Shown here: one piece after another, positions 1-64,000 of the stretch
How positions within the stretch are numbered: the stretch's first letter is position 1
How the letters are laid out: the number at the start of each line of letters is the position of its first letter
NCBI RefSeq assembly: GCF_011044495.1
Contig: NZ_CP049143.1
Coordinates: forward strand, 5,518,001 to 5,582,000
Reading direction: 5' to 3'
Length of the DNA stretch: 64,000 nt
DNA from: Roseimicrobium sp. ORNL1
Lineage (GTDB): Bacteria; Verrucomicrobiota; Verrucomicrobiia; Verrucomicrobiales; Verrucomicrobiaceae
The notes under the pieces: model-generated
The model's input: only the letters and a program-made list of their open reading frames with translations
Told to the model about the DNA's origin: nothing
Databases searched by the model: none
Position numbers and translations under genes: made by a program

Positions 1-1
1 C

Positions 2-313
2 TGGCACATCCTCGGCCGCTGGCATCGGAATGTGGCCAGCGTGGGTGGCGTGAAAAAGATGCTCGCCTCCATGATCTACGACAAGCTGCCGGAGGCCTCT
101 AATGATGAAGCGGTTAGCTGCCTGGAGAAAGCGGTGAAACTCAATCCCACCCGCCTCATGCACTACGTGGAACTGGGTCGCGTGTACGCCCAGGTCGGCC
201 GCAACTCCGAAGCGTGCAAGTACCTGCAGAAAGGTCTCTCCATGCCCAGCATTGAGAAAGACGATCCGGACGCGAAAGCCGCCGCGAGGGAACTGCTCGC
301 CAGCCTGAAGTAA
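2..313 (+). CDS. TPR-repeat protein, 3' end only (RMD-like)
   Basis: The reading frame is open from base 2 to the stop at 313, so the gene starts before the window. A GTG at 32 is available but the frame upstream reads WHILGRWHRNV, which fits the conserved part of regulator-of-microtubule-dynamics-type TPR proteins, so translation through the left edge is preferred. Two helical TPR-like units are visible (SCLEKAVKLNPTRLMHYVELG and the following YAQVGRNSEACKYLQKGL segment). Such proteins are helical scaffolds; no enzymatic role can be assigned. The gene converges on the asparagine synthetase and shares a terminator with it. Family assignment is moderate because only the C-terminal third is seen. 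Confidence 0.7.
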   Translation, partial: WHILGRWHRNVASVGGVKKMLASMIYDKLPEASNDEAVSCLEKAVKLNPTRLMHYVELGRVYAQVGRNSEACKYLQKGLSMPSIEKDDPDAKAAARELLASLK

Positions 314-342
314 GTTGGGTTTTGTACTTTAGCTGAATTTTA

Positions 343-390
343 GAACAAAAACGCCGCGTGACCCACCTGTGGTCACGCGGCGCTTTTGTT
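343..390. terminator. Bidirectional rho-independent terminator
   Basis: A perfect 20-bp stem (343-362 with 371-390) encloses an 8-base loop. The GC-rich core is flanked by an A-run on the left and a T-run on the right, so it can terminate transcription from either direction. It sits between the stop codons of the convergent TPR gene and asparagine synthetase gene. Confidence 0.85.
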
Positions 391-409
391 TCTAAAACTC
401 TTTCGCTCG

Positions 410-2395
410 TCAGGCAACGATGGCCGTCTGCGGACTCCCGCTTTCCACGGAAGGCAACTCGCACAGGGAGCTATCAATGTACAAGTGGTGCCAGAGCTGG
501 GTCGCCACCACAGCCGCGAGGCCCAATTCGATCGAAAGGCGCGGCAGGGACCCGGCTCTCAGGCTGGTGTAGGCCTTTCTCCAGTGGCGCACTGCCTGCG
601 GATCGAAGTACCCCGTGCGGCGCAGCGACTCCTCGCTGAGAAGCTGGGCGACAAACTTGGGCTCGGGCTCAAGATGGAAGCTGTCCAGGGGGGCACGGAA
701 GATAACCTTGCCTCTCTTATACACGAAAGGCGGCACCCAGCGTTCGGCGAGCAGGCGGAGGATGTGCTTGTCCCGGAAACCGCGCAGCTTCCACCGCGGA
801 TGGATTTTCGCCGTGAAGTCGAAAACATCCTCATCCAGAAACGGATAACGCACCTCGACAGAGGAATGCATGGCCACGCGATCGCCTTTCGCCTGCAGGA
901 GGTGGCCCGCCAGATTCACGCGACCTGCCATCCACACACCACGATTCAGTGGGTGCCACTTGGTCGCCCGGTCGAGATCCATGTCCAGCATGGACCAGGG
1001 CGCGGTAGTGTCGATTTGCGCCAGCATGTCCGGGCTGTAGAACCGCAGCTTGGAGACGCATAGGACCCCGTAGGAATCGATCCACGGATTATTGCCGCCG
1101 ATGACTTTTTCGATATCCCTCCGAACTTGCGCGGGGAAGTTCGGCACATTGCTTATCTTCAGGAAGGCGCGCCGGACATTGTCGCTGATTTCCACGCCCG
1201 GGATCAGGTCGAGGTATCCCAGGGCCTTGGAGATTTTGTACCACGGGTAGCCAATCAGCCACTCGTCCGCCCCCTCCCCCGTCAGCACGACTTTCTGGCC
1301 GTTGGTGTGCACCCGGTGCGCCAGTTGTAGAAGAGAGGCGCAGGAGGTGTCGATAACCGGACACTCCGCCGCACGAATGAGGCTGGGATAAGTATTGAGC
1401 GCGTCCTCGGTGCGGAACTTCTGCACAATCGGAGGCGCGACGCCCACGTGCTTGGCGACCATGCTGGCGGCATCCAGTTCATCCAACCCAGGCTCATCTA
1501 CCTGCACGGTATAAGTATGGATGTCCTTGCCCTTCACATGGCTGGCCAGCGCCAGAATCATGCTGGAGTCCACCCCGCCGGAGAGGTAGGAACCCACCGG
1601 CACATCGGCGCGCAGGCGTTTCTCCACGGCCTTGAGTATCAACTGCTCAAACTCATCCACCAATGTCTTCGCATCACCATCCACCTCCTGGCCCGCATCC
1701 GGGAAGTCCATCTTCCAGTAGGCCCGCTCCTGGATGGTGACATTATCGCCACGATTTCCTTTGGTGATCTGGAGAAACCTCGCCGGGGGAAGGCAATTCA
1801 CCCCCTCGAAGCAAGTCACCGGACCCGGCATGGCGGAGAAGGTGAAGACATGGTCGATGCCCCGGCGGTCAGGCCGCGCCGGCACCATGCCGGAGGCCAG
1901 CAACCCCTTGATCTCCGAGGCAAAAAGCAGCCAATCGCCCTGCCTCGTCCAGTAGAGCGGAGCGATGCCGAAGCGGTCCCGCCCGAGGGTAAGCTGCTTC
2001 TTTTTCTCGTCCCACAGGGCGATGGCGAACTGCCCTCGCAGCCGCTCAAACATGCCCTCCCGGTGGTCCTCCCACATGTGCGGAATGATTTCCGTGTCGC
2101 AGTGGGTGGTCAGGATGTGCCCTCTGTTTTGGAGCTCAGCGCGCTTCTCCACATGGTCGAAAAGCTCCCCATTGAAGACCACATGAACACTGCGGTCCTC
2201 ATTGTTCATGGGCTGCTGACCATCAGCCAGCCCCACGATACTCAGTCTTCGGGAGGCCATTCCAAGCCCTGGCCTCCAAAGAAAGCCCTCTTCATCGGGG
2301 CCCCGATGGAAGATGGCACGCGCCATGCTTCGTACGACGTCCACCGGCGCGTCCCGTTCCCCGGCCATATCCAGCATGCCTGCTATGCCACACAT
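410..2395 (-). CDS. asnB: Asparagine synthetase, glutamine-hydrolysing (class II amidotransferase)
   Basis: The 661-residue protein has a class II glutaminase domain at residues 1-210, with catalytic Cys2 in MCGIAG, RGPDEEG at 31-37, and FNGELF at 75-80 where FNGEIYN is usual. The AMP-forming synthetase domain follows, with the PP-loop SGGVDSS at 272-278. It would use ATP and glutamine to amidate a carboxylate, normally aspartate. The start is fixed because Cys2 must be the N-terminus after Met removal. The gene diverges from the polyketide synthase across a 234-bp gap. AsnB-like enzymes inside biosynthetic clusters can amidate other acids, so a tailoring role is possible. A housekeeping or exopolysaccharide-type AsnB is the alternative. 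It is cytoplasmic. Confidence 0.9.
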   Translation of the reverse strand: MCGIAGMLDMAGERDAPVDVVRSMARAIFHRGPDEEGFLWRPGLGMASRRLSIVGLADGQQPMNNEDRSVHVVFNGELFDHVEKRAELQNRGHILTTHCDTEIIPHMWEDHREGMFERLRGQFAIALWDEKKKQLTLGRDRFGIAPLYWTRQGDWLLFASEIKGLLASGMVPARPDRRGIDHVFTFSAMPGPVTCFEGVNCLPPARFLQITKGNRGDNVTIQERAYWKMDFPDAGQEVDGDAKTLVDEFEQLILKAVEKRLRADVPVGSYLSGGVDSSMILALASHVKGKDIHTYTVQVDEPGLDELDAASMVAKHVGVAPPIVQKFRTEDALNTYPSLIRAAECPVIDTSCASLLQLAHRVHTNGQKVVLTGEGADEWLIGYPWYKISKALGYLDLIPGVEISDNVRRAFLKISNVPNFPAQVRRDIEKVIGGNNPWIDSYGVLCVSKLRFYSPDMLAQIDTTAPWSMLDMDLDRATKWHPLNRGVWMAGRVNLAGHLLQAKGDRVAMHSSVEVRYPFLDEDVFDFTAKIHPRWKLRGFRDKHILRLLAERWVPPFVYKRGKVIFRAPLDSFHLEPEPKFVAQLLSEESLRRTGYFDPQAVRHWRKAYTSLRAGSLPRLSIELGLAAVVATQLWHHLYIDSSLCELPSVESGSPQTAIVA

Positions 2396-2629
2396 AAATT
2401 ATAGTTCGCCCCTGCGAGTGTGGTGAGGATGCGTCGTCTGGCAAAAAGATTAAGGAAAATTAGTCGTGGTACTGTTCACGCGACGAGCACGGCTGAGTCG
2501 ATGCTCATGATACCAAAGGCCAACTTGCAGATCGTGCTTTTTGCTTCCATCAGGTTGCCCTTGCAAATAACTTGTGGTGCGGGGCAAACCACATAAAGCT
2601 GCCCCTGTTTCGGAATTTATTGCTAGCCT
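2396..2629. promoter_or_regulatory. Divergent intergenic region between asnB and the PKS operon
   Basis: These 234 bases hold no credible gene and must carry the promoters of both divergent units. The base composition is visibly more AT-rich than the flanks. A small inverted repeat (GTGGT...ACCAC, about 2574-2592) lies roughly 40 bases upstream of the PKS start and could be an operator, but no known regulator site is recognised. There is no clear Shine-Dalgarno sequence before the PKS ATG. Confidence 0.45.
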
Positions 2630-5600
2630 ATGACCAAAGAAGGAATTGCCATCATCGGAGTCGGTTGCCGTTTTCCAGGTAAAGTGGATGACGTAGAGTC
2701 CTACTGGAAACTACTGGCCGAGGGCCGTGAAGCTGTGGTGGAGGTTCCTGCCGATCGTTGGAATGCTGATCGGTATTACGACGAGGAACCCGGCCTGGTT
2801 GGAAAATCTATTGCAAAGCGCGGTGGATTTATCGACGGCCTCGATCAGTACGACCCCCAGTTTTTCGGGATCTCTCCACGTGAAGCCCCCTACATCGACC
2901 CCCAGCAGCGTCTGCTTTTGGAGACGGCATGGGAGGCGATTGAAGACGCCGGCATCGTGCTGGACCTGGAGAAGGGCACGGACATCGCCGTGTACATGGG
3001 TGTCTCCCACAATGACTACCAGATCATCCAGGGCACGCCTTGGGATTCGGCAGGCATCAGCCCCCACTCTCCCACGGGAAGCGCACACAGCATTGCGGCA
3101 AACCGCATTTCTTACAGCCTGAACCTGCTCGGACCGAGCGTGGCGATGGACACCGCCTGCTCCTCCGCCCTTACGGCAGTGCACGCCGCGTGCGAGCACA
3201 TCTGGACGAATCGCGGTGACGTGGCCATGGCCGGCGGCGTGACCATCATGGTCACCCCTGGCGGCTTCATCGGCTTCTCCCAGGCCGGCATGCTCTCTCC
3301 AGACGGCCACTGCAAGGCCTTCGCCGCTGAGGCCAATGGCTTCGTGCGTGGTGAAGGCGCCGGCGTGGTGCTCATGAAGCGCCTCTCGCAGGCCATCAAG
3401 GATGGCGACCCCATCCACGCAGTAGTCATCGGCACGTCCTTGAACCAGGACGGCCACACGAACGGCATCTCCCTTCCCAGCCCGGAAGCCCAGGCCCGCC
3501 TCGTGCGTGACGCCTGCAAGGACGCTGGCGTGGATCCCAAGAACATCGGTTTCGTGGAAGCTCACGGCACCGGTACCGCCGTTGGTGACCCCATCGAAGC
3601 GACCGCTCTCGCCAATGCTCTCTGCGTGGATCGCCCCGCAGACCAGCCGCTGCCCATCGGCTCGGTGAAGACCAACCTTGGTCACCTTGAAACCGCTGCT
3701 GGCGTCGCTGGCCTCGTCAAGGCCCTGCTCGTGCTGAAGCACCGCCAGATCCCTGCGAGCCTGCACTTCGAGAACCCGAGCACGCACATCGATTTCGAAG
3801 CACTCAAGCTTCGCGTTCCGACCTCCATGGAAGCCTTCCCGGCTCCTGCGGATGGACCGCGCATGGTTGGTGTGAACTCCTTCGGTTTCGGCGGCGCCAA
3901 TGCGCACGTGATCCTCGCGGAAGCTCCCCACACCACCCAGCGTGAGTATCTCGAAGTCCCCGAAGGCCGCTCCTGGCCGGTGACCATTTCGGCACGTTCG
4001 GAAGAATCCCTTCGCGCCACGGCTGAACGCCTCGGTGCCTGGCTGACCTCCAAGGCGAATGCCAATGGCAGCAGCCCTGTCCTGCCCGACCTGACCTACA
4101 CCCTGGGTGCTCGTCGCAATCACCACCAGTACCGCGCGACGGTGGTGGCGAATTCCATCAATGACTTGATCGAAGAACTCAATGGCTTCGCCACCGGCAC
4201 CCCCGGACCGAAGCTGCAGAGCGTCTTCACTCCCCGTCCTGAAACAGCGCCACGCGTCGGCTTTGTGCTGAGCGGCCAGGGTCCCCAGTGGTGGGGCATG
4301 GGCCGTGAGCTCATGAAGTATGAGCCAGTGTTCCGTCAGATGATGGAACGCTGCGATGCAGCGATGCGTCCCTGGGCTCGCTTTGGCCTTCTCGAAGAGC
4401 TCGCCAAGTCCGAGTCTGACTCCCAAGTCATGCGCACCGAAGTGGGCCAGCCGGCCATCTTCGCGATGCAGGTATCCCTTTGCGCCCTCTGGAAGTCCTG
4501 GGGTGTAGAGCCCGCAGCCATCGTGGGCCACTCCGTCGGTGAAATCGCCGCCGCCTGCGTGGCTGGCATCTTCAGCGTGGAAGACGGCGCACGTATCATC
4601 GTCCAGCGCGCGCGCTTCATGGAAGAATGCGCCAAGGGTGACGGCACCATGCTCGCCGTGGGCATGACCGAGGAAGACGCTCGCGCGCTCATCGCTCGTC
4701 ATGACCGCACCGTGACCATCGCGGCCTTCAATGGTCCGAAGTCGCTGACCCTCGCGGGCAACGCGGCCTCGCTGACCAAGATGATGAATGAGCTCGAGGA
4801 GCAGGGCGTCTTCGCCCGCCTCGTGAAGGTGGACCATCCCTTCCACCACCCGCTCATGCAGCCTGCTTCGGAAGCGCTCGAGAAGGCGCTCGCCGAACTC
4901 AAGCCGCTGCCGGACACCGTTCCCTTCTTCAGCACCGTCACGGGTGACCGCTGCGCCGGTGACTCCTGCGATGCCACCCACTGGGGCAAGGGCATCCGCC
5001 AGTCGGTGCGCTTCGCACCTGCCGTGGACGCCATGGCCGACTTCGGTGTGGACGTGTGGCTGGAAATCAGCTCGCACCCCGCTCTGGCCCGCAACATTCA
5101 GGAGTGCCTCGGCGCCCGCAATATCAAGGCCCCCGTGCTCTCCTCCGTCCGTCGTGAGAAAGAGCATGAGACCATCCTCGACACCGTGACGGGTCTCCAT
5201 CGCGCTGCGGTCGAGCTCGACTTCGCGGCGATGACGCCCTCCCGCCGTCAGCTCTCCCTCCCCTCCTATGCGTGGGACAAGGCCCGCTGGTGGAGTGAGT
5301 CCCCCGACTGGCGCGACGGTCGTCTCATGAGCGGTGGACGCGGCATGCTGGACATCCGACTGCCCCGTGCCACTCCGACCTGGGTTGCCCGCCTCGACAA
5401 CCGCCACATGGCCTACCTCAAGGACCACAAGGTCGAGAGCCATGTCATCTTCCCGGCCGCCGGCTTCATCGAGCTTATCCTCGAAGCAGGTGCCCAGTAC
5501 TTCGAAGGCCGCCCGTTCGTGGTGGAAGACTTCGAAATCCGCAAGCCGCTGATCCTTCCGGACTCCACCGCGGGTCTGCAGATCGAAATCACCTACGAAA

Positions 5601-8600
5601 CCGGCGAGCGCACCTTCTCCATCCAGAGCAAGTTTGAAAACGCCGCCTCCTGGTCAGTGCACGTGGTCGGCTCGATGCGCGGTGAGCGTACGGAAACCGC
5701 CTTCGCCCACACCAAGTGGGAAGACGTGAAGCCGAAGGACCTGCCTGCGCAGGATCTCAGCGGATTCTACCAGCACATGAGCGACATGGGCCTTCGCTAC
5801 GGCGAGGAGTTCCGTGGCGTGAAGGAACTCGCCGCCGCCGGTGGCGTGTCCCATGGCAAGGTGGCCCTCACCGAGGAGTCCGCCAAGCGCGCTGGCGAAT
5901 ACCAGCTCCACCCCGTCCTCATGGACGCCGCCCTGCACGTATTCTCCGCAGGCGCGAAGACGGTGGAAAGCCGCAAGGCCAAGCTCAAGCTCCCGGTGCG
6001 CTTCCAGCGCATCCTTTTCCTCCGCTCGCCCGGCGCCTCCAGCCAGGTCCGCGCCAGCGTGACGGGCTTCAACGACGACTACCTCGAAGGCGAACTCGGC
6101 CTCTACGATGAAGCAGGCCAACCCTGCGTGCTCGTGGACGGCTTCCGCGCCATCGCTGTGGCCGGCGCCCGCCGCTCCGGCACCCCTGGTGGCCAGCGCG
6201 ACCTTGTTTATCAGGTCGCCTGGGAACGCACCAATCCCTCCAGCGCTGAGCCGAGCACTTCAGGTGCCCCGCTTCCGCTGGTACAGCTTCAGAAGGCCGC
6301 AGGCGCCGCGCTTGACCAGGTCGTCGAAGCACGTGGCAAGAAGAAGCTTGAAGAAGCACTCGCTGCTGGTGACGAACTCGCCGCCGCGAACCTCGCCCGT
6401 GGTCTCCAGAGCATGGGTGTGAAGAGCGCCATCGACGCCAAGAAACTGAAAATCGACGAGGCACTCATGCCTGTCTTCGGCGCCCTGATGACGGGCCTGG
6501 AGCGGCGCGGCCTCATCCAGAAGGAAGGCGCGATCTACAAGACCACGCCGCTCTTCAAGAAGGCTGCCAGCAACGCAACGCCCATCCTTCGCAAGTACAT
6601 CGAGAACAACCCCGGTCACCTCTCGGAAGGCCTGATCAACCACGCGACGTGTGCCGAACTCGGCCCCATCCTCCGTGGTGAGAAGGAAGCCGTGCAGGTG
6701 CTCTTCTCCGGCGCAGGTGCAGAACACCTCGACCAGTTCTACGGTGACGGCCTCTACACCAGCCAGTGGCTCGCCGCCATCGCAGCAGCCCTTCAGGAAG
6801 CCTCCAACGCCCTTCCCGAAGGCCGTGGCCTGCGCATCCTGGAAATCGGTGCCGGTACCGGCGGTCTCGCCTCCTACCTGCTCCCGCTCCTTGAGCGCGG
6901 TCTGCACACCTACACCTTCACGGACATCTCCGCGGGCTTCTTCCCCGGAGCCATGCAGAAGCTGGCCGGATTCCCCGAAGTGGAGTGCAAGATCTTCGAC
7001 CTCGAAAAGTCCCCTGCCGAGCAGGGTCTCGACGTCGGCAGCTACGACTTCGTCATCGGCACGAACTGCGTGCACGCCGTGAGCGATGTCACCAACTCCC
7101 TGCGCCATGTGCATGACCTGCTCGCCCCTGGCGGCAGCCTCATCTTCATGGACACGGGCTCCCCGATGCTGTGGACCGAGTCTACTTTCGGTCTCACGAG
7201 CGGCTGGTGGAGATTCGCCGACCGCGAACTTCGCCCCGAGCAGCCGCTCATCGAGCGCGCCCAGTGGGAGAAGGTCATCAAGTCCGCCGGCTACGCCGAA
7301 ACCGCCTCCCTCGCGGGCCTCACCGGTCCGCGTGGTGGTGAAGGCCAGATCCTCCTCTTCGGCCGCAAGGCTTCCGAGAAGGCCGCTGCCCCCACGACCG
7401 AAGCGCCCGCCGAAGAAGCTACTCTGGAGTCCTCCTGGCTGCTCTACGCCGACAAGGGTGGCTTCGCTGAGAAGCTCGCCACGAAGCTCCGCGAAGGCGG
7501 TGCCCGCGTGCGTCTCGCCTACAAGGGCGACAGCTACAGCGCCGATGGTGACAAGTTCACCCTCCGTGCGGAAGCCGGTGAAGACTGGAAGACCCTTCTC
7601 GAAACCGTCACGAAGGACACCGCGCCTGAGCGCAGCGTGTACTTCTGGACGCTCGATGAACCCGCCAAGCCCAGCAATGCCGACGAAGTCATCGCCGGGA
7701 CCGATGCGCTGCTGCACCTCTCCCATGCGGAAGATGCCGTGCGCCCTGCCGTGAAGAGCCGTTTCGACCTCGTGACCCGCGGCGCCCAGCCGATCGGTCG
7801 CGACAACGCCGCCACCACCGTGGTGCAGGCTCCCCTCATCGGCATGGTACGTGTGTTCAACAACGAACACCCGGACATCACCTGCAAGGCCATCGACCTC
7901 CCGACCGTCGCCTCCGACGCGGATGTGGACCTTCTTATCAGCGAACTGAAGCGTACCGATGTGGAGCGCGAAGTCGCCTTCCGTGGCGAAGCCCGCTACG
8001 TGCAGCGCCTCGATCGTGGCCGCCCTGTCAAAGAGCAGTGGTTGCAGAAGACCGTCCCGCTGCGTCTTGAGTCCCGCGAACGCGGTCACCTCGACACGCT
8101 GCGCTTCACGCCGTTTGAAAACCCGCCCTGCGAAGCAGACCAGGTGGTCATCGACACTCGTGCCGCCGGCATGAACTTCCGTGACGTGCTCAAGGCACTC
8201 GCCCTCTATCCGGGTGAAGCTCCGGATGCCCGCATCTTCGGTGACGAAGTGGGCGGCATCATCACCCAGGTGGGTGAGAACGTGAAGCACCTGAAGGTGG
8301 GCGACCGCGCGTATGGTCTGGCCGTATTCGGCCTGTCCACGCAGACGCTGGCCCGCGGCTGCGACGTGCTGCCGATTCCTGCAGGTCTCTCCTTCGAAGA
8401 AGCGGCAACCATCCCGGTGGTCTTCATGACCTCCTGGCACTCACTGAAGAACGTGGCCCGCATGCGCAAGGGTGAGACCATCCTGGTCCACGCTGGCGCT
8501 GGTGGCGTCGGCATGGCGGCGATTCAGATCGCGCACCACCTCGGTTGCAAGGTCATCGCCACCGCCGGTAGTGCCTCCAAGCGCGCGCTGCTCGAAACAA

Positions 8601-10324
8601 TGGGCGTGGCCCACGTCATCGACTCCCGTCGTGGCGACTTCGTGGATGCGGTGATGAACCTCACCAACCGCCGTGGTGTCGACGTCGTGATCAACGCTCT
8701 CGCGGCTGAAGCCATCCCGATGGGCATGGCCTGCCTTGCGGAGTTCGGTCGCTTCATCGAAATCGGCAAGCGCGACATCTATCAGAACTCGCGCATCCCG
8801 CTGTGGCCGCTGCGCCGCAACGCGTCCTTCCACGTCGTGGCCATGGACGCTGTGTTCTCCGGCGACGGTGAACTTGCCCGTCAGCTCCTCGGTGAGGTGA
8901 ACAAGCTCGTCGAAAAGGGCGCGCTGCATCCCCTTCCCTTCCGCTCCTTCCCCGCATGCCGCGTGGACGCCGCCTTCCGCCAGATGGCGCAGGGCAAGCA
9001 CATCGGCAAGGTGGTGGTTTCCTTCCCCGAAGCCTTTGTACCGCGCCGTGGTGAAGCCCCTGTGCCCGCCTTCGACGTGAAGTCGAACGGCAGCTACGTC
9101 ATTACCGGAGCCTTCGGTGGCTTCGGCAAGGTGCTCGCGAACTGGCTCGTGCAAGCCGGTGCCCGCCACCTCACGCTCAGCAGCCGCAGCGGCATCAAGT
9201 CGCCGGGTGCACAGGAGTTCGTGGATGACCTCACCGCCCGTGGTGTGACGGTCAAAGCCATCGCCGCAGACGTGGGCTCGCCCGCGGATGTGCAGCGCCT
9301 CATCAGCGAAAGCCATTCCGAAGAAACTCCCATCAAGGGTGTGTTCCACCTCGCGATGGTCATCGACGACGCCCCGCTCGCCGCGCTTACCCGCGAGCGC
9401 ATGCAGTCCGTGCTGACGCCCAAGGCGTTCGGCGGCTGGCTGCTGCACGAGGCGACCGCGAAGATGGACCTCGATGCCTTTGTGATGTTCTCCTCCGTGT
9501 CGAGCATCTTCGGCAACCCCGCGCAGGCCAACTACGCGGCCGCCAATGCCTTCCTCGACTCCCTCGCCCATCATCGCCGCTCGCTCGGTCTTCCCGCACT
9601 CACCATCAACTGGGGTGTGCTGGGTGGCGAAGGCTACGTGGCCCGCAATGAGAAGGTCGCTGAGTTCCTGGCCCGCCAGGGTACAGCTGCCCTCACTCCG
9701 GGTGAAGTGGTCACTCTTCTCGAGTCCTTCCTCGTGGCAGGTTCCGCCCAGGGCGTGGCCATCCGCGTGGATTGGAACAAGTGGCGTCAATCCTTCCGCA
9801 ACATGCAGGAGAACCCGCTGCTTGAGCGCATCTTTGCCTCCGGCCTTGAAGGTGGTGAATCCAGCAGCGGTGGCAGCGACTGGCGTCTCAAGATCGAATC
9901 CGCCTCCGCGGACGAGAAAGAGGGCGTCATCGGCGAAGCCGTTCGTGACGTGGTGGGTGGTGTGCTTCGCGTGAAGCCCGACACCCTGCGCAACGACCAG
10001 CCGCTCACGGACCTCGGCCTTGACTCGCTCATGGGCGTGGAAATCGAGAACTCGCTGGAAAGCGCCATCGGTGTGGCCCTTCCGCCCACCAGCCTCATGC
10101 GTGCACGTACCATCGGCCAGATCGTCTCCCTCATCGCAGAACGCGTGGGTGGGGCCAAGGCCGCCGGTGCTCCGGCCGCTGCAGCAGCACCCGCTGCTGA
10201 GCCCGTGGCCGCGCCTGTGGAAGATGTGGACCTGGATGCCATCTCGGATGACGACCTTGACCGGTTGCTCGGAGATGACGATGACACCGCGGAAGCCACC
10301 ACCGCCGCGAAGCCATCCGCCTAA
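2630..10324 (+). CDS. Type I polyketide synthase, single highly reducing module KS-AT-DH-cMT-ER-KR-ACP
   Basis: This 2564-residue enzyme carries every domain of a highly reducing iterative synthase. KS: Cys177 (DTACSS), His312 (EAHGTGT), His352 (NLGH). AT: Ser635 in GHSVG, with PFHH suggesting malonyl-CoA choice. DH: His933, with HxxxSxxxxP replacing HxxxGxxxxP, and Asp1099 in MDAALH. C-methyltransferase: SAM loop EIGAGTGG at 1405-1412. ER: GAGGVG at 1956-1961. KR: TGAFGGFG at 2159-2166, Ser2289, Tyr2302, Asn2306, with an IDD motif near the B-type LDD. ACP: Ser2466 in GLDSL. No thioesterase or reductase is present. The tail is an Ala/Pro linker then an acidic segment rich in Asp, possibly a docking tail for the next gene product. 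It is first of three co-directional genes. The product is inferred to be a saturated or partly reduced methyl-branched chain. No phosphopantetheinyl transferase is seen in the window. Confidence 0.95.
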   Translation: MTKEGIAIIGVGCRFPGKVDDVESYWKLLAEGREAVVEVPADRWNADRYYDEEPGLVGKSIAKRGGFIDGLDQYDPQFFGISPREAPYIDPQQRLLLETAWEAIEDAGIVLDLEKGTDIAVYMGVSHNDYQIIQGTPWDSAGISPHSPTGSAHSIAANRISYSLNLLGPSVAMDTACSSALTAVHAACEHIWTNRGDVAMAGGVTIMVTPGGFIGFSQAGMLSPDGHCKAFAAEANGFVRGEGAGVVLMKRLSQAIKDGDPIHAVVIGTSLNQDGHTNGISLPSPEAQARLVRDACKDAGVDPKNIGFVEAHGTGTAVGDPIEATALANALCVDRPADQPLPIGSVKTNLGHLETAAGVAGLVKALLVLKHRQIPASLHFENPSTHIDFEALKLRVPTSMEAFPAPADGPRMVGVNSFGFGGANAHVILAEAPHTTQREYLEVPEGRSWPVTISARSEESLRATAERLGAWLTSKANANGSSPVLPDLTYTLGARRNHHQYRATVVANSINDLIEELNGFATGTPGPKLQSVFTPRPETAPRVGFVLSGQGPQWWGMGRELMKYEPVFRQMMERCDAAMRPWARFGLLEELAKSESDSQVMRTEVGQPAIFAMQVSLCALWKSWGVEPAAIVGHSVGEIAAACVAGIFSVEDGARIIVQRARFMEECAKGDGTMLAVGMTEEDARALIARHDRTVTIAAFNGPKSLTLAGNAASLTKMMNELEEQGVFARLVKVDHPFHHPLMQPASEALEKALAELKPLPDTVPFFSTVTGDRCAGDSCDATHWGKGIRQSVRFAPAVDAMADFGVDVWLEISSHPALARNIQECLGARNIKAPVLSSVRREKEHETILDTVTGLHRAAVELDFAAMTPSRRQLSLPSYAWDKARWWSESPDWRDGRLMSGGRGMLDIRLPRATPTWVARLDNRHMAYLKDHKVESHVIFPAAGFIELILEAGAQYFEGRPFVVEDFEIRKPLILPDSTAGLQIEITYETGERTFSIQSKFENAASWSVHVVGSMRGERTETAFAHTKWEDVKPKDLPAQDLSGFYQHMSDMGLRYGEEFRGVKELAAAGGVSHGKVALTEESAKRAGEYQLHPVLMDAALHVFSAGAKTVESRKAKLKLPVRFQRILFLRSPGASSQVRASVTGFNDDYLEGELGLYDEAGQPCVLVDGFRAIAVAGARRSGTPGGQRDLVYQVAWERTNPSSAEPSTSGAPLPLVQLQKAAGAALDQVVEARGKKKLEEALAAGDELAAANLARGLQSMGVKSAIDAKKLKIDEALMPVFGALMTGLERRGLIQKEGAIYKTTPLFKKAASNATPILRKYIENNPGHLSEGLINHATCAELGPILRGEKEAVQVLFSGAGAEHLDQFYGDGLYTSQWLAAIAAALQEASNALPEGRGLRILEIGAGTGGLASYLLPLLERGLHTYTFTDISAGFFPGAMQKLAGFPEVECKIFDLEKSPAEQGLDVGSYDFVIGTNCVHAVSDVTNSLRHVHDLLAPGGSLIFMDTGSPMLWTESTFGLTSGWWRFADRELRPEQPLIERAQWEKVIKSAGYAETASLAGLTGPRGGEGQILLFGRKASEKAAAPTTEAPAEEATLESSWLLYADKGGFAEKLATKLREGGARVRLAYKGDSYSADGDKFTLRAEAGEDWKTLLETVTKDTAPERSVYFWTLDEPAKPSNADEVIAGTDALLHLSHAEDAVRPAVKSRFDLVTRGAQPIGRDNAATTVVQAPLIGMVRVFNNEHPDITCKAIDLPTVASDADVDLLISELKRTDVEREVAFRGEARYVQRLDRGRPVKEQWLQKTVPLRLESRERGHLDTLRFTPFENPPCEADQVVIDTRAAGMNFRDVLKALALYPGEAPDARIFGDEVGGIITQVGENVKHLKVGDRAYGLAVFGLSTQTLARGCDVLPIPAGLSFEEAATIPVVFMTSWHSLKNVARMRKGETILVHAGAGGVGMAAIQIAHHLGCKVIATAGSASKRALLETMGVAHVIDSRRGDFVDAVMNLTNRRGVDVVINALAAEAIPMGMACLAEFGRFIEIGKRDIYQNSRIPLWPLRRNASFHVVAMDAVFSGDGELARQLLGEVNKLVEKGALHPLPFRSFPACRVDAAFRQMAQGKHIGKVVVSFPEAFVPRRGEAPVPAFDVKSNGSYVITGAFGGFGKVLANWLVQAGARHLTLSSRSGIKSPGAQEFVDDLTARGVTVKAIAADVGSPADVQRLISESHSEETPIKGVFHLAMVIDDAPLAALTRERMQSVLTPKAFGGWLLHEATAKMDLDAFVMFSSVSSIFGNPAQANYAAANAFLDSLAHHRRSLGLPALTINWGVLGGEGYVARNEKVAEFLARQGTAALTPGEVVTLLESFLVAGSAQGVAIRVDWNKWRQSFRNMQENPLLERIFASGLEGGESSSGGSDWRLKIESASADEKEGVIGEAVRDVVGGVLRVKPDTLRNDQPLTDLGLDSLMGVEIENSLESAIGVALPPTSLMRARTIGQIVSLIAERVGGAKAAGAPAAAAAPAAEPVAAPVEDVDLDAISDDDLDRLLGDDDDTAEATTAAKPSA

Positions 10325-10348
10325 GCCAGCCGTTCGCTTCATTCCCGC

Positions 10349-11695
10349 ATGTCAGGAGAAAAACGTGCCCGGCTGAAACAGATGCTGGAGAGCGGAGAAA
10401 TCCGCCTCCAGCCCCTATCCTTCCCACAGCGTGAGCTGTGGGAGACCACGCCGGTGCCGGTCGGCGATCCGGCGAGTCACATCTGCAGCGTGATCTACGT
10501 GCGCGGCAGCCTGCCGCCGGAACTGTGCCGTGCCAGCATCCAGCGGGTGGTGGAACGGCAGGACGCCCTGCGCATCACCTTCCTGCCCGGCAAGGACAGA
10601 ACCTTGCAAATGGTGCGCAACACCGGCGAGGCGAACTTCAAGGTTCGCGAACTGACGCCTGAGCAGCGCTCCGACGAGGCCATCGAGGAGATCATCCAGG
10701 AAATCGTCCTGGAGCCCTTCGACCTGATGCACGGGCCGCTCTACCGGGTGGAGATGTTGCGCCGCAGCGCGGATGAGTTGCTCCTCGTTTTCGCAATTCA
10801 TCACTCTGTCGCAGACGGATGGACCCTCGGCGTGTTCGTACAGGACCTCTGTGCTGCCTACGTCCAGGAACTCATGGGACTGTCCGAACCCATGCCTCCC
10901 GTCCCCATGTCCTACGCGGCGTGGGATGCTGCGGAGCGCGCTTTCTGGACGCCCGCTGAAGTGGAACGGTGCGCCTCCTTCTGGAAGCCGAAACTTGAAG
11001 GTGCACCCCGTTTGTGGAGCCCTCCTTCATCGCCGTCTCACACGGGGCCGCTGCAGCGCTGGGTGACGCACATTCCTGCAGAGCTGACCAGCGCGGTACG
11101 CGAAGTCGTGCGGAAGACGCACGCCACGCTCTTCAGCACGCTGCTGACCGTTTTCCAAATCACCCTGCATAAGTGGACCAAGGTGGGTGACATCACCGTG
11201 GGCACGCCGTTTGCGAATCGCAACCGTGCGGGCGTGAAGGAAACCATGGGCTACGTCGCCGGCGTGGTGCCGCTGCGTGGTCAGGTGGATGGCGAGCAGC
11301 GTTTCATCGACGCCCTGCGCGCGGTGCATGAAACGACGATGGACTCGTTCGCCAATTTCATGCCCTTCGCGGAACTCGCGGCTGCAATGCAGGACAAGCC
11401 TGCACCGGGACACAACCCCATTTTCGACGTTCGCTTCGCGTTGCAGAACCACCCCGTGCCGGATGTGAATTTGCCCGGCATGTCAGTAAAACTACGTATG
11501 CGCTCGACGGGTACAGCAAGATTTGACCTGGGATGCGAAGTAACTGAGGAGAACGAGACCCTTGAGATCGTATGGCTCTCACGCGCCTCGTTGTTCACTC
11601 ATGCCGAGGTTGAAAGCCTGAACACCCTGTACCAGAATGTGCTCGCGGAAGCCTGTCGCTCACCAGAGGACCGCATTGCCAACTTCAAATCCTAG
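10349..11695 (+). CDS. Stand-alone condensation-domain acyltransferase (NRPS C / PapA superfamily)
   Basis: The 448-residue protein is one complete condensation-type domain with no adenylation or carrier domain. The catalytic motif HHSVADG lies at residues 151-157. The N-terminal LQPLSFPQRELW segment matches the C-domain entry motif, and the later GTPFANRNR...MGYVAGVVPLR segment matches the second half of the fold. Such enzymes join an acyl chain carried on a phosphopantetheine to an amine or alcohol. The gene starts 24 bases after the PKS stop, so it is almost certainly cotranscribed. Because the PKS has no releasing domain, this enzyme is the best candidate for unloading the ACP. Mycobacterial PapA5 acting on Mas is the known precedent. 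The acceptor is unknown. Sequence motifs look nearer to NRPS C domains than to PapA. Confidence 0.88.
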   Translation: MSGEKRARLKQMLESGEIRLQPLSFPQRELWETTPVPVGDPASHICSVIYVRGSLPPELCRASIQRVVERQDALRITFLPGKDRTLQMVRNTGEANFKVRELTPEQRSDEAIEEIIQEIVLEPFDLMHGPLYRVEMLRRSADELLLVFAIHHSVADGWTLGVFVQDLCAAYVQELMGLSEPMPPVPMSYAAWDAAERAFWTPAEVERCASFWKPKLEGAPRLWSPPSSPSHTGPLQRWVTHIPAELTSAVREVVRKTHATLFSTLLTVFQITLHKWTKVGDITVGTPFANRNRAGVKETMGYVAGVVPLRGQVDGEQRFIDALRAVHETTMDSFANFMPFAELAAAMQDKPAPGHNPIFDVRFALQNHPVPDVNLPGMSVKLRMRSTGTARFDLGCEVTEENETLEIVWLSRASLFTHAEVESLNTLYQNVLAEACRSPEDRIANFKS

Positions 11696-11716
11696 TCTGA
11701 ACTGACTGAAGCAGCA

Positions 11717-12715
11717 ATGGAAGCCACGACTCAAGCCCCCGCACCAGCTCCTGCTGAAAATCCCCTCTTTGAGCCACACGAACCGCATTGGGTGAGCCGT
11801 GCGGCGTTTCCCATCATGGTGGGCCTGCTTGCCCTGAATTTGGGCGCGCTGTTCGCCGCGTTGTATCACAACAACTACTGGCTCGTGGTGCCCCTGGCAC
11901 TTACCGCCAGCCACCTGATGCACGGCAACCTCATCGGCTTCCATGAGGCGTCCCACGGCATGCTGCGGAAGAGCCGGTTCCTCAATGACCTTGATGGCGT
12001 CTTCATCGGCTTCCTCAGCTTCATGAGCTTCACGCTGTATCGCGCGGCGCATCAGACGCACCATGCGCACCTCGGCCTGCAGCGCGATGAGGAACTCTGG
12101 CCCTTCAACGACCCCCAGTCGCCGCGCTGGTTCCGCCGTCTCATGGCGTTCACCGAGCTGTTCTTCGGCCTTTTCCACACGCCCGCCATGTTCCTCAGGA
12201 CGTTCTGGCGGAAGAATTCGCCCATCCGCAGCAAGAAGGTGCGCCGCCGCATCTGGATGGAGCTTTTTGGCATTGTCGCCTTCCATGCCGCGCTACTCAC
12301 CACAGCGGCTCTCACGGGGGGGTGGAAGTACTGGCTGTGGATGTATTTCATTCCTGGCTTCATCGCGGGCAATCTCCAGAGCTGGCGCAAGTACGTGGAG
12401 CACGTGGGTCTGACCGGCTCCACCATCCGCAGCGCTACGCGCAGCATCATCGCGGACACGTGGACCGGAAAGTTCATGTCCTTCACGCTGCTTCATGAGC
12501 CCTTCCATGGTGTGCATCACCAGCGCGCCGGATTGCCTCACGCGGAGCTGCCGATCTACCAGAGGGATCTGTATCCTACCAACGACGAGGAATTGGAGCC
12601 GTTCCGTAGCTACTCGCACGCGATCGGTCACCTCATCACCTGCCTGTACGATCCAAAAGTGGGCGCGCAATGGCGTGGTGTGCAGGGGGCAAAGACGGCC
12701 GTGGCGACGAGGTAG
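11717..12715 (+). CDS. Membrane fatty acid desaturase (three-histidine-box family)
   Basis: The 332-residue protein has the three histidine clusters of the di-iron membrane desaturase/hydroxylase family: HEASHG at 76-81, HQTHHAH at 112-118, and HEPFHGVHH at 260-268. Hydrophobic segments lie around residues 35-70, 95-110 and 190-225, with the His boxes facing the cytoplasm in known members. It would introduce a double bond (or a hydroxyl) into an acyl chain with oxygen and an electron donor. It begins 21 bases after the acyltransferase gene and closes the PKS operon. The likely substrate is the polyketide-derived chain or its lipid ester, but an ordinary phospholipid substrate is not excluded. 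A beta-carotene ketolase/hydroxylase-like role is a weaker alternative. Confidence 0.87.
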   Translation: MEATTQAPAPAPAENPLFEPHEPHWVSRAAFPIMVGLLALNLGALFAALYHNNYWLVVPLALTASHLMHGNLIGFHEASHGMLRKSRFLNDLDGVFIGFLSFMSFTLYRAAHQTHHAHLGLQRDEELWPFNDPQSPRWFRRLMAFTELFFGLFHTPAMFLRTFWRKNSPIRSKKVRRRIWMELFGIVAFHAALLTTAALTGGWKYWLWMYFIPGFIAGNLQSWRKYVEHVGLTGSTIRSATRSIIADTWTGKFMSFTLLHEPFHGVHHQRAGLPHAELPIYQRDLYPTNDEELEPFRSYSHAIGHLITCLYDPKVGAQWRGVQGAKTAVATR

Positions 12716-12749
12716 AGGGTCGTTTTCGCGGGCAGGAGAAGAGAATTCA

Positions 12750-12950
12750 GAAGCTGACGCGAAGCGTCCTTGGACTGCGCGCGGCCTGCTGCCGCTTTCC
12801 TCAAGTGCAGCCTGCTGCACGCTTCACCGCGACGAAGTCGCCAAGTTCTTCGGAAGTGTTGCCTTACAAGCGAGTATCGCCATCGCCACAGCAGGCTGTG
12901 GACTCTTCAAAGCGGTAGCAGGCTGCGCGCAGTCCAAGGCCTTCGGCTTC
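12750..12950. repeat. Long imperfect palindromic repeat element in the 448-bp gap after the desaturase
   Basis: The gap 12716-13163 holds no credible gene. Its main content is an inverted repeat with arms 12750-12798 and 12909-12950 sharing the core CTTGGACTGCGCGC and its complement. Two further hairpins lie inside, at 12806-12819 and 12887-12900. The word AGCCTGCTG, or its complement, occurs four times. This is typical of non-coding mobile palindromes (REP/MITE-like) rather than a gene. A related word occurs at 37583-37598. The remainder, 12951-13163, contains the presumed promoter and an AGGA ribosome site for the next gene. Confidence 0.75.
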
Positions 12951-13163
12951 ACTTCCGTCCCCCAACAGCTAGGGCAGGCCTGAACCCTGGCTGCCATCTC
13001 TTCTTGCAACAGCACTGGCGCACTCCAGCCACCGCATTTGGGAAAGGCGATTCCAAGGAGTAAGCCCGATGCCTTTGAACCTTCGCGGCTCCTGTTGCCA
13101 CGAACGGTTGCGGGGGCACGGGCTTGCTAAAACCGCCCTCAAACCCACCGAAAGGATCCCCCC

Positions 13164-13838
13164 ATGAAAACCCATTGGTCAGCCATTGCCTGCGCTCTCG
13201 GCATGGTCACATTTTTTAACTGGAGCAACATCGCCCTCGCACAAACCGTCGTTGCAGATGTCACCACCGGCAGCGGCATCATCACCGACTACGTCCCCGG
13301 CGGCGAAGCCATCATCGTACGAGGAGAATCCAGCTCCACGCCGATCCGTTATGCCCTGACAGAAAGGACGACGTTTATCGATGAAACCGGCGCACCCGTG
13401 CTGGCAGAGAAGATTACCTCTGGCATGCCAATCACCGTGCACTACGTGCGCGACGGAGACCGCATGCTTGCCTCCCGTGTCGTCGTCCGCAGAACGATGA
13501 GCACACCCGTGGCCGCCTCCACCACCGCGGGTGGTGTGATCACCAACTTCACCCCTGGTGCGCGATTGATCGTTCGCTCGGAAACTGCCGAGCCTCTCAC
13601 CTATGCGGTGAGCGGAAGCACCACGTACGTGGATGACGCAGGCACTCCCATCGCAGTGGAGCGAATCGCTCCCGGAGCACCGGTGACCGTGCACTACGTA
13701 CGCGAAGGTGATCACCTGGTGGCTTCGCGTGTGATCGTCGCAAGACCTGCGGCTGTGGTGTCACCTCCCCCGGTGATTCGACAAACAACTACCACGACCA
13801 CTACCAAGTCCGACGACGACGATGATGACAATAATTGA
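13164..13838 (+). CDS. Exported protein with two tandem beta-rich repeats and an acidic tail
   Basis: The 224-residue product starts with a signal peptide (charged MKTHW, hydrophobic core, likely cleavage after residue 26 in ALA-QT). Two copies of a roughly 75-residue unit follow, at about residues 35-110 and 115-190. Each contains an ITxYVPG or ITNFTPG opening, a TTFIDE or TTYVDD block and a nearly identical ITVHYVR or VTVHYVR closing strand. The C-terminus is Thr-rich and ends in a run of Asp. The repeats look like small beta-barrels, but no family function is known. A GAAAGGAT ribosome-binding sequence precedes the ATG. It probably resides in the periplasm. Confidence 0.75.
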   Translation: MKTHWSAIACALGMVTFFNWSNIALAQTVVADVTTGSGIITDYVPGGEAIIVRGESSSTPIRYALTERTTFIDETGAPVLAEKITSGMPITVHYVRDGDRMLASRVVVRRTMSTPVAASTTAGGVITNFTPGARLIVRSETAEPLTYAVSGSTTYVDDAGTPIAVERIAPGAPVTVHYVREGDHLVASRVIVARPAAVVSPPPVIRQTTTTTTTKSDDDDDDNN

Positions 13839-13864
13839 TGCATTCAGCCGCCCTTTTACCCACC

Positions 13865-13887
13865 AGAAGCCCCTCGTTGGGGCTTCT
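13865..13887 (+). terminator. Hairpin downstream of the exported repeat protein
   Basis: A 9-bp perfect GC-rich stem (AGAAGCCCC with GGGGCTTCT) with a 5-base loop lies 26 bases after the stop codon. There is no T-run, so termination is probable but not certain. Confidence 0.55.
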
Positions 13888-13995
13888 CCGGTGCCAATTT
13901 CGTTGAACAGGGCGCTGGCGTGCGAATCAATTCAAGTTGCACGATTTCTCCCCCCGTCGAGGATTCCCCAATCAGCCGCACAAAAGTTTAACTGC

Positions 13996-14778
13996 ATGAA
14001 AGCCAGCTTCCTTTCGCCCGTCCGGTCCATCCTGTTCGGCGCCGCCATCGCCACTCTGGCCGCCTTCACCCCACCGTCTGCCAGCGCCCAGGAAGGCGGC
14101 ATCACGGCCAAGGAACTCGCCTCCAGATTGAGCGCGCAGCAGCAGGATGGAAACACCTTCATCCGCCTGAAAATGGTCACCGGCGGCAACGCCCTGCAGG
14201 TGCAAATCAAGTCCCGCAAATCCGCCTCGTCCACCGAGGTGGTGTATCAGATCCTATTTCCCAAGGAACAAAAGGGCACCGGCGTGCTCCTGCGCAGCAG
14301 CGGCAGTGGCGCGAGCTTTACTCCGCCGGACAAGCTGACCACCATTGAGGCCGGGCAGATGAAGCAGCCGCTCTTCGGCAGCGCCCTCAACTATGAAGAT
14401 GTGGTGCAGAACTTCTTCGCCTGGGAGAACCAGTCCTTTGCCGGCACGGAGACCATCGACAAAGTGGAGTGCCACATCCTGGAGTCCAAGGGCGGCAAGG
14501 GCTCCTACTCCAAGGTGCGCTCATGGATCGACCTGCGTCGCATGGTCCCCATGCGTGTGGAGAAATATTCCTCCTCCGGTGAAGTCGCTCTGCGCATCGA
14601 CACCACTGACGTGGTTCAGAACGATGGAAAGCACATCCCCGCTAATCTCTCCGCGCGCCGTGGTTCCACGGTCACCGAACTCGACGGCTCACGCATCAAA
14701 CGTGGTGTAAGCTTCACGGATGCAGATTTTTCACCGGAAGGACTGAAAAATATCAGCGCTCCACGCGGCGGAGACTGA
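13996..14778 (+). CDS. Outer-membrane lipoprotein-sorting-like periplasmic protein (LolA-like fold)
   Basis: Translation from the ATG at 13996 gives 260 residues with a clean signal peptide (MKASFLSPVRS..., cleavage near residue 31 after SASA). An in-frame ATG further upstream would bury the signal, so it was not used. The mature part resembles the LolA-like proteins annotated as outer membrane lipoprotein-sorting proteins. It contains QDGNTFIRLKM, a lipid-binding half-barrel pattern of alternating strands, and the segment VECHILESKGGKGSYSKVRSWID, typical of that family. It would carry a lipid or lipoprotein across the periplasm. It is followed by an ABC ATPase and an FtsX-type permease, the partners expected for extracting such a cargo from the inner membrane. 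Confidence 0.8.
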   Translation: MKASFLSPVRSILFGAAIATLAAFTPPSASAQEGGITAKELASRLSAQQQDGNTFIRLKMVTGGNALQVQIKSRKSASSTEVVYQILFPKEQKGTGVLLRSSGSGASFTPPDKLTTIEAGQMKQPLFGSALNYEDVVQNFFAWENQSFAGTETIDKVECHILESKGGKGSYSKVRSWIDLRRMVPMRVEKYSSSGEVALRIDTTDVVQNDGKHIPANLSARRGSTVTELDGSRIKRGVSFTDADFSPEGLKNISAPRGGD

Positions 14779-14837
14779 ACACACTCAGTCCCAAGTGGTC
14801 ACATTCTCTTCCCTGATTCACTCCTAAGTTTTGCTCC

Positions 14838-15557
14838 ATGCCTGCGACAGCGACCGACGGCTCAACCAACAACATCGTTTTCGAGGCCAAGGGCCTGAAA
14901 AAAAGCTATGACGGAGGCCATGTCCTCGCCCTGCGAGGCGTGGATCTGCAAATCAGGGAAGGAGAATTTGTCGCCATCACGGGACCGAGCGGTTGTGGCA
15001 AAAGTACCCTGCTGCAATTGCTGGGCTCCTTCGTGACGCCCACGGAAGGCAGCCTCACTTTTCGCGGCAAGTCGATTCCGGATATGAAGGATGCCTCACA
15101 CTACCGGTCGCACGACATCGGTTTTGTATTCCAGGCCTTCCATCTGCTTCCCACCTTCACGGTGCTTGAGAATGTGCAGATCCCGATGTTCGAAGGGGCG
15201 CTCTCTGTAGCGGAGCGCACGGACCGTGCGAAGGAACTCCTCACCTCTGTTGGCCTCGGACACCGCCTCACGCACTTCCCTTCAGAACTCTCCGGTGGCG
15301 AGCGGCAGCGCGTGGCCATCGCACGCGGTCTGGCGAATGGTCCTTCTGTGGTGCTCGCGGATGAACCCACCGGCAATCTCGACAGCGAGAATGCCAAACA
15401 GATTCTTGAGCTGCTCATGAAGCTGCACTCGGAACGCAAAGTGACTCTCACGCTGGTGACTCATGATCCGTCCATTGCTGAAATGGCTGGCCGCACCATC
15501 CGCATGAAGGATGGCCGCGTGCTCTCTGATGGCACCTCCTCTGCTCCGACCGCCTAA
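14838..15557 (+). CDS. ABC transporter ATPase, LolD/MacB type
   Basis: The 239-residue ATPase has Walker A GPSGCGKST at residues 49-57, the signature LSGGERQRVAIARGLA, and Walker B VVLADEPTGNLDS. The SGGERQRVAIARGL and GNLDS pattern is characteristic of the LolD/FtsE/MacB subfamily, which powers mechanotransmission rather than classical transport. The start ATG at 14838 lies 59 bases after the LolA-like gene. The permease follows after 9 bases. It would hydrolyse ATP on the cytoplasmic side to drive the permease at 15567-16682. Confidence 0.93.
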   Translation: MPATATDGSTNNIVFEAKGLKKSYDGGHVLALRGVDLQIREGEFVAITGPSGCGKSTLLQLLGSFVTPTEGSLTFRGKSIPDMKDASHYRSHDIGFVFQAFHLLPTFTVLENVQIPMFEGALSVAERTDRAKELLTSVGLGHRLTHFPSELSGGERQRVAIARGLANGPSVVLADEPTGNLDSENAKQILELLMKLHSERKVTLTLVTHDPSIAEMAGRTIRMKDGRVLSDGTSSAPTA

Positions 15558-15566
15558 ACACTCGTC

Positions 15567-16682
15567 ATGACCTTTTTTACCATCGTTCGTCGCGGCCTGA
15601 CCCGCCGTCCCATCCGCACCGGTCTCACCCTCGCGGGCATCGCCATCGGCATTGCTGCCGTGGTCGCACTGGTGGGCATGTCCGGCGGTTATGAAAAGAG
15701 CATCAAGGAGCAGCTCGACAGCATTGGCATCGACATGATCGTCAGCAACATGAGCGGATCGGTGAACCCGAAGGTGTTCGACGAAAAGCTCGAGGATGAA
15801 GTCGCCAAGATTCCCAAGGTCGCGGAGACCACCACCGTACTCATGCAGATGATCAGCGTGGAGAGCATGGACATGGTGATGGTATCGGGACGTGAGTGGG
15901 GCGGATTCACCTGGGGCAAGCTCAAGGTCACGGAAGGCCGGATGCCGAAGGACGCCAACGAAATGGCCGTGGTACTGGGCGTCACCGTCGCCGATGCCAT
16001 GGGGAAGAAGGTGGGTGACACCGTGCAGATCGAAAGTGAAGAGCTCGCCGTGGTGGGCATCGTCTCCGGCGGATCCGTTGTGGAGAACGGAGCCATCATC
16101 CTCTCGCTTCCGGTGCTGCAGAAGGTCACGCAGAATGAAGGCAAGGTAAACTTCGTGGACCTGCGCTTCGAGCCCGGCGTGACGGCACAGGACGTGGACC
16201 ACATCGCCGCCGAGGTGAAGAAGATTTTCCCCCAGGGTCGCGCTCTGCGTGCCCAGGATGTGGTGCAGTCCAGCCAGGGATTCAAGGTGGTGCGCGCCAT
16301 GAGCTGGAGCACTTCCACGCTGGCAATCATCGTGGGTGTCTTCGGCGTGATGAACACGATGCTCATGACCGTGTTCGAGCGCACGCATGAGATCGGCATT
16401 CTTCTGGCCGTGGGTTGGAAGAAGAACCGCGTCATGAAAATGGTACTCTGCGAATCCGCACTCTTGGGCTTCCTGGGAGGCGTGGTCGGTGTGGCCCTCG
16501 GTGCGCTGGCGGTGAGAATCATGGAACGCATGCCCACCGTGCGTGGTCTGCTGGAGCCGGATCTCAGCCCGCAGCTGATGCTGCTCTCTGTGGCCATCGC
16601 CGTGGTGGTGGGATTGATCAGCGGCTTGTACCCCTCGTGGCGCGCCTCGCGCATGTCTCCCGCCGTGGCCATCCAGGGCTAG
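15567..16682 (+). CDS. ABC transporter permease, FtsX/MacB family
   Basis: The 371-residue protein has the MacB/LolC layout. One transmembrane helix lies at about residues 20-40 (GLTLAGIAIGIAAVVALVG). A roughly 200-residue periplasmic domain with VSGREWGGFTWGKL follows, then three C-terminal helices (about 255-280, 295-320 and 335-360) ending in SGLYPSWRASRMSPAVAIQ. That last motif is diagnostic of the family. With the ATPase and the LolA-like protein it forms a complete candidate route for moving a lipid or lipoprotein out of the inner membrane. The substrate is not visible from sequence. Confidence 0.92.
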   Translation: MTFFTIVRRGLTRRPIRTGLTLAGIAIGIAAVVALVGMSGGYEKSIKEQLDSIGIDMIVSNMSGSVNPKVFDEKLEDEVAKIPKVAETTTVLMQMISVESMDMVMVSGREWGGFTWGKLKVTEGRMPKDANEMAVVLGVTVADAMGKKVGDTVQIESEELAVVGIVSGGSVVENGAIILSLPVLQKVTQNEGKVNFVDLRFEPGVTAQDVDHIAAEVKKIFPQGRALRAQDVVQSSQGFKVVRAMSWSTSTLAIIVGVFGVMNTMLMTVFERTHEIGILLAVGWKKNRVMKMVLCESALLGFLGGVVGVALGALAVRIMERMPTVRGLLEPDLSPQLMLLSVAIAVVVGLISGLYPSWRASRMSPAVAIQG

Positions 16683-16708
16683 TCGGAACGACGAACCAGT
16701 TTTCGCTT

Positions 16709-17815
16709 ATGAAGCATCTGAAGCCCATGGAAGCGGTGGCCGCGCTCTACGCGAGCGGGAACGAGGCGGATTCGGAAGCCATCGTGGCGAGCCTGAGCTG
16801 TACGATTTTCGGCACGCACGGGTTGGAACCCGCGCGCCCCGCCAAGAAGATTCTTGCGTCGGTCTCTCACCGCGTCCTGAGCTGGACCACCAGAACCACG
16901 AAGTCGCAGACCGCGGACGGCTCCGTGGCTACGAAGTACAGCAATCGCATTCTCGAGCGCTCCGGCCACGGCTATGCGCATGCGCTCATGGGATCCAGCA
17001 GCCACACGACGGAGTCGCTGGTGGAGGGTGGCGACCCCATGAACAGCCAGTACATGATGATCTGCCCGGAGATTCGCAAGAACTGTGAAGTCTGGGATCG
17101 TCTCTTCCTGGATTCCGTCCAGGCGAAGGACGTGCGCCTACGCATGGTGTGGGAAACACTCGCCACCTATGACGAAGCCAAGCGCCGCCTCGATGAAGGA
17201 AACCCGGTCCGCATGAAAGCGGTGGCCGCTGGCACGGGTCTCAGCATGATCCTGGCGTACGACAAGCTCGTGCGCGATGGCATCGACCCCGCCCGCATCG
17301 TGGCCGAAATCACTGACCGCGATCAGGCCAACATCGACAAGGCCAACCGCTTGATGGACAAGCTGCCGACCACCCGGGAACGGCACAGCAGTCCCGGTAG
17401 TGGCAGGGGCATCTCCGCAAAGGCTGAGGATATTTTCATGGACCGCGCGGAGGACGCGATGGCCACCTATGATGTAGTGACGGCCATCGGCATCCTGGAG
17501 TATTTCCACGGCCACACCTACACCACCACAGAGGAGTGCATGGGCATGCAGCCCCCGCCCGATGCGGCCTCAGCGCTGGATCTTGTGCACCGGTTGCACC
17601 ACCTCACCGCGGAAGGCGGCAGCGCGATTGTAAACACCTACCGCCGGAATGCGGCCACGCGCCTCTTGGAGGTCTTCGGCAGACGCTTCGACTACCGCAA
17701 TCGCGACAACCTGAAAGCACTGATGGAGACCGCCGGCTTCAAGCTGGAAAAACACATGGGCGCCGGACATGTGTACGACGTGGAGGTTTACTCCAAGTCA
17801 CCCCTCGCAGTCTAA
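16709..17815 (+). CDS. SAM-dependent methyltransferase-like protein
   Basis: The chosen ATG at 16709 lies 26 bases after the permease stop and gives 368 residues. A longer in-frame opening would overlap the permease for 270 bases and is rejected. The C-terminal half has a class I methyltransferase pattern: a degenerate glycine loop (VAAGTGLS, near residue 175), an acidic strand end in AEITDRDQ, and YDVVTAIGILEYFHGHTY, which resembles the post-motif region. The N-terminal 160 residues are unassigned, with a short HALMGSSSHTTESL segment. It is the last gene of the LolA/ABC operon and may modify the transported compound. The acceptor is unknown. Confidence 0.65.
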   Translation: MKHLKPMEAVAALYASGNEADSEAIVASLSCTIFGTHGLEPARPAKKILASVSHRVLSWTTRTTKSQTADGSVATKYSNRILERSGHGYAHALMGSSSHTTESLVEGGDPMNSQYMMICPEIRKNCEVWDRLFLDSVQAKDVRLRMVWETLATYDEAKRRLDEGNPVRMKAVAAGTGLSMILAYDKLVRDGIDPARIVAEITDRDQANIDKANRLMDKLPTTRERHSSPGSGRGISAKAEDIFMDRAEDAMATYDVVTAIGILEYFHGHTYTTTEECMGMQPPPDAASALDLVHRLHHLTAEGGSAIVNTYRRNAATRLLEVFGRRFDYRNRDNLKALMETAGFKLEKHMGAGHVYDVEVYSKSPLAV

Positions 17816-17901
17816 AGGTAAAGGAAGCGTCTCATTCTCCGGGCAGGGAGAGCTTGACGAAGGGGCGAGATTCTCGCTAACTCCGCCCACTTATCATCCT
17901 C

Positions 17902-19602
17902 ATGGAGAAGCTCCCTTCCCTCCTCCGTCCCATCTTGCTCGGGCTCATGGCCGTGAGCCTCGTGGGCTGCAACGCCTACTCCACCAAGCGTGAGAGGGCA
18001 CCCCGGGTCAAAACTGACGGTCTTGGCAGTGCATTGCTCCAGCGAGCCATCAAGACCCCGTCGAAGACACCGGAAGAGCAAATCGGGCGATTCCTGAATG
18101 CCGCCTCCTTCTCCGCCGACCTGCTGGCAAAGAACCCGAACGATGAGCAGGCCCGGAAAGACTACAACTTCGCTGTCGCGCGCGTCTTCGAAGTCATCCA
18201 CGACAACCACCTCCAGCCCTGGAAGAAGCCCATCGTGGCTCCTGGAGCCACGGAAGACTGGAAGCTCGTCCTGAAGACGGACGGCAAGCACGACCCCGGC
18301 ATGTTCCGCGTGCTGCCTGCAGACCGTTTTGAGTTCCGGGGGAGGCTGGTGACGGAGCGCACGGTGAAGCAAGGCATCGGCGCCCCGATGATTACGGCGA
18401 ACCAGGGATTCGACTTTACCAAGATCGACCCGTTCGTGATGGGCAAAACGTCCTACTACGGCGTCACGGTGCTCATCAATTTCAACGGGCACGACTGTAC
18501 CATGGTGTATTATGATCCCCTGTCCGTGGAGGATGTGAAGTTCGAGGGGCACACCATGCCTCTCGCGGCTGACTTCACCGCGCCCATTGCCTTCGCGCTC
18601 GCCGAGCTCAGGCCGCGCCGGACCGAGCTCCAGCGCATGTTCCGGCCGGACAGGTTCGCCGGCACCAGCCGCCTCGCCCGCCTGCAGCCTTGGGATGACA
18701 AGAAGATCCCCATCCTGTGCATCCATGGCCTGGGTGACTCCCAGGCCACCTGGGCGCCCATGATCGAGAGCCTGCGTGGCGACCGGGTCATCCGGCAGAA
18801 CTACCAGTTCTGGTTCTTCAGCTATCCCACAGGATTCCCCTACCCGATCATGGCCGCCGAGTTGCGCAAGGCGCTCGACAAAATGCACGAGACCTATCCC
18901 AACCGGAAGGAGTTCGTGGTCATCGGTCACAGCATGGGCGGCATGATTGCACGCCTGCTCATCACCGACAGTGGCATGAAAGTTTGGAATGTGTATTTCG
19001 ACGTCCCGCCGGAAAAGGTTCCCGTCTCGGATGCCGGTCGCAAAATCCTGACCAACACGCTCATCTTCAACCACCGTCCCGAAGTTTCCCGTGTCATCTT
19101 CGCCTCGGCATCCCTGGGCGGTGCTGACATGGCGGAGAGCTTCTTCGGCAGAATGGGCCGCAAGATCATCGGCACCATCTCCACCGCGTTTGGAGACAAG
19201 GAGGATACCCAGGCAGCCGTGGGTAGTGCCCTGCCCAGTGCGAATGGCAGCCCGCTCGCGAGGATGCCCACCGCCATCGATGCCCTCGTGCCCGGCAATC
19301 GTTTCCTGACGGCCATCAACAGCATCCCGCCGGTAAAGGGTGTCCCCTACCACTCGATCATCGGAGATCGCGGCAGGGGCGGAAACAAGGACCACACGCC
19401 TCCCGTGAGCACGGATGGTGTGGTGCCCTACTGGAGCAGCCACATCGAGGGAGCCCAGAGCGAAATCATCGTGCCCAGCGGTCACTGGTCCAACCAGCAT
19501 CCCGCAGCCATCGCGGAAATCCGCCGCATCTTGTATCTTCACATCGGCAAGAAGCTTCCTGCTGAGGAAGTGGCGAAGGCGCAGACCGCGAAGGCGGAGT
19601 AG
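17902..19602 (+). CDS. Alpha/beta-hydrolase lipoprotein (lipase/esterase-like)
   Basis: The 566-residue product begins with a lipoprotein signal peptide ending in the lipobox LVGC (Cys near residue 25), so it should be membrane-anchored. The hydrolase core shows the oxyanion region ILCIHGLGDSQATW, the nucleophile elbow GHSMGG (Ser344), and a likely catalytic His late in the chain (SGHWSNQHP). This resembles the PGAP1/lipase class acting on acyl esters. The gene is 86 bases after the methyltransferase, on the same strand. A role in lipid turnover at the envelope is plausible, and its position next to the lipid-transport operon is suggestive only. Longer than ordinary lipases because of a 230-residue N-terminal region of unknown role. 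Confidence 0.82.
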   Translation: MEKLPSLLRPILLGLMAVSLVGCNAYSTKRERAPRVKTDGLGSALLQRAIKTPSKTPEEQIGRFLNAASFSADLLAKNPNDEQARKDYNFAVARVFEVIHDNHLQPWKKPIVAPGATEDWKLVLKTDGKHDPGMFRVLPADRFEFRGRLVTERTVKQGIGAPMITANQGFDFTKIDPFVMGKTSYYGVTVLINFNGHDCTMVYYDPLSVEDVKFEGHTMPLAADFTAPIAFALAELRPRRTELQRMFRPDRFAGTSRLARLQPWDDKKIPILCIHGLGDSQATWAPMIESLRGDRVIRQNYQFWFFSYPTGFPYPIMAAELRKALDKMHETYPNRKEFVVIGHSMGGMIARLLITDSGMKVWNVYFDVPPEKVPVSDAGRKILTNTLIFNHRPEVSRVIFASASLGGADMAESFFGRMGRKIIGTISTAFGDKEDTQAAVGSALPSANGSPLARMPTAIDALVPGNRFLTAINSIPPVKGVPYHSIIGDRGRGGNKDHTPPVSTDGVVPYWSSHIEGAQSEIIVPSGHWSNQHPAAIAEIRRILYLHIGKKLPAEEVAKAQTAKAE

Positions 19603-19616
19603 GACAGCACATGCCC

Positions 19617-19740
19617 GGAGGTTGGACTTTCTAGTCCGACAGTGGGCGTTAGGGCTTCTGCCCTGACGGAACCAGTTCTTTGAGCTGCTGTCGGGCCAGA
19701 AGGCCCAACGCCCGCTGTCAGGGCGGAAGCCCTAACCTCC
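19617..19740. repeat. Composite palindrome of four hairpin units (REP/BIME-like)
   Basis: The two halves of this element are reverse complements of each other over about 52 bases. Each half holds two small hairpins of the form GGGC-TTCTG-GCCC or AGGGCTTCTGCCCT. The clearest arms are 19649-19667 and 19717-19735. The element fills nearly the whole gap between the convergent lipase-like and cyclase genes and may also terminate transcription from both. Confidence 0.75.
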
Positions 19741-20913
19741 TTACACCCGCGCGGCGCTGCCCCGTGGACTCTCCGCCAATCTTCTCCCACGCTCGCGCAT
19801 GCCGCAGGTGATGCAGCGGCTCTGGCGGCTGCGATCACGATCGCAGATGCAGGCGAAGAGCATGGTGATCTTGTCCGTTTTCGCGCCGGAGTTGATGTCG
19901 CGCAGCACCACCGACTTCGAGGCGCCACCAGCCGTGACCTCCGCACAAGTGAACCCGTCTGGAATCAGGATGTCCATTTCGTGGAAATCCACCGAGGGCA
20001 GCGTCGTCGTGAGCCGTTGGAACGCAGGCAACGTGGCCGCCTTGTCCGCGGCAATGGTGGTGACCTCCGCACCCGCCAGGAACTTGCACGCCTCCAGCGA
20101 ACTCACGAGCAGCTTGATGCGCAGGTTCTTCGTGCGGATGAGGTCGAGATCGTGCGAGCTCATCTGGGACCAGCCCACGAGGGTACGGCCCACCACCAGA
20201 ATCTCAGACCCAACCACGGCGCGGTCAAAGAGGCGGGAAAGGCTGAAGTCCTTGCGCATTTCATTGCGATTCGTGTAGACCGCGACCATGCCGCCGGGGA
20301 AGTCCTCCTCCAGTGGGGCCTGCACCAGGCGATCGACCTTCACGTGGAAGAACTGCTCCTGCTCCTGCCCACCGGGAAGCGGGATGCCCTTGAGCGTCAG
20401 CCGGCGTCTCGCCAGCGAATCAAAATCTGAAAGGTCCATCCCAGAGCGCGTCATCGTTTCGCGGTCCAGCAGGATGCGATTGACATCCGCCTCACGGCAG
20501 AGGCGGGAGGCGAGGTCGGCGGGCAGGCCCACGACGTCGCCGCTGTGGTCTTCAATGAGGTCGCAGCGACCAAAGGCAACGCCGATGCGCACGCGGATGT
20601 TCACATAGGCTCCTTCACGCGCGCGGCTGGGGTGATTGAACTGGAGATTGTACTCGTCAATGCTGCGCACCAACTCACACGCCGCCTGGACGGCCGCGAA
20701 GCAGCCGGCATTGTCCCCGGCAAAGGTGACCATCGCCCCGTCCCCGGTGAATTTCACGAAGAGACAGCCATGCTTCCTGGTGGCGTGCTTCACCTGTTCG
20801 AACAGCGCCTTGGTCAGCAGCAGGGCAGTTTCGGAGGACTCCCGGTGCTTCAGACCGGTGGAGTCCACCATGTCGACGAACATGATGGCACGCAATTCCA
20901 TGGGGATTTTCAA
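19741..20913 (-). CDS. Class III adenylate/guanylate cyclase-like regulator with a C-terminal sensory region
   Basis: The 390-residue protein starts directly with a class III cyclase domain (residues 5-190). The first metal site is in IMFVDMVDST, with KFTGDGAM for the second, and VRIGVAFG. In the usual VNxAARL segment the sequence reads PADLASRL, so the transition-state Asn appears to be Asp while the Arg is kept. Activity is therefore uncertain. Residues 200-350 form an alpha/beta region with VVGRTLVGWSQ, resembling a phospholipase-D-like or DUF fold. The tail has a CxC...CxxC cysteine set (CICDRDRSRQSRCITC) that might bind a metal. It is cytoplasmic, with no membrane segment. It would make or sense a cyclic nucleotide. 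Confidence 0.78.
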   Translation of the reverse strand: MKIPMELRAIMFVDMVDSTGLKHRESSETALLLTKALFEQVKHATRKHGCLFVKFTGDGAMVTFAGDNAGCFAAVQAACELVRSIDEYNLQFNHPSRAREGAYVNIRVRIGVAFGRCDLIEDHSGDVVGLPADLASRLCREADVNRILLDRETMTRSGMDLSDFDSLARRRLTLKGIPLPGGQEQEQFFHVKVDRLVQAPLEEDFPGGMVAVYTNRNEMRKDFSLSRLFDRAVVGSEILVVGRTLVGWSQMSSHDLDLIRTKNLRIKLLVSSLEACKFLAGAEVTTIAADKAATLPAFQRLTTTLPSVDFHEMDILIPDGFTCAEVTAGGASKSVVLRDINSGAKTDKITMLFACICDRDRSRQSRCITCGMRERGRRLAESPRGSAARV

Positions 20914-21006
20914 GGGGGACCGGCATCCTAGTAGGAGCGGCGAGGCCCGGCAAGGTTCCGCTGGCTGTATTTCTCTTCAGTTAATAGGCGCTGGAGCCAG
21001 ATGGCA

Positions 21007-21163
21007 GGTGGGGCGGTGAGCGGTGCGACGGTAGAACGGTGAAATTCGAAGCCTCCTACCGGCCAAAGCTGAGCGCTCTCCCCCTTTTAAAACCCGCATA
21101 AAAACAACGCGTTCAGGCTTCTGTATTCCCACCGTCGCACCGCTCACCGTCGCACCGTCCCAC
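21007..21163. repeat. Inverted repeat with GGTGCGACGGT-type arms, copy 1
   Basis: The gap 20914-21262 has no gene. It holds arms 21007-21032 and 21130-21163 that are near-perfect reverse complements built from tandem units such as GGTGAGC and GGTGCGAC. A closely similar element lies at 53948-54096, so this is a dispersed family. The spacer of about 97 bases differs between copies. The remainder of the gap would hold the promoters of the divergent cyclase and the gene at 21263. Confidence 0.75.
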
Positions 21164-21262
21164 CGATCGCATTCTTCTCTCCATCAAGGCCTTTTGTGCT
21201 TGCTTCGGAGGAGCATTTTTGAGAGGAAAGAGGGAAGCACGCCAAAAAAACCGCACCGATTT

Positions 21263-21592
21263 ATGGATTTCCCACACGCCACGATGCCGCAGACCCTGCG
21301 GATTTTTGAGATTCAAAACGGTCTGGTCATCAGTGAAACCGGACAGCAGGACGCGGACGACTTCGCGGCGGACTTCCAGGGGCTGCGCCATTTCGCCGAT
21401 CGCGTGGGCGCTTCCCTTGAACTGGGTAACTCGCTCTACGCAGCACTGCATGAGCCGGAATTTACCTTCATGTTCCTGCTTCCTCCTGATGCCCAAGCGC
21501 AGCCAAGCCGCGCCACCGGCGCGATGATCGGGGCGAACGTGTCCAACAACGAACTCCTCGTGAGCCTGCGTGCCCAGCAAGGACAGGGCTGA
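21263..21592 (+). CDS. Small protein, possibly roadblock/LC7-like
   Basis: The ATG at 21263 gives 109 residues; a second ATG at 21284 is also possible. The sequence alternates strands and helices (LRIFEIQNGLVISETG, then FTFMFLLPPD) in a way that recalls the roadblock/longin fold of small GTPase regulators. No catalytic motif is present. It is followed after 23 bases by another protein of similar size, and the two probably form a pair. Fold assignment is inferred by eye. Confidence 0.55.
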   Translation: MDFPHATMPQTLRIFEIQNGLVISETGQQDADDFAADFQGLRHFADRVGASLELGNSLYAALHEPEFTFMFLLPPDAQAQPSRATGAMIGANVSNNELLVSLRAQQGQG

Positions 21593-21615
21593 ACCATCTT
21601 CCTCTTTTCACGACC

Positions 21616-22074
21616 ATGGCCAACGCCATCACTCCCTCTCTCCGTGCCAGCATGGAACGCCTCAAGCACGCAGGCGCCATCAACGGCCTCTGTCTCGCCT
21701 GGCGCCGCCAGGTGCTGGTGAGCCTCATGCCTTTTGAGGACTTCCGCATCGAGCAGGTCGTGCAGACCTTTCATGATGCGCGTGACCACTTTCAGGGCAA
21801 CGGCGACCGCATGCTGGATTCCCTGTGGATGGGCTTCCTGGACGTGCATGCCATGTGCATCTTTGCCGGCGAGATCAGCGTCATCGTGCTTCACACCCGC
21901 CAGGAGGAGTCCGACTTCATCACGGGCATCGTGAAGACCTTCCTGAACGACGCCCAGCTTCTCATTTCAGCCGCCCTGTCGCCTGCCAACGAAAACGCCG
22001 AAGGCGAAGGCGACGAAGCCTGGCTGCCGCAGCCGCCCAGTCTGAATCCGAATCAGACGAATGTGATGGTGTAG
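21616..22074 (+). CDS. Small protein paired with the preceding gene, possibly roadblock/LC7-like
   Basis: The 152-residue product has an N-terminal helix (ASMERLKHAGAINGLCLAW), central strands (AMCIFAGEISVIVLHTR) and a disordered acidic C-terminus ending in polar residues. The helix-strand order suggests a roadblock/longin-type fold, again without catalytic residues. It lies 23 bases downstream of a similarly sized gene and close to a cyclase, so a signalling role is possible. No family is recognised with confidence. Confidence 0.58.
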   Translation: MANAITPSLRASMERLKHAGAINGLCLAWRRQVLVSLMPFEDFRIEQVVQTFHDARDHFQGNGDRMLDSLWMGFLDVHAMCIFAGEISVIVLHTRQEESDFITGIVKTFLNDAQLLISAALSPANENAEGEGDEAWLPQPPSLNPNQTNVMV

Positions 22075-22138
22075 TGCGGAGGCACCGGAAGTAACGATCC
22101 GCACATGGTCCGTGCTGACTAAAAATGTCATGTTGAGT

Positions 22139-22369
22139 ATGAATGCACCTGGCTTCGCAAGGAAATGGGCCTTCACTGCTCTTCTTGTTTTTGTGCTCGT
22201 TCCCTTTCGTGCCTTTGCCATGATTCACAACATGGATGATGCGTCGCCCGTGTCTTCCTCGCCCGCAGAGATTTGGAGTTCCTCCCTCTCATCAATCATC
22301 TGCGGAAGCGTTGCCGCAATCGTCATATCAGTCGCCGTCCTCTGGCGGGTCAAAACCAGGGGCAGTTAG
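22139..22369 (+). CDS. Small exported or membrane protein
   Basis: From the ATG at 22139 the product is 76 residues. It has a signal-like N-terminus (charged start then ALLVFVLVPF, possible cleavage after AFA) and a second hydrophobic helix (IICGSVAAIVISVAVLW) near the C-terminus. It may be a real small membrane protein, but no homologue is recognised and the preceding bases show no strong ribosome site. It could be spurious. Confidence 0.35.
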   Translation: MNAPGFARKWAFTALLVFVLVPFRAFAMIHNMDDASPVSSSPAEIWSSSLSSIICGSVAAIVISVAVLWRVKTRGS

Positions 22370-22503
22370 GCGGCCTCATTCGTGATTCGGCTCAGCCTAC
22401 TGGTTGAGTACTTACCGTGGCCCATCGCGAGACGAATTTGGCGGCATTTGCAATCGCTCCGAATTCGGCCTAGTATCCGTTGGAAGGTGCCTCCACCAAA
22501 CCA

Positions 22504-22836
22504 ATGATCGCAACCTCATTGAAGTCATCGCGAGAATCGGGCGGAAGTGTCGCCCATGACAAGCGAGCCGCTTGCAAAGCCGAAGTTACCCGCTACCCGG
22601 CTGTCGAAATCGGAGGTCAGGGAATCGGGGCCGAGGCCATTGGTGCACAAGCCATCGGCGTGTTGGCGATTTCTGCGGTGGCGGTCGGTGCGCTGGCCAT
22701 CGGCGCCCTCGCCATCGGGCGGTTGGTGATCGGTCGTGCCCGAATCCGCCGCCTTGAAATTGACGAATTGGTCGTTCGGCGGCTGCGTGTTGTAGAGGGC
22801 ATCCAGACAGGAGAAACTCGCGACACAGCGAGCTGA
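22504..22836 (+). CDS. Pentapeptide-type repeat protein (AIGxx repeats)
   Basis: From the ATG at 22504 the product is 110 residues; a TTG at 22480 would add eight. Residues about 37-95 consist of at least eleven five-residue units with A, V or I at position 4-5 (GAEAI, GAQAI, GVLAI, GALAI, GRLVI, then RRLEI, DELVV, RRLRV). This fits a right-handed quadrilateral beta-helix. Small AIG-repeat proteins of this kind are common in bacteria but have no known role. The repeats pass from Gly/Ala-rich to Arg-rich, typical of the family. Confidence 0.68.
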   Translation: MIATSLKSSRESGGSVAHDKRAACKAEVTRYPAVEIGGQGIGAEAIGAQAIGVLAISAVAVGALAIGALAIGRLVIGRARIRRLEIDELVVRRLRVVEGIQTGETRDTAS

Positions 22837-22903
22837 CCGTTGGTCCAAGTATACAACCATATGACGAGCCAGTTGAGGGGTGGTTGTTATGCGATAGCGC
22901 CTC

Positions 22904-23395
22904 ATGATCATTCTTGACCAAAGTATCCCATTCGTCCGTGCTGCACTTGGAGGTTCGCTGGATGAGGCCACGGCGATTCTGAAGAGCGCCGAACAGCGCC
23001 ATGGACTTCGATGGACCATGTCGTCGGATACGCTGGACGAATCGAACGACGCCGATGCATGGTATCAGGAACACCTGTGGCCCTTTTTGACAGAGACACA
23101 CTTCGTACTGTCTGGAGGCGATCTAGCGCTGACTGGCTGCTCGCTTTTCGGTGCTGATGGCTTGAACTACAGTCCATCATGGCGGCACTGGGGCGGTATC
23201 CTTGCTGCGTGGGCGAATCAGCACTGGATGAGTCGCCCTGCCGGGCTGGGCTCAACAAATTGGACTCGTGCGTCTCGTCCTTGGGAATATCTCGATTTTT
23301 ACTCTCACGACTACTTGTCATATGCCATCGCTGACTATGACTATTGGTTAGAGTCTATTGGAAAAATCTTGAGGCTAAGCAATGAGATGACCTAA
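22904..23395 (+). CDS. Hypothetical protein
   Basis: The 163-residue product is rich in Trp and aromatic residues (WRHWGGILAAWANQHW, PWEYLDFYSHDYLSYAIADYDYW) and has no signal peptide. No family is recognised. It lies in a strip of small genes (22.1-23.8 kb) whose codon use looks less GC-biased than the neighbours, suggesting recent acquisition. The next gene follows after 33 bases on the same strand. Such soluble aromatic-rich proteins occur among immunity-type cargo, but nothing here proves it. Confidence 0.6.
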   Translation: MIILDQSIPFVRAALGGSLDEATAILKSAEQRHGLRWTMSSDTLDESNDADAWYQEHLWPFLTETHFVLSGGDLALTGCSLFGADGLNYSPSWRHWGGILAAWANQHWMSRPAGLGSTNWTRASRPWEYLDFYSHDYLSYAIADYDYWLESIGKILRLSNEMT

Positions 23396-23428
23396 CCATA
23401 CGGTGCCTCGGGGCGAGCAACAGGATCT

Positions 23429-23782
23429 ATGAAGACACCCAACCTCAAGAATGCCGTTGAGATGTCGGAACTGTCCGCCGACTTCGAGGCACTGGATCAC
23501 GTCTCGCGCTACTATCTCCTATTTCCCGGCGACTATGCGAAGGTCTGCGTGGAATTCAGTGACCACAAAGGGTACACAGGAGAGCGCTTTTGGGTTCGAG
23601 TTACTTCCGCCGAGCCGGGACAATATCGGGGAGTCGTCGACAACGACTTGGAGCACACCGAGGCTCATGGACTTCGCTACGGCGACCTGATCGCTTTCGA
23701 CTACAGGCACATCTTCGATCTCGCCCACCAATCGAAGCTATCCGAATGGGTGAAAGAAATTGAAGATGGCCAAGAGCCCTAA
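23429..23782 (+). CDS. DUF2314-like protein
   Basis: The 117-residue protein contains GERFWVRVTSAEPGQYRGVV followed by LRYGDLIAFDYRHIFD. This matches the pattern of DUF2314-like domains, which place a WV-V strand pair before a G-D-x-I/V-x-F turn. The function of that family is not established, and members are often found beside polymorphic toxin immunity genes. It is cotranscribed with the preceding hypothetical gene. The 189-bp gap that follows (23783-23971) shows nothing recognisable. Confidence 0.6.
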   Translation: MKTPNLKNAVEMSELSADFEALDHVSRYYLLFPGDYAKVCVEFSDHKGYTGERFWVRVTSAEPGQYRGVVDNDLEHTEAHGLRYGDLIAFDYRHIFDLAHQSKLSEWVKEIEDGQEP

Positions 23783-23971
23783 CTAGCCGCTTCGGCCAAC
23801 CCGCTGGGGAGCGACCTTGGAGCCCAGGTTTCCATTAGGCGCAGCCAAATGCTGGAGTGGTAGGATTGTCGCCTCTACTTCTCTTCTGGGAATTTCGTGA
23901 AACATGGTGGACCTTTGGGCCGCATCCCTTTTCCCGATCCGGAATTGCAGGTTTCGGGATTCCTTCTGACC

Positions 23972-25279
23972 ATGAATCCGCCCATCCCTTCTCATTCCCA
24001 GTCTCCGCTGACCCGCCGCCATTTCCTCACCCGCAGTGGCCTGGCTCTCTCTCCCCTCGCCTTCCCCTTCGTGCTGAAGGGCGCTGCGGGAGATGCCAAG
24101 AATGAGGACACGCTGAAGATTGGCCTCGTGGGCTGCGGCGGTCGTGGCACGGGCGCGGCGCAGCAGGCTCTCTCGGCGGACTACAACACCTCGCTGCATG
24201 CCGTGGCGGATGTGTTCCAGGACAAGGCCGAGCTCGCCATCAAGCAGCTCGCGGACAAGTTCGCCAATCGCGTGGACGTGCCGAAGGACCGCCAGTTCAT
24301 CGGTCTGGACGCGTACAAGCAGCTCCTCGCCATCTGCGACGTCGTCATTCTCGCCAGCCCTCCCGGGTTCCGCCCGCACCACCTGCAGGCGGCTGTCGAT
24401 GCCGGAAAGCACATCTTCTGTGAGAAGCCCATGGCCGTGGATGCGGCGGGCTACCGCGTGGCCCTTGAGGCCGTGCGCAAGGCGAAGGAGAAGAAGCTCA
24501 GCGTCGTGGCCGGCTATTGCTGGCGCCGCAGCGCCTCGCGCGTGGAGGCCATGAAGCGCCTGCATGATGGCGAGCTCGGCGAACTCAGCAGCATCTTCTC
24601 CAACTACTACACCGGCCCGGTGAAGCCCATGCAGGAAGACTCCGCCCGCAAGCCGGAGTGGAGCGATGTGGAGTGGCAGATCCGCAACTGGTATAACTTC
24701 TCCTGGCTCTCCGGTGACGGTCTCGTGGAGCAGGCCATCCACAGCGTGGACAAGGTCTGCTGGGCCATGAAGGATACCGCTCCCATTTCCTGCGTGGCCA
24801 CCGGTGGCCGCCAGCTTCCCAATGCCGGGGGCAACATCTACGACCACTTCCACGTGGCCTATGAATGGCCAGGCAACATCATCGCCCACCTCGGCTGCCG
24901 TCAGATCAAAGGCTGCTACAACGAGAACGCGGACTACATTCGTGGCTCCAAGAGCACCCTCATCATCGGCAAGGGACCCCAACCGTATATCGATGGCGAG
25001 CAGCGCTGGCGCTATCGCGGTGAAGAGAAGAACATGTACCAGGTGGAGCACGACGAACTCTTCGCCGCCATCCGCAAGGGTGAAGTGGTGAATGACGGCG
25101 ACTGGATGCTGCACAGCACCATGGTGGGCATCATGGGCCGCATGGCCGCCTACACGGGCAAGAAGATCACCTGGGAAGAGGCCATCAAGAGTGAAGAAGA
25201 CCTTGCTCCTGAGGAGGCCCTGAAGTGGGGGGACAAGTTCCAGCCCACTCCCATGCCCAGGCCTGGTTTGCCTGCGTAG
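23972..25279 (+). CDS. Tat-exported Gfo/Idh/MocA family oxidoreductase
   Basis: The ATG at 23972 gives 435 residues. A twin-arginine signal (TRRHFLTRSGLALSPLAFPF) lies at about residues 14-33. The NAD(P)-binding Rossmann motif GLVGCGGRGTG follows near residue 53, and the family EKP motif in FCEKPMAVDA near residue 155. Members oxidise or epimerise sugars and polyols, often acting on host or algal glycans. Export with bound cofactor is typical of planctomycete and verrucomicrobial paralogues. The substrate is not predictable. It stands upstream of a cytochrome/FGE-like gene on the same strand. Confidence 0.92.
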   Translation: MNPPIPSHSQSPLTRRHFLTRSGLALSPLAFPFVLKGAAGDAKNEDTLKIGLVGCGGRGTGAAQQALSADYNTSLHAVADVFQDKAELAIKQLADKFANRVDVPKDRQFIGLDAYKQLLAICDVVILASPPGFRPHHLQAAVDAGKHIFCEKPMAVDAAGYRVALEAVRKAKEKKLSVVAGYCWRRSASRVEAMKRLHDGELGELSSIFSNYYTGPVKPMQEDSARKPEWSDVEWQIRNWYNFSWLSGDGLVEQAIHSVDKVCWAMKDTAPISCVATGGRQLPNAGGNIYDHFHVAYEWPGNIIAHLGCRQIKGCYNENADYIRGSKSTLIIGKGPQPYIDGEQRWRYRGEEKNMYQVEHDELFAAIRKGEVVNDGDWMLHSTMVGIMGRMAAYTGKKITWEEAIKSEEDLAPEEALKWGDKFQPTPMPRPGLPA

Positions 25280-25320
25280 TGGAGGCCGGGGTTCTCTTAT
25301 CGAATGGAATGAAATAAGGG

Positions 25321-25370
25321 CCTGACAGGGGGCGAACTGTCAGGCTCAAGTTGCGATTGCAGCTTGAGCC
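25321..25370 (+). terminator. Two tandem hairpins after the oxidoreductase gene
   Basis: Stem CCTGACA/TGTCAGG (25321-25344) is followed at once by GGCTCAAG/CTTGAGCC (25343-25370). They overlap by one or two bases and so may be mutually exclusive. There is no T-run, so they could be a terminator pair or a leader structure of the next gene, whose start is 37 bases further on. Confidence 0.5.
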
Positions 25371-25406
25371 CCCCTCCCCCTGTGCTAGTGCTAAGCCATC
25401 CCTGTC

Positions 25407-27155
25407 ATGCGTCTCACCCACCTGCTCACCCTGACCACCCTTAACGTTGCGCTCTGTTCGGGCGCGGCGGCCAAGATTGAAAAGCCGGACTTCAACAAGC
25501 ACATCAAGCCCATCCTTGAGGCGGCCTGTGTGCACTGCCACTCGGAGAAGTCCGACAAGGGCGGCCTGAAGCTCACCACGCTGGAAGAGGCGCTCAAGGG
25601 TGGCGACAACGGCACGGCCCTCGTTCCCGGGGATCCGGCCAAGAGCCCGCTCTTCACCACGACCACGCTGGCAGAAGATGCCGATGAGGTGATGCCACCC
25701 AAGAAGGAAGGTCTTCTCTCCAAGGAGCAGCAGGAGCTCCTCAAGCTCTGGATCCAGCAGGGTGCCAACTGGCCGAAGGATGTGAAGCTGACAAACACGG
25801 TGCGCGTGAACTTCGAGAAGCACATCCAGCCCATCCTCGAAGAGAACTGCGTGAGCTGCCACAACGCGGAGAAGGCCAAGGGTGATTTCAACATGGCCAC
25901 GAGGCAGGACGCCTTCACCACCGGTGAGAAGTCCCCCAGCATCATCCCCTTTGATGCAGAAAAGTCCGGACTCTTCGCGCTCACCGCATTGGAAGCGGAC
26001 GATGACGACCTCATGCCGCCGAAGAAGAGCGGTGGTCCCTTGAAGAAGGAGCAGAGCGACTTGCTGCGCTCCTGGATTGAGCAGGGCGCCGTGTGGCCGG
26101 AGAAAATCACCCTGAAGGCCAAGGAGAAGAAGGGCCCCGTTTCCAACAATCCGGACAATCTGGCGCTGGTGCAGAAGATTCACGCCTTCATCGTGCAGAC
26201 CTCGAAGGAACAGGCCGAGGCCGACATGAAGAGCTACGACAGCAAGGTCCCCAAGACCGAGAAGCCCTACAGCATGGTAGCCATCAAGGGTGGTGAGTTC
26301 CTCATGGGCAGCCCCGCCACCGAGGCCAACCGCAAGGACGACGAAGGCCCCCAGGTGAAGGTGAAAGTGAAGCCCTTCTGGATGGGCAAGTACGAGGTCA
26401 CGTGGGACGAGTACCTTCCCTTCATGATCACGGACGTGGGCCGCAACAAGGATGGCTCGAAGCAGAAGTTCAATCCTGAGGATGCCATCACCGAAATCAC
26501 CTCCCAGCCCACCACGCCGTATACGGAAATGAGCTTCGGCATGGGCACGGATGGCTACCCCGCCATCTCCATGACCCAGCACGCGGCGAACAAGTACTGC
26601 CAGTGGCTGAGCGCCCAGACCGGTCACTTCTACCGCCTGCCCACCGAAGAGGAATGGGAATACGCCGCCCGCGCCGGCACCACCACCGCCTACTACTGGG
26701 GTGATGACGCCTCCAAGGCGAAGGACCACGAGTGGTACTACGACAACGCCCCGAACTTCCAGTACGCGAAGGTCGGCCAGAAGGGACCCAATCCCTGGGG
26801 CCTCCACGACATCCTGGGCAATGTGGCCGAGTGGACCATCGACCAGTATCAGCCGGACTATTACAAGAACCTCGCCGCTCTGGGTGACAAGGCCACAGGC
26901 TACTTCGTGCCCTCCACGAAGCCCTATCCCCACACCGCTCGCGGTGGTTCCTTTGATGATGATCCGGACAAGCTCCGCGCCGCCTTCCGCCGCGCCTCGC
27001 ATCCGGACTGGAAGCAGCAGGACCCGCAACTTCCCAAGAGCATCTGGTACCTGACCGACGCCAAGTTCCTCGGCTTCCGCCTCGTCCGCCCGCTGGAGAT
27101 CCCCACGGCTGAAGAGATGTACAAGTACTGGAACAACGGGGTGGAGAAGGAATAG
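25407..27155 (+). CDS. Exported protein with two PSCyt1 haem domains and a formylglycine-enzyme-like (SUMF1) domain
   Basis: The 582-residue protein has a signal peptide (to about residue 22). It carries two planctomycete-type cytochrome c units, each with one CxxCH haem site (CVHCH at 41-45 and CVSCH at 148-152) and the ending VMPPKK or LMPPKK that supplies the axial ligand. From about residue 275 it has an FGE/SUMF1-like domain: GEFLMGSPATEANRKDDEGP, PFWMGKYEVTWDEY, YRLPTEEEWEYAARAG, NPWGLHDILGNVAEW and ARGGSFDD. Such domains often act as binding or oxidising modules without true FGE activity. The catalytic cysteines of genuine FGE were not located. It is periplasmic and followed after 6 bases by ApbE. 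Confidence 0.9.
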   Translation: MRLTHLLTLTTLNVALCSGAAAKIEKPDFNKHIKPILEAACVHCHSEKSDKGGLKLTTLEEALKGGDNGTALVPGDPAKSPLFTTTTLAEDADEVMPPKKEGLLSKEQQELLKLWIQQGANWPKDVKLTNTVRVNFEKHIQPILEENCVSCHNAEKAKGDFNMATRQDAFTTGEKSPSIIPFDAEKSGLFALTALEADDDDLMPPKKSGGPLKKEQSDLLRSWIEQGAVWPEKITLKAKEKKGPVSNNPDNLALVQKIHAFIVQTSKEQAEADMKSYDSKVPKTEKPYSMVAIKGGEFLMGSPATEANRKDDEGPQVKVKVKPFWMGKYEVTWDEYLPFMITDVGRNKDGSKQKFNPEDAITEITSQPTTPYTEMSFGMGTDGYPAISMTQHAANKYCQWLSAQTGHFYRLPTEEEWEYAARAGTTTAYYWGDDASKAKDHEWYYDNAPNFQYAKVGQKGPNPWGLHDILGNVAEWTIDQYQPDYYKNLAALGDKATGYFVPSTKPYPHTARGGSFDDDPDKLRAAFRRASHPDWKQQDPQLPKSIWYLTDAKFLGFRLVRPLEIPTAEEMYKYWNNGVEKE

Positions 27156-27161
27156 TCCGAA

Positions 27162-28238
27162 ATGTTTTCAAGAAAGCCGCGTGCTCCCCGGTGCTCCGGG
27201 ATGGTGCGCGGCTTTTTTGTTTTTGCATGCCTTGGACTGCTTAGCGCGGCCGCGACGGCAGGCGGGTTGCAGCGCCATTCCTACTCCCACCCCGCCATGG
27301 GTTCGGTGTTTCGCATCGAGTTGTATGCGGAGGACGCGGCCGGGGCAGCGAAGGCGGTGGAGGCGGCGTTCCAGCGCGTTGAGGAGCTCAATCAAATTGC
27401 CTCGGACTACCTTCCCGAGAGTGAGCTGAGCCGCCTGAACAAGGCGCCGGCGAATACGCCCATCAAGGTGAGTGAAGACCTCTTCGCTCTGATCGCTCGC
27501 TCGGTGGAGATTTCTGCGCAAACGGAGGGGGCCTTCGACATCACCGCGACGTATGCGATTCAGCACTGGAGGCGCGCACGCCGGCAGAAGAAACTGCCCA
27601 CCGAGGAACAGGTGCAAAAGGCCATCGCCATGACCGACTGGCGCGCGATCCAGCTCGACGAGAAAACGCGCACGGTGACAAAGCTGAAGGAGGGGCTGCT
27701 GCTCGACCTCGGCGGTATTGGCAAGGGCTTCGCTGCAGATGCCTCCTTAGCCGTTTTAAAACAGCATGGCATCACGCGAGCGCTCGTCGCAGGCAGCGGT
27801 GATGTGGCGGCGGGAGATGCACCTCCTGGCAAAGAAGGCTGGGACGTGGCGCTACGCACCTTCGAAGCTCCGGAGGAGAAGGATCAACTCACGCACGTGA
27901 CCCTGAAAAACTGCGGCTGCTCCACTTCGGGAGATCTTCACCAGTATCTGGAACTGGATGGCAAGCGGTTCTCCCACATTGTGGACCCCAAGACGGGACT
28001 GGGACTCACGGACCGCATCGCGTGCACGGTCATCTCACCGGACGCAACGATCAGCGATGGACTGGCCACTGCGTTGTGCGTGCTGGGCGTGGAAAAGGGG
28101 CTCAGCGTGGCGGAGAAGGCCCAAGGCACGGTGGCGCGGTTTGTCTGGCTGGACGAGAACAATGAGCGGCACACACGGGAGTCATCCGGGTTTCAGGCGT
28201 TCGTGCAGACAAATAGTCCGCAAAGAAACGGCGACTGA
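27162..28238 (+). CDS. apbE: FAD:protein FMN transferase (ApbE family)
   Basis: The 358-residue protein carries the ApbE signatures: YSHPAMGSVFRIELY near the start of the domain, DLGGIGKGFAAD in the FAD-binding part, and SHIVDPKTGLGL near the C-terminus. It transfers FMN from FAD to a Ser or Thr of flavoproteins in the periplasm. An N-terminal hydrophobic segment (MVRGFFVFACLGLLSAAAT, from the ATG at 27201) acts as signal peptide, and the upstream ATG at 27162 gives a longer lead. It sits six bases behind the cytochrome/FGE gene, so it may flavinylate a redox partner in the same pathway. No lipobox Cys is evident. Confidence 0.9.
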   Translation: MFSRKPRAPRCSGMVRGFFVFACLGLLSAAATAGGLQRHSYSHPAMGSVFRIELYAEDAAGAAKAVEAAFQRVEELNQIASDYLPESELSRLNKAPANTPIKVSEDLFALIARSVEISAQTEGAFDITATYAIQHWRRARRQKKLPTEEQVQKAIAMTDWRAIQLDEKTRTVTKLKEGLLLDLGGIGKGFAADASLAVLKQHGITRALVAGSGDVAAGDAPPGKEGWDVALRTFEAPEEKDQLTHVTLKNCGCSTSGDLHQYLELDGKRFSHIVDPKTGLGLTDRIACTVISPDATISDGLATALCVLGVEKGLSVAEKAQGTVARFVWLDENNERHTRESSGFQAFVQTNSPQRNGD

Positions 28239-28284
28239 AGTCGCCGCTCCTTGAGGAAGCCCACCTCGACTCACCTCTTATCCC

Positions 28285-28680
28285 TCACCAGCAACCGTAC
28301 CTACGGGCATAGTAACGGGGCGGGCAGGAATTGTAACAACCGGGGCCGCCGTAGTAGCTGTACCCTCCGTACAAACGAGGCACCGGGCGCGGGCCATAGT
28401 AGTACCCGGGAGGAGGAGGAGGACCGTAGAAGGAGTTGTCCTGGGCGTTCCCAATGGCCGCGCCGGCCAGCGAACCAAGGGCACCACCGATGAGGGCGCC
28501 TTCCAGTCCGGAGCAGCTTTGATTGCCGATGATGCCCCCGGCAATGGCACCGGTGGCAGCGCCAATCACGGAGCCGCGGGCTTCATTGGGGCCGACGTAC
28601 GGATACGGGTAAACACAGGAGGAGAGAAGAGACGCCGCAGCCAGGGAGCCAACGGCAGCAAGGCGAGCAGGGAGTTTCAT
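28285..28680 (-). CDS. Glycine-zipper lipoprotein (17 kDa antigen-like)
   Basis: From the ATG at 28680 the product is 131 residues; a longer in-frame opening has no signal and is rejected. The lipobox LLSSC lies near residue 21. A glycine-zipper segment of alternating G/A (GAATGAIAGGIIGNQ and GALIGGALGSLAGAAIG) forms a membrane-associated hairpin. The rest is rich in Tyr, Gly and Pro. Proteins of this kind sit in or on the outer membrane. The exact role is unknown. Confidence 0.82.
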   Translation of the reverse strand: MKLPARLAAVGSLAAASLLSSCVYPYPYVGPNEARGSVIGAATGAIAGGIIGNQSCSGLEGALIGGALGSLAGAAIGNAQDNSFYGPPPPPGYYYGPRPVPRLYGGYSYYGGPGCYNSCPPRYYARRYGCW

Positions 28681-28873
28681 GGACACAGTGGGTGGTGGAC
28701 GGGTTATTTGACCGGGTGGAGCATGGCAGCCTGCACGGCCGCGCAGCAGTCCATGGAAGTGGACCAGCACTGGATGTGAGCCCATCCAGAGCCGTGACAA
28801 AAATGATCCGAAAATTTCGGATCTTTGCCGGGTACCCCGTCCTTTTGGTCCTTACTCGCGCACTTTGCCCGGA

Positions 28874-29791
28874 TCACTCCTTCAGTGCGAAGACTTCCAC
28901 CTTGTCCGGGTGCCCCTTGACCTCTTGTGGCCCGCACGACTCGAATTGCGAAGCCCCTGCGTCCCAGCCGTTGAGGAAAGCGGCGCTCACGAGCACCGAC
29001 TTGTTCGTCTGGCGGGTCAGGCCTTCAATGCGGAAGGCGAGATTCACGGCATCCCCGAGGGCAGTGTTAATGCCCTTCCCCATCGCACCAAAGGCCACTT
29101 CACCGAGGTGCAGGCCGATGCGGCAGTCGAGCACGATGTTCCTCGTCTCACGCAGCATCTTGCGGGTGGGAGAGGTGGCATCGATCTCCGTCTGGCGGAG
29201 TTGCCTGGCCGCCTCCACGGCGCGGGAGCGAATGTCCGGCTCAATCCCCGGCCAGTAGGCAAAGACGCAGTCGCCGATGAACTTGTCAATCATGGCGCCA
29301 CCGCGCTTCATGATGGCGTTGCAGTCGGCGTACCATTCGCGGAGCACGTCGGCGAGCTGTTCCGCGCTGAGCTGGGCGCCGAGCTGGGTGAATCCCTTCA
29401 AGTCCCCCACCAGCAGTGTGGCCTGGGCCGTTTTCATCGGCACGGGGGCGCGGCGCAGCACCTGGGTCTTCATGCCCACCATGGTGGTGTCATGGTTGGA
29501 AACCCCGCTTTCGCTCTGGTCGAAGAGAAAACTGGCACTGCCGAACTGCAGACGATCGCCGTCCCGCAGCACGCGGGCGGTGGTGAGGGCCACGTCATTC
29601 ACATAGCTGCCGTTGGCACTGCCCAGATCAACCAGCCAGTAATGCACACCCTCCCTGCGGATGGTGGCGTGCTGCCGGGACACCCCGGAATCGCCCAAGC
29701 GGATCGTAGCTTCTTCGCCACGACCCACGAGGTTGAAATCGTCCAACTCGAATGTGTTCTCTCCTGCCAGTGATCTGAGAAAGGCTCCCAT
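28874..29791 (-). CDS. FHA domain fused to class III adenylate/guanylate cyclase
   Basis: The 305-residue protein has an N-terminal forkhead-associated domain (residues 15-90), with GRGEEATIRLGDSGVSRQHA and DLGSANGSYVNDV, which binds phosphothreonine. A cyclase domain follows (about 120-300). First metal site LLVGDLKGFT, substrate Lys and second Asp in DKFIGDC, and Asn/Arg in GDAVNLAFRIEGL, so all catalytic elements appear intact. It would produce cyclic AMP or GMP under control of a phosphorylated partner. It has no membrane segment. Transcribed away from the membrane protein at 29974. Confidence 0.9.
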   Translation of the reverse strand: MGAFLRSLAGENTFELDDFNLVGRGEEATIRLGDSGVSRQHATIRREGVHYWLVDLGSANGSYVNDVALTTARVLRDGDRLQFGSASFLFDQSESGVSNHDTTMVGMKTQVLRRAPVPMKTAQATLLVGDLKGFTQLGAQLSAEQLADVLREWYADCNAIMKRGGAMIDKFIGDCVFAYWPGIEPDIRSRAVEAARQLRQTEIDATSPTRKMLRETRNIVLDCRIGLHLGEVAFGAMGKGINTALGDAVNLAFRIEGLTRQTNKSVLVSAAFLNGWDAGASQFESCGPQEVKGHPDKVEVFALKE

Positions 29792-29973
29792 GTGATTGTA
29801 TGTGTCTTTTCAACCGAATCGGACAGGCAAAGTCAAGGTTGCTTTTGCGAAACGTGGTGCAGAAAAGACAGCAGACGTACTCGATGCGTTGATTAAAACA
29901 GATCTTTTTTGATGTCGTTGTGCTGCAAGAGATTCTGTGTTTGCGGCGGGGTGGATTCTGCGGTCTTTAGAGC
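29792..29973. promoter_or_regulatory. Divergent promoter region
   Basis: These 182 bases separate the FHA-cyclase start from the membrane protein start and must hold both promoters. They are AT-richer than the genes. A run AAAACAGATCTTTTTT (about 29895-29910) is notable, but no known operator is recognised. Confidence 0.35.
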
Positions 29974-31098
29974 ATGCTCCGGGCCGTTCCTGTCTTCTGT
30001 CTTGCGCTGTTCCTGCTGGCAGCGCAGGCAGGGGCCCACACTGTGCCCAGCATGGTGGTCGAGGCGGAGTTCACGCCGGAGCGCGAGGTGGTGCTGCTGG
30101 TGAACCTGGATCCGCGCCTTTTTCTCTCGGACCAGCCTACCAGCCTGCCTCCCGTCCCGGCCTCCTGGTGGTACCAGAAGAACGATACAGAGCGTACGGA
30201 GACGCTGGCCAGGGCGGCGGCCTACGTGGATGCCCAGCTGCAATTCCGGGTGGGTGGGAGCGATTTCCGGGGCACTTGGAAGGTCCAGCCGGTGGACAGC
30301 ACCACGGTGGCGCCTCTTGCCCCGGCCAGCGGCGAGGTCCACTTGCTGGCTGAGCACCGGGGTCCCCTGCCGGAAATTGCCGGTGATTTCAAGCTCACCG
30401 TCGCCCGCACCTGTGGCGTCGCCACGCTTTTGATGAATGCCATGGCCGGGGCGGAACAGCGCCAGCCGCAGGCCGTCTTCCCCGGCGAATCCAGCCGCGG
30501 CTTCGCCCTGCCGCCCCTGGCTGCCGCCACGGCCAAAGCAAATCCCAGCGGGACTTCACCTCCTGACGCTCCACCCGCACCGGCCTCTGCCTCCACGAGT
30601 ACCGCAGGCAAGAGCCAGGCCACCGCGCAGAGTTCACTGGTCCCCCGTCATTCTTTGCTGGCGCATGCCTTGTTCGCCATCGCCATCACGGTCGTGCTGC
30701 TGGGCCGATTTTGGAGTGTGGCCGTGGTCCTTGTGACGTTTCACCTGGCCGCCCTGGCTGCGGCGTGGATGACCTGGCAGAGCTGGCTGCCGGTGGCCTT
30801 GGGAGGTATGCCGAGGAATTGCTGGATGCTTCTGGGCGGCACCGCGCTGGCGCTGCTCCTGGTGCGGCGCATTCCCCCTGCCCTGCTGGTGATGGCAGCT
30901 CTCGCAGGGTTCCTTCATGGCTGGGGGCCGTGGAACCTGCACCTCTCGCAGGGTGTGGAGCAGCCCCTATCCAGCCTGTTCCAGAGAGAGGGATGGCTGG
31001 TACTGGTGGAACTCGTCGCCGCAGGCTTGGCTATCCCGGCGGTGCGCTACCTTTCAAGCAGGACGAATTTCGGCACGTACTTCGCCACGGAGGACTAA
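29974..31098 (+). CDS. Exported/membrane protein, weakly HupE-like
   Basis: The 374-residue product starts with a signal peptide (cleavage near AGA-HT). A soluble region of about 200 residues follows (SMVVEAEFTPEREVVLLVNLDPRLFL), then a Pro/Ala/Ser linker, then four or five hydrophobic helices from about residue 225 to 360. A signal, a beta-rich ectodomain and C-terminal helices is the layout of HupE/UreJ-2-like proteins, but the histidine-rich first helix of that family is not clear. No function is assigned. The 3' end is close to the convergent acidic protein gene. Confidence 0.6.
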   Translation: MLRAVPVFCLALFLLAAQAGAHTVPSMVVEAEFTPEREVVLLVNLDPRLFLSDQPTSLPPVPASWWYQKNDTERTETLARAAAYVDAQLQFRVGGSDFRGTWKVQPVDSTTVAPLAPASGEVHLLAEHRGPLPEIAGDFKLTVARTCGVATLLMNAMAGAEQRQPQAVFPGESSRGFALPPLAAATAKANPSGTSPPDAPPAPASASTSTAGKSQATAQSSLVPRHSLLAHALFAIAITVVLLGRFWSVAVVLVTFHLAALAAAWMTWQSWLPVALGGMPRNCWMLLGGTALALLLVRRIPPALLVMAALAGFLHGWGPWNLHLSQGVEQPLSSLFQREGWLVLVELVAAGLAIPAVRYLSSRTNFGTYFATED

Positions 31099-31112
31099 AG
31101 GTGGCGAGTGAA

Positions 31113-32096
31113 TTAGGAAACTGTGTCCTTGGGGGTCAACTCCTCGTCGGAACCGGGCTCTGACTCGCTCTCGGATTCTTCCTGTTCAGCTTCCTCGGAG
31201 GCAGATTCTTCAGACGTAGCCTCGGCTTCATTCTCAGCTTCGACTTCAATCTCGGCTTCAGCTTCGAACTCGGTTTCTTCCAGTTCACCTTCCAGAGCGG
31301 CGGTTTCCGCATCTTCGGATTCGCCCTGCTCAAGATCAGCTTCGTCCTCAGCCTCCGCTTCGTTCTCTTCTGATTCCGGCTCCTCGTCGCCAGCCAACTC
31401 GTCCGCTGCCAGCTCAAACTCGGAGTCTTCTGCGGTTTCAGTCTGTGCCTCACCTTCAGCCTCGCTCTTCGCAGGCTCGGCTTCGTTTTCCTTCTTCTCG
31501 GGTTCGGTCGTTTCGGCCTCACCCTTCTTCTCGATCTTCCCGTCCGGAGTGAGGGTCACGCCGGCGATTTTTGCCGCTTCTACGACCGGGCCACCGAAGC
31601 CCAGCAAGGTGGCGACTTCCTCCTGCACCGATTCAATCTCATCGAGACGCAGTTCCGGGTCGCGGATGATGAAGACTTCACCGCTTTTCCGATGCTCATA
31701 GAGCAGCAGAGTGCCCTGCTCAGTGTACTTGGTCTCCCTGGGAACAAGCTGCTTCTTGCGCTCAAGCATGAGCCCGAGGATATAGCGGGCGTGCTCCGTG
31801 TGTTCCTCGTCCTCGTCGATGAGGCGGCGCAGCAGAGTTTCCGGGCTCTCCTTGCTGGACATTTCAACCTTGGGCTTGCCCGAATCCGGTTTTGCGTACG
31901 TGGTGCGCCAGTAGGCCAGCGGGGTACGCTCCTTGAGTTCCTCCTCCCACACATCCAGCGCCACGTCACGCCGCACGAACTCACCGCTTTCAGTATCGAA
32001 GTGGATGGACGTGTGAAACACCTCCCCTTCCTCAAAAGGGCGCCCGGAGCGGTTGCATTCGTGAGAGCGGGATTTGATGTTCCAGTTTTGCTGCAC
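31113..32096 (-). CDS. Hypothetical protein with N-terminal Cys segment and long acidic Glu/Ala tail
   Basis: The 327-residue protein opens with WNIKSRSHECNRSGRPFEEGEVF, a pattern seen in conserved planctomycete/verrucomicrobial proteins of unknown role. A charged region follows (residues 60-200). The last 110 residues are dominated by Glu, Ala and Ser and are likely disordered. It is encoded in the same direction as the LptF/G-type permease, with a 69-base gap from that gene's stop. The acidic tail recalls ribosome- or nucleic-acid-mimicking regions, but this is speculation. Confidence 0.68.
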   Translation of the reverse strand: MQQNWNIKSRSHECNRSGRPFEEGEVFHTSIHFDTESGEFVRRDVALDVWEEELKERTPLAYWRTTYAKPDSGKPKVEMSSKESPETLLRRLIDEDEEHTEHARYILGLMLERKKQLVPRETKYTEQGTLLLYEHRKSGEVFIIRDPELRLDEIESVQEEVATLLGFGGPVVEAAKIAGVTLTPDGKIEKKGEAETTEPEKKENEAEPAKSEAEGEAQTETAEDSEFELAADELAGDEEPESEENEAEAEDEADLEQGESEDAETAALEGELEETEFEAEAEIEVEAENEAEATSEESASEEAEQEESESESEPGSDEELTPKDTVS

Positions 32097-32165
32097 GTGA
32101 GGAGATGGGACGGAGGCGTTGGCTTTACGAAAAGATGAGCCGGGCTGCGGGAAATTGAAACAGGC

Positions 32166-33893
32166 TCAGGCAGGCTTCACCGAGGAACGATCCCGGGTGG
32201 ACTGCGACACCGTGAGAATGAGTTCGCGAATCCACCGGAACGAGATGCGCGGCAGTTCCTTGTTCTGCGAACGCAGACGGAAGAGCCAGACGCCGAGTGC
32301 GCCGAGAATGAGGTGCGGGAACCACACGGCAAAGAAGGGCGGAATGCGTCCGCTGCGTCCCAGATTCAAGAACAGGTTGTCCAGGAACATGAGCACGAAG
32401 AACAGAAGGACAGCATTGGCAATACCCCCCACGAGGCCACGGCGTGAGAACACGACGGCCAGCGGTGCGGAGAACATGACCACCACGAGGCACTGCCACG
32501 GAAGAGCAAAGCGGTAGAACAGGTGTGCCCAGAACGAGGCCAGTTTCTTGCTGCCGTAGGAGGCATTCGCCCGGATGTAGGAGATGAGATCCGGCACGCC
32601 GAGATAATTCGGCGAGAGGGAGCCACTCATGAGCACCCATGGCGTCTCCTGCATGCCGGTCAGATCCTTTTTCGGATAACCGGTACCATCGAAGTCGAAT
32701 TTTTGAATCGAAGCGACCTTGCCGTCCTTGTACGTGATTTCCACGCCGTTATACAGCATCCAGACGCCGTCATCCCGCCGCCAGGCGGCGCTCTTGGCAA
32801 ACCACGCCTTTTCCAGTTTTCCGGTCGAGTCCTCCTGCCGGATCTCAATGCGACGCATCTTGTCCCGCATCAAATCGGTAGGGACCGTGCCCACGAACCA
32901 GCTTCTTCCCGCCTCCTGATTGCGGTACACCAGACCCATGAGGAGGTAGTGCTGGCTGATGCGGTCCTTGGCATTCTGCAGGAGTTGCTCCTTGTTGCCG
33001 GCAGACACGGGCGCCCAGTGGTAGTTCGCCGCCATGCCGAGGAAAGCGGCGTAGCATCCCGCGACGTAGATGGGACGGAGTACCTGGCCAAGGCTCTTGC
33101 CGGTACCGAGCATGGAAATGAGTTCATTCGTGCGGGACATCCTCCCCAGGACATACACCGTGGCCAGCAGCAGGGAGATGGGCGCCACAGTCACATAGAT
33201 GAAGGGGATCATCTTGATGTAGAACATCGCGATGGCGCTTCTCTCGATGTTGTTCTCCTGGAAGTCGGACATGTTGTCCAGCAGGTCCATGACGACCCAG
33301 AGCGTGCAGAAGGCGATGAGGCAGAACAACAGCGGCTGCAGGAAGGAGCGCATGGTGTACCGCTCCATGATCGTGCTCCGTGCGTAGTACATGAGCATGA
33401 ACGGCGGGGACAGCAGCAGCCCCACCAACAGCAGGACCTGGATGACGAACGCCGGCACCGAAATGACCTCCCCGGTCGTGTTCAGGTACACGGACTCAAA
33501 GAATGCGTAGCTCTGGCTGGCAATGGCCCAGACGGCGAGGTAAATGGCCGCCACCCATGTGGGGCGGATCATCTTCTGCACATTCGGCCAGGCCCGGATG
33601 ATGTACACATGGTACGCCAGCCCGCCGACGAGTACGAAGAGGCGCATGTACGCCAGCATGTACAGGAAGAAATAAATGGGCGTGGGTGGAGCCTCCCAGT
33701 TCTTTGGAAGCTCATTGGGATCCGGCTCCGGCGGCATGAACGCCTCGTGGTAACCGGAAAGCTGGCACAGCAGCATCACTGCAAAGGCCAGCAGCAGGGC
33801 ACCGGGACCGGCATAGGGTGAGCGACGCAGCCAGCGCCAGACCACACCCAGCAGATGCATCAGCGAGTCGCGGACAGACTTGAGGAAAACCAT
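32166..33893 (-). CDS. LptF/LptG-type permease (YjgP/YjgQ family)
   Basis: From the ATG at 33893 the product is 575 residues. It has hydrophobic helices around residues 20-45 and 75-200, then a cluster of C-terminal helices (about 475-560). Between them lies the soluble domain expected of the lipopolysaccharide-export permeases. Motifs include RTNELISMLGTGKSLGQVL near the middle and FALPWQCLVVVMFSAPLAV followed by RRGLVGGIANAVLLFF in the C-terminal part, which fits LptF/G. It would partner with LptB to extract a lipid from the inner membrane. No second permease gene is adjacent. Confidence 0.85.
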   Translation of the reverse strand: MVFLKSVRDSLMHLLGVVWRWLRRSPYAGPGALLLAFAVMLLCQLSGYHEAFMPPEPDPNELPKNWEAPPTPIYFFLYMLAYMRLFVLVGGLAYHVYIIRAWPNVQKMIRPTWVAAIYLAVWAIASQSYAFFESVYLNTTGEVISVPAFVIQVLLLVGLLLSPPFMLMYYARSTIMERYTMRSFLQPLLFCLIAFCTLWVVMDLLDNMSDFQENNIERSAIAMFYIKMIPFIYVTVAPISLLLATVYVLGRMSRTNELISMLGTGKSLGQVLRPIYVAGCYAAFLGMAANYHWAPVSAGNKEQLLQNAKDRISQHYLLMGLVYRNQEAGRSWFVGTVPTDLMRDKMRRIEIRQEDSTGKLEKAWFAKSAAWRRDDGVWMLYNGVEITYKDGKVASIQKFDFDGTGYPKKDLTGMQETPWVLMSGSLSPNYLGVPDLISYIRANASYGSKKLASFWAHLFYRFALPWQCLVVVMFSAPLAVVFSRRGLVGGIANAVLLFFVLMFLDNLFLNLGRSGRIPPFFAVWFPHLILGALGVWLFRLRSQNKELPRISFRWIRELILTVSQSTRDRSSVKPA

Positions 33894-34006
33894 GGGTTTG
33901 AGGACATGGAGACTCCGACAGATTGGGGGTGGAGTCAAGGGGCACACGCCCCCGGCAGCCCACCCCACGGGCAGGCAGCCGGTCCTGAGCGTTCAAAAAA
34001 GTGCCT

Positions 34007-35035
34007 CTATTTGTTGCGTTTGCGGTTTCCACCGGCCGGAGCTTCCTGCGGAGCAGGCATCACGGCGCTGGACACCACCTCGGCTTCCGGGAGCGAGGCT
34101 TTGAGCTTGGCGACGCCACCTTCCGTGATCTTGGTCTCCCAAATGTAGAGGTGACGAAGCGTCTTCAAGCTGGAAAGAGCGGGGATGGCCGCGTCCGTCA
34201 CTTCGGTGCCGTAGAGATTCAGATAAGTCAGATTCTTGCTCTCGGCGAGTTGCTGCACGCCCTTGTCCGTGACCTTGGTCTTACGGAGGTCCAGACGCAC
34301 CAGTCTCGGGAACGAAGTGGCGGTCTTGAGCGCAGCATCGGTAACGGCGGTGCGCGCCAGGTCCAGGTGGGCAATGTTCTCCTTGATCGGTGCGAGTGCC
34401 GCCACGCTGGCGTCATCCGCCTTGCTCACCCCGGTGAGAAAATCGACCCTCACCAGCGGACCACCGACCTGCAGGATGGTCACCTGGGCGCCGGCGGCCT
34501 GTGCCTTCTTCAGGGCGTCCTGGGCGGGAGGCTGGACTCCCTCGCTGAGCTTCTTGTACAAGACATCGTGCTCACGGTCTTTCGGGGCGGCTTTGGCCGT
34601 GGACGGGGCGTCGGCGGGCTTGCCCACCAGATTCCCCTCCCATCCACCAAAATCGGCGCCTTCCTCGATCCAGGCCTTCAGCTTGGCGGTTTCCTCAGCC
34701 GTCAGCGGGTCGCCCTTCGGCGGCATGAACATGTCGTCATCCTTCGGCAGGTTCACCACCTCGAACATGTAACTCTTGGCCGTGTCCTTGGGCACGAGGG
34801 CCGGGCGCTTGCTCTCGCCGCCCTTCAGCATGGCCCAAGCAGCATCCATACGGAGTTCCGACTTGGGTTTTACCACCTTGCCGCCTTCCTCGTGCTCAGC
34901 CTTGTGACATTTTACACACTTGGCCTCCAAAATGGGCAGGATTTCCGTTTTGAAATCTACAGCTCCCTGCGCAGAAGCGCCCATGAGCAGGGCGGCAATG
35001 GCAGGTACTTTGAAAAAATTTGGGTGAGAGGTCAT
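34007..35035 (-). CDS. Exported cytochrome c (PSCyt1) plus leucine-rich repeats
   Basis: From the ATG at 35035 the product is 342 residues with a signal peptide (MTSHPNFFKVPAIAALLMG). A PSCyt1 haem domain lies at about residues 25-125, with CVKCH and MFMPPKG. Five or so leucine-rich-type repeats follow from about residue 190 (LDLARTAVTDAALK, RLDLRKTKVTDKGVQ, YLNLYGTEVTDAAIP, HLYIWETKITEGGVA). The fusion is typical of planctomycetes and verrucomicrobia. It may be an extracytoplasmic electron carrier with a protein-binding scaffold. The partner is unknown. It diverges from glgC. Confidence 0.87.
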   Translation of the reverse strand: MTSHPNFFKVPAIAALLMGASAQGAVDFKTEILPILEAKCVKCHKAEHEEGGKVVKPKSELRMDAAWAMLKGGESKRPALVPKDTAKSYMFEVVNLPKDDDMFMPPKGDPLTAEETAKLKAWIEEGADFGGWEGNLVGKPADAPSTAKAAPKDREHDVLYKKLSEGVQPPAQDALKKAQAAGAQVTILQVGGPLVRVDFLTGVSKADDASVAALAPIKENIAHLDLARTAVTDAALKTATSFPRLVRLDLRKTKVTDKGVQQLAESKNLTYLNLYGTEVTDAAIPALSSLKTLRHLYIWETKITEGGVAKLKASLPEAEVVSSAVMPAPQEAPAGGNRKRNK

Positions 35036-35073
35036 GGTGGCACAAGGAAACGCTTGATGGATCACCCTGTTTC

Positions 35074-36414
35074 ATGAAAAATCCGCCCATGTTCCCGGCT
35101 GCCCCTCCTGCCTTCAACCGCTTTGAAACCGAAGCACTTCTGCAACGCAATACGCTGGGAATCATCATGGGGGGTGGTGCGGGTACCCGGCTTTTCCCCC
35201 TGACCCAGGACCGCGCCAAACCCGCCGTACCCCTGGCAGGAAAGTACAGGCTGGTGGATATTCCCATCAGCAACTGCATCAACAGCGGCGTCCGCCAGGT
35301 GTACGTGCTCACGCAATTCAACAGCGCTTCGCTCAACCGCCACATCAGCCGCGCCTACAAGTTCGACTTGTTCAGCAGTGGGTTTGTCGAAATCCTCGCG
35401 GCGCAGCAAACCTCCTCCGGCGTGGAGTGGTACCAGGGGACGGCAGATGCCGTGCGGCAGAACCTCAAGAACTTCACGCAGGGCAAGTACGAGTACTTCC
35501 TCATTCTCAGCGGTGACCAGCTCTACCGCATGGATTTCCGCAAGTTCCTGGCAAAGCACATCCAGAGCAACGCGGAAATCACCATTGCGACCATCCCGGT
35601 GGATGGGAAACGCGCGAGCAGCTTCGGCCTGATGCAGACGAATGCCACCGGTCGCATTCTCAACTTTGTGGAGAAACCAAAAACGCCTGAGGCACTCAAG
35701 CCCCTGGAAATGCCCAAGGAGATTTTGCGTGAACTGAAGCTCCCGGAAAACGAGCCCCGGTACGAGGCAAACATGGGCATCTATGTCTTCAATCGTCAGG
35801 CCTTGATTGAGGCCCTCGACAATGACATGGCGGACTTCGGCAAGCACATCATCCCCGAGGCCATCAAGAAGTACCGCGTGCACAGCTTCCCCTTCCAGGG
35901 CTACTGGGAGGACATCGGGACCATCGGCAGCTTCTTCGAGGCGAATCTGGATCTCTGCTCCGTGGTGCCTGCCTTCAACTTCTTCGACTCCCAGGCGCCC
36001 ATCTATACCCACGCGCGCTTCCTCCCTGCGACCAAGATCAATGGTGGTCACATCCACCACGCGCTGCTCTCGGACGGTTGCATCCTCACGGAGGCTACCA
36101 TCGAACGCAGCATTCTGGGGGTGCGCACCGTGGTCGAGGGAAACAGCATCATCAAAGAAAGCGTCATCATGGGAGCAGACTTCTATGCGGGCGCCACCAA
36201 CTGCCCCACCGATCGCCCACCACCCGGCATCGGCAAGGGATGCAAGATCGAGCGCGCCATCGTGGATAAAAACGTGCACGTGGGTGACGGCGTGGTCATC
36301 ACCCCGCGAGGCAAGCCCGACCACATGGACGGGCCGGACGGCATGTTCTACATCCGTGATGGCATCATCGTGATTCCGAAGAACACGGTGATCCCGCCGG
36401 GAACGTGGATCTGA
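35074..36414 (+). CDS. glgC: Glucose-1-phosphate adenylyltransferase
   Basis: The chosen ATG at 35074 gives 446 residues, the usual GlgC length; an upstream in-frame ATG at 35020 would overlap the divergent cytochrome gene. The nucleotide-binding motif is GGGAGTRLFPLT, followed by KPAVPLAGKYRLVDIPISNCI. The sugar-binding region includes FVEKPKTPEAL. A left-handed beta-helix C-terminus follows. It makes ADP-glucose from ATP and glucose-1-phosphate for glycogen. Allosteric control by metabolites is known for the family. No glgA or glgB is seen in the window. Confidence 0.95.
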   Translation: MKNPPMFPAAPPAFNRFETEALLQRNTLGIIMGGGAGTRLFPLTQDRAKPAVPLAGKYRLVDIPISNCINSGVRQVYVLTQFNSASLNRHISRAYKFDLFSSGFVEILAAQQTSSGVEWYQGTADAVRQNLKNFTQGKYEYFLILSGDQLYRMDFRKFLAKHIQSNAEITIATIPVDGKRASSFGLMQTNATGRILNFVEKPKTPEALKPLEMPKEILRELKLPENEPRYEANMGIYVFNRQALIEALDNDMADFGKHIIPEAIKKYRVHSFPFQGYWEDIGTIGSFFEANLDLCSVVPAFNFFDSQAPIYTHARFLPATKINGGHIHHALLSDGCILTEATIERSILGVRTVVEGNSIIKESVIMGADFYAGATNCPTDRPPPGIGKGCKIERAIVDKNVHVGDGVVITPRGKPDHMDGPDGMFYIRDGIIVIPKNTVIPPGTWI

Positions 36415-36421
36415 GGTCCCT

Positions 36422-36532
36422 ATGTAGAAGGCTTCTCCAGAAGCCTTGTTCTTCTCTCAACACCGTCAGTGAGGCTTGGCCATTCATCGGCCAAGCGCTC
36501 CCATGAAAGGCTTCTGGAGAAGCCTTCTACAT
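36422..36532. repeat. Perfect 26-bp inverted repeat with nested hairpins after glgC
   Basis: Arms 36422-36447 and 36507-36532 are exact reverse complements, and each arm contains its own hairpin (AAGGCTTCT...AGAAGCCTT). A further stem CTTGGCC/GGCCAAG lies between them (36475-36495). The element occupies the gap between the convergent glgC and LRR genes, overlaps neither start codon, and touches the end of the LRR gene. Confidence 0.75.
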
Positions 36533-37488
36533 TCACTTCCCCTGCCCCGCCCAGAACTGCGCGGGCGGCAGCAAATCGTTGCCATCCTCTTCGAAGCGTG
36601 TGCCGATTTGCGCCAATGGCAAAGCTTTCGCCACATCAAGTCCCTGCTTGATGTTGGCGGGTGTGAAGACGAGTCGCGTGAGGGGAATGTCCTTCAGCGG
36701 CGAGAGATCTTCCACGGGAGTTTCCGCGATGTGCAACCGCTGAAGCTGGGTGCCGGAGAGTGGTGTGAGATCACGCACCTTGGTTCCTTTCAAGGTGACA
36801 CTCACCAGCGGAATCGAATGCAGGGGTGCAATGCTCTCCACCGGGCAGTTGGTGAGCCACAGCATGGCGATCGGTGATTTTGCCAGAGGCGAGATATCAA
36901 CGATCTGGGTGTCTATGGCGTTGAGGTCGGTCAGCGGCATTCCCTGCAGAGGAGCGATATCACGCACCGGTGTTCCGCTGAGGTAAAGCTTCTTGATGGG
37001 CATGCCCTTCAAGGGATACAAATCCACCACCTTGGTTCGCTCCAGGTACAACTCCACCAGAGGCATGCCCTTGAGCGGTGAGAGATCGGACACGGCGGTG
37101 CCACTGAGATCCAGGGCCATCAGCTTTTTGCCTTCGAGCGCCTTGAGGTTGGTCACCTTGGTGTTGGCCAGAACGACGGCGACAGGTTCTCCGTTTTCAA
37201 TCTGGAACTGTCCATCGCCAGCGTACTCGGGATTGTAGTACTTCACCTCCTTGTGCATCAACTCGTCCGTCCAATAGATCTTCACCTTCTCGGGTGCGGC
37301 AGGAGTGGCGGGAGCCGGCTTCGAGGCCGCCGCCGTGCTTTTTTCACCTCTGGGGCAGCGGCAGGCGGCTTTGCCTGTGCTGAAGGAGTCGGCGTCGAAG
37401 GCTTCTCCTCTCCACACTGGATAAGAAGCAAGGGAGCGGTCGCGATCAGAGCCAGGGAGAAGCAGGTGCGAAACATGGAGGAAGGCAT
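36533..37488 (-). CDS. Leucine-rich-repeat lipoprotein, apparently frameshifted
   Basis: The LRR part reads in one frame: about nine units of the form LxLSGTxVxDLSPLKGMP, running up to a Pro/Ala-rich linker. That frame has no signal peptide. In the neighbouring frame, from the ATG at 37488, a perfect lipoprotein signal is found (MPSSMFRTCFSLALIATAPLL, then LIQC), followed by the same kind of Pro/Ala linker. The two frames join at a run of six A on the coding strand (37339-37344), so a one-base slip there restores a single protein of about 318 residues. This may be a pseudogene, a sequencing slip, or slippage in vivo. It lies downstream of the PQQ protein on the same strand. Confidence 0.65.
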
Positions 37489-37551
37489 GCGACCAGTGAA
37501 CGCGATGTGCAAGCGGATGTTGCAGCATGCTGGAACCATCATTTGAAGCCC

Positions 37552-37624
37552 GCTGGGGACAGCCGTCCCAGCAATGGCTTCACGGCAGCAGGCTGCCGAC
37601 GGAAAGCTGGAGCAAGCTCCAGCA
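37552..37624. repeat. Three stacked hairpins in the 5' region of the LRR gene
   Basis: Hairpins at 37552-37572 (GCTGGGGAC stem), 37583-37598 (CGGCAGC/GCTGCCG) and 37606-37623 (GCTGGAG/CTCCAGC) follow each other between the PQQ gene and the LRR gene. The second shares the AGCAGGCT core with the element at 12750-12950. Confidence 0.6.
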
Positions 37625-37637
37625 CTCCAAGTCACTT

Positions 37638-37673
37638 CTACCCCTACCCCTACCCCTACCCCTACCCCTGCCC
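37638..37673 (-). repeat. G-rich hexamer repeat, G-quadruplex-like, spanning a stop codon
   Basis: On the minus strand five GGGG tracts separated by TA or TA-type spacers, plus one GGG tract, lie at 37641-37673. This is a textbook four-tract G-quadruplex pattern. The TAG stop of the PQQ-propeller gene (37662-37664) lies inside it. Repeat units after it supply more in-phase TAG codons. Confidence 0.8.
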
Positions 37674-38921
37674 AATGCACCACAGCGCTGACTGCGTGCG
37701 GATGAGCAGCTTGTTTTTCCACACGGCATAGGAGGCGAGCGATTTATCTCCCAGTTCATTCTTGGAAATCAGGTCGAGTCGGCGGCCAGGCTTGAGCACA
37801 TAACCGCTGCCCAGTTCATCCTGGATGTAGATCTTTCCATCGGCGTAGATGGGCGAGGCAGATGTCTGCCGGGCCACACGTTCCTGATAGTGGATCTTCC
37901 CGGTCTTGGCATCTGCACAGGTAACCATGCCGTTGTCCGCCACCATGTAGAGTCCGTCGTCGATGAGCAGCATGGAAGGCGTGTGAGGTGCACCGCGATC
38001 AATCGTCCATGCGATGTGCGTCTTGGTGACGTCACCCTTGCCGTCAGCGCGCACGGCAATCACGGAGGGGCGATCGTAACCGGTGCTGAAGTAGATCATG
38101 CCATTCCCATAGACCGGGCGCGGGATGACGGAGTAGCCTTCGTAGTTGATGTGCCAGATCTCCTTGCCCGTTTGAGGATCAAGCGCGCTTAGGACATTGC
38201 TTCCCGGTGAGATAAGTTGCTTGGCGCCTCCCACCTCGATGACGAGTGGAGTGGAGAAGGAGAAGGTCTTCTTAGCATCGGCCTTGCGCTGGAACCTCCA
38301 GCGTTCGCTGCCACTCGCGGCGTCGAGCGCCACGATGAAAGGATTCTGCGCGGCATCACAACTGAACACGAGCAGACCGTCCACCAGCACGGGACAACCT
38401 CCATTGCCATGGACAGGGCTGTACTTGATCGTGTCGTTCTTCCAGAGCACGGCGCCGTCCGCTGCATTCACACAGGCCGTGCCAAAGTGGCCGAAGTGGG
38501 CATAGATGCGGCCGCCTTCATAAATGGGCGTGGGGCTGGCGTAGCTGTTCTTCCCATGGACGCCGAAGGTGTGCGGAGAGTCCACATTGAAGAGCTCCGT
38601 GTCCCAGAGCAGTTTTCCATCGGTGGCATTCAGAGCCAGCACACGGAGGGAGTAGGTGTCATGCGGATCGGTGGAATCTTTCTTGCCCACCGCATTTGTC
38701 ATGTAGATGACATCACCGATGACCACCGGGGAAGACCAAGCACGCCCGGGCAGCTCGGCTTTCCATGCCACATTCTTCCGCTCGGACCACTCCGTGGGCA
38801 GGCCCGTGGCGGTGGAGTGTCCCTGCTTGTCCGGCCCGCGGAATTCCGGCCAGTCCTCCGCGTGCATGGAGGCAACAGGGAAACACGAGGCAGCGAGAGC
38901 AAACGCGAGAAATGACTTCAT
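37662..38921 (-). CDS. Exported PQQ-like beta-propeller protein (BamB-like repeats)
   Basis: From the ATG at 38921 the product is 419 residues with a signal peptide (MKSFLAFALAASCFP). The mature part starts with WPEFRGPDKQG and then shows repeated blades with the pattern DGKLLWDTEL, DGAVLWKND, SGSERWRF, TGKEIWHINY and TGKIHYQE. This is the PQQ-propeller signature, without obvious catalytic residues. Such proteins are periplasmic scaffolds or dehydrogenase-like. It lies upstream of the LRR lipoprotein on the same strand. Confidence 0.88.
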   Translation of the reverse strand: MKSFLAFALAASCFPVASMHAEDWPEFRGPDKQGHSTATGLPTEWSERKNVAWKAELPGRAWSSPVVIGDVIYMTNAVGKKDSTDPHDTYSLRVLALNATDGKLLWDTELFNVDSPHTFGVHGKNSYASPTPIYEGGRIYAHFGHFGTACVNAADGAVLWKNDTIKYSPVHGNGGCPVLVDGLLVFSCDAAQNPFIVALDAASGSERWRFQRKADAKKTFSFSTPLVIEVGGAKQLISPGSNVLSALDPQTGKEIWHINYEGYSVIPRPVYGNGMIYFSTGYDRPSVIAVRADGKGDVTKTHIAWTIDRGAPHTPSMLLIDDGLYMVADNGMVTCADAKTGKIHYQERVARQTSASPIYADGKIYIQDELGSGYVLKPGRRLDLISKNELGDKSLASYAVWKNKLLIRTQSALWCIGQG

Positions 38922-39104
38922 GACGGCAGGGTGGCTGATAGCGCGGGTGGTGATGAGCGGGAGCGACCGGGATTCTACGGAGAAAGACACGGCATTTTCC
39001 ACTACGATTTACCAGCATCGACAGGTGTTGCCTTCCAGGGGCGAGCACATTTTCAGGTCTCGCCGGCACATGGCGGCTTGCGGCGGGGGCAACTTTCCGG
39101 TTTG

Positions 39105-40874
39105 ATGAAGCGCAGCATGCCGGGAGGTCTGGACCAGGTCGTGAAAACATGGGAGAAGGTGCGTGCCTGGTGTGAAAGCGCCCGGCAGACCCTGCGAAAG
39201 TCCGTGTTTCTGCGTCACTGGTGGCGGGAACTCGTCGTGGTGGCAGCACTACTCCTCACGATCGCGGCTCCCTTTATGCTGAAGCCGGCCCAGAGCGCCG
39301 CGCCCTCGCGTTACGATCGGCGTCTGGTGGTCGTCACTCCGCATCATGAAAAGATCCGCCAGGAGTTCGGCCAGGCCTTTGCCAGAAAATGGAAGGAGCG
39401 CACCGGAGAAACGCTCTACATCGACTGGCGGGTGGCGGGCACAGGTGACATTGCACTCATGCTGCGCTCGGATTTTGCCGGCGCCTTCGAGTACTACTGG
39501 ACACACATCCTGACCAAACCCTGGTCCCAACGGGTGGCGGGCGCATTTGGCAACAGCAAGGTGGATCTCTCGGCCCCGACGACCGAAGCCAACGACGTGG
39601 AACAGGAAGCCCGCCGTGCGTTTCTGGACTCCGACGTAGGCGTGGGCATCGACGTCTTTTTTGGCGGCGGCGCGTTTGATTTCGAAGCGCAGACCAAAGC
39701 TGGCTTCCTCGTCAGCACCGACACTTCCAAGAAGCACGGGCTCGATGCGATCTTCGCAAGGCACCCGGACTGGTTCGCACCCGAAGTCATGCCGCAGAAT
39801 GTCAGCGGAGAACCTTTCTACGACAAGGGTCACCGCTGGGTGGGCGCCTGCCTTTCCACCATGGGGATTGTGTACAACCGGGATGTCATCCAGCGGCTCA
39901 GTCTTGAGAAGGAACCCGCTCAATGGGCCGACCTCGCCGATCCGAAATATCGGGGCCAGATCGCCCTCGCCGATCCCAACAAGAGCGGCACGGTGACCAA
40001 GTCGTTCGATCAACTTGTCCAGCAGCAAATGCAGATCGCCATTGATGAAATCCGGCAGAAGCCCGGCGGGCTGATGAAGGAGAAGGACATCGTGAACGCC
40101 GGGATCCGCATCGGCTGGACACGCGGGCTGCAACTCATCCAGCGCATCTCGGCGAATGCACGATACTTCACGGACAATGCCACGAAGATCCCGCTGGAGG
40201 TCTCCCAAGGCGATGCCGCCGCCGGCATGTGCATTGATTTCTACGGCTACTCCTTTGAAGAGATGGTGCGCAAGCCGGATGGAAGTGCGCGCGTCGGGTT
40301 TGTGACTCCGGTGGGCGGCACCAGTGTCAGTGTGGATCCCATTGGCATGCTGCGCGGCGCGCCCGAGCCGGAAGTGGCGACGGCCTTCATGGAATTCGTG
40401 CTCAGCGAGGAAGGGCAGCGTCTTTGGAACTTCGCCCCCGGCAGCCCTGGCGGGCCGCAGCACTACGCCCTGCGACGCCTGCCAGCACGCAAGGATTTCT
40501 ACACCGAACAGAACCGCCCCCGCATGACGGATTCCCAAGCGGAACCGTATGAAGATGCGAAGGCGTTCACCTACTATCCCGAGCGCACGGGCCAGCTCTT
40601 CAACGTGCTGCGCTTCCTGGTGAAGACCATGTGCGTGGAGAATCACGATGAGCAACGCCAGGCCTGGGAGATGATCACCCGGGCGAATCTTCCGCAACGC
40701 TCGACGGAAATCTTCAGCGACATGAGCCTGGTGAACTATGACGCCGCCATGGAACTCGCCGCCATGCTGGCCAAGAAGAACAAGACCCAGGAGTTGCGCA
40801 AGGCCCGTGAACTGACCATGCACTTCCGCTCCCAGTACCGCAGGGCTCATGATCTCGCGGTCGGTGGCGAGTAA
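39105..40874 (+). CDS. Extracellular solute-binding protein of an iron/thiamine-type ABC transporter, membrane-anchored and long
   Basis: From the ATG at 39105 the product is 589 residues, about 200 longer than usual for the family. A 40-residue cytoplasmic lead precedes a hydrophobic helix (WRELVVVAALLLTIAAPFML) that probably anchors rather than being cleaved. The binding fold has RLVVVTPHHEKIRQEFGQAF, VDVFFGGG, GIVYNRDV, GDAAAGMCIDFYG and a SVDPIGMLRGAPEPE closing motif, as in Fe(III)/AfuA-like proteins. The C-terminal 150 residues are extra. The permease follows after 38 bases. The ligand (iron, phosphonate or sugar phosphate) is uncertain. Confidence 0.85.
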   Translation: MKRSMPGGLDQVVKTWEKVRAWCESARQTLRKSVFLRHWWRELVVVAALLLTIAAPFMLKPAQSAAPSRYDRRLVVVTPHHEKIRQEFGQAFARKWKERTGETLYIDWRVAGTGDIALMLRSDFAGAFEYYWTHILTKPWSQRVAGAFGNSKVDLSAPTTEANDVEQEARRAFLDSDVGVGIDVFFGGGAFDFEAQTKAGFLVSTDTSKKHGLDAIFARHPDWFAPEVMPQNVSGEPFYDKGHRWVGACLSTMGIVYNRDVIQRLSLEKEPAQWADLADPKYRGQIALADPNKSGTVTKSFDQLVQQQMQIAIDEIRQKPGGLMKEKDIVNAGIRIGWTRGLQLIQRISANARYFTDNATKIPLEVSQGDAAAGMCIDFYGYSFEEMVRKPDGSARVGFVTPVGGTSVSVDPIGMLRGAPEPEVATAFMEFVLSEEGQRLWNFAPGSPGGPQHYALRRLPARKDFYTEQNRPRMTDSQAEPYEDAKAFTYYPERTGQLFNVLRFLVKTMCVENHDEQRQAWEMITRANLPQRSTEIFSDMSLVNYDAAMELAAMLAKKNKTQELRKARELTMHFRSQYRRAHDLAVGGE

Positions 40875-40912
40875 AGCAATCGCAGATCGCCATATCCCCC
40901 TCACTCATCCCG

Positions 40913-42607
40913 ATGTCCCGCACCTTCGCCTTCACCATCTTCTGCGGCGTGATCGCGTTCTTCGCGTTCTTCTTTGTGCTGCCGATCTGGGAAACGGTGA
41001 AAGCGGCGTTCATCTCGGACAAGGAGACCTTCACGCTCCAATACGTGGGCACCATCTTTGCCAACCCGGTATACCGCGAGGGATTGGTGAACTCTTTGAT
41101 CATGGCCGTGGGTACCACTGCGGGATGCCTGGTCCTCTCACTGCCGCTGGCGCTGCTGTATTCCAAGTTCGAATTCCCCGGCCGCTCCGTGCTGAATGCG
41201 CTCATGCTTCTGCCCATGATCCTGCCTCCCTTTGTGGGAGCCATCGGCGTGCGCGCCATGCTGGGGCAGGCGGGAGCGCTGAACAGCCTGCTCATCAAGC
41301 TGGGCTTCATGGATGCACAACATCCCGCGGACTGGCTGGGCCAGGGACAGATGACAGGCATCATCATCATGAATGTCCTGCATCTCTTCCCCATCCTTTA
41401 TCTCAACATCGTCGCCGCGCTTTCGAACCTCGATCCTGCCCTGGAAGAAGCGGCGGCCAATCTGGGCTGTCCTCCACAGATGCGATTCTGGCGCATCACC
41501 CTGCCGCTCATCATGCCGGGCATCTTCGCGGGCGGCACCATTGTTTTCATCTGGGCCTTCACCGAGCTCGGCGTGCCTCTCATCTTCGACTTCCGCCGCG
41601 TGACCAGCGTGCAAATCTTCGATGAGATCAAGGACCTGAGCGACAATCCCCTGCCCTACGCGCTGGTGGTGATCATGCTGCTCTTCTCCATGGCGCTCTA
41701 TCTCCTGAGCAAGCTGGTCTTTGAACGCGGTGGCGTGATGGGTGGCGGAAGAGCCACCACGGGAAGGGTGATGAAACAGCTCCCGCTAGGCTGGGCGATC
41801 GCCTGTAGCGCGGTGTTTGCCCTGTGCATCGCCGTGTCCGTAGTCCCGCATGCCGGTGTGCTGCTGCTCTCAGTATCCACCGACTGGTACCAATCCGTGC
41901 TGCCGGAATCGCTGACTTTGAAACATTTCAGCGAAGCACTGGGTCATGAACTCACCCTGCCCTCCATCGCGAACAGCCTGAAATACTCATCGCTTGCCGT
42001 GATCCTCGATCTGCTGCTGGGCATCGGCATCGCGTATGTCACGGTGCGCACGCGAATCTGGGGCCGGCATCTGCTGGACGCGGTGGCCATGCTGCCCCTG
42101 GCCGTTCCCGGGCTGGTGCTCGCCTTCGGTTACCTCGCCATGGCCCGCGAGGGCAGATCCCTGAACTGGCTGATGCTTGGTGAGAACCCACTGCTGCTTC
42201 TCGTGATCGCCTATGCCGTGCGCCGCCTGCCGTATGTCGTGCGCAGCGCGAGTGCCGGATTCCAACAAATCAGTCCTGAGCTGGAATATGCCGCGCAGAA
42301 CCTGGGCGCCCCTCCCCTGCGGGCTCTCGCGCGCGTGACGCTCCCACTCATCATGCCCAACTTGATTGCCGGCGGCCTGCTCGCCTTCGCCTTTGCCATG
42401 CTGGAAGTGTCTGACTCCATGATCCTCGCGCAGCAATCCGTGCACTACCCCATCACCAAGGCCATCTACTCTCTCGTCGCTTCTCTTGGGAATGGCCCCT
42501 ACATCGCCTCCGCCTTGGGCGTGTGGGCCATGGTGTTTCTGGGAATCACGCTGCTGGGCGCGGGGTTGCTGCTCGGGAGGAAATTGGGAGCGCTGTTCCG
42601 TGCATGA
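40913..42607 (+). CDS. ABC transporter permease with two fused transmembrane domains (AfuB/SfuB-like)
   Basis: The 564-residue protein contains two BPD_transp_1 domains. Each has the EAA loop for the ATPase: EEAAANLGCPPQMRFWRITLPLIMPG in the first half and EYAAQNLGAPPLRALARVTLPLIMPN in the second. Such fused permeases serve Fe(III) uptake and related systems together with a binding protein and an ATPase. The binding protein is the preceding gene, but no ATPase gene follows. It must therefore be supplied from elsewhere. Confidence 0.92.
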   Translation: MSRTFAFTIFCGVIAFFAFFFVLPIWETVKAAFISDKETFTLQYVGTIFANPVYREGLVNSLIMAVGTTAGCLVLSLPLALLYSKFEFPGRSVLNALMLLPMILPPFVGAIGVRAMLGQAGALNSLLIKLGFMDAQHPADWLGQGQMTGIIIMNVLHLFPILYLNIVAALSNLDPALEEAAANLGCPPQMRFWRITLPLIMPGIFAGGTIVFIWAFTELGVPLIFDFRRVTSVQIFDEIKDLSDNPLPYALVVIMLLFSMALYLLSKLVFERGGVMGGGRATTGRVMKQLPLGWAIACSAVFALCIAVSVVPHAGVLLLSVSTDWYQSVLPESLTLKHFSEALGHELTLPSIANSLKYSSLAVILDLLLGIGIAYVTVRTRIWGRHLLDAVAMLPLAVPGLVLAFGYLAMAREGRSLNWLMLGENPLLLLVIAYAVRRLPYVVRSASAGFQQISPELEYAAQNLGAPPLRALARVTLPLIMPNLIAGGLLAFAFAMLEVSDSMILAQQSVHYPITKAIYSLVASLGNGPYIASALGVWAMVFLGITLLGAGLLLGRKLGALFRA

Positions 42608-42638
42608 AGTTGTTTGCGGAAAAGAACCAACTCTTGCC

Positions 42639-43190
42639 ATGCACCCAGCCATCCAACCTCTCACGGAATACCTTGGCACTCTCCCAGCCGGTCCGGTGGA
42701 AGATGTGAGGGGCTTGGCGGTTTACCTTGCCGACGCGTGGCCTCATCTCCATGGGGCATCGTCCGGAGGCATGCGGGCAGAGAAACTGTACCGTCTGGAA
42801 TCACCCGAATACGCCCCACCGATACTCAGCTTCCAAATTGAGCGACACGGCGGGACAGTCATGGGATCGACGCGTGCGGAGATCCAGCACTGGGAGGTCA
42901 ATTTAAACACTGGCAGCGCCGAGTTAATCCGCAACACACGGCGGCAACTCCACTCGATGGCCACCAAGTGGAGCGCCGAATCTCTGGCTGCTGAACTTGC
43001 CGAAGCCATCCGAAGCGGCAAGGATCACGCCAAGCTCAATTGGAGGAAGAAAGGAACCGTGGCCCTGACAGGGGATTCCGTTCCTGATGGATTCAAGCAA
43101 ACCGTCGCAGGGCGAAAAAAGAGGCTGAAGGCTGCCATCGCGAAATCATTGGGAGACGACTGGCAGGAGAAGGTGTGGCGAGCTCCGTAG
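42639..43190 (+). CDS. Hypothetical protein
   Basis: From the ATG at 42639 the product is 183 residues without a signal peptide. Its first half is mixed alpha/beta (LTEYLGTLPAGPVEDVRGLAVYLAD, then PPILSFQIERHGG). The C-terminal 50 residues are strongly basic (GRKKRLKAAIAKSL). No family is recognised. It lies 31 bases after the ABC permease gene, on the same strand, so the two may share a transcript. An in-frame extension into the permease gene is available but rejected. Confidence 0.65.
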   Translation: MHPAIQPLTEYLGTLPAGPVEDVRGLAVYLADAWPHLHGASSGGMRAEKLYRLESPEYAPPILSFQIERHGGTVMGSTRAEIQHWEVNLNTGSAELIRNTRRQLHSMATKWSAESLAAELAEAIRSGKDHAKLNWRKKGTVALTGDSVPDGFKQTVAGRKKRLKAAIAKSLGDDWQEKVWRAP

Positions 43191-43272
43191 CGGGTTGGAC
43201 CTTCCCTTCCATATACCCATTCTCCATTTGCCAAGCTGGGAATCCCAGAGTATCGACACCCTCGCATCACTC

Positions 43273-43347
43273 GCACCCATAGTTCAACGGATAGAACAGC
43301 GGTTTCCGGAACCACCGATCCAGGTTCGATTCCTGGTGGGTGCACCA
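43273..43347 (+). tRNA. tRNA-Arg (anticodon CCG)
   Basis: A complete cloverleaf is visible: acceptor GCACCCA with TGGGTGC, D-arm GTTC/GAAC, anticodon loop TTCCGGA, T-arm CCAGG/CCTGG, and CCA encoded at the 3' end. The anticodon stem (GCGGT with ACCAC) has one C-A mismatch. The anticodon reads CGG codons. Confidence 0.92.
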
Positions 43348-43510
43348 CTCATTGAGCAACGAATTGCCTGAGTGGCTGCCTATTGGCAAGAGCATCGCCC
43401 AAAAGTTCTCATGTGAGCACAGGAGGCGCAGATAGGACTTAGGTCCATGAGGTTGGAAAACCAGTTGCACGGGGTAAATATATCCGTAAAAACTTCAATC
43501 CCCCATGCAT

Positions 43511-43522
43511 TTCTACGTAGAA
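43511..43522. other. 12-bp perfect palindrome upstream of the VTC gene
   Basis: TTCTACGTAGAA is a perfect palindrome, about 93-104 bases before the VTC start and within a 267-base gap that otherwise shows nothing clear. It could be a binding site of a dimeric regulator. No factor is known. Confidence 0.4.
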
Positions 43523-43614
43523 ACTACGCCTGTTTCCTCAGATGAGGTGTCCTGTGACCAGCCGCGACTGCTTGAAGATTGCGGGTGTTATCAATCCACG
43601 CGCGGAGTACAGCT

Positions 43615-44340
43615 TTGAGCGTTCTCCCACTCCGCAACACGGCATCAGCGACGGACGAACTGGAACTCAAATTCCACGTGCCGCAGCAGATGACCGCGCC
43701 GCTCCGGCAGTGGCTGGGCATGACCTTGAAGCCGCACCGGCACCATGCGGACACGACGGTGTGCTCCATCTACTTTGATACTCCTGAGGGCTTGTCGTTC
43801 CTGGAGAAGGCGGCCAGCGACTATCGAAAGACCAAGTACCGCGTGCGCTGGTACGCTGATGCAGCGGGGCGGCCTCTGGCGACGCCCGCGTTCATCGAGA
43901 TTAAAGAGAAGCACGGCGCCACGCGGCGAAAGTTCCGCCAGCCGCTGCCCATCTCAGGCGCTGACCTCGCGCGCATGTCCTTTCGCGATCCCTCGCTCAC
44001 CGGTCTGTTCCAGCGGCACTTGCCTGACGGCGCCGAGAGTCCACCAGCCAGCCTGCGCCCGGTGCTGGAGCTTCGCTACCTGCGGCGGCGTTATCACCAT
44101 CCCATCTTTCCGGACAGCTTCTGCCTGGATGAAAACATCCGCTGCATGCGCACCCATCCCGGGGTGGCGCCATCCGGCACCGGGCATGTGTTGCCGATGG
44201 CGGTGTTTGAACAGAAGGGGCCATCACGCGAGGCGGTGCCGCTGCTGCAGGCGCTGCCACGATTCGGAGCCCGGCGCGCCGCGCTCTCCAAGTACTTCCT
44301 GATCATGCTGCAGCTTCTTCCTCATTCCCGATATTCATGA
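43615..44340 (+). CDS. VTC domain protein (CYTH-like, polyphosphate polymerase family)
   Basis: The TTG at 43615, preceded by GGAG at a good spacing, gives 241 residues. A TTG at 43579 or a GTG at 43585 would extend it with no obvious domain. The VTC fold shows ELELKFHVP at the start, YFDTPEGLSFLEK, KTKYRVRWYAD, FIEIKEKHGATRRKFRQPL and AVFEQKG near the end. The basic and acidic residues of the tunnel (K/R/E) are kept. In eukaryotes VTC makes polyphosphate. In bacteria such proteins occur with DUF4956 and CotH genes with unknown function. The stop overlaps the next start (ATGA). Confidence 0.85.
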   Translation: MSVLPLRNTASATDELELKFHVPQQMTAPLRQWLGMTLKPHRHHADTTVCSIYFDTPEGLSFLEKAASDYRKTKYRVRWYADAAGRPLATPAFIEIKEKHGATRRKFRQPLPISGADLARMSFRDPSLTGLFQRHLPDGAESPPASLRPVLELRYLRRRYHHPIFPDSFCLDENIRCMRTHPGVAPSGTGHVLPMAVFEQKGPSREAVPLLQALPRFGARRAALSKYFLIMLQLLPHSRYS

Positions 44341-45053
44341 CCATTTCTGATCTCCAGGAGGCCGCCCAAACCATCATGTTCGGTGGTGACACGCGTCGGG
44401 TGGCGGACCTCGGCCTTTTCACCCTCAGTCTTTCTCTCGGAGCTGCGTTGCTTTCATCGCTCGTCCTCTCGTGGGCTTACAGCGCCTTTTACGGCGCACG
44501 TGCCACGGGGAGTAATGTGCACCGCTCCTTTCCGCTCATCAGCATCGCGGTCACTGCGATTTTCATCTGCGTGCAGTTCTCGCTTCCGCTCTCGCTGGGC
44601 CTGCTGGGATCGCTGTCCATTGTGCGATTCCGCACTCCCATCAAGGAACCGGAGGAGATCGGCTTCATCATGTTGGTGATCGCCTCGTCCCTGTGTTGTG
44701 CCTCGTTTAATGTGGCGTTCCTCATCGCCATCCTCGGCGTCGCCTTTGTGGCGCTGATGGTGCTGCGCTGGAGTCCGGCCTTTCTGAGTCGCCGTGCTGG
44801 GTCGGGCACGCTGGTGATCCGTTGCACCGGAGAGCAGTACCGCGATGCCCTGCCCTCGATGATTTCGCTCATCGAGGCGCATCTGAGCAAGCCAAGCTTC
44901 GACAGCCTCTCCACCGCAGAGGATGCGTGCGTGCTGACGTGGTCATTTCAGAAGGTCTGTCTGGTGAAGTCCGCAGAGCTGGAGCGGAAGCTTCAGGAGA
45001 CGCTGCCCCAGGCGTCGGTGGGTGTGTACTACAACAATCACGCCAACGCCTGA
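44337..45053 (+). CDS. DUF4956 membrane protein
   Basis: The 238-residue protein overlaps the VTC gene by four bases. It has three or four hydrophobic helices in the first 140 residues, with a conserved stretch LGLLGSLSIVRFRTPIKEPEEIGFIMLV that is diagnostic of DUF4956. The C-terminal region is a cytoplasmic ferredoxin-like or coiled domain (LVIRCTGEQYRDALPSMISLIE). In known clusters it is paired with VTC and CotH, so it probably acts with them at the inner membrane. Confidence 0.87.
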   Translation: MTISDLQEAAQTIMFGGDTRRVADLGLFTLSLSLGAALLSSLVLSWAYSAFYGARATGSNVHRSFPLISIAVTAIFICVQFSLPLSLGLLGSLSIVRFRTPIKEPEEIGFIMLVIASSLCCASFNVAFLIAILGVAFVALMVLRWSPAFLSRRAGSGTLVIRCTGEQYRDALPSMISLIEAHLSKPSFDSLSTAEDACVLTWSFQKVCLVKSAELERKLQETLPQASVGVYYNNHANA

Positions 45054-45067
45054 GTTCACCATTCGCG

Positions 45068-46570
45068 ATGCGCCAGCTTCCTTCACCCTCACGGCAAAAG
45101 AAACAATCCCTGCTCATCGGCGGCTGCGCTCTTGCCTTGGGAGCTCTCGCATGGGGCACCCAGTACTGGCGCACGCCGGGACAGACGGGCTACGAACTCC
45201 GCGCACGTCCCGAGTTGATTCTTGGTCTGGACAAGGTCTCTGCGCGTCACGCGGCGATGCTGCGTGAAGGCATGCTCCATATGAGCAACACCTTCGCAAG
45301 TCCCGAAGAACTGGCCTCCGACTCTCCTGCCGCTGTGGCTTTATTCGGAAAGGCGTGTCCCGCGCCGGATGCCCAGCTCCTTGCAAAGGATATCCCACCC
45401 TCCACCGCATTGCTGCCGACGCAGGGAGAGATTGCCCCGGGCATTACGGTCATTTCCATCGTCTGCCGCAGCGGGGATCTCTACCACGAGGAATCGGGCA
45501 TCCTCGCCAACAAAGAGGAAGCGGGACGGGAATGGGAGCGACCTGCCTGGCTCACGGCACAATTGGGTGGTCGTGTGCTCGTAGAGAGTCCCGTGGGCCT
45601 GCGTGTGCATGGCGGCTTCAATCGCAAGACACCGCAGACCAGCTTCCGCCTGGTGTTCCGCAGCAGCCACGGTGGGCATGACGCTGCGCCGGCGGGCTTG
45701 TTCTTTGGTGGCGATGCTCCGGCATCTTCCGAGTTCGTGCTTACGAATGCCTCGCACCCGAGCCGCTTCAAGGGAGCACTGGCCACAGAGATTGCCTCGC
45801 TCACGGGCTGCCACACCTCACAGTGCACGCCTGCAGTGGTCTACTTGAATGGCACACGTGTTCCCGCGCCCTACTTCATCTACCAGCGCCAGTCGGATGA
45901 ATTTGTGAAGCAGCGCTTCGGTCTCGCGGATGTGGACTGGGTGCGCCTGAAGTCACGACGCCCCAACGAGAACGAGAACTACATCGTCTGGCGGAAATGG
46001 ATCCGCCGTGAGCGCAATCCCATCTCGATGGCCGAGGAAGCAGCCCGCTTTGATTTGGAAGAACTCAGCGCCTGGGTGCTGGCCATGACCTTCACCGCGA
46101 CGAGCGACAACAATCAGGGCGGATACTTCCGCGACCGCGCATCACCCGATGCCGTGTGGCGCACGCTCACCTGGGACATGGACCAGTCCTTCAACAACAC
46201 CACACAAGTTGTCGAAGGAAAGCGCATCAACTTCTGCGAGCAACCCTTCGAAGCCATCATCGGAGATCGCTCCCGGTTGTTCTTCCGTCTCATCGAAGGC
46301 TCTTCAGAATATCGCGACTACTTCCGGCAATTCGTGCGCCAGAAGCTTGAGACCTGCCTGACCGATGAGAAGCTCATGCCGCTGATGGATCGCTATGTCA
46401 GTATCGCACGGATGCAGCCCGACAAAGCTCCACAACTGCTCGATGAACTGGCGCAGTGCCGGGAATTCCTGGCCACGCGACGGAACACCTATCTGCAATA
46501 CGTAGAGCAACGCCTACGCGAGGCCGAGGAGTTTCAACGCAAGCGCATGGGACAAATCGCGGAGAACTGA
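45068..46570 (+). CDS. CotH kinase family protein, membrane-anchored
   Basis: From the ATG at 45068 the product is 500 residues with one N-terminal helix (SLLIGGCALALGALAWG), so the domain faces the periplasm or outside. CotH motifs: VHGGFNRKTPQTSFRLVFR, SDEFVKQRFGLADVDWVRLKSRRPNE, and the metal-binding TSDNNQGGYFRDR...WDMDQSFNN. CotH enzymes phosphorylate or otherwise modify surface proteins. It is the third gene of the VTC-DUF4956-CotH unit, after a 14-base gap. Confidence 0.9.
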   Translation: MRQLPSPSRQKKQSLLIGGCALALGALAWGTQYWRTPGQTGYELRARPELILGLDKVSARHAAMLREGMLHMSNTFASPEELASDSPAAVALFGKACPAPDAQLLAKDIPPSTALLPTQGEIAPGITVISIVCRSGDLYHEESGILANKEEAGREWERPAWLTAQLGGRVLVESPVGLRVHGGFNRKTPQTSFRLVFRSSHGGHDAAPAGLFFGGDAPASSEFVLTNASHPSRFKGALATEIASLTGCHTSQCTPAVVYLNGTRVPAPYFIYQRQSDEFVKQRFGLADVDWVRLKSRRPNENENYIVWRKWIRRERNPISMAEEAARFDLEELSAWVLAMTFTATSDNNQGGYFRDRASPDAVWRTLTWDMDQSFNNTTQVVEGKRINFCEQPFEAIIGDRSRLFFRLIEGSSEYRDYFRQFVRQKLETCLTDEKLMPLMDRYVSIARMQPDKAPQLLDELAQCREFLATRRNTYLQYVEQRLREAEEFQRKRMGQIAEN

Positions 46571-46590
46571 TCGCGACAGTTGCCTTTGCT

Positions 46591-47877
46591 CTATTGGCGT
46601 TCCGGCCGGGCGTCACTCGCATCCACTTTGTCACGCAGCATCTGCCCAATCTTTCCGGTAAGCCACAGGTAGTGGTCACTTGGCAGTGCGGGTTCGGCGA
46701 GGAATTGGGTCGCGTCGGAGTTCGGCGGAGTGTTGCTGGTCTTGAAGATGGCGGTGGCTTCATCCATCTCGTCAAACATGGCCACATACAGCATTTGCGC
46801 CCCGGCGCGTTTCGCAGCAATCGCCTGGGACCAGAGGAACTGGCCGCCGAGACGGGGGATGGCGTCAAACTTCGCAGCCTGTCCACGTCCCTTCGAGAGA
46901 TTCACCCAACTGAACCCGGGGAATATCACCGGCAGATAGTCCACCTTCTTCTCCTGGCACCATGCCACATCGGGCTTCAAGACTTTCTCCACGCGATTCG
47001 CAGCATCCTGAGGGGTGGCAAGTCGACCTACGGCCCACGGGCTCACGATGTCTGCACGGCTGATGAGTTCATGCAGCTTCGCATCAGCGATGCTATCCCG
47101 ATCAAGCGTGCGCCAGTGATAAGGCACGCCGAGCATCACACTGCAGCCGCCGTATTGCGGATCCTCCTTGAAGAAAGTGATGAGCGCAGACCACTCCTCC
47201 AGCGTGAGGGGACTTTCCTTGAACCCCAGCCCCCAGAGTGAAATGAGAGGCTTGCCATGATGGCGGAAGTACGCGGCGTCCGAACCATCACGCGCCACAC
47301 GCTTTTCATCCACCAGCCGTTTCCAGTCCTCGATCACACGCGTAGTTTCTCCGGCCTTCAGTCCAGTGAGGTCGTACATGAGAATCCAGCCGCGCCCGGT
47401 GGCACTCGCAGCGGCACGGCAATGAGCCAGCACTTGATCCATGGGCTCGCGGAAACGCTTGTCCCTCGTCTGCACGCCGAACCGCTGGAGGAAGGCGCCA
47501 TCAATGCCGTAATCGCGCATCCACTCAAAGTGCCTCCGCACGGTAGCCTCCTTCACCGAGCTGAACACAGGAGCCACGCTGCCATCAGCATGGCGGAAGC
47601 CGGTGGGGAACTTTTCCTCAGGCGTGAGTTCTGACACATCCGGCCACATCTCGATGCCGGCGAATCCCGGCTCAAACTTGCCCTTCGCTCCGTAGTGGTG
47701 CCAGCCGTTGTTGCTACCATCTCCCTCGCAGCGGAACCATCCCTGGTATCCCGTGACGACCTTGCCGGTGATCGTGGAGGCATCCACCCGCGCCGACTCC
47801 GCTGCAAAGACCACAGTGGCGCTCGTGCTCACACTCAGCATGGCGGCGGCAAGGACGGAGAGATGGGAAAACGACAT
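46591..47877 (-). CDS. Secreted glycoside hydrolase, GH99/GH71-like
   Basis: From the ATG at 47877 the product is 428 residues with a signal peptide (MSFSHLSVLAAAMLSVS); a start at 47913 adds 12. Motifs: VVTGYQGWFRCEGDG, FEWMRDYGIDGAFLQRF, GWILMYDLTGLKAGE, KPLISLWGLGF and PVIFPGFSWVNL. These match the TIM-barrel of GH99-like/GH71 enzymes acting on mannans or related glycans. The carboxylates E and D of the barrel ends were not individually proven. It converges on the CotH gene with a 20-base gap. Confidence 0.85.
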   Translation of the reverse strand: MSFSHLSVLAAAMLSVSTSATVVFAAESARVDASTITGKVVTGYQGWFRCEGDGSNNGWHHYGAKGKFEPGFAGIEMWPDVSELTPEEKFPTGFRHADGSVAPVFSSVKEATVRRHFEWMRDYGIDGAFLQRFGVQTRDKRFREPMDQVLAHCRAAASATGRGWILMYDLTGLKAGETTRVIEDWKRLVDEKRVARDGSDAAYFRHHGKPLISLWGLGFKESPLTLEEWSALITFFKEDPQYGGCSVMLGVPYHWRTLDRDSIADAKLHELISRADIVSPWAVGRLATPQDAANRVEKVLKPDVAWCQEKKVDYLPVIFPGFSWVNLSKGRGQAAKFDAIPRLGGQFLWSQAIAAKRAGAQMLYVAMFDEMDEATAIFKTSNTPPNSDATQFLAEPALPSDHYLWLTGKIGQMLRDKVDASDARPERQ

Positions 47878-47931
47878 GGCAGCCCATCTTGGCACCCTGC
47901 GTCCCGAGTTCAAGAATTGATGACCCGGCGT

Positions 47932-49299
47932 CTATTCTCCCCGCTGATTCTCCGATGGCGAGCGTCCACGCACTCCCAGAAGCTTGGCCAGGGGGCGCAA
48001 GGCCCGGTGCCGCCAGAGCCACGCCAGCGGGCCCTTCAGGGTTACACTGCCGCTTGTAACATCACGAGCACGGGCTTTTTCCATCTTCTCACGTGCGCGA
48101 TCTCGCTCTTCCCGGGAGCGTTGCTCTTTCTCCTTGGAGCATTTCAACTGGTTCTGCAGTTCCGCGATGGAACTTTCCAAACCAGCGGGCACGGCACCGG
48201 CTTGGGTCAGTTTCATTTCCAGCTGCGCTTTCGCCTGCGTCAGCTTGCCCACTTCATGCTGCAGGTAGTCACGGGCACTCTCCAGTTCGAAGGTGCTGAA
48301 GAGCGGCGGGCTGAGCTTCTCGAACATTTTCGCAGCAGCGGCGAACTCCGTGGCTTCGTCCATGGGGCATGGCATGGCGAGCAGATCCTTGTACAAGGCC
48401 ACCCACTGGTCGATCACATGGTCCAGGTCGAGTTCCTTGCGTGCATGGCGGCCGACAGCATCACCATCAGCCGCATCATACTGGCGGATTCCAGCGAGCA
48501 GGTTCTCCGCCGTCATAGAAAGCGAAAGGCAACGCCGCCCAAAGTTATCGCGCCGAAGACGATCGAAGTTGTCTCGCGTGACTAGCGTGCCCACGCCTTC
48601 CGGACCACAGAGCACGGTGGCACAACCGGTCGCGAGCGCTTCCATCGCGCAGCGCGCCTTGGCAAAGACGATGTCGTACTCCTTGAGCACACGCTCCGGA
48701 TCCGGGACTTGATGAAGCACACCGGAGCCGATGACATCAAGCTCCAGTCCCGCCTGCTGGCAGGCTTCACGCACCACCGGCAGGAAGGTGTGCTCCGCCG
48801 CATAGTTGCTGAAGAGCAGTGCCCGCTTCGGTGATGCAGGAAGCGGCGAACGCGGGGTGAACCGGACAAGGTCCACTGAGTTTCCGATGAACCTCACCAC
48901 ATCAACCGGACACTGCAGATCCCTCGCCACTCTTTCGCGGCACAAGTCATCCACACCCACATAGGCTAAAATTCGAGGGAACGCAGGCGGCTCTTCCTGC
49001 CAGAAGAGCGAGGCATGGGACACGAAAAGCGACCTCGCCTTCCGACACGCAAGGAGGGCCATCACGGTCATGAAACTATGATGACCATGAATGAGCGCGG
49101 CATCAGGCGGCAAGTCCTCCACCCGCGTCACCACAGCCACTCCTTCCTCACGCAATTCCTCTGCGAGCGGTCCGGTCTTCAGTGAAAAGATGGTCGGCTC
49201 CCATCCACGTTTCTTCAGCCCCAGGGCCAGGTCGCGGATGTAGAGCTCCATGCCACTCCGGCCGGTGAGCATCCAGTTGGTCAGGACGATGGAAGGCAT
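47932..49299 (-). CDS. Glycosyltransferase (GT4-like) with C-terminal coiled coil
   Basis: From the ATG at 49299 the product is 455 residues; a GTG at 49311 overlaps the previous stop but leaves no room for a ribosome site. GT4-type pattern: ready N-terminus SIVLTNWMLTGRSGMELYIRDLALGLKKRG, then a Rossmann region with VVRFIGNSVDLVRF and IVFAKARCAMEALATGCATVLCGPEGVG, the place where the donor nucleotide binds. The last 120 residues are a charged coiled coil with a basic amphipathic end (LAWLWRHRALRPLAKLLG) that may bind the membrane. It ends an operon with the GNAT and PIG-L genes. Confidence 0.83.
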   Translation of the reverse strand: MPSIVLTNWMLTGRSGMELYIRDLALGLKKRGWEPTIFSLKTGPLAEELREEGVAVVTRVEDLPPDAALIHGHHSFMTVMALLACRKARSLFVSHASLFWQEEPPAFPRILAYVGVDDLCRERVARDLQCPVDVVRFIGNSVDLVRFTPRSPLPASPKRALLFSNYAAEHTFLPVVREACQQAGLELDVIGSGVLHQVPDPERVLKEYDIVFAKARCAMEALATGCATVLCGPEGVGTLVTRDNFDRLRRDNFGRRCLSLSMTAENLLAGIRQYDAADGDAVGRHARKELDLDHVIDQWVALYKDLLAMPCPMDEATEFAAAAKMFEKLSPPLFSTFELESARDYLQHEVGKLTQAKAQLEMKLTQAGAVPAGLESSIAELQNQLKCSKEKEQRSREERDRAREKMEKARARDVTSGSVTLKGPLAWLWRHRALRPLAKLLGVRGRSPSENQRGE

Positions 49300-49307
49300 C
49301 TTGCGGA

Positions 49308-49913
49308 TCACTCCTTTCCTGCACCATCAAACTCTATCCAGCCATCATCGTTGGCACGCCAGCCAAGCTCTTCGGCATGCCCCCGGATGAGCTTCACCAG
49401 CAGACGCGCCACCATGTTTCTTCCTGTTCCCACACTGGCCCGGCGCACGCCCGGCAAAGCTGAGGCATAGGCCACGTAATCCAGCGAGAAGGTGGCCCAC
49501 CGCCTGCCTCCACGGAAGAATTTCGTCACCGCCGCGGAGAATGCCGACAGTTCACCATCCCTCTTCTGGAAAAAAATATGACCGGCAATGTCGCCTTCAC
49601 AAAGATAGAGGAGGCCATCATACCCCAAATGGTGCAGGGATGGGACGATTTGATCATCAGGAAGCTCACGCAACGCAGAGGTCCTGGCTTCAAAGGTACT
49701 GCCCTTGTCCGGGTGCCGCATCCACCACACCAGGTAAGCATGGACGGTGGACGCCCACTCCGGGTCAGCAAGCATCTCACTGGCCAGCCTGGGCAAAGGC
49801 GTCGAGGCGCCGCCAATACCGCAAAGCTCCGCCAGCCAGCGCACTGCATGCAAGGGTGCCCGAGCATCTGGCGCGGGCGATTTTTCATGTATCGAGCGCG
49901 ACTCTGCCATCAT
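49308..49913 (-). CDS. GNAT-like acetyltransferase
   Basis: The 201-residue protein has the GNAT order: GDIAGHIFFQKRD as a beta-strand pair, SLDYVAYASALPGVRRASVGTGRNMVARLL for the acetyl-CoA site (the R/Q-x-x-G-x-G/A motif appears as VGTGRN). The first 100 residues carry helices of unknown role. The gene overlaps the PIG-L gene by four bases (ATGA) and is followed after 8 bases by the glycosyltransferase, so all three are translationally coupled. The acceptor is likely a sugar amine exposed by the deacetylase-like partner. Confidence 0.65.
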   Translation of the reverse strand: MMAESRSIHEKSPAPDARAPLHAVRWLAELCGIGGASTPLPRLASEMLADPEWASTVHAYLVWWMRHPDKGSTFEARTSALRELPDDQIVPSLHHLGYDGLLYLCEGDIAGHIFFQKRDGELSAFSAAVTKFFRGGRRWATFSLDYVAYASALPGVRRASVGTGRNMVARLLVKLIRGHAEELGWRANDDGWIEFDGAGKE

Positions 49914-50743
49914 GTTGCAGGAGCAAAATCCCTCGCGGCCTCTTCAATCGCCCGCACCGCGGGTTTCACATGTTTCTGGAAGGTGATGACCTCCTCGTAT
50001 TTGCCGAATGACTTGCCGAAGCGTTCCACGCCTTCGCGTCCATACCGCTCATAGGCGGGCGCCTCGTGCTCGAACTTCTCCACCGCAGTCCGCGTAGTGG
50101 AGGGAATCAGGCACTCAATGGCGAATGCTTTTTTCCCATAGTACTTCAATCCCTCCTCGGTCTCTCCGCGCAGTTCCGTGTAGTCGAGCGCCGCCTCCAG
50201 CTTGCGCTCGAGCGCCGCCTCATCCAGATGCACCCATACTGCGGACGAACGCAACTCCGGCGGGCAATCGTTGGGCGGAGAATCGAGCACGAACTCGTAG
50301 TTGGCGATGCGATGTCCCAGTACCCGCTCCGCCACGGCCACAGCGTTATCGATCAGGTGCCTGCAGAGATCGTGGGTGGGATTCGCTCCTTCTGGAGCAT
50401 CACCAGCCACGACCCGGACATCTTCCGCAATCAGGCCTTCCGCGAGTTCCTTGAGCAGGCCAGTGAATACCTCGTGACGGCCCTCCAGCAGAAACTGGTA
50501 GATTTCCTGGTCCGTGTACCGGCCAAAAATGGTCCCCTGCTTCGCCCCCACCCGCTCAAGGAGCCGAGCTGAGGACCCCGTGCGGGCCTCTCCTTCGCGT
50601 CCAGAGCCGTCCGTGATGCAAAAATACAGCGGGTGATGGTTCTCCATCCAATGAAACACGCGCAATTCGTGGCCCGGATGGGCGACGATGAGCGCGGCCT
50701 TGGGGGAAGGAGTATGGCCGGTAGTGGGGGAGGTTGCGGTCAT
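49910..50743 (-). CDS. PIG-L/LmbE family deacetylase-like protein
   Basis: From the ATG at 50743 the product is 277 residues; the longer opening from 50797 runs without a domain. The N-terminal segment ALIVAHPGHELRVFHWM corresponds to the family AHPDDE motif with DD changed to GH. The second site is NPTHDLCRHL, near residue 135. The first His and the last His are kept. If Zn is bound, the altered residue (His in place of Asp) would supply the ligand. Members hydrolyse N-acetylglucosaminyl groups. The gene is first of three in the operon and starts about 80 bases after tRNA-Met. Confidence 0.75.
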   Translation of the reverse strand: MTATSPTTGHTPSPKAALIVAHPGHELRVFHWMENHHPLYFCITDGSGREGEARTGSSARLLERVGAKQGTIFGRYTDQEIYQFLLEGRHEVFTGLLKELAEGLIAEDVRVVAGDAPEGANPTHDLCRHLIDNAVAVAERVLGHRIANYEFVLDSPPNDCPPELRSSAVWVHLDEAALERKLEAALDYTELRGETEEGLKYYGKKAFAIECLIPSTTRTAVEKFEHEAPAYERYGREGVERFGKSFGKYEEVITFQKHVKPAVRAIEEAARDFAPAT

Positions 50744-50821
50744 GTTTACCGCGTGCGGTAAGCTCTGCCCCTGCCGCACGCAATCGGGAACATCCAAACC
50801 CCAGGATACGGAAAAAGTTGG

Positions 50822-50893
50822 TGGCAGAGGGGAGAATCGAACTCCCGACCAAGGGCTTATGAGTCCCCTGCTCTACCGCTGAGCTACCCTGCC
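50822..50893 (-). tRNA. tRNA-Met (anticodon CAT), elongator-like
   Basis: Reading the minus strand gives acceptor GGCAGGG with CTCTGCC, D-arm GCTC/GAGC, anticodon loop CTCATAA, and T-arm GGGAG/CTCCC. CCA is not encoded. A T-run follows the 3' end and may terminate transcription. tRNA-Ile with a modified CAT is the alternative. Confidence 0.92.
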
Positions 50894-51017
50894 ACAAACA
50901 CGACGCGGTCCATCGTGAGCCGGTGAGCTTAGGCGGGACCTGCCTCTTGTCAAACCCGCAGCACAATTTCTCCGCGTTCTTTGCCAAGTTCACGAATGAA
51001 CTGGCCCCATGGCTGGC

Positions 51018-52784
51018 TCACCCGGCCCGCTGGCTGGAGAGCTTTTCCAGATCTGCCTCCAAAGTGCGGAACGTCACGTCCAGCCCGGCAATCTGCTCCT
51101 GTAGGGAATGGTGGCGTTTCTTCTGCTCGGCAAGTCGCTCACGTGTCGGCTGCAGGATGGAGGCCATCCCGGCATAGAGATCCTGCACTTCCTGACGCAC
51201 CTCACCCTCCAGGGAACGGTGCAGGTCCTGCTCCGACTCCTTCAGTCGTTGGTCCACCATTTGGGAGGCCGAATGCAACACCCGCTTGCAGGCCAGCGCC
51301 ACACCTCCCGCGACCAGCAGGCCCACGCCGGAAAAGCTCGCGGCGATGGCGCCCAAGCCCTGGCTCACCAGCACCGCGCCACCTATCAGGGCCACAATCA
51401 TGACCAGCACGGAAGTGGTCGCCAGACGCCGGGACCGGGCAAAGGCTGGTATGACCTCCTTCTCCACCCCGAGGCGGTACACCACCCGATGCAGCATGTC
51501 CTCCAGGTGCTGGCGGAGCCGATGACGATGCGTTTCCCAGAACGAAGCATCCGGTCGGAGTTCCTCACGCACCTGCACCTTCAAGCCCGCGCCGAACTGG
51601 CCGCTCAAGTGGTCGGCCGCGGCACTCACATCATCCTCGATGATCTTCGAGGCCTGCACCCAGCGCGCGGCGTTCGGTTCCCACACCTGGTCCAGCACGG
51701 TGCGCTCGATGCCGGTCACAATGCGCTTTTCCTTCCGCATGCTGCCATAGGCGGCCGCCACGGTGAGCATCTTCTGGATGTTCCCGGCAGCTTCGCCGGC
51801 CGCACGACCAAAGTCTGCAGCCGAGGCATCGATGACACCCGTGAGTTTGGCATGGGAACGCTCCTCAATGCCGGCGAACTCCGCCTCCAATTCTCCCAGC
51901 AGGCGCGACTTCTCCTCACGGCTTGCCACGCGTCCTCCCGCGGTGGATTGCAGGGCGGCGAGGAGCTCGCGGGCCAGCTTCAGCGCATGCTCCAGTTTTC
52001 CAGCCCGCTGCGTATTGCCGACGATGGTCTTGGAAATGTGCGCCTCGAGCTGTGGGAAGCCGCTGCTCATGTAGAGCCGGTCGCGGTCCAATCCCGAGCT
52101 GCGTGAGAGATAGGCGCTCTTTGCGGAGACAGGAAAGACTGGAAACTCCCGGCCGAAACGCTGCCGGCTGAGCTGCCTCATGTAGTCCAGAATGGAGGCC
52201 ACCTCCTCAGTGGTGCGCAGGTCGCACTGACCCAGCACGAAGATGACGTGCTGCATCCAGTCCTTGTGCACCCGCTCCAGAAACTGCCACGCAGAAGAGC
52301 CCCAGGGATTGACGGCAGAGATGACGAACAACACGAGGTCCGAGGCCGGAATGAACTTCTCCGTGATCTCCTGGTGCTCCTTCGACACGGAGTCCGTGCC
52401 GGGCGTGTCCACCACATGGAAGTCCTTCAGGAACTCCACGGGGACGAAGACCTCCTCCAGCGTGCGGGTGATGGGCACGCGCTTCACCTTCGGCCCATGC
52501 TTGTAAAAGAGGATGCGATCCGTGGTGGGGATGACTCCGGCGTTGGAGAGATCCGCTCCGAAGAGCGCATTGAGCAGCGTGGACTTGCCCACACCAACCT
52601 CGCCGACCACGACGAAGACGAAGGGCTCATCCAGGCTCTTCACCAGGTTGTCGAGCATGGTGACATGCTCGTCCTTCGCGCCCGCGTCCGGCGCGAGCTG
52701 CGCCAGTGATTGCAGGGCATCCTCCAGCCTGGTGCGCAGCTCCAGGAAATCCTGGCCTATCATCCTGCCCTGGCTGGTCTCCAT
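51018..52784 (-). CDS. Dynamin-like GTPase
   Basis: The 588-residue protein has GTPase motifs G1 GEVGVGKST (residues 62-70), G2 with Thr in VIPTTDRIL, G3 DTPGTDSVSKEH, and G4 GQCD in place of NKxD, which is atypical. A helical stalk follows, then two hydrophobic segments in the C-terminal third (LVMIVALIGGAVLVSQGLGAIAASFSGVGLLVAGGVALACK region, about residues 460-505), and helices to the end. This is the layout of bacterial dynamin-like proteins, which tubulate, fuse or repair membranes. It has no partner gene nearby. The start ATG at 52784 is preceded by a charged stretch. The second ATG (residue 8) is also possible. Confidence 0.88.
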   Translation of the reverse strand: METSQGRMIGQDFLELRTRLEDALQSLAQLAPDAGAKDEHVTMLDNLVKSLDEPFVFVVVGEVGVGKSTLLNALFGADLSNAGVIPTTDRILFYKHGPKVKRVPITRTLEEVFVPVEFLKDFHVVDTPGTDSVSKEHQEITEKFIPASDLVLFVISAVNPWGSSAWQFLERVHKDWMQHVIFVLGQCDLRTTEEVASILDYMRQLSRQRFGREFPVFPVSAKSAYLSRSSGLDRDRLYMSSGFPQLEAHISKTIVGNTQRAGKLEHALKLARELLAALQSTAGGRVASREEKSRLLGELEAEFAGIEERSHAKLTGVIDASAADFGRAAGEAAGNIQKMLTVAAAYGSMRKEKRIVTGIERTVLDQVWEPNAARWVQASKIIEDDVSAAADHLSGQFGAGLKVQVREELRPDASFWETHRHRLRQHLEDMLHRVVYRLGVEKEVIPAFARSRRLATTSVLVMIVALIGGAVLVSQGLGAIAASFSGVGLLVAGGVALACKRVLHSASQMVDQRLKESEQDLHRSLEGEVRQEVQDLYAGMASILQPTRERLAEQKKRHHSLQEQIAGLDVTFRTLEADLEKLSSQRAG

Positions 52785-52823
52785 GCGTCTTTTCGAGTGC
52801 GGAAAGGCGATGGCGCCAGCGGC

Positions 52824-53822
52824 CTAGCGCAGTGGTACGGCTCCTCCTTCAGAAGGAATGCCATTCACGACCGGTGGCTGGCCTTTCTGGAAGGGAATCA
52901 CCGCGCCTGGAGCGGGCGCTGGTACCGGCATGGGGTTTCCATTGGGGACAGGAGGCAAACCCGAGGGAATGGGCGCAGGATCGGCAGCCGGAGTGACCGC
53001 TGCCACGGAGGAGGCCGGAGCGGCAGACTCCATGTTCAAGAGCTGGCTCACGGTCACGAATTTGTAGCCCTTGGCGAGCAACTGATCCAGCGTGGCAGGC
53101 ATGGCGTCCACGGTGGGCGCATGAAGGTCATGGCACAGCAGGATGGCTCCGGGGCGGGCGCCATTCACCAAGCGGCTGGTCACCACACTCACGCCGGGGC
53201 GTTTCCAGTCCTGGGGATCCACGGTCCACAGGATGGTGCTGTAGCCGTACTCATCGTGGAACCACTGCTTCAGACGGGCATTCGTGGCACCACCCGGTGG
53301 GCGGAAGAGGCGGGTGTGATACCCAGCGATGTCTACCAGCGCCTTATGCGTGTCACCAATCTCGCGACGAATGCGGTCGTCGGAAATGCGGGTGAGCGTG
53401 GGGTGGGTCATGGTGTGGTTCGCAATCTCATGTCCTTCCGCCAGGATGCGGCGGATGATTTGCGGATGCTCCTTTGCGAGCTGGCCCACCACGAAGAAGG
53501 TGGCCTTGATGTTGCGCTCCGCGAGCATGTTCAGCAGGCGGGGTGTGTTCACGGGATGCGGACCGTCATCGAAGGTGATGGCGATGTACGGGCCATTCAC
53601 ATTCACCGAGGAATAGGAGTTCTTGGCACCGGGCGGCGGGACCTTGGGAATCGTGTAGAAATCACCGTTGCGCATTCCACGACCGCCGGAGTTTGCTGGC
53701 GGCTGCACAGGGCGGTTCTCAGCAGCAATGGGGGGGCGGACTTCCGCCTCCTTCTTGCTGAGAGTAGAGCAGCCGGTCTGTCCGCCTGCTAGAATGATAC
53801 CGACCCAAATGGAAAGGAACAT
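52824..53822 (-). CDS. Polysaccharide deacetylase (NodB domain), lipoprotein-like
   Basis: From the ATG at 53822 the product is 332 residues. An N-terminal hydrophobic segment ends in GQTGC, an acceptable but weak lipobox. NodB motifs in order: ITFDDGPHP (motif 1, two Asp), HTMTHPTL (motif 2, both metal His), RPPGGATNARL (motif 3), LWTVDPQDW (motif 4), LLCHDLH (motif 5). All metal ligands are retained. The C-terminal 80 residues are Pro/Gly/Ala-rich and disordered. It would deacetylate a peptidoglycan or surface glycan. It may be cotranscribed with the dynamin gene downstream, 39 bases away. Confidence 0.93.
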   Translation of the reverse strand: MFLSIWVGIILAGGQTGCSTLSKKEAEVRPPIAAENRPVQPPANSGGRGMRNGDFYTIPKVPPPGAKNSYSSVNVNGPYIAITFDDGPHPVNTPRLLNMLAERNIKATFFVVGQLAKEHPQIIRRILAEGHEIANHTMTHPTLTRISDDRIRREIGDTHKALVDIAGYHTRLFRPPGGATNARLKQWFHDEYGYSTILWTVDPQDWKRPGVSVVTSRLVNGARPGAILLCHDLHAPTVDAMPATLDQLLAKGYKFVTVSQLLNMESAAPASSVAAVTPAADPAPIPSGLPPVPNGNPMPVPAPAPGAVIPFQKGQPPVVNGIPSEGGAVPLR

Positions 53823-53947
53823 GCGTTGAGAAATCACGTATTCGGGGATTTTGATTAAAAAATGCGATGCGGACTCCGGAGGGTGCACTGCCTCGCCCGG
53901 AAGCAGTCACCCTAAGCCATGAGCCTAGGATGGAAAGCAGGAAATTC

Positions 53948-54096
53948 GGTGGGACGGTGAGCGGTGGGACAGTGTGACGGTGAACGCGGTACTCCGGAAG
54001 GATTCCCAATTTCCAAGGCGTTGCACGCCGCCTGTCGTCCTGGTTCGGCACGGGTCTCTTTCCACCGTCGCACCGCTCACCGTCGACTGTCGCACC
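53948..54096. repeat. Inverted repeat with GGTGAGCGGTG-type arms, copy 2
   Basis: Arms 53948-53984 and 54062-54096 are near reverse complements made of the same GGTGAGC/GGTGCGAC-type units as the element at 21007-21163. It fills the gap before the MTA phosphorylase gene end (54100) and the deacetylase start (53822). No gene is present in this 277-base gap. Confidence 0.75.
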
Positions 54097-54099
54097 TGA

Positions 54100-55005
54100 T
54101 TAAAGGAAGCGTCCCAGCACGGGCTTGAGCCTTGCCACGCTCTCCTCCGGCCACAGCTTGCGATCCGTGATGAGGGCGGCGTCCAGGGCACGATGCTCGG
54201 GCCAGTTTGCATCCCTAGGGATACGCGGGATGACCCGGGCGAGGATGTGTTTCGCCGTCGCGGAATTGGCATGCAGGTGCCCCAGCAGCGCTTCCACGGT
54301 CACCGGCTCTTCATCGGTCTTCCAGCAGTCGTAGTCGGTGATCATGGCCAGGGTGGCGAGGGCGATCTCCGCCTCGCGCGCGAGCTTGGCCTCGGGCAGG
54401 TTCGTCATGCCAATCACATCGAAACCAAGCTGGCGGTTCGCATTCGACTCGGCCCGCGTGGAGAAGGCCGGGCCGTCCATGCAGACATACGTGCCGCCGT
54501 CGTGCACCGTGGCGCCTTCCGCCCGGGCCTCCTCCGCCAGCAGGGTGCGAAGTCCGGGGCTGATGGGATCCGCAAAGCCCACGTGTGCGACAATGCCATT
54601 TCCAAAGAACGTGTGGTGCTCCCGGCGCGAGGTGCGATCAAAGAACTGGTCCGGCAGCAGGATGTTCCGCGGGTGATACTGCTCCTTCAAGCTGCCCACC
54701 GCCGTGACCGCGATGATCCAGCGCACGCCGAGTGAGCGCAGCGCCCAGATGTTCGCGCGATGATTCACCTCCGTGGGCAGCAGCCGGTGACCACGTCCGT
54801 GGCGCGGCAGGAAGTAGACATGCCGTCCCGCCATGGTGCCTCCGATGATGCGATCCGACGGCTCGCCAAACGGCGTGGGCACGTGCAACTCCTCACTCTG
54901 CGCGAACCCCTCGATCTCATACAAACCGCTGCCGCCAATGATGCCGATCGCGGCCGGGATGTCGCTGCTGGTGAGATTCGTTTCCGTCTTCTGCTGGCTA
55001 CTCAT
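54100..55005 (-). CDS. mtnP: S-methyl-5'-thioadenosine phosphorylase
   Basis: From the ATG at 55005 the product is 301 residues, the family length. Motifs: GIIGGSGLYEIEG (phosphate site), YFLPRHGRGHRLLP, ITAVGSLKE and TYVCMDGPAFSTRAESN, then GMTNLPEAKLAREAEIALATLAMITDYDCW (purine site). It splits methylthioadenosine with phosphate to adenine and methylthioribose-1-phosphate, in methionine salvage. Purine nucleoside phosphorylase is the close alternative. Confidence 0.94.
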   Translation of the reverse strand: MSSQQKTETNLTSSDIPAAIGIIGGSGLYEIEGFAQSEELHVPTPFGEPSDRIIGGTMAGRHVYFLPRHGRGHRLLPTEVNHRANIWALRSLGVRWIIAVTAVGSLKEQYHPRNILLPDQFFDRTSRREHHTFFGNGIVAHVGFADPISPGLRTLLAEEARAEGATVHDGGTYVCMDGPAFSTRAESNANRQLGFDVIGMTNLPEAKLAREAEIALATLAMITDYDCWKTDEEPVTVEALLGHLHANSATAKHILARVIPRIPRDANWPEHRALDAALITDRKLWPEESVARLKPVLGRFL

Positions 55006-55070
55006 GTGCGAGTGTAGCATGCGCGGCGCAGGCGCAAGCAGGATCACTCACGTGAACGTGAACTCCATCT

Positions 55071-55850
55071 TCACTCCGCCGCAAACACTCCCAGCGCAGC
55101 CTTCACGGAAATGCCCTGGTTCTTCGCATAAGCGCGGCCTGCGGCCTCACGAACCGCCACCGCATCCTTTCCGGCGAACCGAGCCTCCAGCGCATCGTGC
55201 AGCGTGAAAGCACCCGGATACATGAGCTGGCGGGTGGTGAGCAGAGGACGGGCTCCGATTCCCTTGAGCTTTTCTGCGAAATAACTCTGGCTGACACAGG
55301 CCAGCACCACGGCAGGCCTCGCCGCATCAGCGGCAGGTGATGGTTTTGCCGCCGGCCAGTCCACGCTGAATTCCATGAGACCGTTGTGCCCAATGTAGGC
55401 AACGAATGAAGCCTCCCCTCCCGCTTTGAGCACCGCTTCACCAATTTTGATCTCTTCCGCGCCCTGCCCACCGGCAGCATTCACAAATGCCTGGAGGCAC
55501 GGCTTGATCTCCCTGCCCCGCCACGCGTCCGCGATGAGATAGGCATCCCGCTCACGATGCTTGAAGACGACACGCTCCAGTATTTCAGGCCGAGGTGATG
55601 GCACGGCAGGCAACCGTTTCCATTTCTTGCTCGCTGAAAACCACGAACGCACGCCCTCCGTACAGCCCCAGTAAAGATTTGCATCCGGCTTGTCCCCATC
55701 GCCTATCTTGGCCGGCACAGGCACGATGCCCTGGGAGGCGTTGTCGCACAGGGCAACGAAGACATGGATGACTTCGGCAGCGTGAGCGGGTGTAGCTGCA
55801 AGCACCAACAGCACGAGCCAGCAGGCCAGTCTTTTTATCGAGAACTGCAT
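55071..55850 (-). CDS. Hypothetical exported protein
   Basis: From the ATG at 55850 the product is 259 residues with a signal peptide (MQFSIKRLACWLVLLVLAATPAHA). The mature sequence starts HVFVALCDNASQGIVPVP and contains a conserved-looking WGCTEGVRSWF segment, YIGHNGLMEF, and ACVSQSYFAEKLKGIGARPLLTT. This is an alpha/beta protein with Cys residues that may be paired, but the family is not recognised. It is periplasmic. It diverges from the Imm26-like gene. Confidence 0.7.
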   Translation of the reverse strand: MQFSIKRLACWLVLLVLAATPAHAAEVIHVFVALCDNASQGIVPVPAKIGDGDKPDANLYWGCTEGVRSWFSASKKWKRLPAVPSPRPEILERVVFKHRERDAYLIADAWRGREIKPCLQAFVNAAGGQGAEEIKIGEAVLKAGGEASFVAYIGHNGLMEFSVDWPAAKPSPAADAARPAVVLACVSQSYFAEKLKGIGARPLLTTRQLMYPGAFTLHDALEARFAGKDAVAVREAAGRAYAKNQGISVKAALGVFAAE

Positions 55851-55933
55851 GACATCAAGTCGATGCGAGCTTGCATCGCGGCAAGCGTGCACCTCTTTAC
55901 AATTTGCCCCATCTGCTAATCTACCGCTTCCTC

Positions 55934-56713
55934 ATGCCTAAGAAACGACTTGCACTCTTGACCAACAAAGTGGGCGACATCACCGCCGTGTCTCTCGGTG
56001 ACGACACGTATTGTTATGTCCGCAAGTATAGGTTCGGCTATGGAGTGCTGCCCTTCCTTTCAAAGGGCTTGGAACTGGACGCCTCCAAGTTTCCATCACT
56101 GACTCCCGCGTTCCACATGCACATCTGGGTTTACAACATCGACCCCACCCCCATGTACCATGTAGCGCATATTCCTTTCACGACCGAAGAAGAATCGTGC
56201 GGACAACCCGCTTACTATCCACCGGGCCCCATTGAGGACTGCTACCGGATACACAACGCCCTCGGCATCATCAAGCCCGTTACCGAAGCCGACGTGGCTG
56301 GACTCGAAATGCTGGTGCGATATCAGCCACCCCAGTTCCGTGAGTATTTGTTCTCACGCCGCACGGAATGGACTTACATCACTGGCTCATCTCCCATTTC
56401 GGAGACCATGAACGCAGCTGAGGAACCGGCATCAACAACCTTCTACGAAATCGTCTTTCAGGCGGCCGACTTTACCTTTGATGGCCGCGACGAGATAGAA
56501 GACCCGCTGGACGAAGCTCTGCGGGAGTCGGAGCTGGGAGAAGTCACCGGTGGAGGCAGCGGCGGCGGCATCTGCAACATCGATGTCGAAGTGAAGGACG
56601 CAAAGCGCGGGCTCGCCGTGATTCGCAAGGTGCTTCGCAAGCTGAAGGTGGCACGCAGCACTCGCATCCACCAAACGGAGCCCGAGCCAAGGGAATTCGG
56701 GATTTACCCCTGA
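55934..56713 (+). CDS. Imm26-like protein with a C-terminal extension
   Basis: From the ATG at 55934 the product is 259 residues. The N-terminus (KVGDITAVSLGDDTYCYVRKYRFG) resembles Imm26-type immunity proteins. The C-terminus has DEIEDPLDEALRESELGEVTGGG followed by NIDVEVKDAKRGLAVIRKVLRKL. That Gly-rich loop followed by a beta strand and a basic helix recurs in a group of uncharacterised immunity-type proteins. It stands alone, without a recognisable toxin gene. It is cytoplasmic. Confidence 0.65.
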   Translation: MPKKRLALLTNKVGDITAVSLGDDTYCYVRKYRFGYGVLPFLSKGLELDASKFPSLTPAFHMHIWVYNIDPTPMYHVAHIPFTTEEESCGQPAYYPPGPIEDCYRIHNALGIIKPVTEADVAGLEMLVRYQPPQFREYLFSRRTEWTYITGSSPISETMNAAEEPASTTFYEIVFQAADFTFDGRDEIEDPLDEALRESELGEVTGGGSGGGICNIDVEVKDAKRGLAVIRKVLRKLKVARSTRIHQTEPEPREFGIYP

Positions 56714-56733
56714 GCCGGTTTCTGAAAAATAAA

Positions 56734-56757
56734 GAGGCGCAGCATGCACTGCGCCTC
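56734..56757 (+). terminator. Terminator after the Imm26-like gene
   Basis: A perfect 9-bp stem (GAGGCGCAG with CTGCGCCTC) with a 6-base loop is followed by CTTCT and preceded by A-rich sequence, so it can serve both this gene and the convergent NIPSNAP gene. Confidence 0.75.
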
Positions 56758-56791
56758 CTTCTAAAATCAGGAAACCTGGAATGGTCGCAGC

Positions 56792-57559
56792 CTACTTGAC
56801 CGGCGAGAAATCCGTCGCTTCCATGTAGATGGACTTCACACCGTCCGGCTGCGGGATGGTGAGGGAGCCATCCTTCTCGCTTTCACCCTTGGCTTTGATC
56901 CAGTCAGGGTCTTGACGGAAGGCGCCGAAGGATGCCAGTCCAGCATCCTTGCTGTTGTGCGCGAGCAGGTAGATGAGCTTGTTCTTCGCGCCTTTGTCTT
57001 CATCCATCACCTTGAAGTACGGCAGGTTCGTCATGCCATGCTTTTCGAAGAGCTTCATCGTGTGCTCACGGAAGCGGGTGTGGAGTGCATCGAGCTTGCC
57101 ATCGGGCGTGGTGTAGATGCGCAGTTCAAACACACGGGGACCGCTGCCGGCACCCACCTTCACAGGGGGTGAGAAATCCGTGAGGGTCATGAAGACGGAC
57201 TCGGGTGCCTTGGCGAGGATCTTGCCATTCGTCTCGCTGGCTTCGCGGACAGCCTTCCATTCAGGGTCCTTGGCGAATGCATCGAATGAAGCCTTCGCAG
57301 CCTCGCGGCTCTTGTGTTCCAGGATGTAGATGAGCGTGTTCTCCGAGCCGTTCTCCTTATCGATGGGCACCCAGTAGCCGATGTTCTTCATGCCGTGCCT
57401 TTCAAAAAGCTTGCACGTGTGATCGCGGAATCGCTTCAGCAGATCCGGCAGCTTGCCTTCGTTGGTGGTGTACGTGCGAAGCTCGTAGACGGGAGAATCA
57501 GCGGCAGGTGCCATGGCGGCGATAAGGAAAGAGCAGAGGAGGATGGCTAGATGTTTCAT
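56792..57559 (-). CDS. Exported NIPSNAP-family protein, two domains
   Basis: From the ATG at 57559 the product is 255 residues with a signal peptide (MKHLAILLCSFLIAAMAPA). Two NIPSNAP (dimeric alpha/beta barrel) units lie at about residues 23-130 and 140-250, each with YELRTYTTNEGKL or FELRIYTTPDGKL, a FRDHTCKLFERHGM or FREHTMKLFEKHGM segment, and a LIYILEHKS or LIYLLAHNS strand. The family is of unknown role. Internal duplication is normal. It is periplasmic. Confidence 0.9.
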   Translation of the reverse strand: MKHLAILLCSFLIAAMAPAADSPVYELRTYTTNEGKLPDLLKRFRDHTCKLFERHGMKNIGYWVPIDKENGSENTLIYILEHKSREAAKASFDAFAKDPEWKAVREASETNGKILAKAPESVFMTLTDFSPPVKVGAGSGPRVFELRIYTTPDGKLDALHTRFREHTMKLFEKHGMTNLPYFKVMDEDKGAKNKLIYLLAHNSKDAGLASFGAFRQDPDWIKAKGESEKDGSLTIPQPDGVKSIYMEATDFSPVK

Positions 57560-57626
57560 GGGAGTCGAAGTGAGCGAGGATGGAATAAAGCGATGGTGTT
57601 GGTCAAGGAGGAAGGGTGTTCCATGG

Positions 57627-58355
57627 TTACTTCCTCGCCTGCTGGAACAGCCACGTCCACACCTCCTCATTGTCGTAGGTCTGCGTCCACGAGTCATGCA
57701 ATGCCTCAGGATAGATGGTCACCTTCACATTGGCTCCGCCGCCGTTGCGCTTGAACCACTTCTCGGCCATCTCAGTATATGCCACTGGCACCGCGGGATC
57801 CTTGCCGCCATGGAAGATCCAGATGGGCAGGTCCTTGAGCGGCGCAAACTTCACCACATTGATGCCGGCTCCTCCGCAAATGGGAAGGGCAGCGGCGAAC
57901 ACATCTGGATACGCCGTGATGGTATCGAACGTGCCAAAGCCGCCCATGCTGATGCCGGTGAGGTACACACGCTTCGCGTCCACGCGATAGTCTTTCTTCA
58001 CCTGATCCACGAGCGCCTTCACCCCATGCGGATTCCAAAATTCACCCGTGGGAACTTGCGGTGATACCACGATGGCCGGAATTTTCTTCCCAGCGGCGAT
58101 GAGCTTGGGCGGACCGTGCTTCTTGAGCAACTCCAGATTATCCCCGCGCTCCCCCGCTCCGTGCAGGAAGACGACCAACGGCCATTCCTTCGCCTTGTCC
58201 GCGTCATACCCTTCCGGCAGCGTCAGCATGTATTTGTAACCAAGCTTAATGGTGATCTCGCTCTCGAAGGATTTCGAGGTAGTCGCAGGTGCCTCTGCAA
58301 AGAGGCTGCCGGCGAAGCAAAGCGCAGCACAGGAAAGGGGGATGAAAAATCGCAT
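57627..58355 (-). CDS. Exported alpha/beta-hydrolase (esterase/dienelactone hydrolase-like)
   Basis: From the ATG at 58355 (residue 4 of the longest opening) the product is 242 residues with a signal peptide (MRFFIPLSCAALCFAG). Catalytic pattern: LVVFLHGAGERGDN (oxyanion), GISMGGFGTFD (Ser), FHGGKDPAVP (Asp) and ALHDSW (His). The family includes feruloyl and polyhydroxybutyrate-type esterases. The substrate is unknown. It diverges from the GDSL gene. Confidence 0.88.
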   Translation of the reverse strand: MRFFIPLSCAALCFAGSLFAEAPATTSKSFESEITIKLGYKYMLTLPEGYDADKAKEWPLVVFLHGAGERGDNLELLKKHGPPKLIAAGKKIPAIVVSPQVPTGEFWNPHGVKALVDQVKKDYRVDAKRVYLTGISMGGFGTFDTITAYPDVFAAALPICGGAGINVVKFAPLKDLPIWIFHGGKDPAVPVAYTEMAEKWFKRNGGGANVKVTIYPEALHDSWTQTYDNEEVWTWLFQQARK

Positions 58356-58499
58356 CTCGGGCAAACGCGGAGCCGCGCGGGCATCTTGCGCTCACGCGGA
58401 AAACTCACGCCAAGCTTGACCCCATCCCGGAGTTTCTCCAGCATGCCGCATCGTCACCCCGTGCCAGCCTGAGATTCCCAGCACTTCATCTCCTTCTCC

Positions 58500-59159
58500 A
58501 TGAAACGCACCGCCTTCATCACTCTCGCCGCCGCCGCTGCTGCTTTTGCCGGCTTTGCCCAGCCAGCCCATGCCATCACCAAGGTCGCCTGTGTGGGTGA
58601 CAGCATCACCGCAGGCGCCGGTGTGAAGGACCCCGCCAAGCGCTATCCCACCCAACTCGGAGTCTTGCTCGGCAAGGACTATGAAGTGAAAAACTTCGGC
58701 GTCAGCGGGTCCACGATGCTCGACCAGGGCGACAAGCCCTACAAGAAGGAGAAGGCCTTCACGCAGGCGCTGGAATTCAAGCCGGACATCGTGGTGATCA
58801 AGCTCGGCACGAACGACAGCAAGCCGCAAAACTGGGCCAAGAAAGAGGGGTTCGCGGACTCCACCAAGTCCCTCGTGGAAGCCTTCCAAAAAGCGAATCC
58901 CAAGGCGAAGGTCTACCTCTGCACGCCGGCCCCGGTGATCAGCTCCGGAAATTTCGGCATCCGTGAGGAGATTGTGAAGCCCGAGATCATCCCGCTGGTG
59001 AAGCAGGTGGCCGGTGAAATGAAGCTTGAGGTTATCGACATCTACAGCGCCCTCGCCGGCAAGGATGCGCTGCTGCCTGACCGCGTGCATCCCAATGACG
59101 AGGGTGCCACGGTGATCGCGAAGACCGTGTACGAAGCTCTGTTTAAGCCCCGCTCGTAA
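58500..59159 (+). CDS. Exported SGNH/GDSL hydrolase
   Basis: The 219-residue protein has a signal peptide (MKRTAFITLAAAAAAFAGFAQPAHA). SGNH blocks: CVGDSITAGAG (I), GVSGSTM (II), KLGTNDSKP (III) and DRVHPNDEG (V). It acts as an esterase or lipase on acyl or acetyl groups, often of plant or algal glycans. A hairpin (59196-59216, GGCCCG/CGGGCC) follows the stop. Confidence 0.92.
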   Translation: MKRTAFITLAAAAAAFAGFAQPAHAITKVACVGDSITAGAGVKDPAKRYPTQLGVLLGKDYEVKNFGVSGSTMLDQGDKPYKKEKAFTQALEFKPDIVVIKLGTNDSKPQNWAKKEGFADSTKSLVEAFQKANPKAKVYLCTPAPVISSGNFGIREEIVKPEIIPLVKQVAGEMKLEVIDIYSALAGKDALLPDRVHPNDEGATVIAKTVYEALFKPRS

Positions 59160-59221
59160 CCCGAGCGAAGCGAAGCGGATGTCTCCAGCGGATGTGGCCC
59201 GGCTCGAACGCGGGCCTACAC

Positions 59222-60379
59222 CTACACACGCGCTTCCACCAGTTCGTTCAGCGTCTCCACGATCTTCGAGGTGTCCATTTCGTGCACCTCGATCTTGCGC
59301 CCGATCTCAGGCACGAGCGTGATGGTGAGCTCTCCACCGAGGTGCTCGCGGAACTCCTCGAGGCCAGCGAGAATCACAAGTTCTCCCTTCTCCGTGGATT
59401 CCAGAAGCTGCGGTGCATAAGTGGCAAAGCCTACACGGCGGACGAGCGCGAGGATGCGTTGCGCCGTCGCGTCATCCAGGATGCCCTCCTTCACGGAATA
59501 GAGCAGGTCCACCGCCATGCCAATGGCCACGGCCTCGCCATGCTTGATTTCGAAATGCGACACCTGCTCCAGCTTGTGCGCGACCCAGTGGCCGAAGTCG
59601 AGCGGCCTGGCTGAGCCTCGCTCAAACGGATCGCCGTTCGTGGTGATGTGCTCCACATGCAGTTCCGCGCTGCGGCGCACCGCGTGCTCCAGGGCATCGT
59701 GATCCAGCACCGCCAGCGCGTCGGCGTTTTTCTCAAGCCAGTAATAAAACTCAGCATCGCGAATCAAGGCGACCTTGATGGCCTCGATGAGTCCACAGCG
59801 CTTCTCCCGTTCAGGCAGCGTCTCGAGCAGCGCGAAGTCATTCACGATGGCATAGGGCACGGCGAAGCTACCCACCCAGTTCTTCTTGCCGAAGTAGTTC
59901 ACGCCATTCTTCACACCCACACCGCCATCTCCCTGGCTCAGGGTGGTGGTGGGAAAGCGGATGTGTCGGATGCCGCGATGCGCCGTGGCTGCGGCGAAGC
60001 ACACCAGATCCAGCACGGCACCACCGCCGATCACGAACACGAGCGAATGCCGATCCAGACAAGCCTCGCTGATGGCCTCCCAGCACTGCTGGACCATGGC
60101 GAAGTCGTTCTTGCAGGTCTCGCCACCAGGCACGATCACCGCCGGCGCTGCCAGGGAGAACACGGCTGAATGCGCCTCCGCATACGCCTCGATGGCAGTC
60201 AAAAGCTTGGGTCGCGCCTCGGCCACGTGACTGTCTACAAACACCAGCGCCTTGGTCACCCGATCACCTTCACGGGCGGACGCCAGCAAATCGCGCAGCA
60301 CAAGGTTCTCGCGCCCAAACATGTCCCGCGTGAACAGGACGCGCTGCGCATATTCTACCGTAAATGTTCTCTCCAGCAT
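59222..60379 (-). CDS. eboD: 3-dehydroquinate synthase-like protein, EboD type
   Basis: The 385-residue enzyme belongs to the dehydroquinate synthase/sugar phosphate cyclase family. NAD-binding region: VIVPGGETCKND and VIGGGAVLDLVCFAAATAHRGI. Metal site: Glu in CGLIEAIKVAL, His in DFGHW, and His in KHGEAVAIG. The segment KNGVNYFGKKNWVGSF is characteristic of the Ebo subgroup rather than AroB. The reaction is not established for EboD. It follows the EboC-like gene after 48 bases on the same strand. Confidence 0.85.
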   Translation of the reverse strand: MLERTFTVEYAQRVLFTRDMFGRENLVLRDLLASAREGDRVTKALVFVDSHVAEARPKLLTAIEAYAEAHSAVFSLAAPAVIVPGGETCKNDFAMVQQCWEAISEACLDRHSLVFVIGGGAVLDLVCFAAATAHRGIRHIRFPTTTLSQGDGGVGVKNGVNYFGKKNWVGSFAVPYAIVNDFALLETLPEREKRCGLIEAIKVALIRDAEFYYWLEKNADALAVLDHDALEHAVRRSAELHVEHITTNGDPFERGSARPLDFGHWVAHKLEQVSHFEIKHGEAVAIGMAVDLLYSVKEGILDDATAQRILALVRRVGFATYAPQLLESTEKGELVILAGLEEFREHLGGELTITLVPEIGRKIEVHEMDTSKIVETLNELVEARV

Positions 60380-60427
60380 TCTCTCTACTAATGGTACTCT
60401 TATAAAAGTCGGGCGGACGCAAACGGG

Positions 60428-61312
60428 TCAGGTAGCAGCAATCTTGCGTTGAGCCAGAACAGCAACCTGCACAGCCACGAGGCACAGGATGGGGGCAGTC
60501 ATACTCACAGACGCCACCGCCGCGGCATCCACCAGACAAATGGAAGCGAGCAGCAAGCTCACCGCACGGCCAATCCACTTGGGATTTTCCCTCATCCAGT
60601 TTAGGGATGTGTGCACAGTCACCAGTGAGGCGATGGCGAAGGCCACAGCCAGCCACGTCTGGTGCACGCCCGCATACCAGATGGCTGCCACCGCAGGGGC
60701 CAGCAGGCTCAGGCCACCCACCATTTGTTGAATTTTTGGGGCCTTGCCCGTGAGGGACTGATGCACCTTGGACTCATAGCGAGCCGCCAGACTCACGCCC
60801 ACAATGTACGCTCCGAGAGCCATGGCCTTCACGCACAGCTCACGATGCTCAGTCCAGTCCAGCCCGCCCGTGACGGCGGATCCGGCCACCAGATACAGCA
60901 ACGTGCGGCAGCTCCCCATGAGGAGCACGGAGCCGGACCACGGCTTGTGAAAAAGAGTATACGCCAGAATAGCCACCACCAGTGCCCCGGTGAGCCAGAT
61001 GCAGGCGCCTGCTCCCCACACCGCCATCGCCGCGCCGCCGAAAAGCATTGCGAGCCCTACCGACCATGCAGCGGTCAGGGACACCTTGCCGCTGGGGATG
61101 GGGCGTTCCTTGCGATTCTCCCGGTCCCACCGGATGTCCGCGGCATCGTTGAGAATCATCCCCGCCGTGTACATGAGCGAGCCGCCCACCAGCAGCCAGG
61201 CCAGGGGCTGCCACTCGGGCCTGCCGAAGCCCAGCAGCCAACCCGCGAGCACATTCGTCCAAACCGTGGGCAGGTTGGAGATGCGGGCGAGTTCGAGCCA
61301 GGGACGAAACAT
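60428..61312 (-). CDS. eboC: UbiA-like prenyltransferase, EboC type
   Basis: From the ATG at 61312 the product is 294 residues; the longer opening lacks an anchor. It has eight or so hydrophobic segments. The first Asp-rich motif is NDAADIRWDRENR, the prenyl diphosphate site of UbiA enzymes, with conserved RPIPSGKVS after it. The N-terminus LARISNLPTVWTNVLAGWLLG is typical of EboC. The second Asp motif is weak. With EboD it forms the two-gene core of the ebo cluster, whose pathway produces or exports an unknown metabolite. Confidence 0.87.
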   Translation of the reverse strand: MFRPWLELARISNLPTVWTNVLAGWLLGFGRPEWQPLAWLLVGGSLMYTAGMILNDAADIRWDRENRKERPIPSGKVSLTAAWSVGLAMLFGGAAMAVWGAGACIWLTGALVVAILAYTLFHKPWSGSVLLMGSCRTLLYLVAGSAVTGGLDWTEHRELCVKAMALGAYIVGVSLAARYESKVHQSLTGKAPKIQQMVGGLSLLAPAVAAIWYAGVHQTWLAVAFAIASLVTVHTSLNWMRENPKWIGRAVSLLLASICLVDAAAVASVSMTAPILCLVAVQVAVLAQRKIAAT

Positions 61313-61487
61313 GAAAACGGAAGCGGGGAAGCGACTAAAGCAGGAATGGTCCAATACGCCAGTCACAAGGGCAGCGAGGCCCCGGCAAGCAGGCGGTAGG
61401 GAGAATACCCTCCCCCGCCCCGGATTTGGACTTCGACTTTGATTTTAAAAGCTCCTCTTGAGCTGCAGACCGCTGGGTTCGTGATCC

Positions 61488-64000
61488 TTATTTCACCTCC
61501 ACATAGCCCTTGCTGGTCTTCTCCAGGATGAGCTTGGCCTCCTGCCGCTGGGCGGTGGCCTCGTCAGGGAAAGCTTTGCGTTGCTCCTGCCCATTCGTGC
61601 CGATGCGGCCAAAGCGGACGATCAGCGTGGCGCCATCCACACTCACCTCCCAGAACTTGCTGGAGGCGCCGCTCACCAGCTCGAAGCGGCGCACGGGGCT
61701 TACGCTTCCGTTTTGGCCTTGGCTGGCTGCTGTCGCCGTTTGGGCGGGTTCGTGAGCTTCATGGGAAGTTGCTGCCGCACCCTCCGCAACAGACTCCGCC
61801 GGCATGCTCGATGGCTCGATGCTGGTTTGGGCGCTTTGCAAAAGCTCCGCGGAAGCCACTTCCACCGGGGCCTCCTCTTCGAGCTCCACCGCCTCCACTT
61901 CACCGCCCAAGGCTCGCTCGATGCGAGCGAGCACCTGAGGCGCATCTTCAAACCAGTCCTTTGTCAGCACATGCAATACGCTCCAACCAAAGGCCTTCAG
62001 CAAGCCCGGCCGCGTGAAGCTGCGCTCCTGCACATCCGTATTCGCATAGTGCTCGGGTGTATCGATCTGGATCGCCAAGGTGTAGTGCCCCTCGATGGCA
62101 TCACGCACGGCAAGGTCGCAGCGGAAACGTGATTGTCCCACCTGCACATCGACCTGATGTCCGCGTGCGCGCAAGGCTTCGGCCAGTTGTGTGGCCACCA
62201 CATCCTGCGAGGAAGAGGCTCGCAGGGATTGCCGGTTGAGCGGGTTCGCTCCCTCCAGCACCTGGCGTGCATGGCGCAGCTCACCACGCGAAGTGTGCTC
62301 GGCGTAGTTGAGGAAATTCTTGAGCGCGGAGGCTCCATCATTCCAGTCGTTGGTGATGTCCACATGCCGGATGCTACTCACCACCGCCATGTGATGCTTC
62401 GCGCGGGAGAAGATCACATTGAGCCGCTTCTCCCCACCCTTCTGGTTGATGGGACCGAAGTTCATCAACATGCGATGATTCGCATCATAACCATAGCAGA
62501 TGCTCAGCAGGATGATGTCACGTTCGTCGCCCTGTACGTTTTCCAGGTTCTTCACGAACAGCCCGACAAACTGGTCTTCCTCTTCGCGATTGTATTCCGC
62601 CTCCAACCGCGTGGCGAAGTCAGCATCCTCTCCAGCGAGGCGCTCCAGTGCATCCTCAATCGCCGTCTGTTGTGCTTCGGAAAAAGCCACGATGCCCAGG
62701 CTGAGCTTCGTGCCCTGCAGCAGGAGCGTTCGCACGAGGTTCGCGATGTAGTTCGCTTCATCGAGGTTGCGACGATTCTCATAAAGACCGCGCTCCATGC
62801 GATGGAAGCTGATGCTGCGCGCCAGCAGCTTGGCGGCATTTGCCTCCGCATCCGCCGCCGATTTCACCACAATGTCCCCCAGTCCTTCCGCCACCGGACG
62901 CCGATCCGGAATGGTCAGCAAATTACCACTGTAGAAGGACGCATTCGAGAACGAGATGAGCGCTTCATACCGACTGCGATAATGCCACGCCAACAATGTA
63001 GACGGCAGGCTCGCCGCCGACTGCGTGAGGAAGCTGTCCGCATCCAGGGAGATGGCAATCTTCTCACCTTCCTCCTCCACAGTGATTTCCTCTTCGTCAC
63101 CACCGCGGCTGCTGGCAAAGAAACTCGTGGGTGGAAGCTGCATTTCATCGCCCACCACGATCACCTGCTTTGCGCGGTAGAGCGAAGGGATGGCTTCCTC
63201 AAGTGGCACCTGACTGGCTTCGTCGAAGATGACCACATCAAACAATCCGGGATCCAGCGGCAGCGTATCGGAGACACTCAGCGGGCTCATCAACCACACG
63301 GGTTTCAAGCCGCGAATCACCTGGCCTGTCGTATCGGTGGCCAGATCGCGGATGGAGCGATACCGCATGGTCTTGCCGAACTCATGCTCGAGGTCGCGAC
63401 GTCCGGAGCTGAACGTCTTCTTGAAAATCTTCTGTTCCGGGGTGAGCTGCGCTGCGGGAAGCGAGGACACCTGTACCTGCTCCAGGAAGGCACGCTTCAC
63501 TCCATGACGGATGGAAGCGGCATTCTGATCCAGCAATGCGCTGTGTCCCCTGTGGAATCTTCCAATACGCTCCGCGAGCTGTGGTCCATCAAACCGTGCC
63601 GCATGGCGATCATCTCGCCAGCACGAGCGCAGCCCCTTGCGCGCCATGGCAAATTCCAACGCATCCACCGGGAGCGGCACGCGACGCACCATGTTGGCGA
63701 AGGCAGCGGGTGTTTCTCCCAACTCGCGCAAGATGCTGGCAAGCTCCGGTAGAAGATCCGCGCTCTCCCTCAGTGCGGCGATGACATCGGGCAACTCAGC
63801 AAACTTCGGCGCGCTCGCGTCATTCAGCGCGGTGTTGAGCACCTTCTGCAGTTCGTGTGTATCTCCATGCGCTTCCGCCAGCGCCTTGGCCAGTTCCAGG
63901 CCCTCATCACTGGCGCAGAGCTTGCGCAAAACACCGCGCAGCACCGGTGGTGCTGCATCCAGCCGCTGCTTCAGCGCTGTCATCTGCTCCACGAAGGCCG
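61488..64000 (-). CDS. SF1 helicase with DUF3320-type nuclease region and C-terminal WGR domain, cut by the window edge
   Basis: The frame remains open to the right edge, so the N-terminus lies outside; at least 834 residues are seen. Superfamily I helicase: Walker B-like VVIFDEASQVPLEE and VVGDEMQLPPTSFF, then C-terminal motifs VQGDERDIILLSICYG. A Vsr/MTES_1575-like nuclease region follows: SSQDVVATQLAEALRARGH and FRCDLAVRDAIEGHYTLAIQIDT. A short Pro/Ala linker leads to the WGR domain (FWEVSVDGATLIVRFGRIGTNGQ) at the end. This is the set of large helicase-nuclease proteins seen in defence islands. It acts on DNA. Only the C-terminal part is available. Confidence 0.85.
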   Translation of the reverse strand, partial: AFVEQMTALKQRLDAAPPVLRGVLRKLCASDEGLELAKALAEAHGDTHELQKVLNTALNDASAPKFAELPDVIAALRESADLLPELASILRELGETPAAFANMVRRVPLPVDALEFAMARKGLRSCWRDDRHAARFDGPQLAERIGRFHRGHSALLDQNAASIRHGVKRAFLEQVQVSSLPAAQLTPEQKIFKKTFSSGRRDLEHEFGKTMRYRSIRDLATDTTGQVIRGLKPVWLMSPLSVSDTLPLDPGLFDVVIFDEASQVPLEEAIPSLYRAKQVIVVGDEMQLPPTSFFASSRGGDEEEITVEEEGEKIAISLDADSFLTQSAASLPSTLLAWHYRSRYEALISFSNASFYSGNLLTIPDRRPVAEGLGDIVVKSAADAEANAAKLLARSISFHRMERGLYENRRNLDEANYIANLVRTLLLQGTKLSLGIVAFSEAQQTAIEDALERLAGEDADFATRLEAEYNREEEDQFVGLFVKNLENVQGDERDIILLSICYGYDANHRMLMNFGPINQKGGEKRLNVIFSRAKHHMAVVSSIRHVDITNDWNDGASALKNFLNYAEHTSRGELRHARQVLEGANPLNRQSLRASSSQDVVATQLAEALRARGHQVDVQVGQSRFRCDLAVRDAIEGHYTLAIQIDTPEHYANTDVQERSFTRPGLLKAFGWSVLHVLTKDWFEDAPQVLARIERALGGEVEAVELEEEAPVEVASAELLQSAQTSIEPSSMPAESVAEGAAATSHEAHEPAQTATAASQGQNGSVSPVRRFELVSGASSKFWEVSVDGATLIVRFGRIGTNGQEQRKAFPDEATAQRQEAKLILEKTSKGYVEVK

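Follow-up and report, generated by a model that had tools for sequence, protein, structure and literature searches.

A recurring VTC-DUF4956-CotH gene cassette in Roseimicrobium sp. ORNL1 and its possible role in phosphate-polymer handling at the cell envelope

Introduction

What might a bacterium do with a polyphosphate-polymerase-like protein, a membrane protein and a kinase-like protein that are encoded side by side? This question is raised by one locus in a 64,000-nucleotide stretch of Roseimicrobium sp. ORNL1, a member of the Verrucomicrobiota (contig NZ_CP049143.1, positions 5,518,001 to 5,582,000; hereafter the window), where genes for a VTC-domain protein, a DUF4956 protein and a CotH-family protein follow one another. 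Outside the cytoplasmic membrane, ATP is generally considered to be absent, and how a secreted kinase-like protein could act there is therefore puzzling. That CotH is encoded together with a polymerase and a membrane protein suggests a concrete, testable answer, and the cassette may show how bacteria phosphorylate targets where ATP is absent.

The trio is already known from Gram-positive loci for Pel, a biofilm sugar. Accessory genes cotH-PPP-DUF4956(-DUF4832) have been described in Gram-positive pelDEADAFG loci (PMC7112168), and a 2025 study states that the three do not co-occur beyond Pel loci (PMC12345266). Our analysis adds that the trio occurs in many bacteria away from Pel.

Results

The three genes lie in the order VTC-DUF4956-CotH on the forward strand throughout (Table 1), as read from open reading frames. 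The DUF4956 start lies inside the VTC stop as ATGA, giving a 4-bp overlap, and the CotH ATG stands 14 bases 3' of the DUF4956 stop, so that an earlier note on this DNA, which had described three overlapping or near-adjacent genes, was correct as to coordinates and overlap. A possible VTC start is the TTG at 43615, with GGAG seven bases 5' of it by eye, and the frame is already open from a TTG at 43579. The family names given in that note also hold, as all three proteins score above their Pfam cut-offs: VTC at E 8.6e-14 (52.1 bits, cut-off 23), DUF4956 at E 9.2e-13 (48.7 bits, cut-off 30.6) and CotH at E 6.1e-20 (72.4 bits, cut-off 23.8). Scanning the cassette proteins against NCBIfam gave no meaningful match.

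Table 1. Features of the cassette and its upstream region (window positions).
Feature	Position	Strand	Remark
Perfect palindrome TTTCTACGTAGAAA	43510..43523		14 bp, upstream of cassette; judged chance
VTC-domain (TTM) protein	43615..44340	+	Predicted polyphosphate polymerase, stand-alone catalytic domain; Pfam PF09359
Ser codon at tunnel arginine (yeast R373 position)	44116..44118	+	Arg in 110/123 VTC relatives
DUF4956 membrane protein	44337..45053	+	Helices, then ACT-like C-terminal domain; Pfam PF16316
Arg-Phe-Arg, residues 97-99	44625..44633	+	Most conserved spot of DUF4956
CotH-family kinase-like protein	45068..46570	+	Pfam PF08757; probable N-terminal membrane or signal segment
D-N-N-Q in the altered catalytic loop (CotH D347-Q350)	46106..46117	+	From the CotH alignment

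The neighbourhood recurs widely, as had been claimed. Of 57 DUF4956 entries from 240 genomes of the phylum, 53 have VTC beside them on the same strand at a distance of at most 1.5 kb, a count in which one gene (L079) may appear as two pieces, and the trio is present in loci of nine named phyla. CotH is missing beside DUF4956 in 34 of the 57 phylum entries, which counts against the envelope reading given below. Among loci from named genomes, VTC lies beside DUF4956 in 79 of 81 entries and CotH in 72 of 81, in a set that leans to CotH because a DUF4956 alignment of the CotH type served to retrieve it. The three genes of the window almost certainly form one functional unit.

In a sister lineage, an HlyD adaptor gene takes the place of CotH, often with a TolC-type channel. 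The HlyD-type cluster has 24 members in 23 loci; its gene lies directly 3' of DUF4956 in 22 of the 24, HlyD_3 is matched by 21 of 23 proteins scanned and OEP by 12 of 14. Such genes in the place of CotH point to export. We found no dedicated polyphosphate export route of two-membrane cells in the open-access literature, and the HlyD/OEP version, if the reading is true, would be one.

No link to Pel was seen in the window genome or in the regions read. The window genome has no PelG, and the cassette is thus not contiguous with pelDEADAFG; across the phylum, PelG was found in three of 240 genomes (two over the cut-off), and none of 135 cassette regions contains it (79 named loci and 56 phylum regions). 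Of 38 named cassette genomes, five carry PelG elsewhere in the genome, three of them near relatives of the window (L089, L090 and L091). In these three and in L104 it sits on contigs whose lengths differ from those of the cassette contigs, its DNA lying outside the loci, and in L113 it is about 1 Mb from the cassette on the chromosome. The trio away from PelG bears on the statement that there is no co-occurrence outside Pel (PMC12345266). Glycosyltransferases are among the commonest neighbours (GT2 matched by 5/95 and GT1 by 3/95; 95 of 146 references scanned, with the 25 commonest of 151 families listed), and with the commonest neighbour families reaching 5/95, no one polysaccharide gene goes with the cassette. 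The neighbour list and the trees omit seven loci that share a contig with another (L039, L042, L054, L059, L061, L066 and L075), which the motif counts keep; the trees are further restricted to VTC sequences of at least 150 aa and CotH sequences of at least 200 aa.

The VTC gene is a 253-aa open frame carrying the VTC domain alone, with neither an SPX domain nor fused membrane helices. A single-sequence PDB search returned nothing, but the family profile (A4) reached yeast Vtc4 (3g3q) at E 7.6e-18; among solved structures Vtc4 is nearest, followed by Vtc2 and Vtc3, and an inorganic triphosphatase comes far lower at E 0.2. The window protein keeps the residues matching Vtc4 K200, R264, R266, K281, K294, R361, E426 and K458; those matching R264, R266, K281, K294 and R361 are identical in 123/123 VTC relatives and those matching E426 and K458 in 121/123. 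For K200, K281, K294, R361, R373 and K458 we take these to be the yeast numbers. The exception is the tunnel arginine at R373, a serine here, and the six rows of the window's clade read S, T, T, A, A and G in this column; as several lineages that keep the other residues have lost this arginine, we do not count it as family-defining. The condition under which the earlier note would have given up its reading, missing VTC catalytic residues and no conserved neighbourhood, thus does not hold, apart from this one arginine. Changes of R264, R266 or E426 impair Vtc4, in which synthesis is coupled to transit across the membrane by a channel whose lining carries basic residues (PMC9911596). Judging from the kept active site, the family at large probably makes polyphosphate, and we lean, with somewhat less assurance, to the same for the window's own gene; no reported activity of a bacterial member was found in the open-access literature. 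PPK is also encoded in the window genome, so VTC would be a second polyphosphate system. An apparent VTC-DUF4956 fusion in L159 (one 615-aa frame) was discarded as a frameshift, since the VTC tail sits in another frame.

DUF4956 (AF2 model, pLDDT 86.5) is most conserved at its Arg-Phe-Arg motif (R97 in 56/56, F98 and R99 each in 55/56), and position 103 is K or R in 50/56. By its alignments, DUF4956 is a distant MgtC relative: the broad alignment matches that of MgtC with 94% probability over 143 columns (hhalign), and the G004 protein matches Pfam MgtC over the cut-off (36.9 bits) and that of G050 under it (22.5 bits). The narrow alignment (A2) matched nothing of MgtC (0.2%), and for the window protein DUF4956 was the sole Pfam family reported, with no MgtC match at E 0.01. 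Its tail resembles MgtC C-terminal domains (2lqj, E 1.2e-3, rank 2; 7qa5, Z 8.9, rmsd 3.1, 87 aligned, rank 46), a weak link because many unrelated ACT or ferredoxin-like folds score equally well or better. A PDB search with the DUF4956 profile returned nothing, and comparison of the membrane part with solved structures gave no channel above noise (E at least 1.4; Z at most 5.6), which neither shows nor excludes a channel. Kinship with the yeast VTC membrane domain was dropped, as no structure or profile search gave such a match. We incline slightly towards DUF4956 being a membrane conduit or coupling partner of VTC.

For CotH, a single-sequence PDB search again gave nothing, but the profile (A3) reached B. 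cereus CotH (5jd9) at E 7.1e-25. A near-start 19-residue stretch with mean hydropathy of at least 1.6 occurs in 24 of 29 CotHs from 20-kb loci; the window protein, whose N-terminus is basic and then moderately hydrophobic (best mean 1.35), falls below this with four others. Further modules (lectin-like, LTD, Fn3-like, beta-helix) accompany 8 of 9 CotHs scanned, the nine including two of the window's kind, L054 and L073; the window protein has no additional Pfam module. CotH very probably works outside the cytoplasm, a judgment tempered by the moderate hydrophobicity of the window's N-terminal segment.

The window CotH keeps the catalytic Asp pair (D228 and D251 of B. subtilis) and has a changed catalytic loop. 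Most sampled cassette CotHs, including the window's, form one clade with a D-x-x-Q-G loop, an assignment based on the tree and a score gap (survey of at most nine candidates per genome). With the class defined as Q three after the Asp, then G, E or N, D-x-x-Q occurs in 54 of 89 readable cassette CotHs (G next in 51; 95 cassette CotHs, of which 93 were aligned, four of them partial) and in none of 19 controls, three of which lie near a DUF4956 gene (L194, L197 and L199). It is not strictly private to the cassette: lower-scoring CotHs have D-W-P-Q-N in 3 of 22 readable cases (L222, L225 and L237), and among 10 further CotHs in the loci two carry the Q (the second of L126, with G, and L040, with N). 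D-x-x-Q-G is the better mark. Five residues past the catalytic Asp, at the place of PKA N171, the window has Gly; that column is Asn in only 4/19 controls and 12/35 other cassettes, so that Asn, as aligned, is not family-defining. The adenine sandwich of CotH consists of Tyr142 and Trp245 (PMC12189002). Of 54 D-x-x-Q cassettes, 53 retain the Trp that stacks on adenine in B. cereus CotH, and in the window, with columns counted by hand on the 5jd9 alignment, Trp245 is kept and Val stands at Tyr142, with a Trp just before. The Trp retained in these cassettes fits ATP binding and counts against the envelope reading given below.

Upstream of the cassette, the earlier note had reported a 12-bp palindrome. 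A palindrome does exist, but it is 14 bp long and such repeats are no more frequent than by chance: perfect palindromes of 12 bp number 17 in the window, whereas ten Markov-shuffled copies average 22.2, and for 14 bp the corresponding figures are 3 and 8.9. In five relatives, the 350 bp that precede the cassette lack the core of this palindrome, CTACGTAG, although one of the five has a different 12-bp palindrome there. We therefore reject the palindrome as an operator. A tRNA-Arg lies just upstream of the cassette (43273-43347); the loci of the five relatives have no tRNA, and a tie to a tRNA or island was set aside.

Discussion

The cassette is best read overall as an envelope phosphate-polymer module, to which we give a probability of roughly 0.45. 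A combined polyphosphate and phosphorylation role at the envelope, as first suggested from the sequence, is plausible, helped by export-like CotH N-termini (weak in the window) and by the HlyD/OEP loci. Given its kept active-site residues, VTC would build polyphosphate on the cytoplasmic side from the terminal phosphates of ATP, and DUF4956, with its invariant arginine presumably placed in the membrane part, would most likely help the negatively charged chain across the membrane. The product would reach the outside in the sister lineage by way of the HlyD adaptor and, frequently, a TolC-type channel, whose genes are seen there. In the CotH lineage, including the window, CotH may phosphorylate or decorate a surface glycan or protein beyond the membrane, with phosphate drawn directly or indirectly from the exported polymer. 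That polyphosphate is CotH's own phosphate donor is doubtful. Equally doubtful is the full scheme of an ATP-independent extracytoplasmic kinase, with the VTC polymer delivered via DUF4956, the clade with the rebuilt CotH loop as its user and HlyD/TolC-type export in the sister lineage.

The cassette could instead be a regulatory module for a surface polysaccharide from which no polymer leaves the cell, DUF4956 influencing ATP or phosphate balance in the manner of MgtC, VTC making or sensing an intracellular polyphosphate signal, and CotH serving as an exported modifier or scaffold. The MgtC kinship and ACT-like tail of DUF4956 suit this, and PMC12345266 says likewise of its homologue. In S. 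intermedius, deletion of the DUF4956 or CotH homologue lowers aggregation and changes Pel amounts, Pel being raised in the former and lowered in the latter, whereas the mutant without VTC (SIR_1593) continued to aggregate and does not feature among those for which a change is reported (PMC12345266). The DUF4956 and CotH phenotypes also speak for the envelope module, but the SIR_1593 result is hard to square with a polymer needed by CotH, and the neighbouring glycosyltransferases and the PelG genes elsewhere in five cassette genomes lean the same way. However, PelG is absent from the window genome, rare in the phylum and lacking in the regions read, no single polysaccharide gene accompanies the cassette, and HlyD and OEP in the sister lineage speak for export, so we consider a purely regulatory role unlikely.

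Two narrower alternatives are more improbable still. At least in the window's clade, VTC might be a phosphohydrolase of the TTM fold, or a subunit that binds polyphosphate without catalytic activity, rather than a polymerase. All six rows of that clade have lost an arginine otherwise widely kept; the TTM fold also typically gives phosphatases (PMC8233210). Against this stand the other matched catalytic positions, including those that impair Vtc4 when changed, and the ranking of Vtc4, Vtc2 and Vtc3 far above the inorganic triphosphatase. An ordinary ATP-using CotH kinase, acting in the cytoplasm or during export while VTC-DUF4956 merely stores or balances phosphate, would agree with the retained Asp positions and adenine-stacking Trp, with the window's moderately hydrophobic N-terminal segment and with the use of ATP by B. 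subtilis CotH (PMC7821199), but it fits poorly with the export-like N-termini and extracellular-type modules of most CotHs examined, the catalytic loop altered across the clade and the closely packed genes.

Comparison with known systems places the envelope module among several partial likenesses. The window VTC shares the catalytic domain and matching catalytic residues with the yeast VTC complex (Vtc1/Vtc3/Vtc4) and, on this likeness, is predicted to work like that complex without being a member of it; unlike yeast, it has no SPX domain or fused helices, one tunnel Arg is Ser, and its membrane partner would be DUF4956, for which no relation to the yeast membrane domain was found. With the Bacillus spore-coat kinase CotH (B. 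subtilis, B. cereus; 5jd9), the window protein shares the Pfam CotH domain, both catalytic Asp and the Trp, but it is probably exported and has the D-x-x-Q-G loop and Val at the Tyr142 position. DUF4956 and MgtC have the aligned columns and ACT-like tail in common, but the RFR motif belongs to DUF4956. The Gram-positive Pel accessory genes (PMC7112168; S. intermedius SIR_1592-1594, PMC12345266) place the same three families side by side, with a secreted CotH and a DUF4956 protein that has an MgtC-type membrane part and an ACT domain; by locus tags, the VTC gene is in the middle in S. intermedius, whereas DUF4956 is in the middle in the window. Finally, C. perfringens NELoc-2 (CP4_0460-0465; PMC2879425) encodes two VTC proteins, CotH and two membrane proteins (226 and 222 aa) that the paper labels tubulin/FtsZ and that we read as DUF4956; it differs from the window cassette in being from a Firmicute and doubled, with a resolvase in between.

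The VTC-DUF4956-CotH cassette and its distribution

The cassette of VTC (predicted polyphosphate polymerase), DUF4956 (membrane protein) and CotH (kinase-like protein) genes is a real and widespread unit. The three genes claimed in the earlier note are all present as described in the window (G000:C1:5518001-5582000, in a 7.96-Mb genome of one contig). VTC and DUF4956 overlap by ATGA, and 14 bases separate DUF4956 from CotH; the upstream palindrome also pointed out there is attributable to chance. The best DUF4956 relatives among named records are those of Verrucomicrobium sp. BvORR034 (79% identity) and BvORR106 (78%), followed by Verrucomicrobiaceae-type MAGs. Because the window genome also encodes a PF02503 polyphosphate kinase, VTC would be its second polymerase.

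Among 240 Verrucomicrobiota genomes, DUF4956 occurs in 48, VTC in 48 and CotH in 62. We examined the neighbourhoods, up to 20 kb each, of all 57 DUF4956 matches, a total in which one gene (locus L079) is possibly counted as two pieces. VTC lies beside DUF4956 (same strand, at most 1.5 kb away) in 53 entries and CotH in 23, and the full trio is present in 22. The four entries lacking an adjoining VTC are L031, L041, L049 and L080. In L031 (genome G237), a full-length DUF4956 is paired only with a CotH that lacks the D-x-x-Q loop described below, while in L041 VTC is found ~2.5 kb away, beyond a large beta-helix protein. This intervening protein has 941 aa, and its start appears CotH-like by eye.

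Across 79 loci from named genomes, the order VTC-DUF4956-CotH is kept in 67/81 DUF4956 entries, with contig ends truncating some of those that deviate. VTC adjoins DUF4956 in 79/81 and CotH does so in 72/81, the latter a biased rate since this set was retrieved with a DUF4956 alignment of the CotH type. Nine named NCBI phyla are represented on the VTC tree by cassettes with a CotH of the window's kind, many of them from MAGs: Verrucomicrobiota, Acidobacteriota, Thermodesulfobacteriota, Planctomycetota, Myxococcota, Lentisphaerota, Kiritimatiellota, Spirochaetota and Pseudomonadota.

Coordinates of cassette genes and associated features
Feature	Location	Strand	Basis
VTC gene	window 43615-44340	+	open frame + Pfam
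DUF4956 gene	window 44337-45053	+	open frame + Pfam
CotH gene	window 45068-46570	+	open frame + Pfam
ABC importer genes	window 38931-42607		
Polyphosphate kinase (PF02503)	G000:C1:2419838-2420389		
CotH-DUF4956 pair, no VTC	L031 7732-10000		
Beta-helix protein between DUF4956 and VTC	L041 6077-10280		
Extra gene between DUF4956 and CotH	L102 8679-9545		
Extra gene between DUF4956 and CotH	L103 1943-2806		
Extra gene between DUF4956 and CotH	L106 5642-6520		
Extra gene between DUF4956 and CotH	L108 8673-9563		
Extra gene between DUF4956 and CotH	L118 8503-9501		
FkbM methyltransferase between DUF4956 and CotH	L125 4091-5476		
Frameshifted VTC gene	L159 6726-8570		

Relation to Pel loci

The available part of one study describes cotH, polyphosphate polymerase, DUF4956 and DUF4832 genes adjoining Gram-positive pel operons (PMC7112168), and the available part of another a C. 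perfringens locus with VTC and CotH genes (PMC2879425). In the accessible text on single deletions in S. intermedius, the DUF4956 mutant made more Pel and the CotH mutant less, both aggregated less in sputum medium, no change is reported for the VTC mutant, and the synteny of the three genes is stated as not found outside the Pel locus (PMC12345266). In our data, the trio shows no positional link to Pel, although Pel is also present in some of its owners. PelG matches 3/240 Verrucomicrobiota genomes, two above cut-off, and a search of the window genome found none. Only one of the three, G214, has VTC-DUF4956, on a different contig and with no CotH adjoining, so that 0/22 trio entries of the phylum fall in a PelG-matching genome. 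Of the 38 genomes from which the named loci come, 5 have PelG, including three close relatives of the window; tblastn with these five PelGs found none in the 79 named loci, 55 phylum regions or the window, which argues against positional linkage.

Features of the three proteins

The VTC family profile matches yeast Vtc4 (3g3q, 7.6e-18). Positions equivalent to Vtc4 R264, R266, K281, K294 and R361 are identical in 123/123 relatives, and those equivalent to K200, E426 and K458 are kept in 121/123, the others showing gaps or single different residues; apart from R264, R266 and E426, these numbers, and R373, are what we take to be the Vtc4 numbering. The R373 position holds Arg in 110/123 relatives, Ser in the window and T, T, A, A and G in its five clade-mates, and Arg is also lost in some Kiritimatiellota and Spirochaetota rows. 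From this substitution, the window's VTC enzyme may be altered. Changes at R264, R266 and E426 impair Vtc4, according to the available part of PMC9911596.

The AlphaFold2 model of DUF4956 is confident (pLDDT 86.5). Helices are followed by a domain (154-237) whose many matches among ACT and ferredoxin-like folds include the C-terminal domains of MgtC (2lqj and 7qa5). The MgtC Pfam model scores the DUF4956 of G004 above and that of G050 below cut-off. By hhalign, a broad DUF4956 alignment gave 94% over 143 columns against seven MgtC proteins, and a narrower one found no relation to MgtC. As the accessible text of PMC12345266 already reads the S. intermedius homologue as MgtC plus ACT, our MgtC result is a confirmation. 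The membrane part searched alone matched no solved structure above noise. R97 is invariant (56/56), and R99 is present in 55/56.

The CotH profile matches B. cereus CotH (5jd9, 7.1e-25). In 24 of 29 CotHs taken from loci of the phylum (some of these CotHs lie outside cassettes), a 19-residue stretch near the start, usually preceded by basic residues, reaches the 1.6 mark for mean hydropathy; the window protein (1.35) and those of L038, L061, L032 and L031 stay below it. Further modules occur in 8/9 scanned CotHs, mostly of the other kind. With duplicates kept, 54 of 93 aligned cassette CotHs carry the changed catalytic loop D-x-x-Q (51 followed by G), 35 lack it and 4 are partial. It occurs in 0/19 control CotHs from elsewhere in the phylum, three of which lie near a DUF4956 gene, and in 2/10 further CotHs in loci, one with G. 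Asn two residues before the Asp is found in 5/54 of the D-x-x-Q group versus 16/19 controls; Asn five residues after it is absent from the residues shown for that group, but is also present in only 4/19 controls.

The 50 D-x-x-Q rows of a 111-row CotH tree all belong to a single set of 53 (100% SH-aLRT), whose other members are L132 and L135, two cassettes in which E replaces Q, and a second CotH adjoining the L126 cassette. A profile of this kind scored at least 211 bits at seven places in the same 240 genomes and then fell to 150. Six are cassettes; the seventh, in G168, has Glu in place of the Asp, with VTC-DUF4956 on another contig. Thus, within the phylum sample, the CotH clade goes with VTC-DUF4956.

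Partner lineages and a possible mechanism

Another DUF4956-associated gene cluster in the phylum comprises 24 genes in 23 loci, 22 of them starting -129 to +13 bases from the DUF4956 end by open frame. Of 23 scanned, 21 match HlyD_3 (adaptor) and 19 HlyD_D23. Two more clusters, 14 genes in total, are TolC-like, with OEP (channel) matches in 12. On the VTC tree (123 rows), 23 HlyD-type rows and five without a visible partner form one set (98% SH-aLRT); L070 and L071, with both an HlyD gene and CotH nearby, were labelled HlyD. Most CotH-type rows fall in another set of 86 (95% SH-aLRT), and four lie elsewhere. Partner type changes 23 times versus 63.4 with shuffled labels. The separate sets and few changes indicate that the third partner largely tracks VTC lineage.

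The best mechanism we can propose is that polyphosphate synthesis by VTC would be coupled to export and that the exported polyphosphate would feed CotH on the far side of the membrane; we infer that DUF4956 conducts polyphosphate. The export half draws on the lineage with HlyD and OEP and on an analogy to yeast VTC, in which, according to the available part of PMC9911596, synthesis and translocation are coupled, the channel having basic residues. The CotH-donor half is argued purely from logic. In 53/54 D-x-x-Q CotHs, the Trp with which B. cereus CotH stacks against adenine (available part of PMC12189002) is kept, which counts against a non-ATP donor.

Variant cassettes and neighbouring genes

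Desulfobulbaceae-type cassettes carry an extra gene of ~290-330 aa between DUF4956 and CotH. That of L108 had no match in a Pfam scan and a weak one to the DUF4956 HMM (20 bits), and its end looks like a DUF4956 tail. The N-terminal half of the L125 FkbM protein is LicD-like by eye, hinting at phospho-sugar chemistry. In L159, the frame of the frameshifted VTC gene continues into DUF4956, the result of an error in sequencing or assembly or of decay of this copy. Upstream of tRNA-Arg in the window, a solute-binding protein and a two-domain permease form an ABC importer, by our reading one of the iron(III) type.
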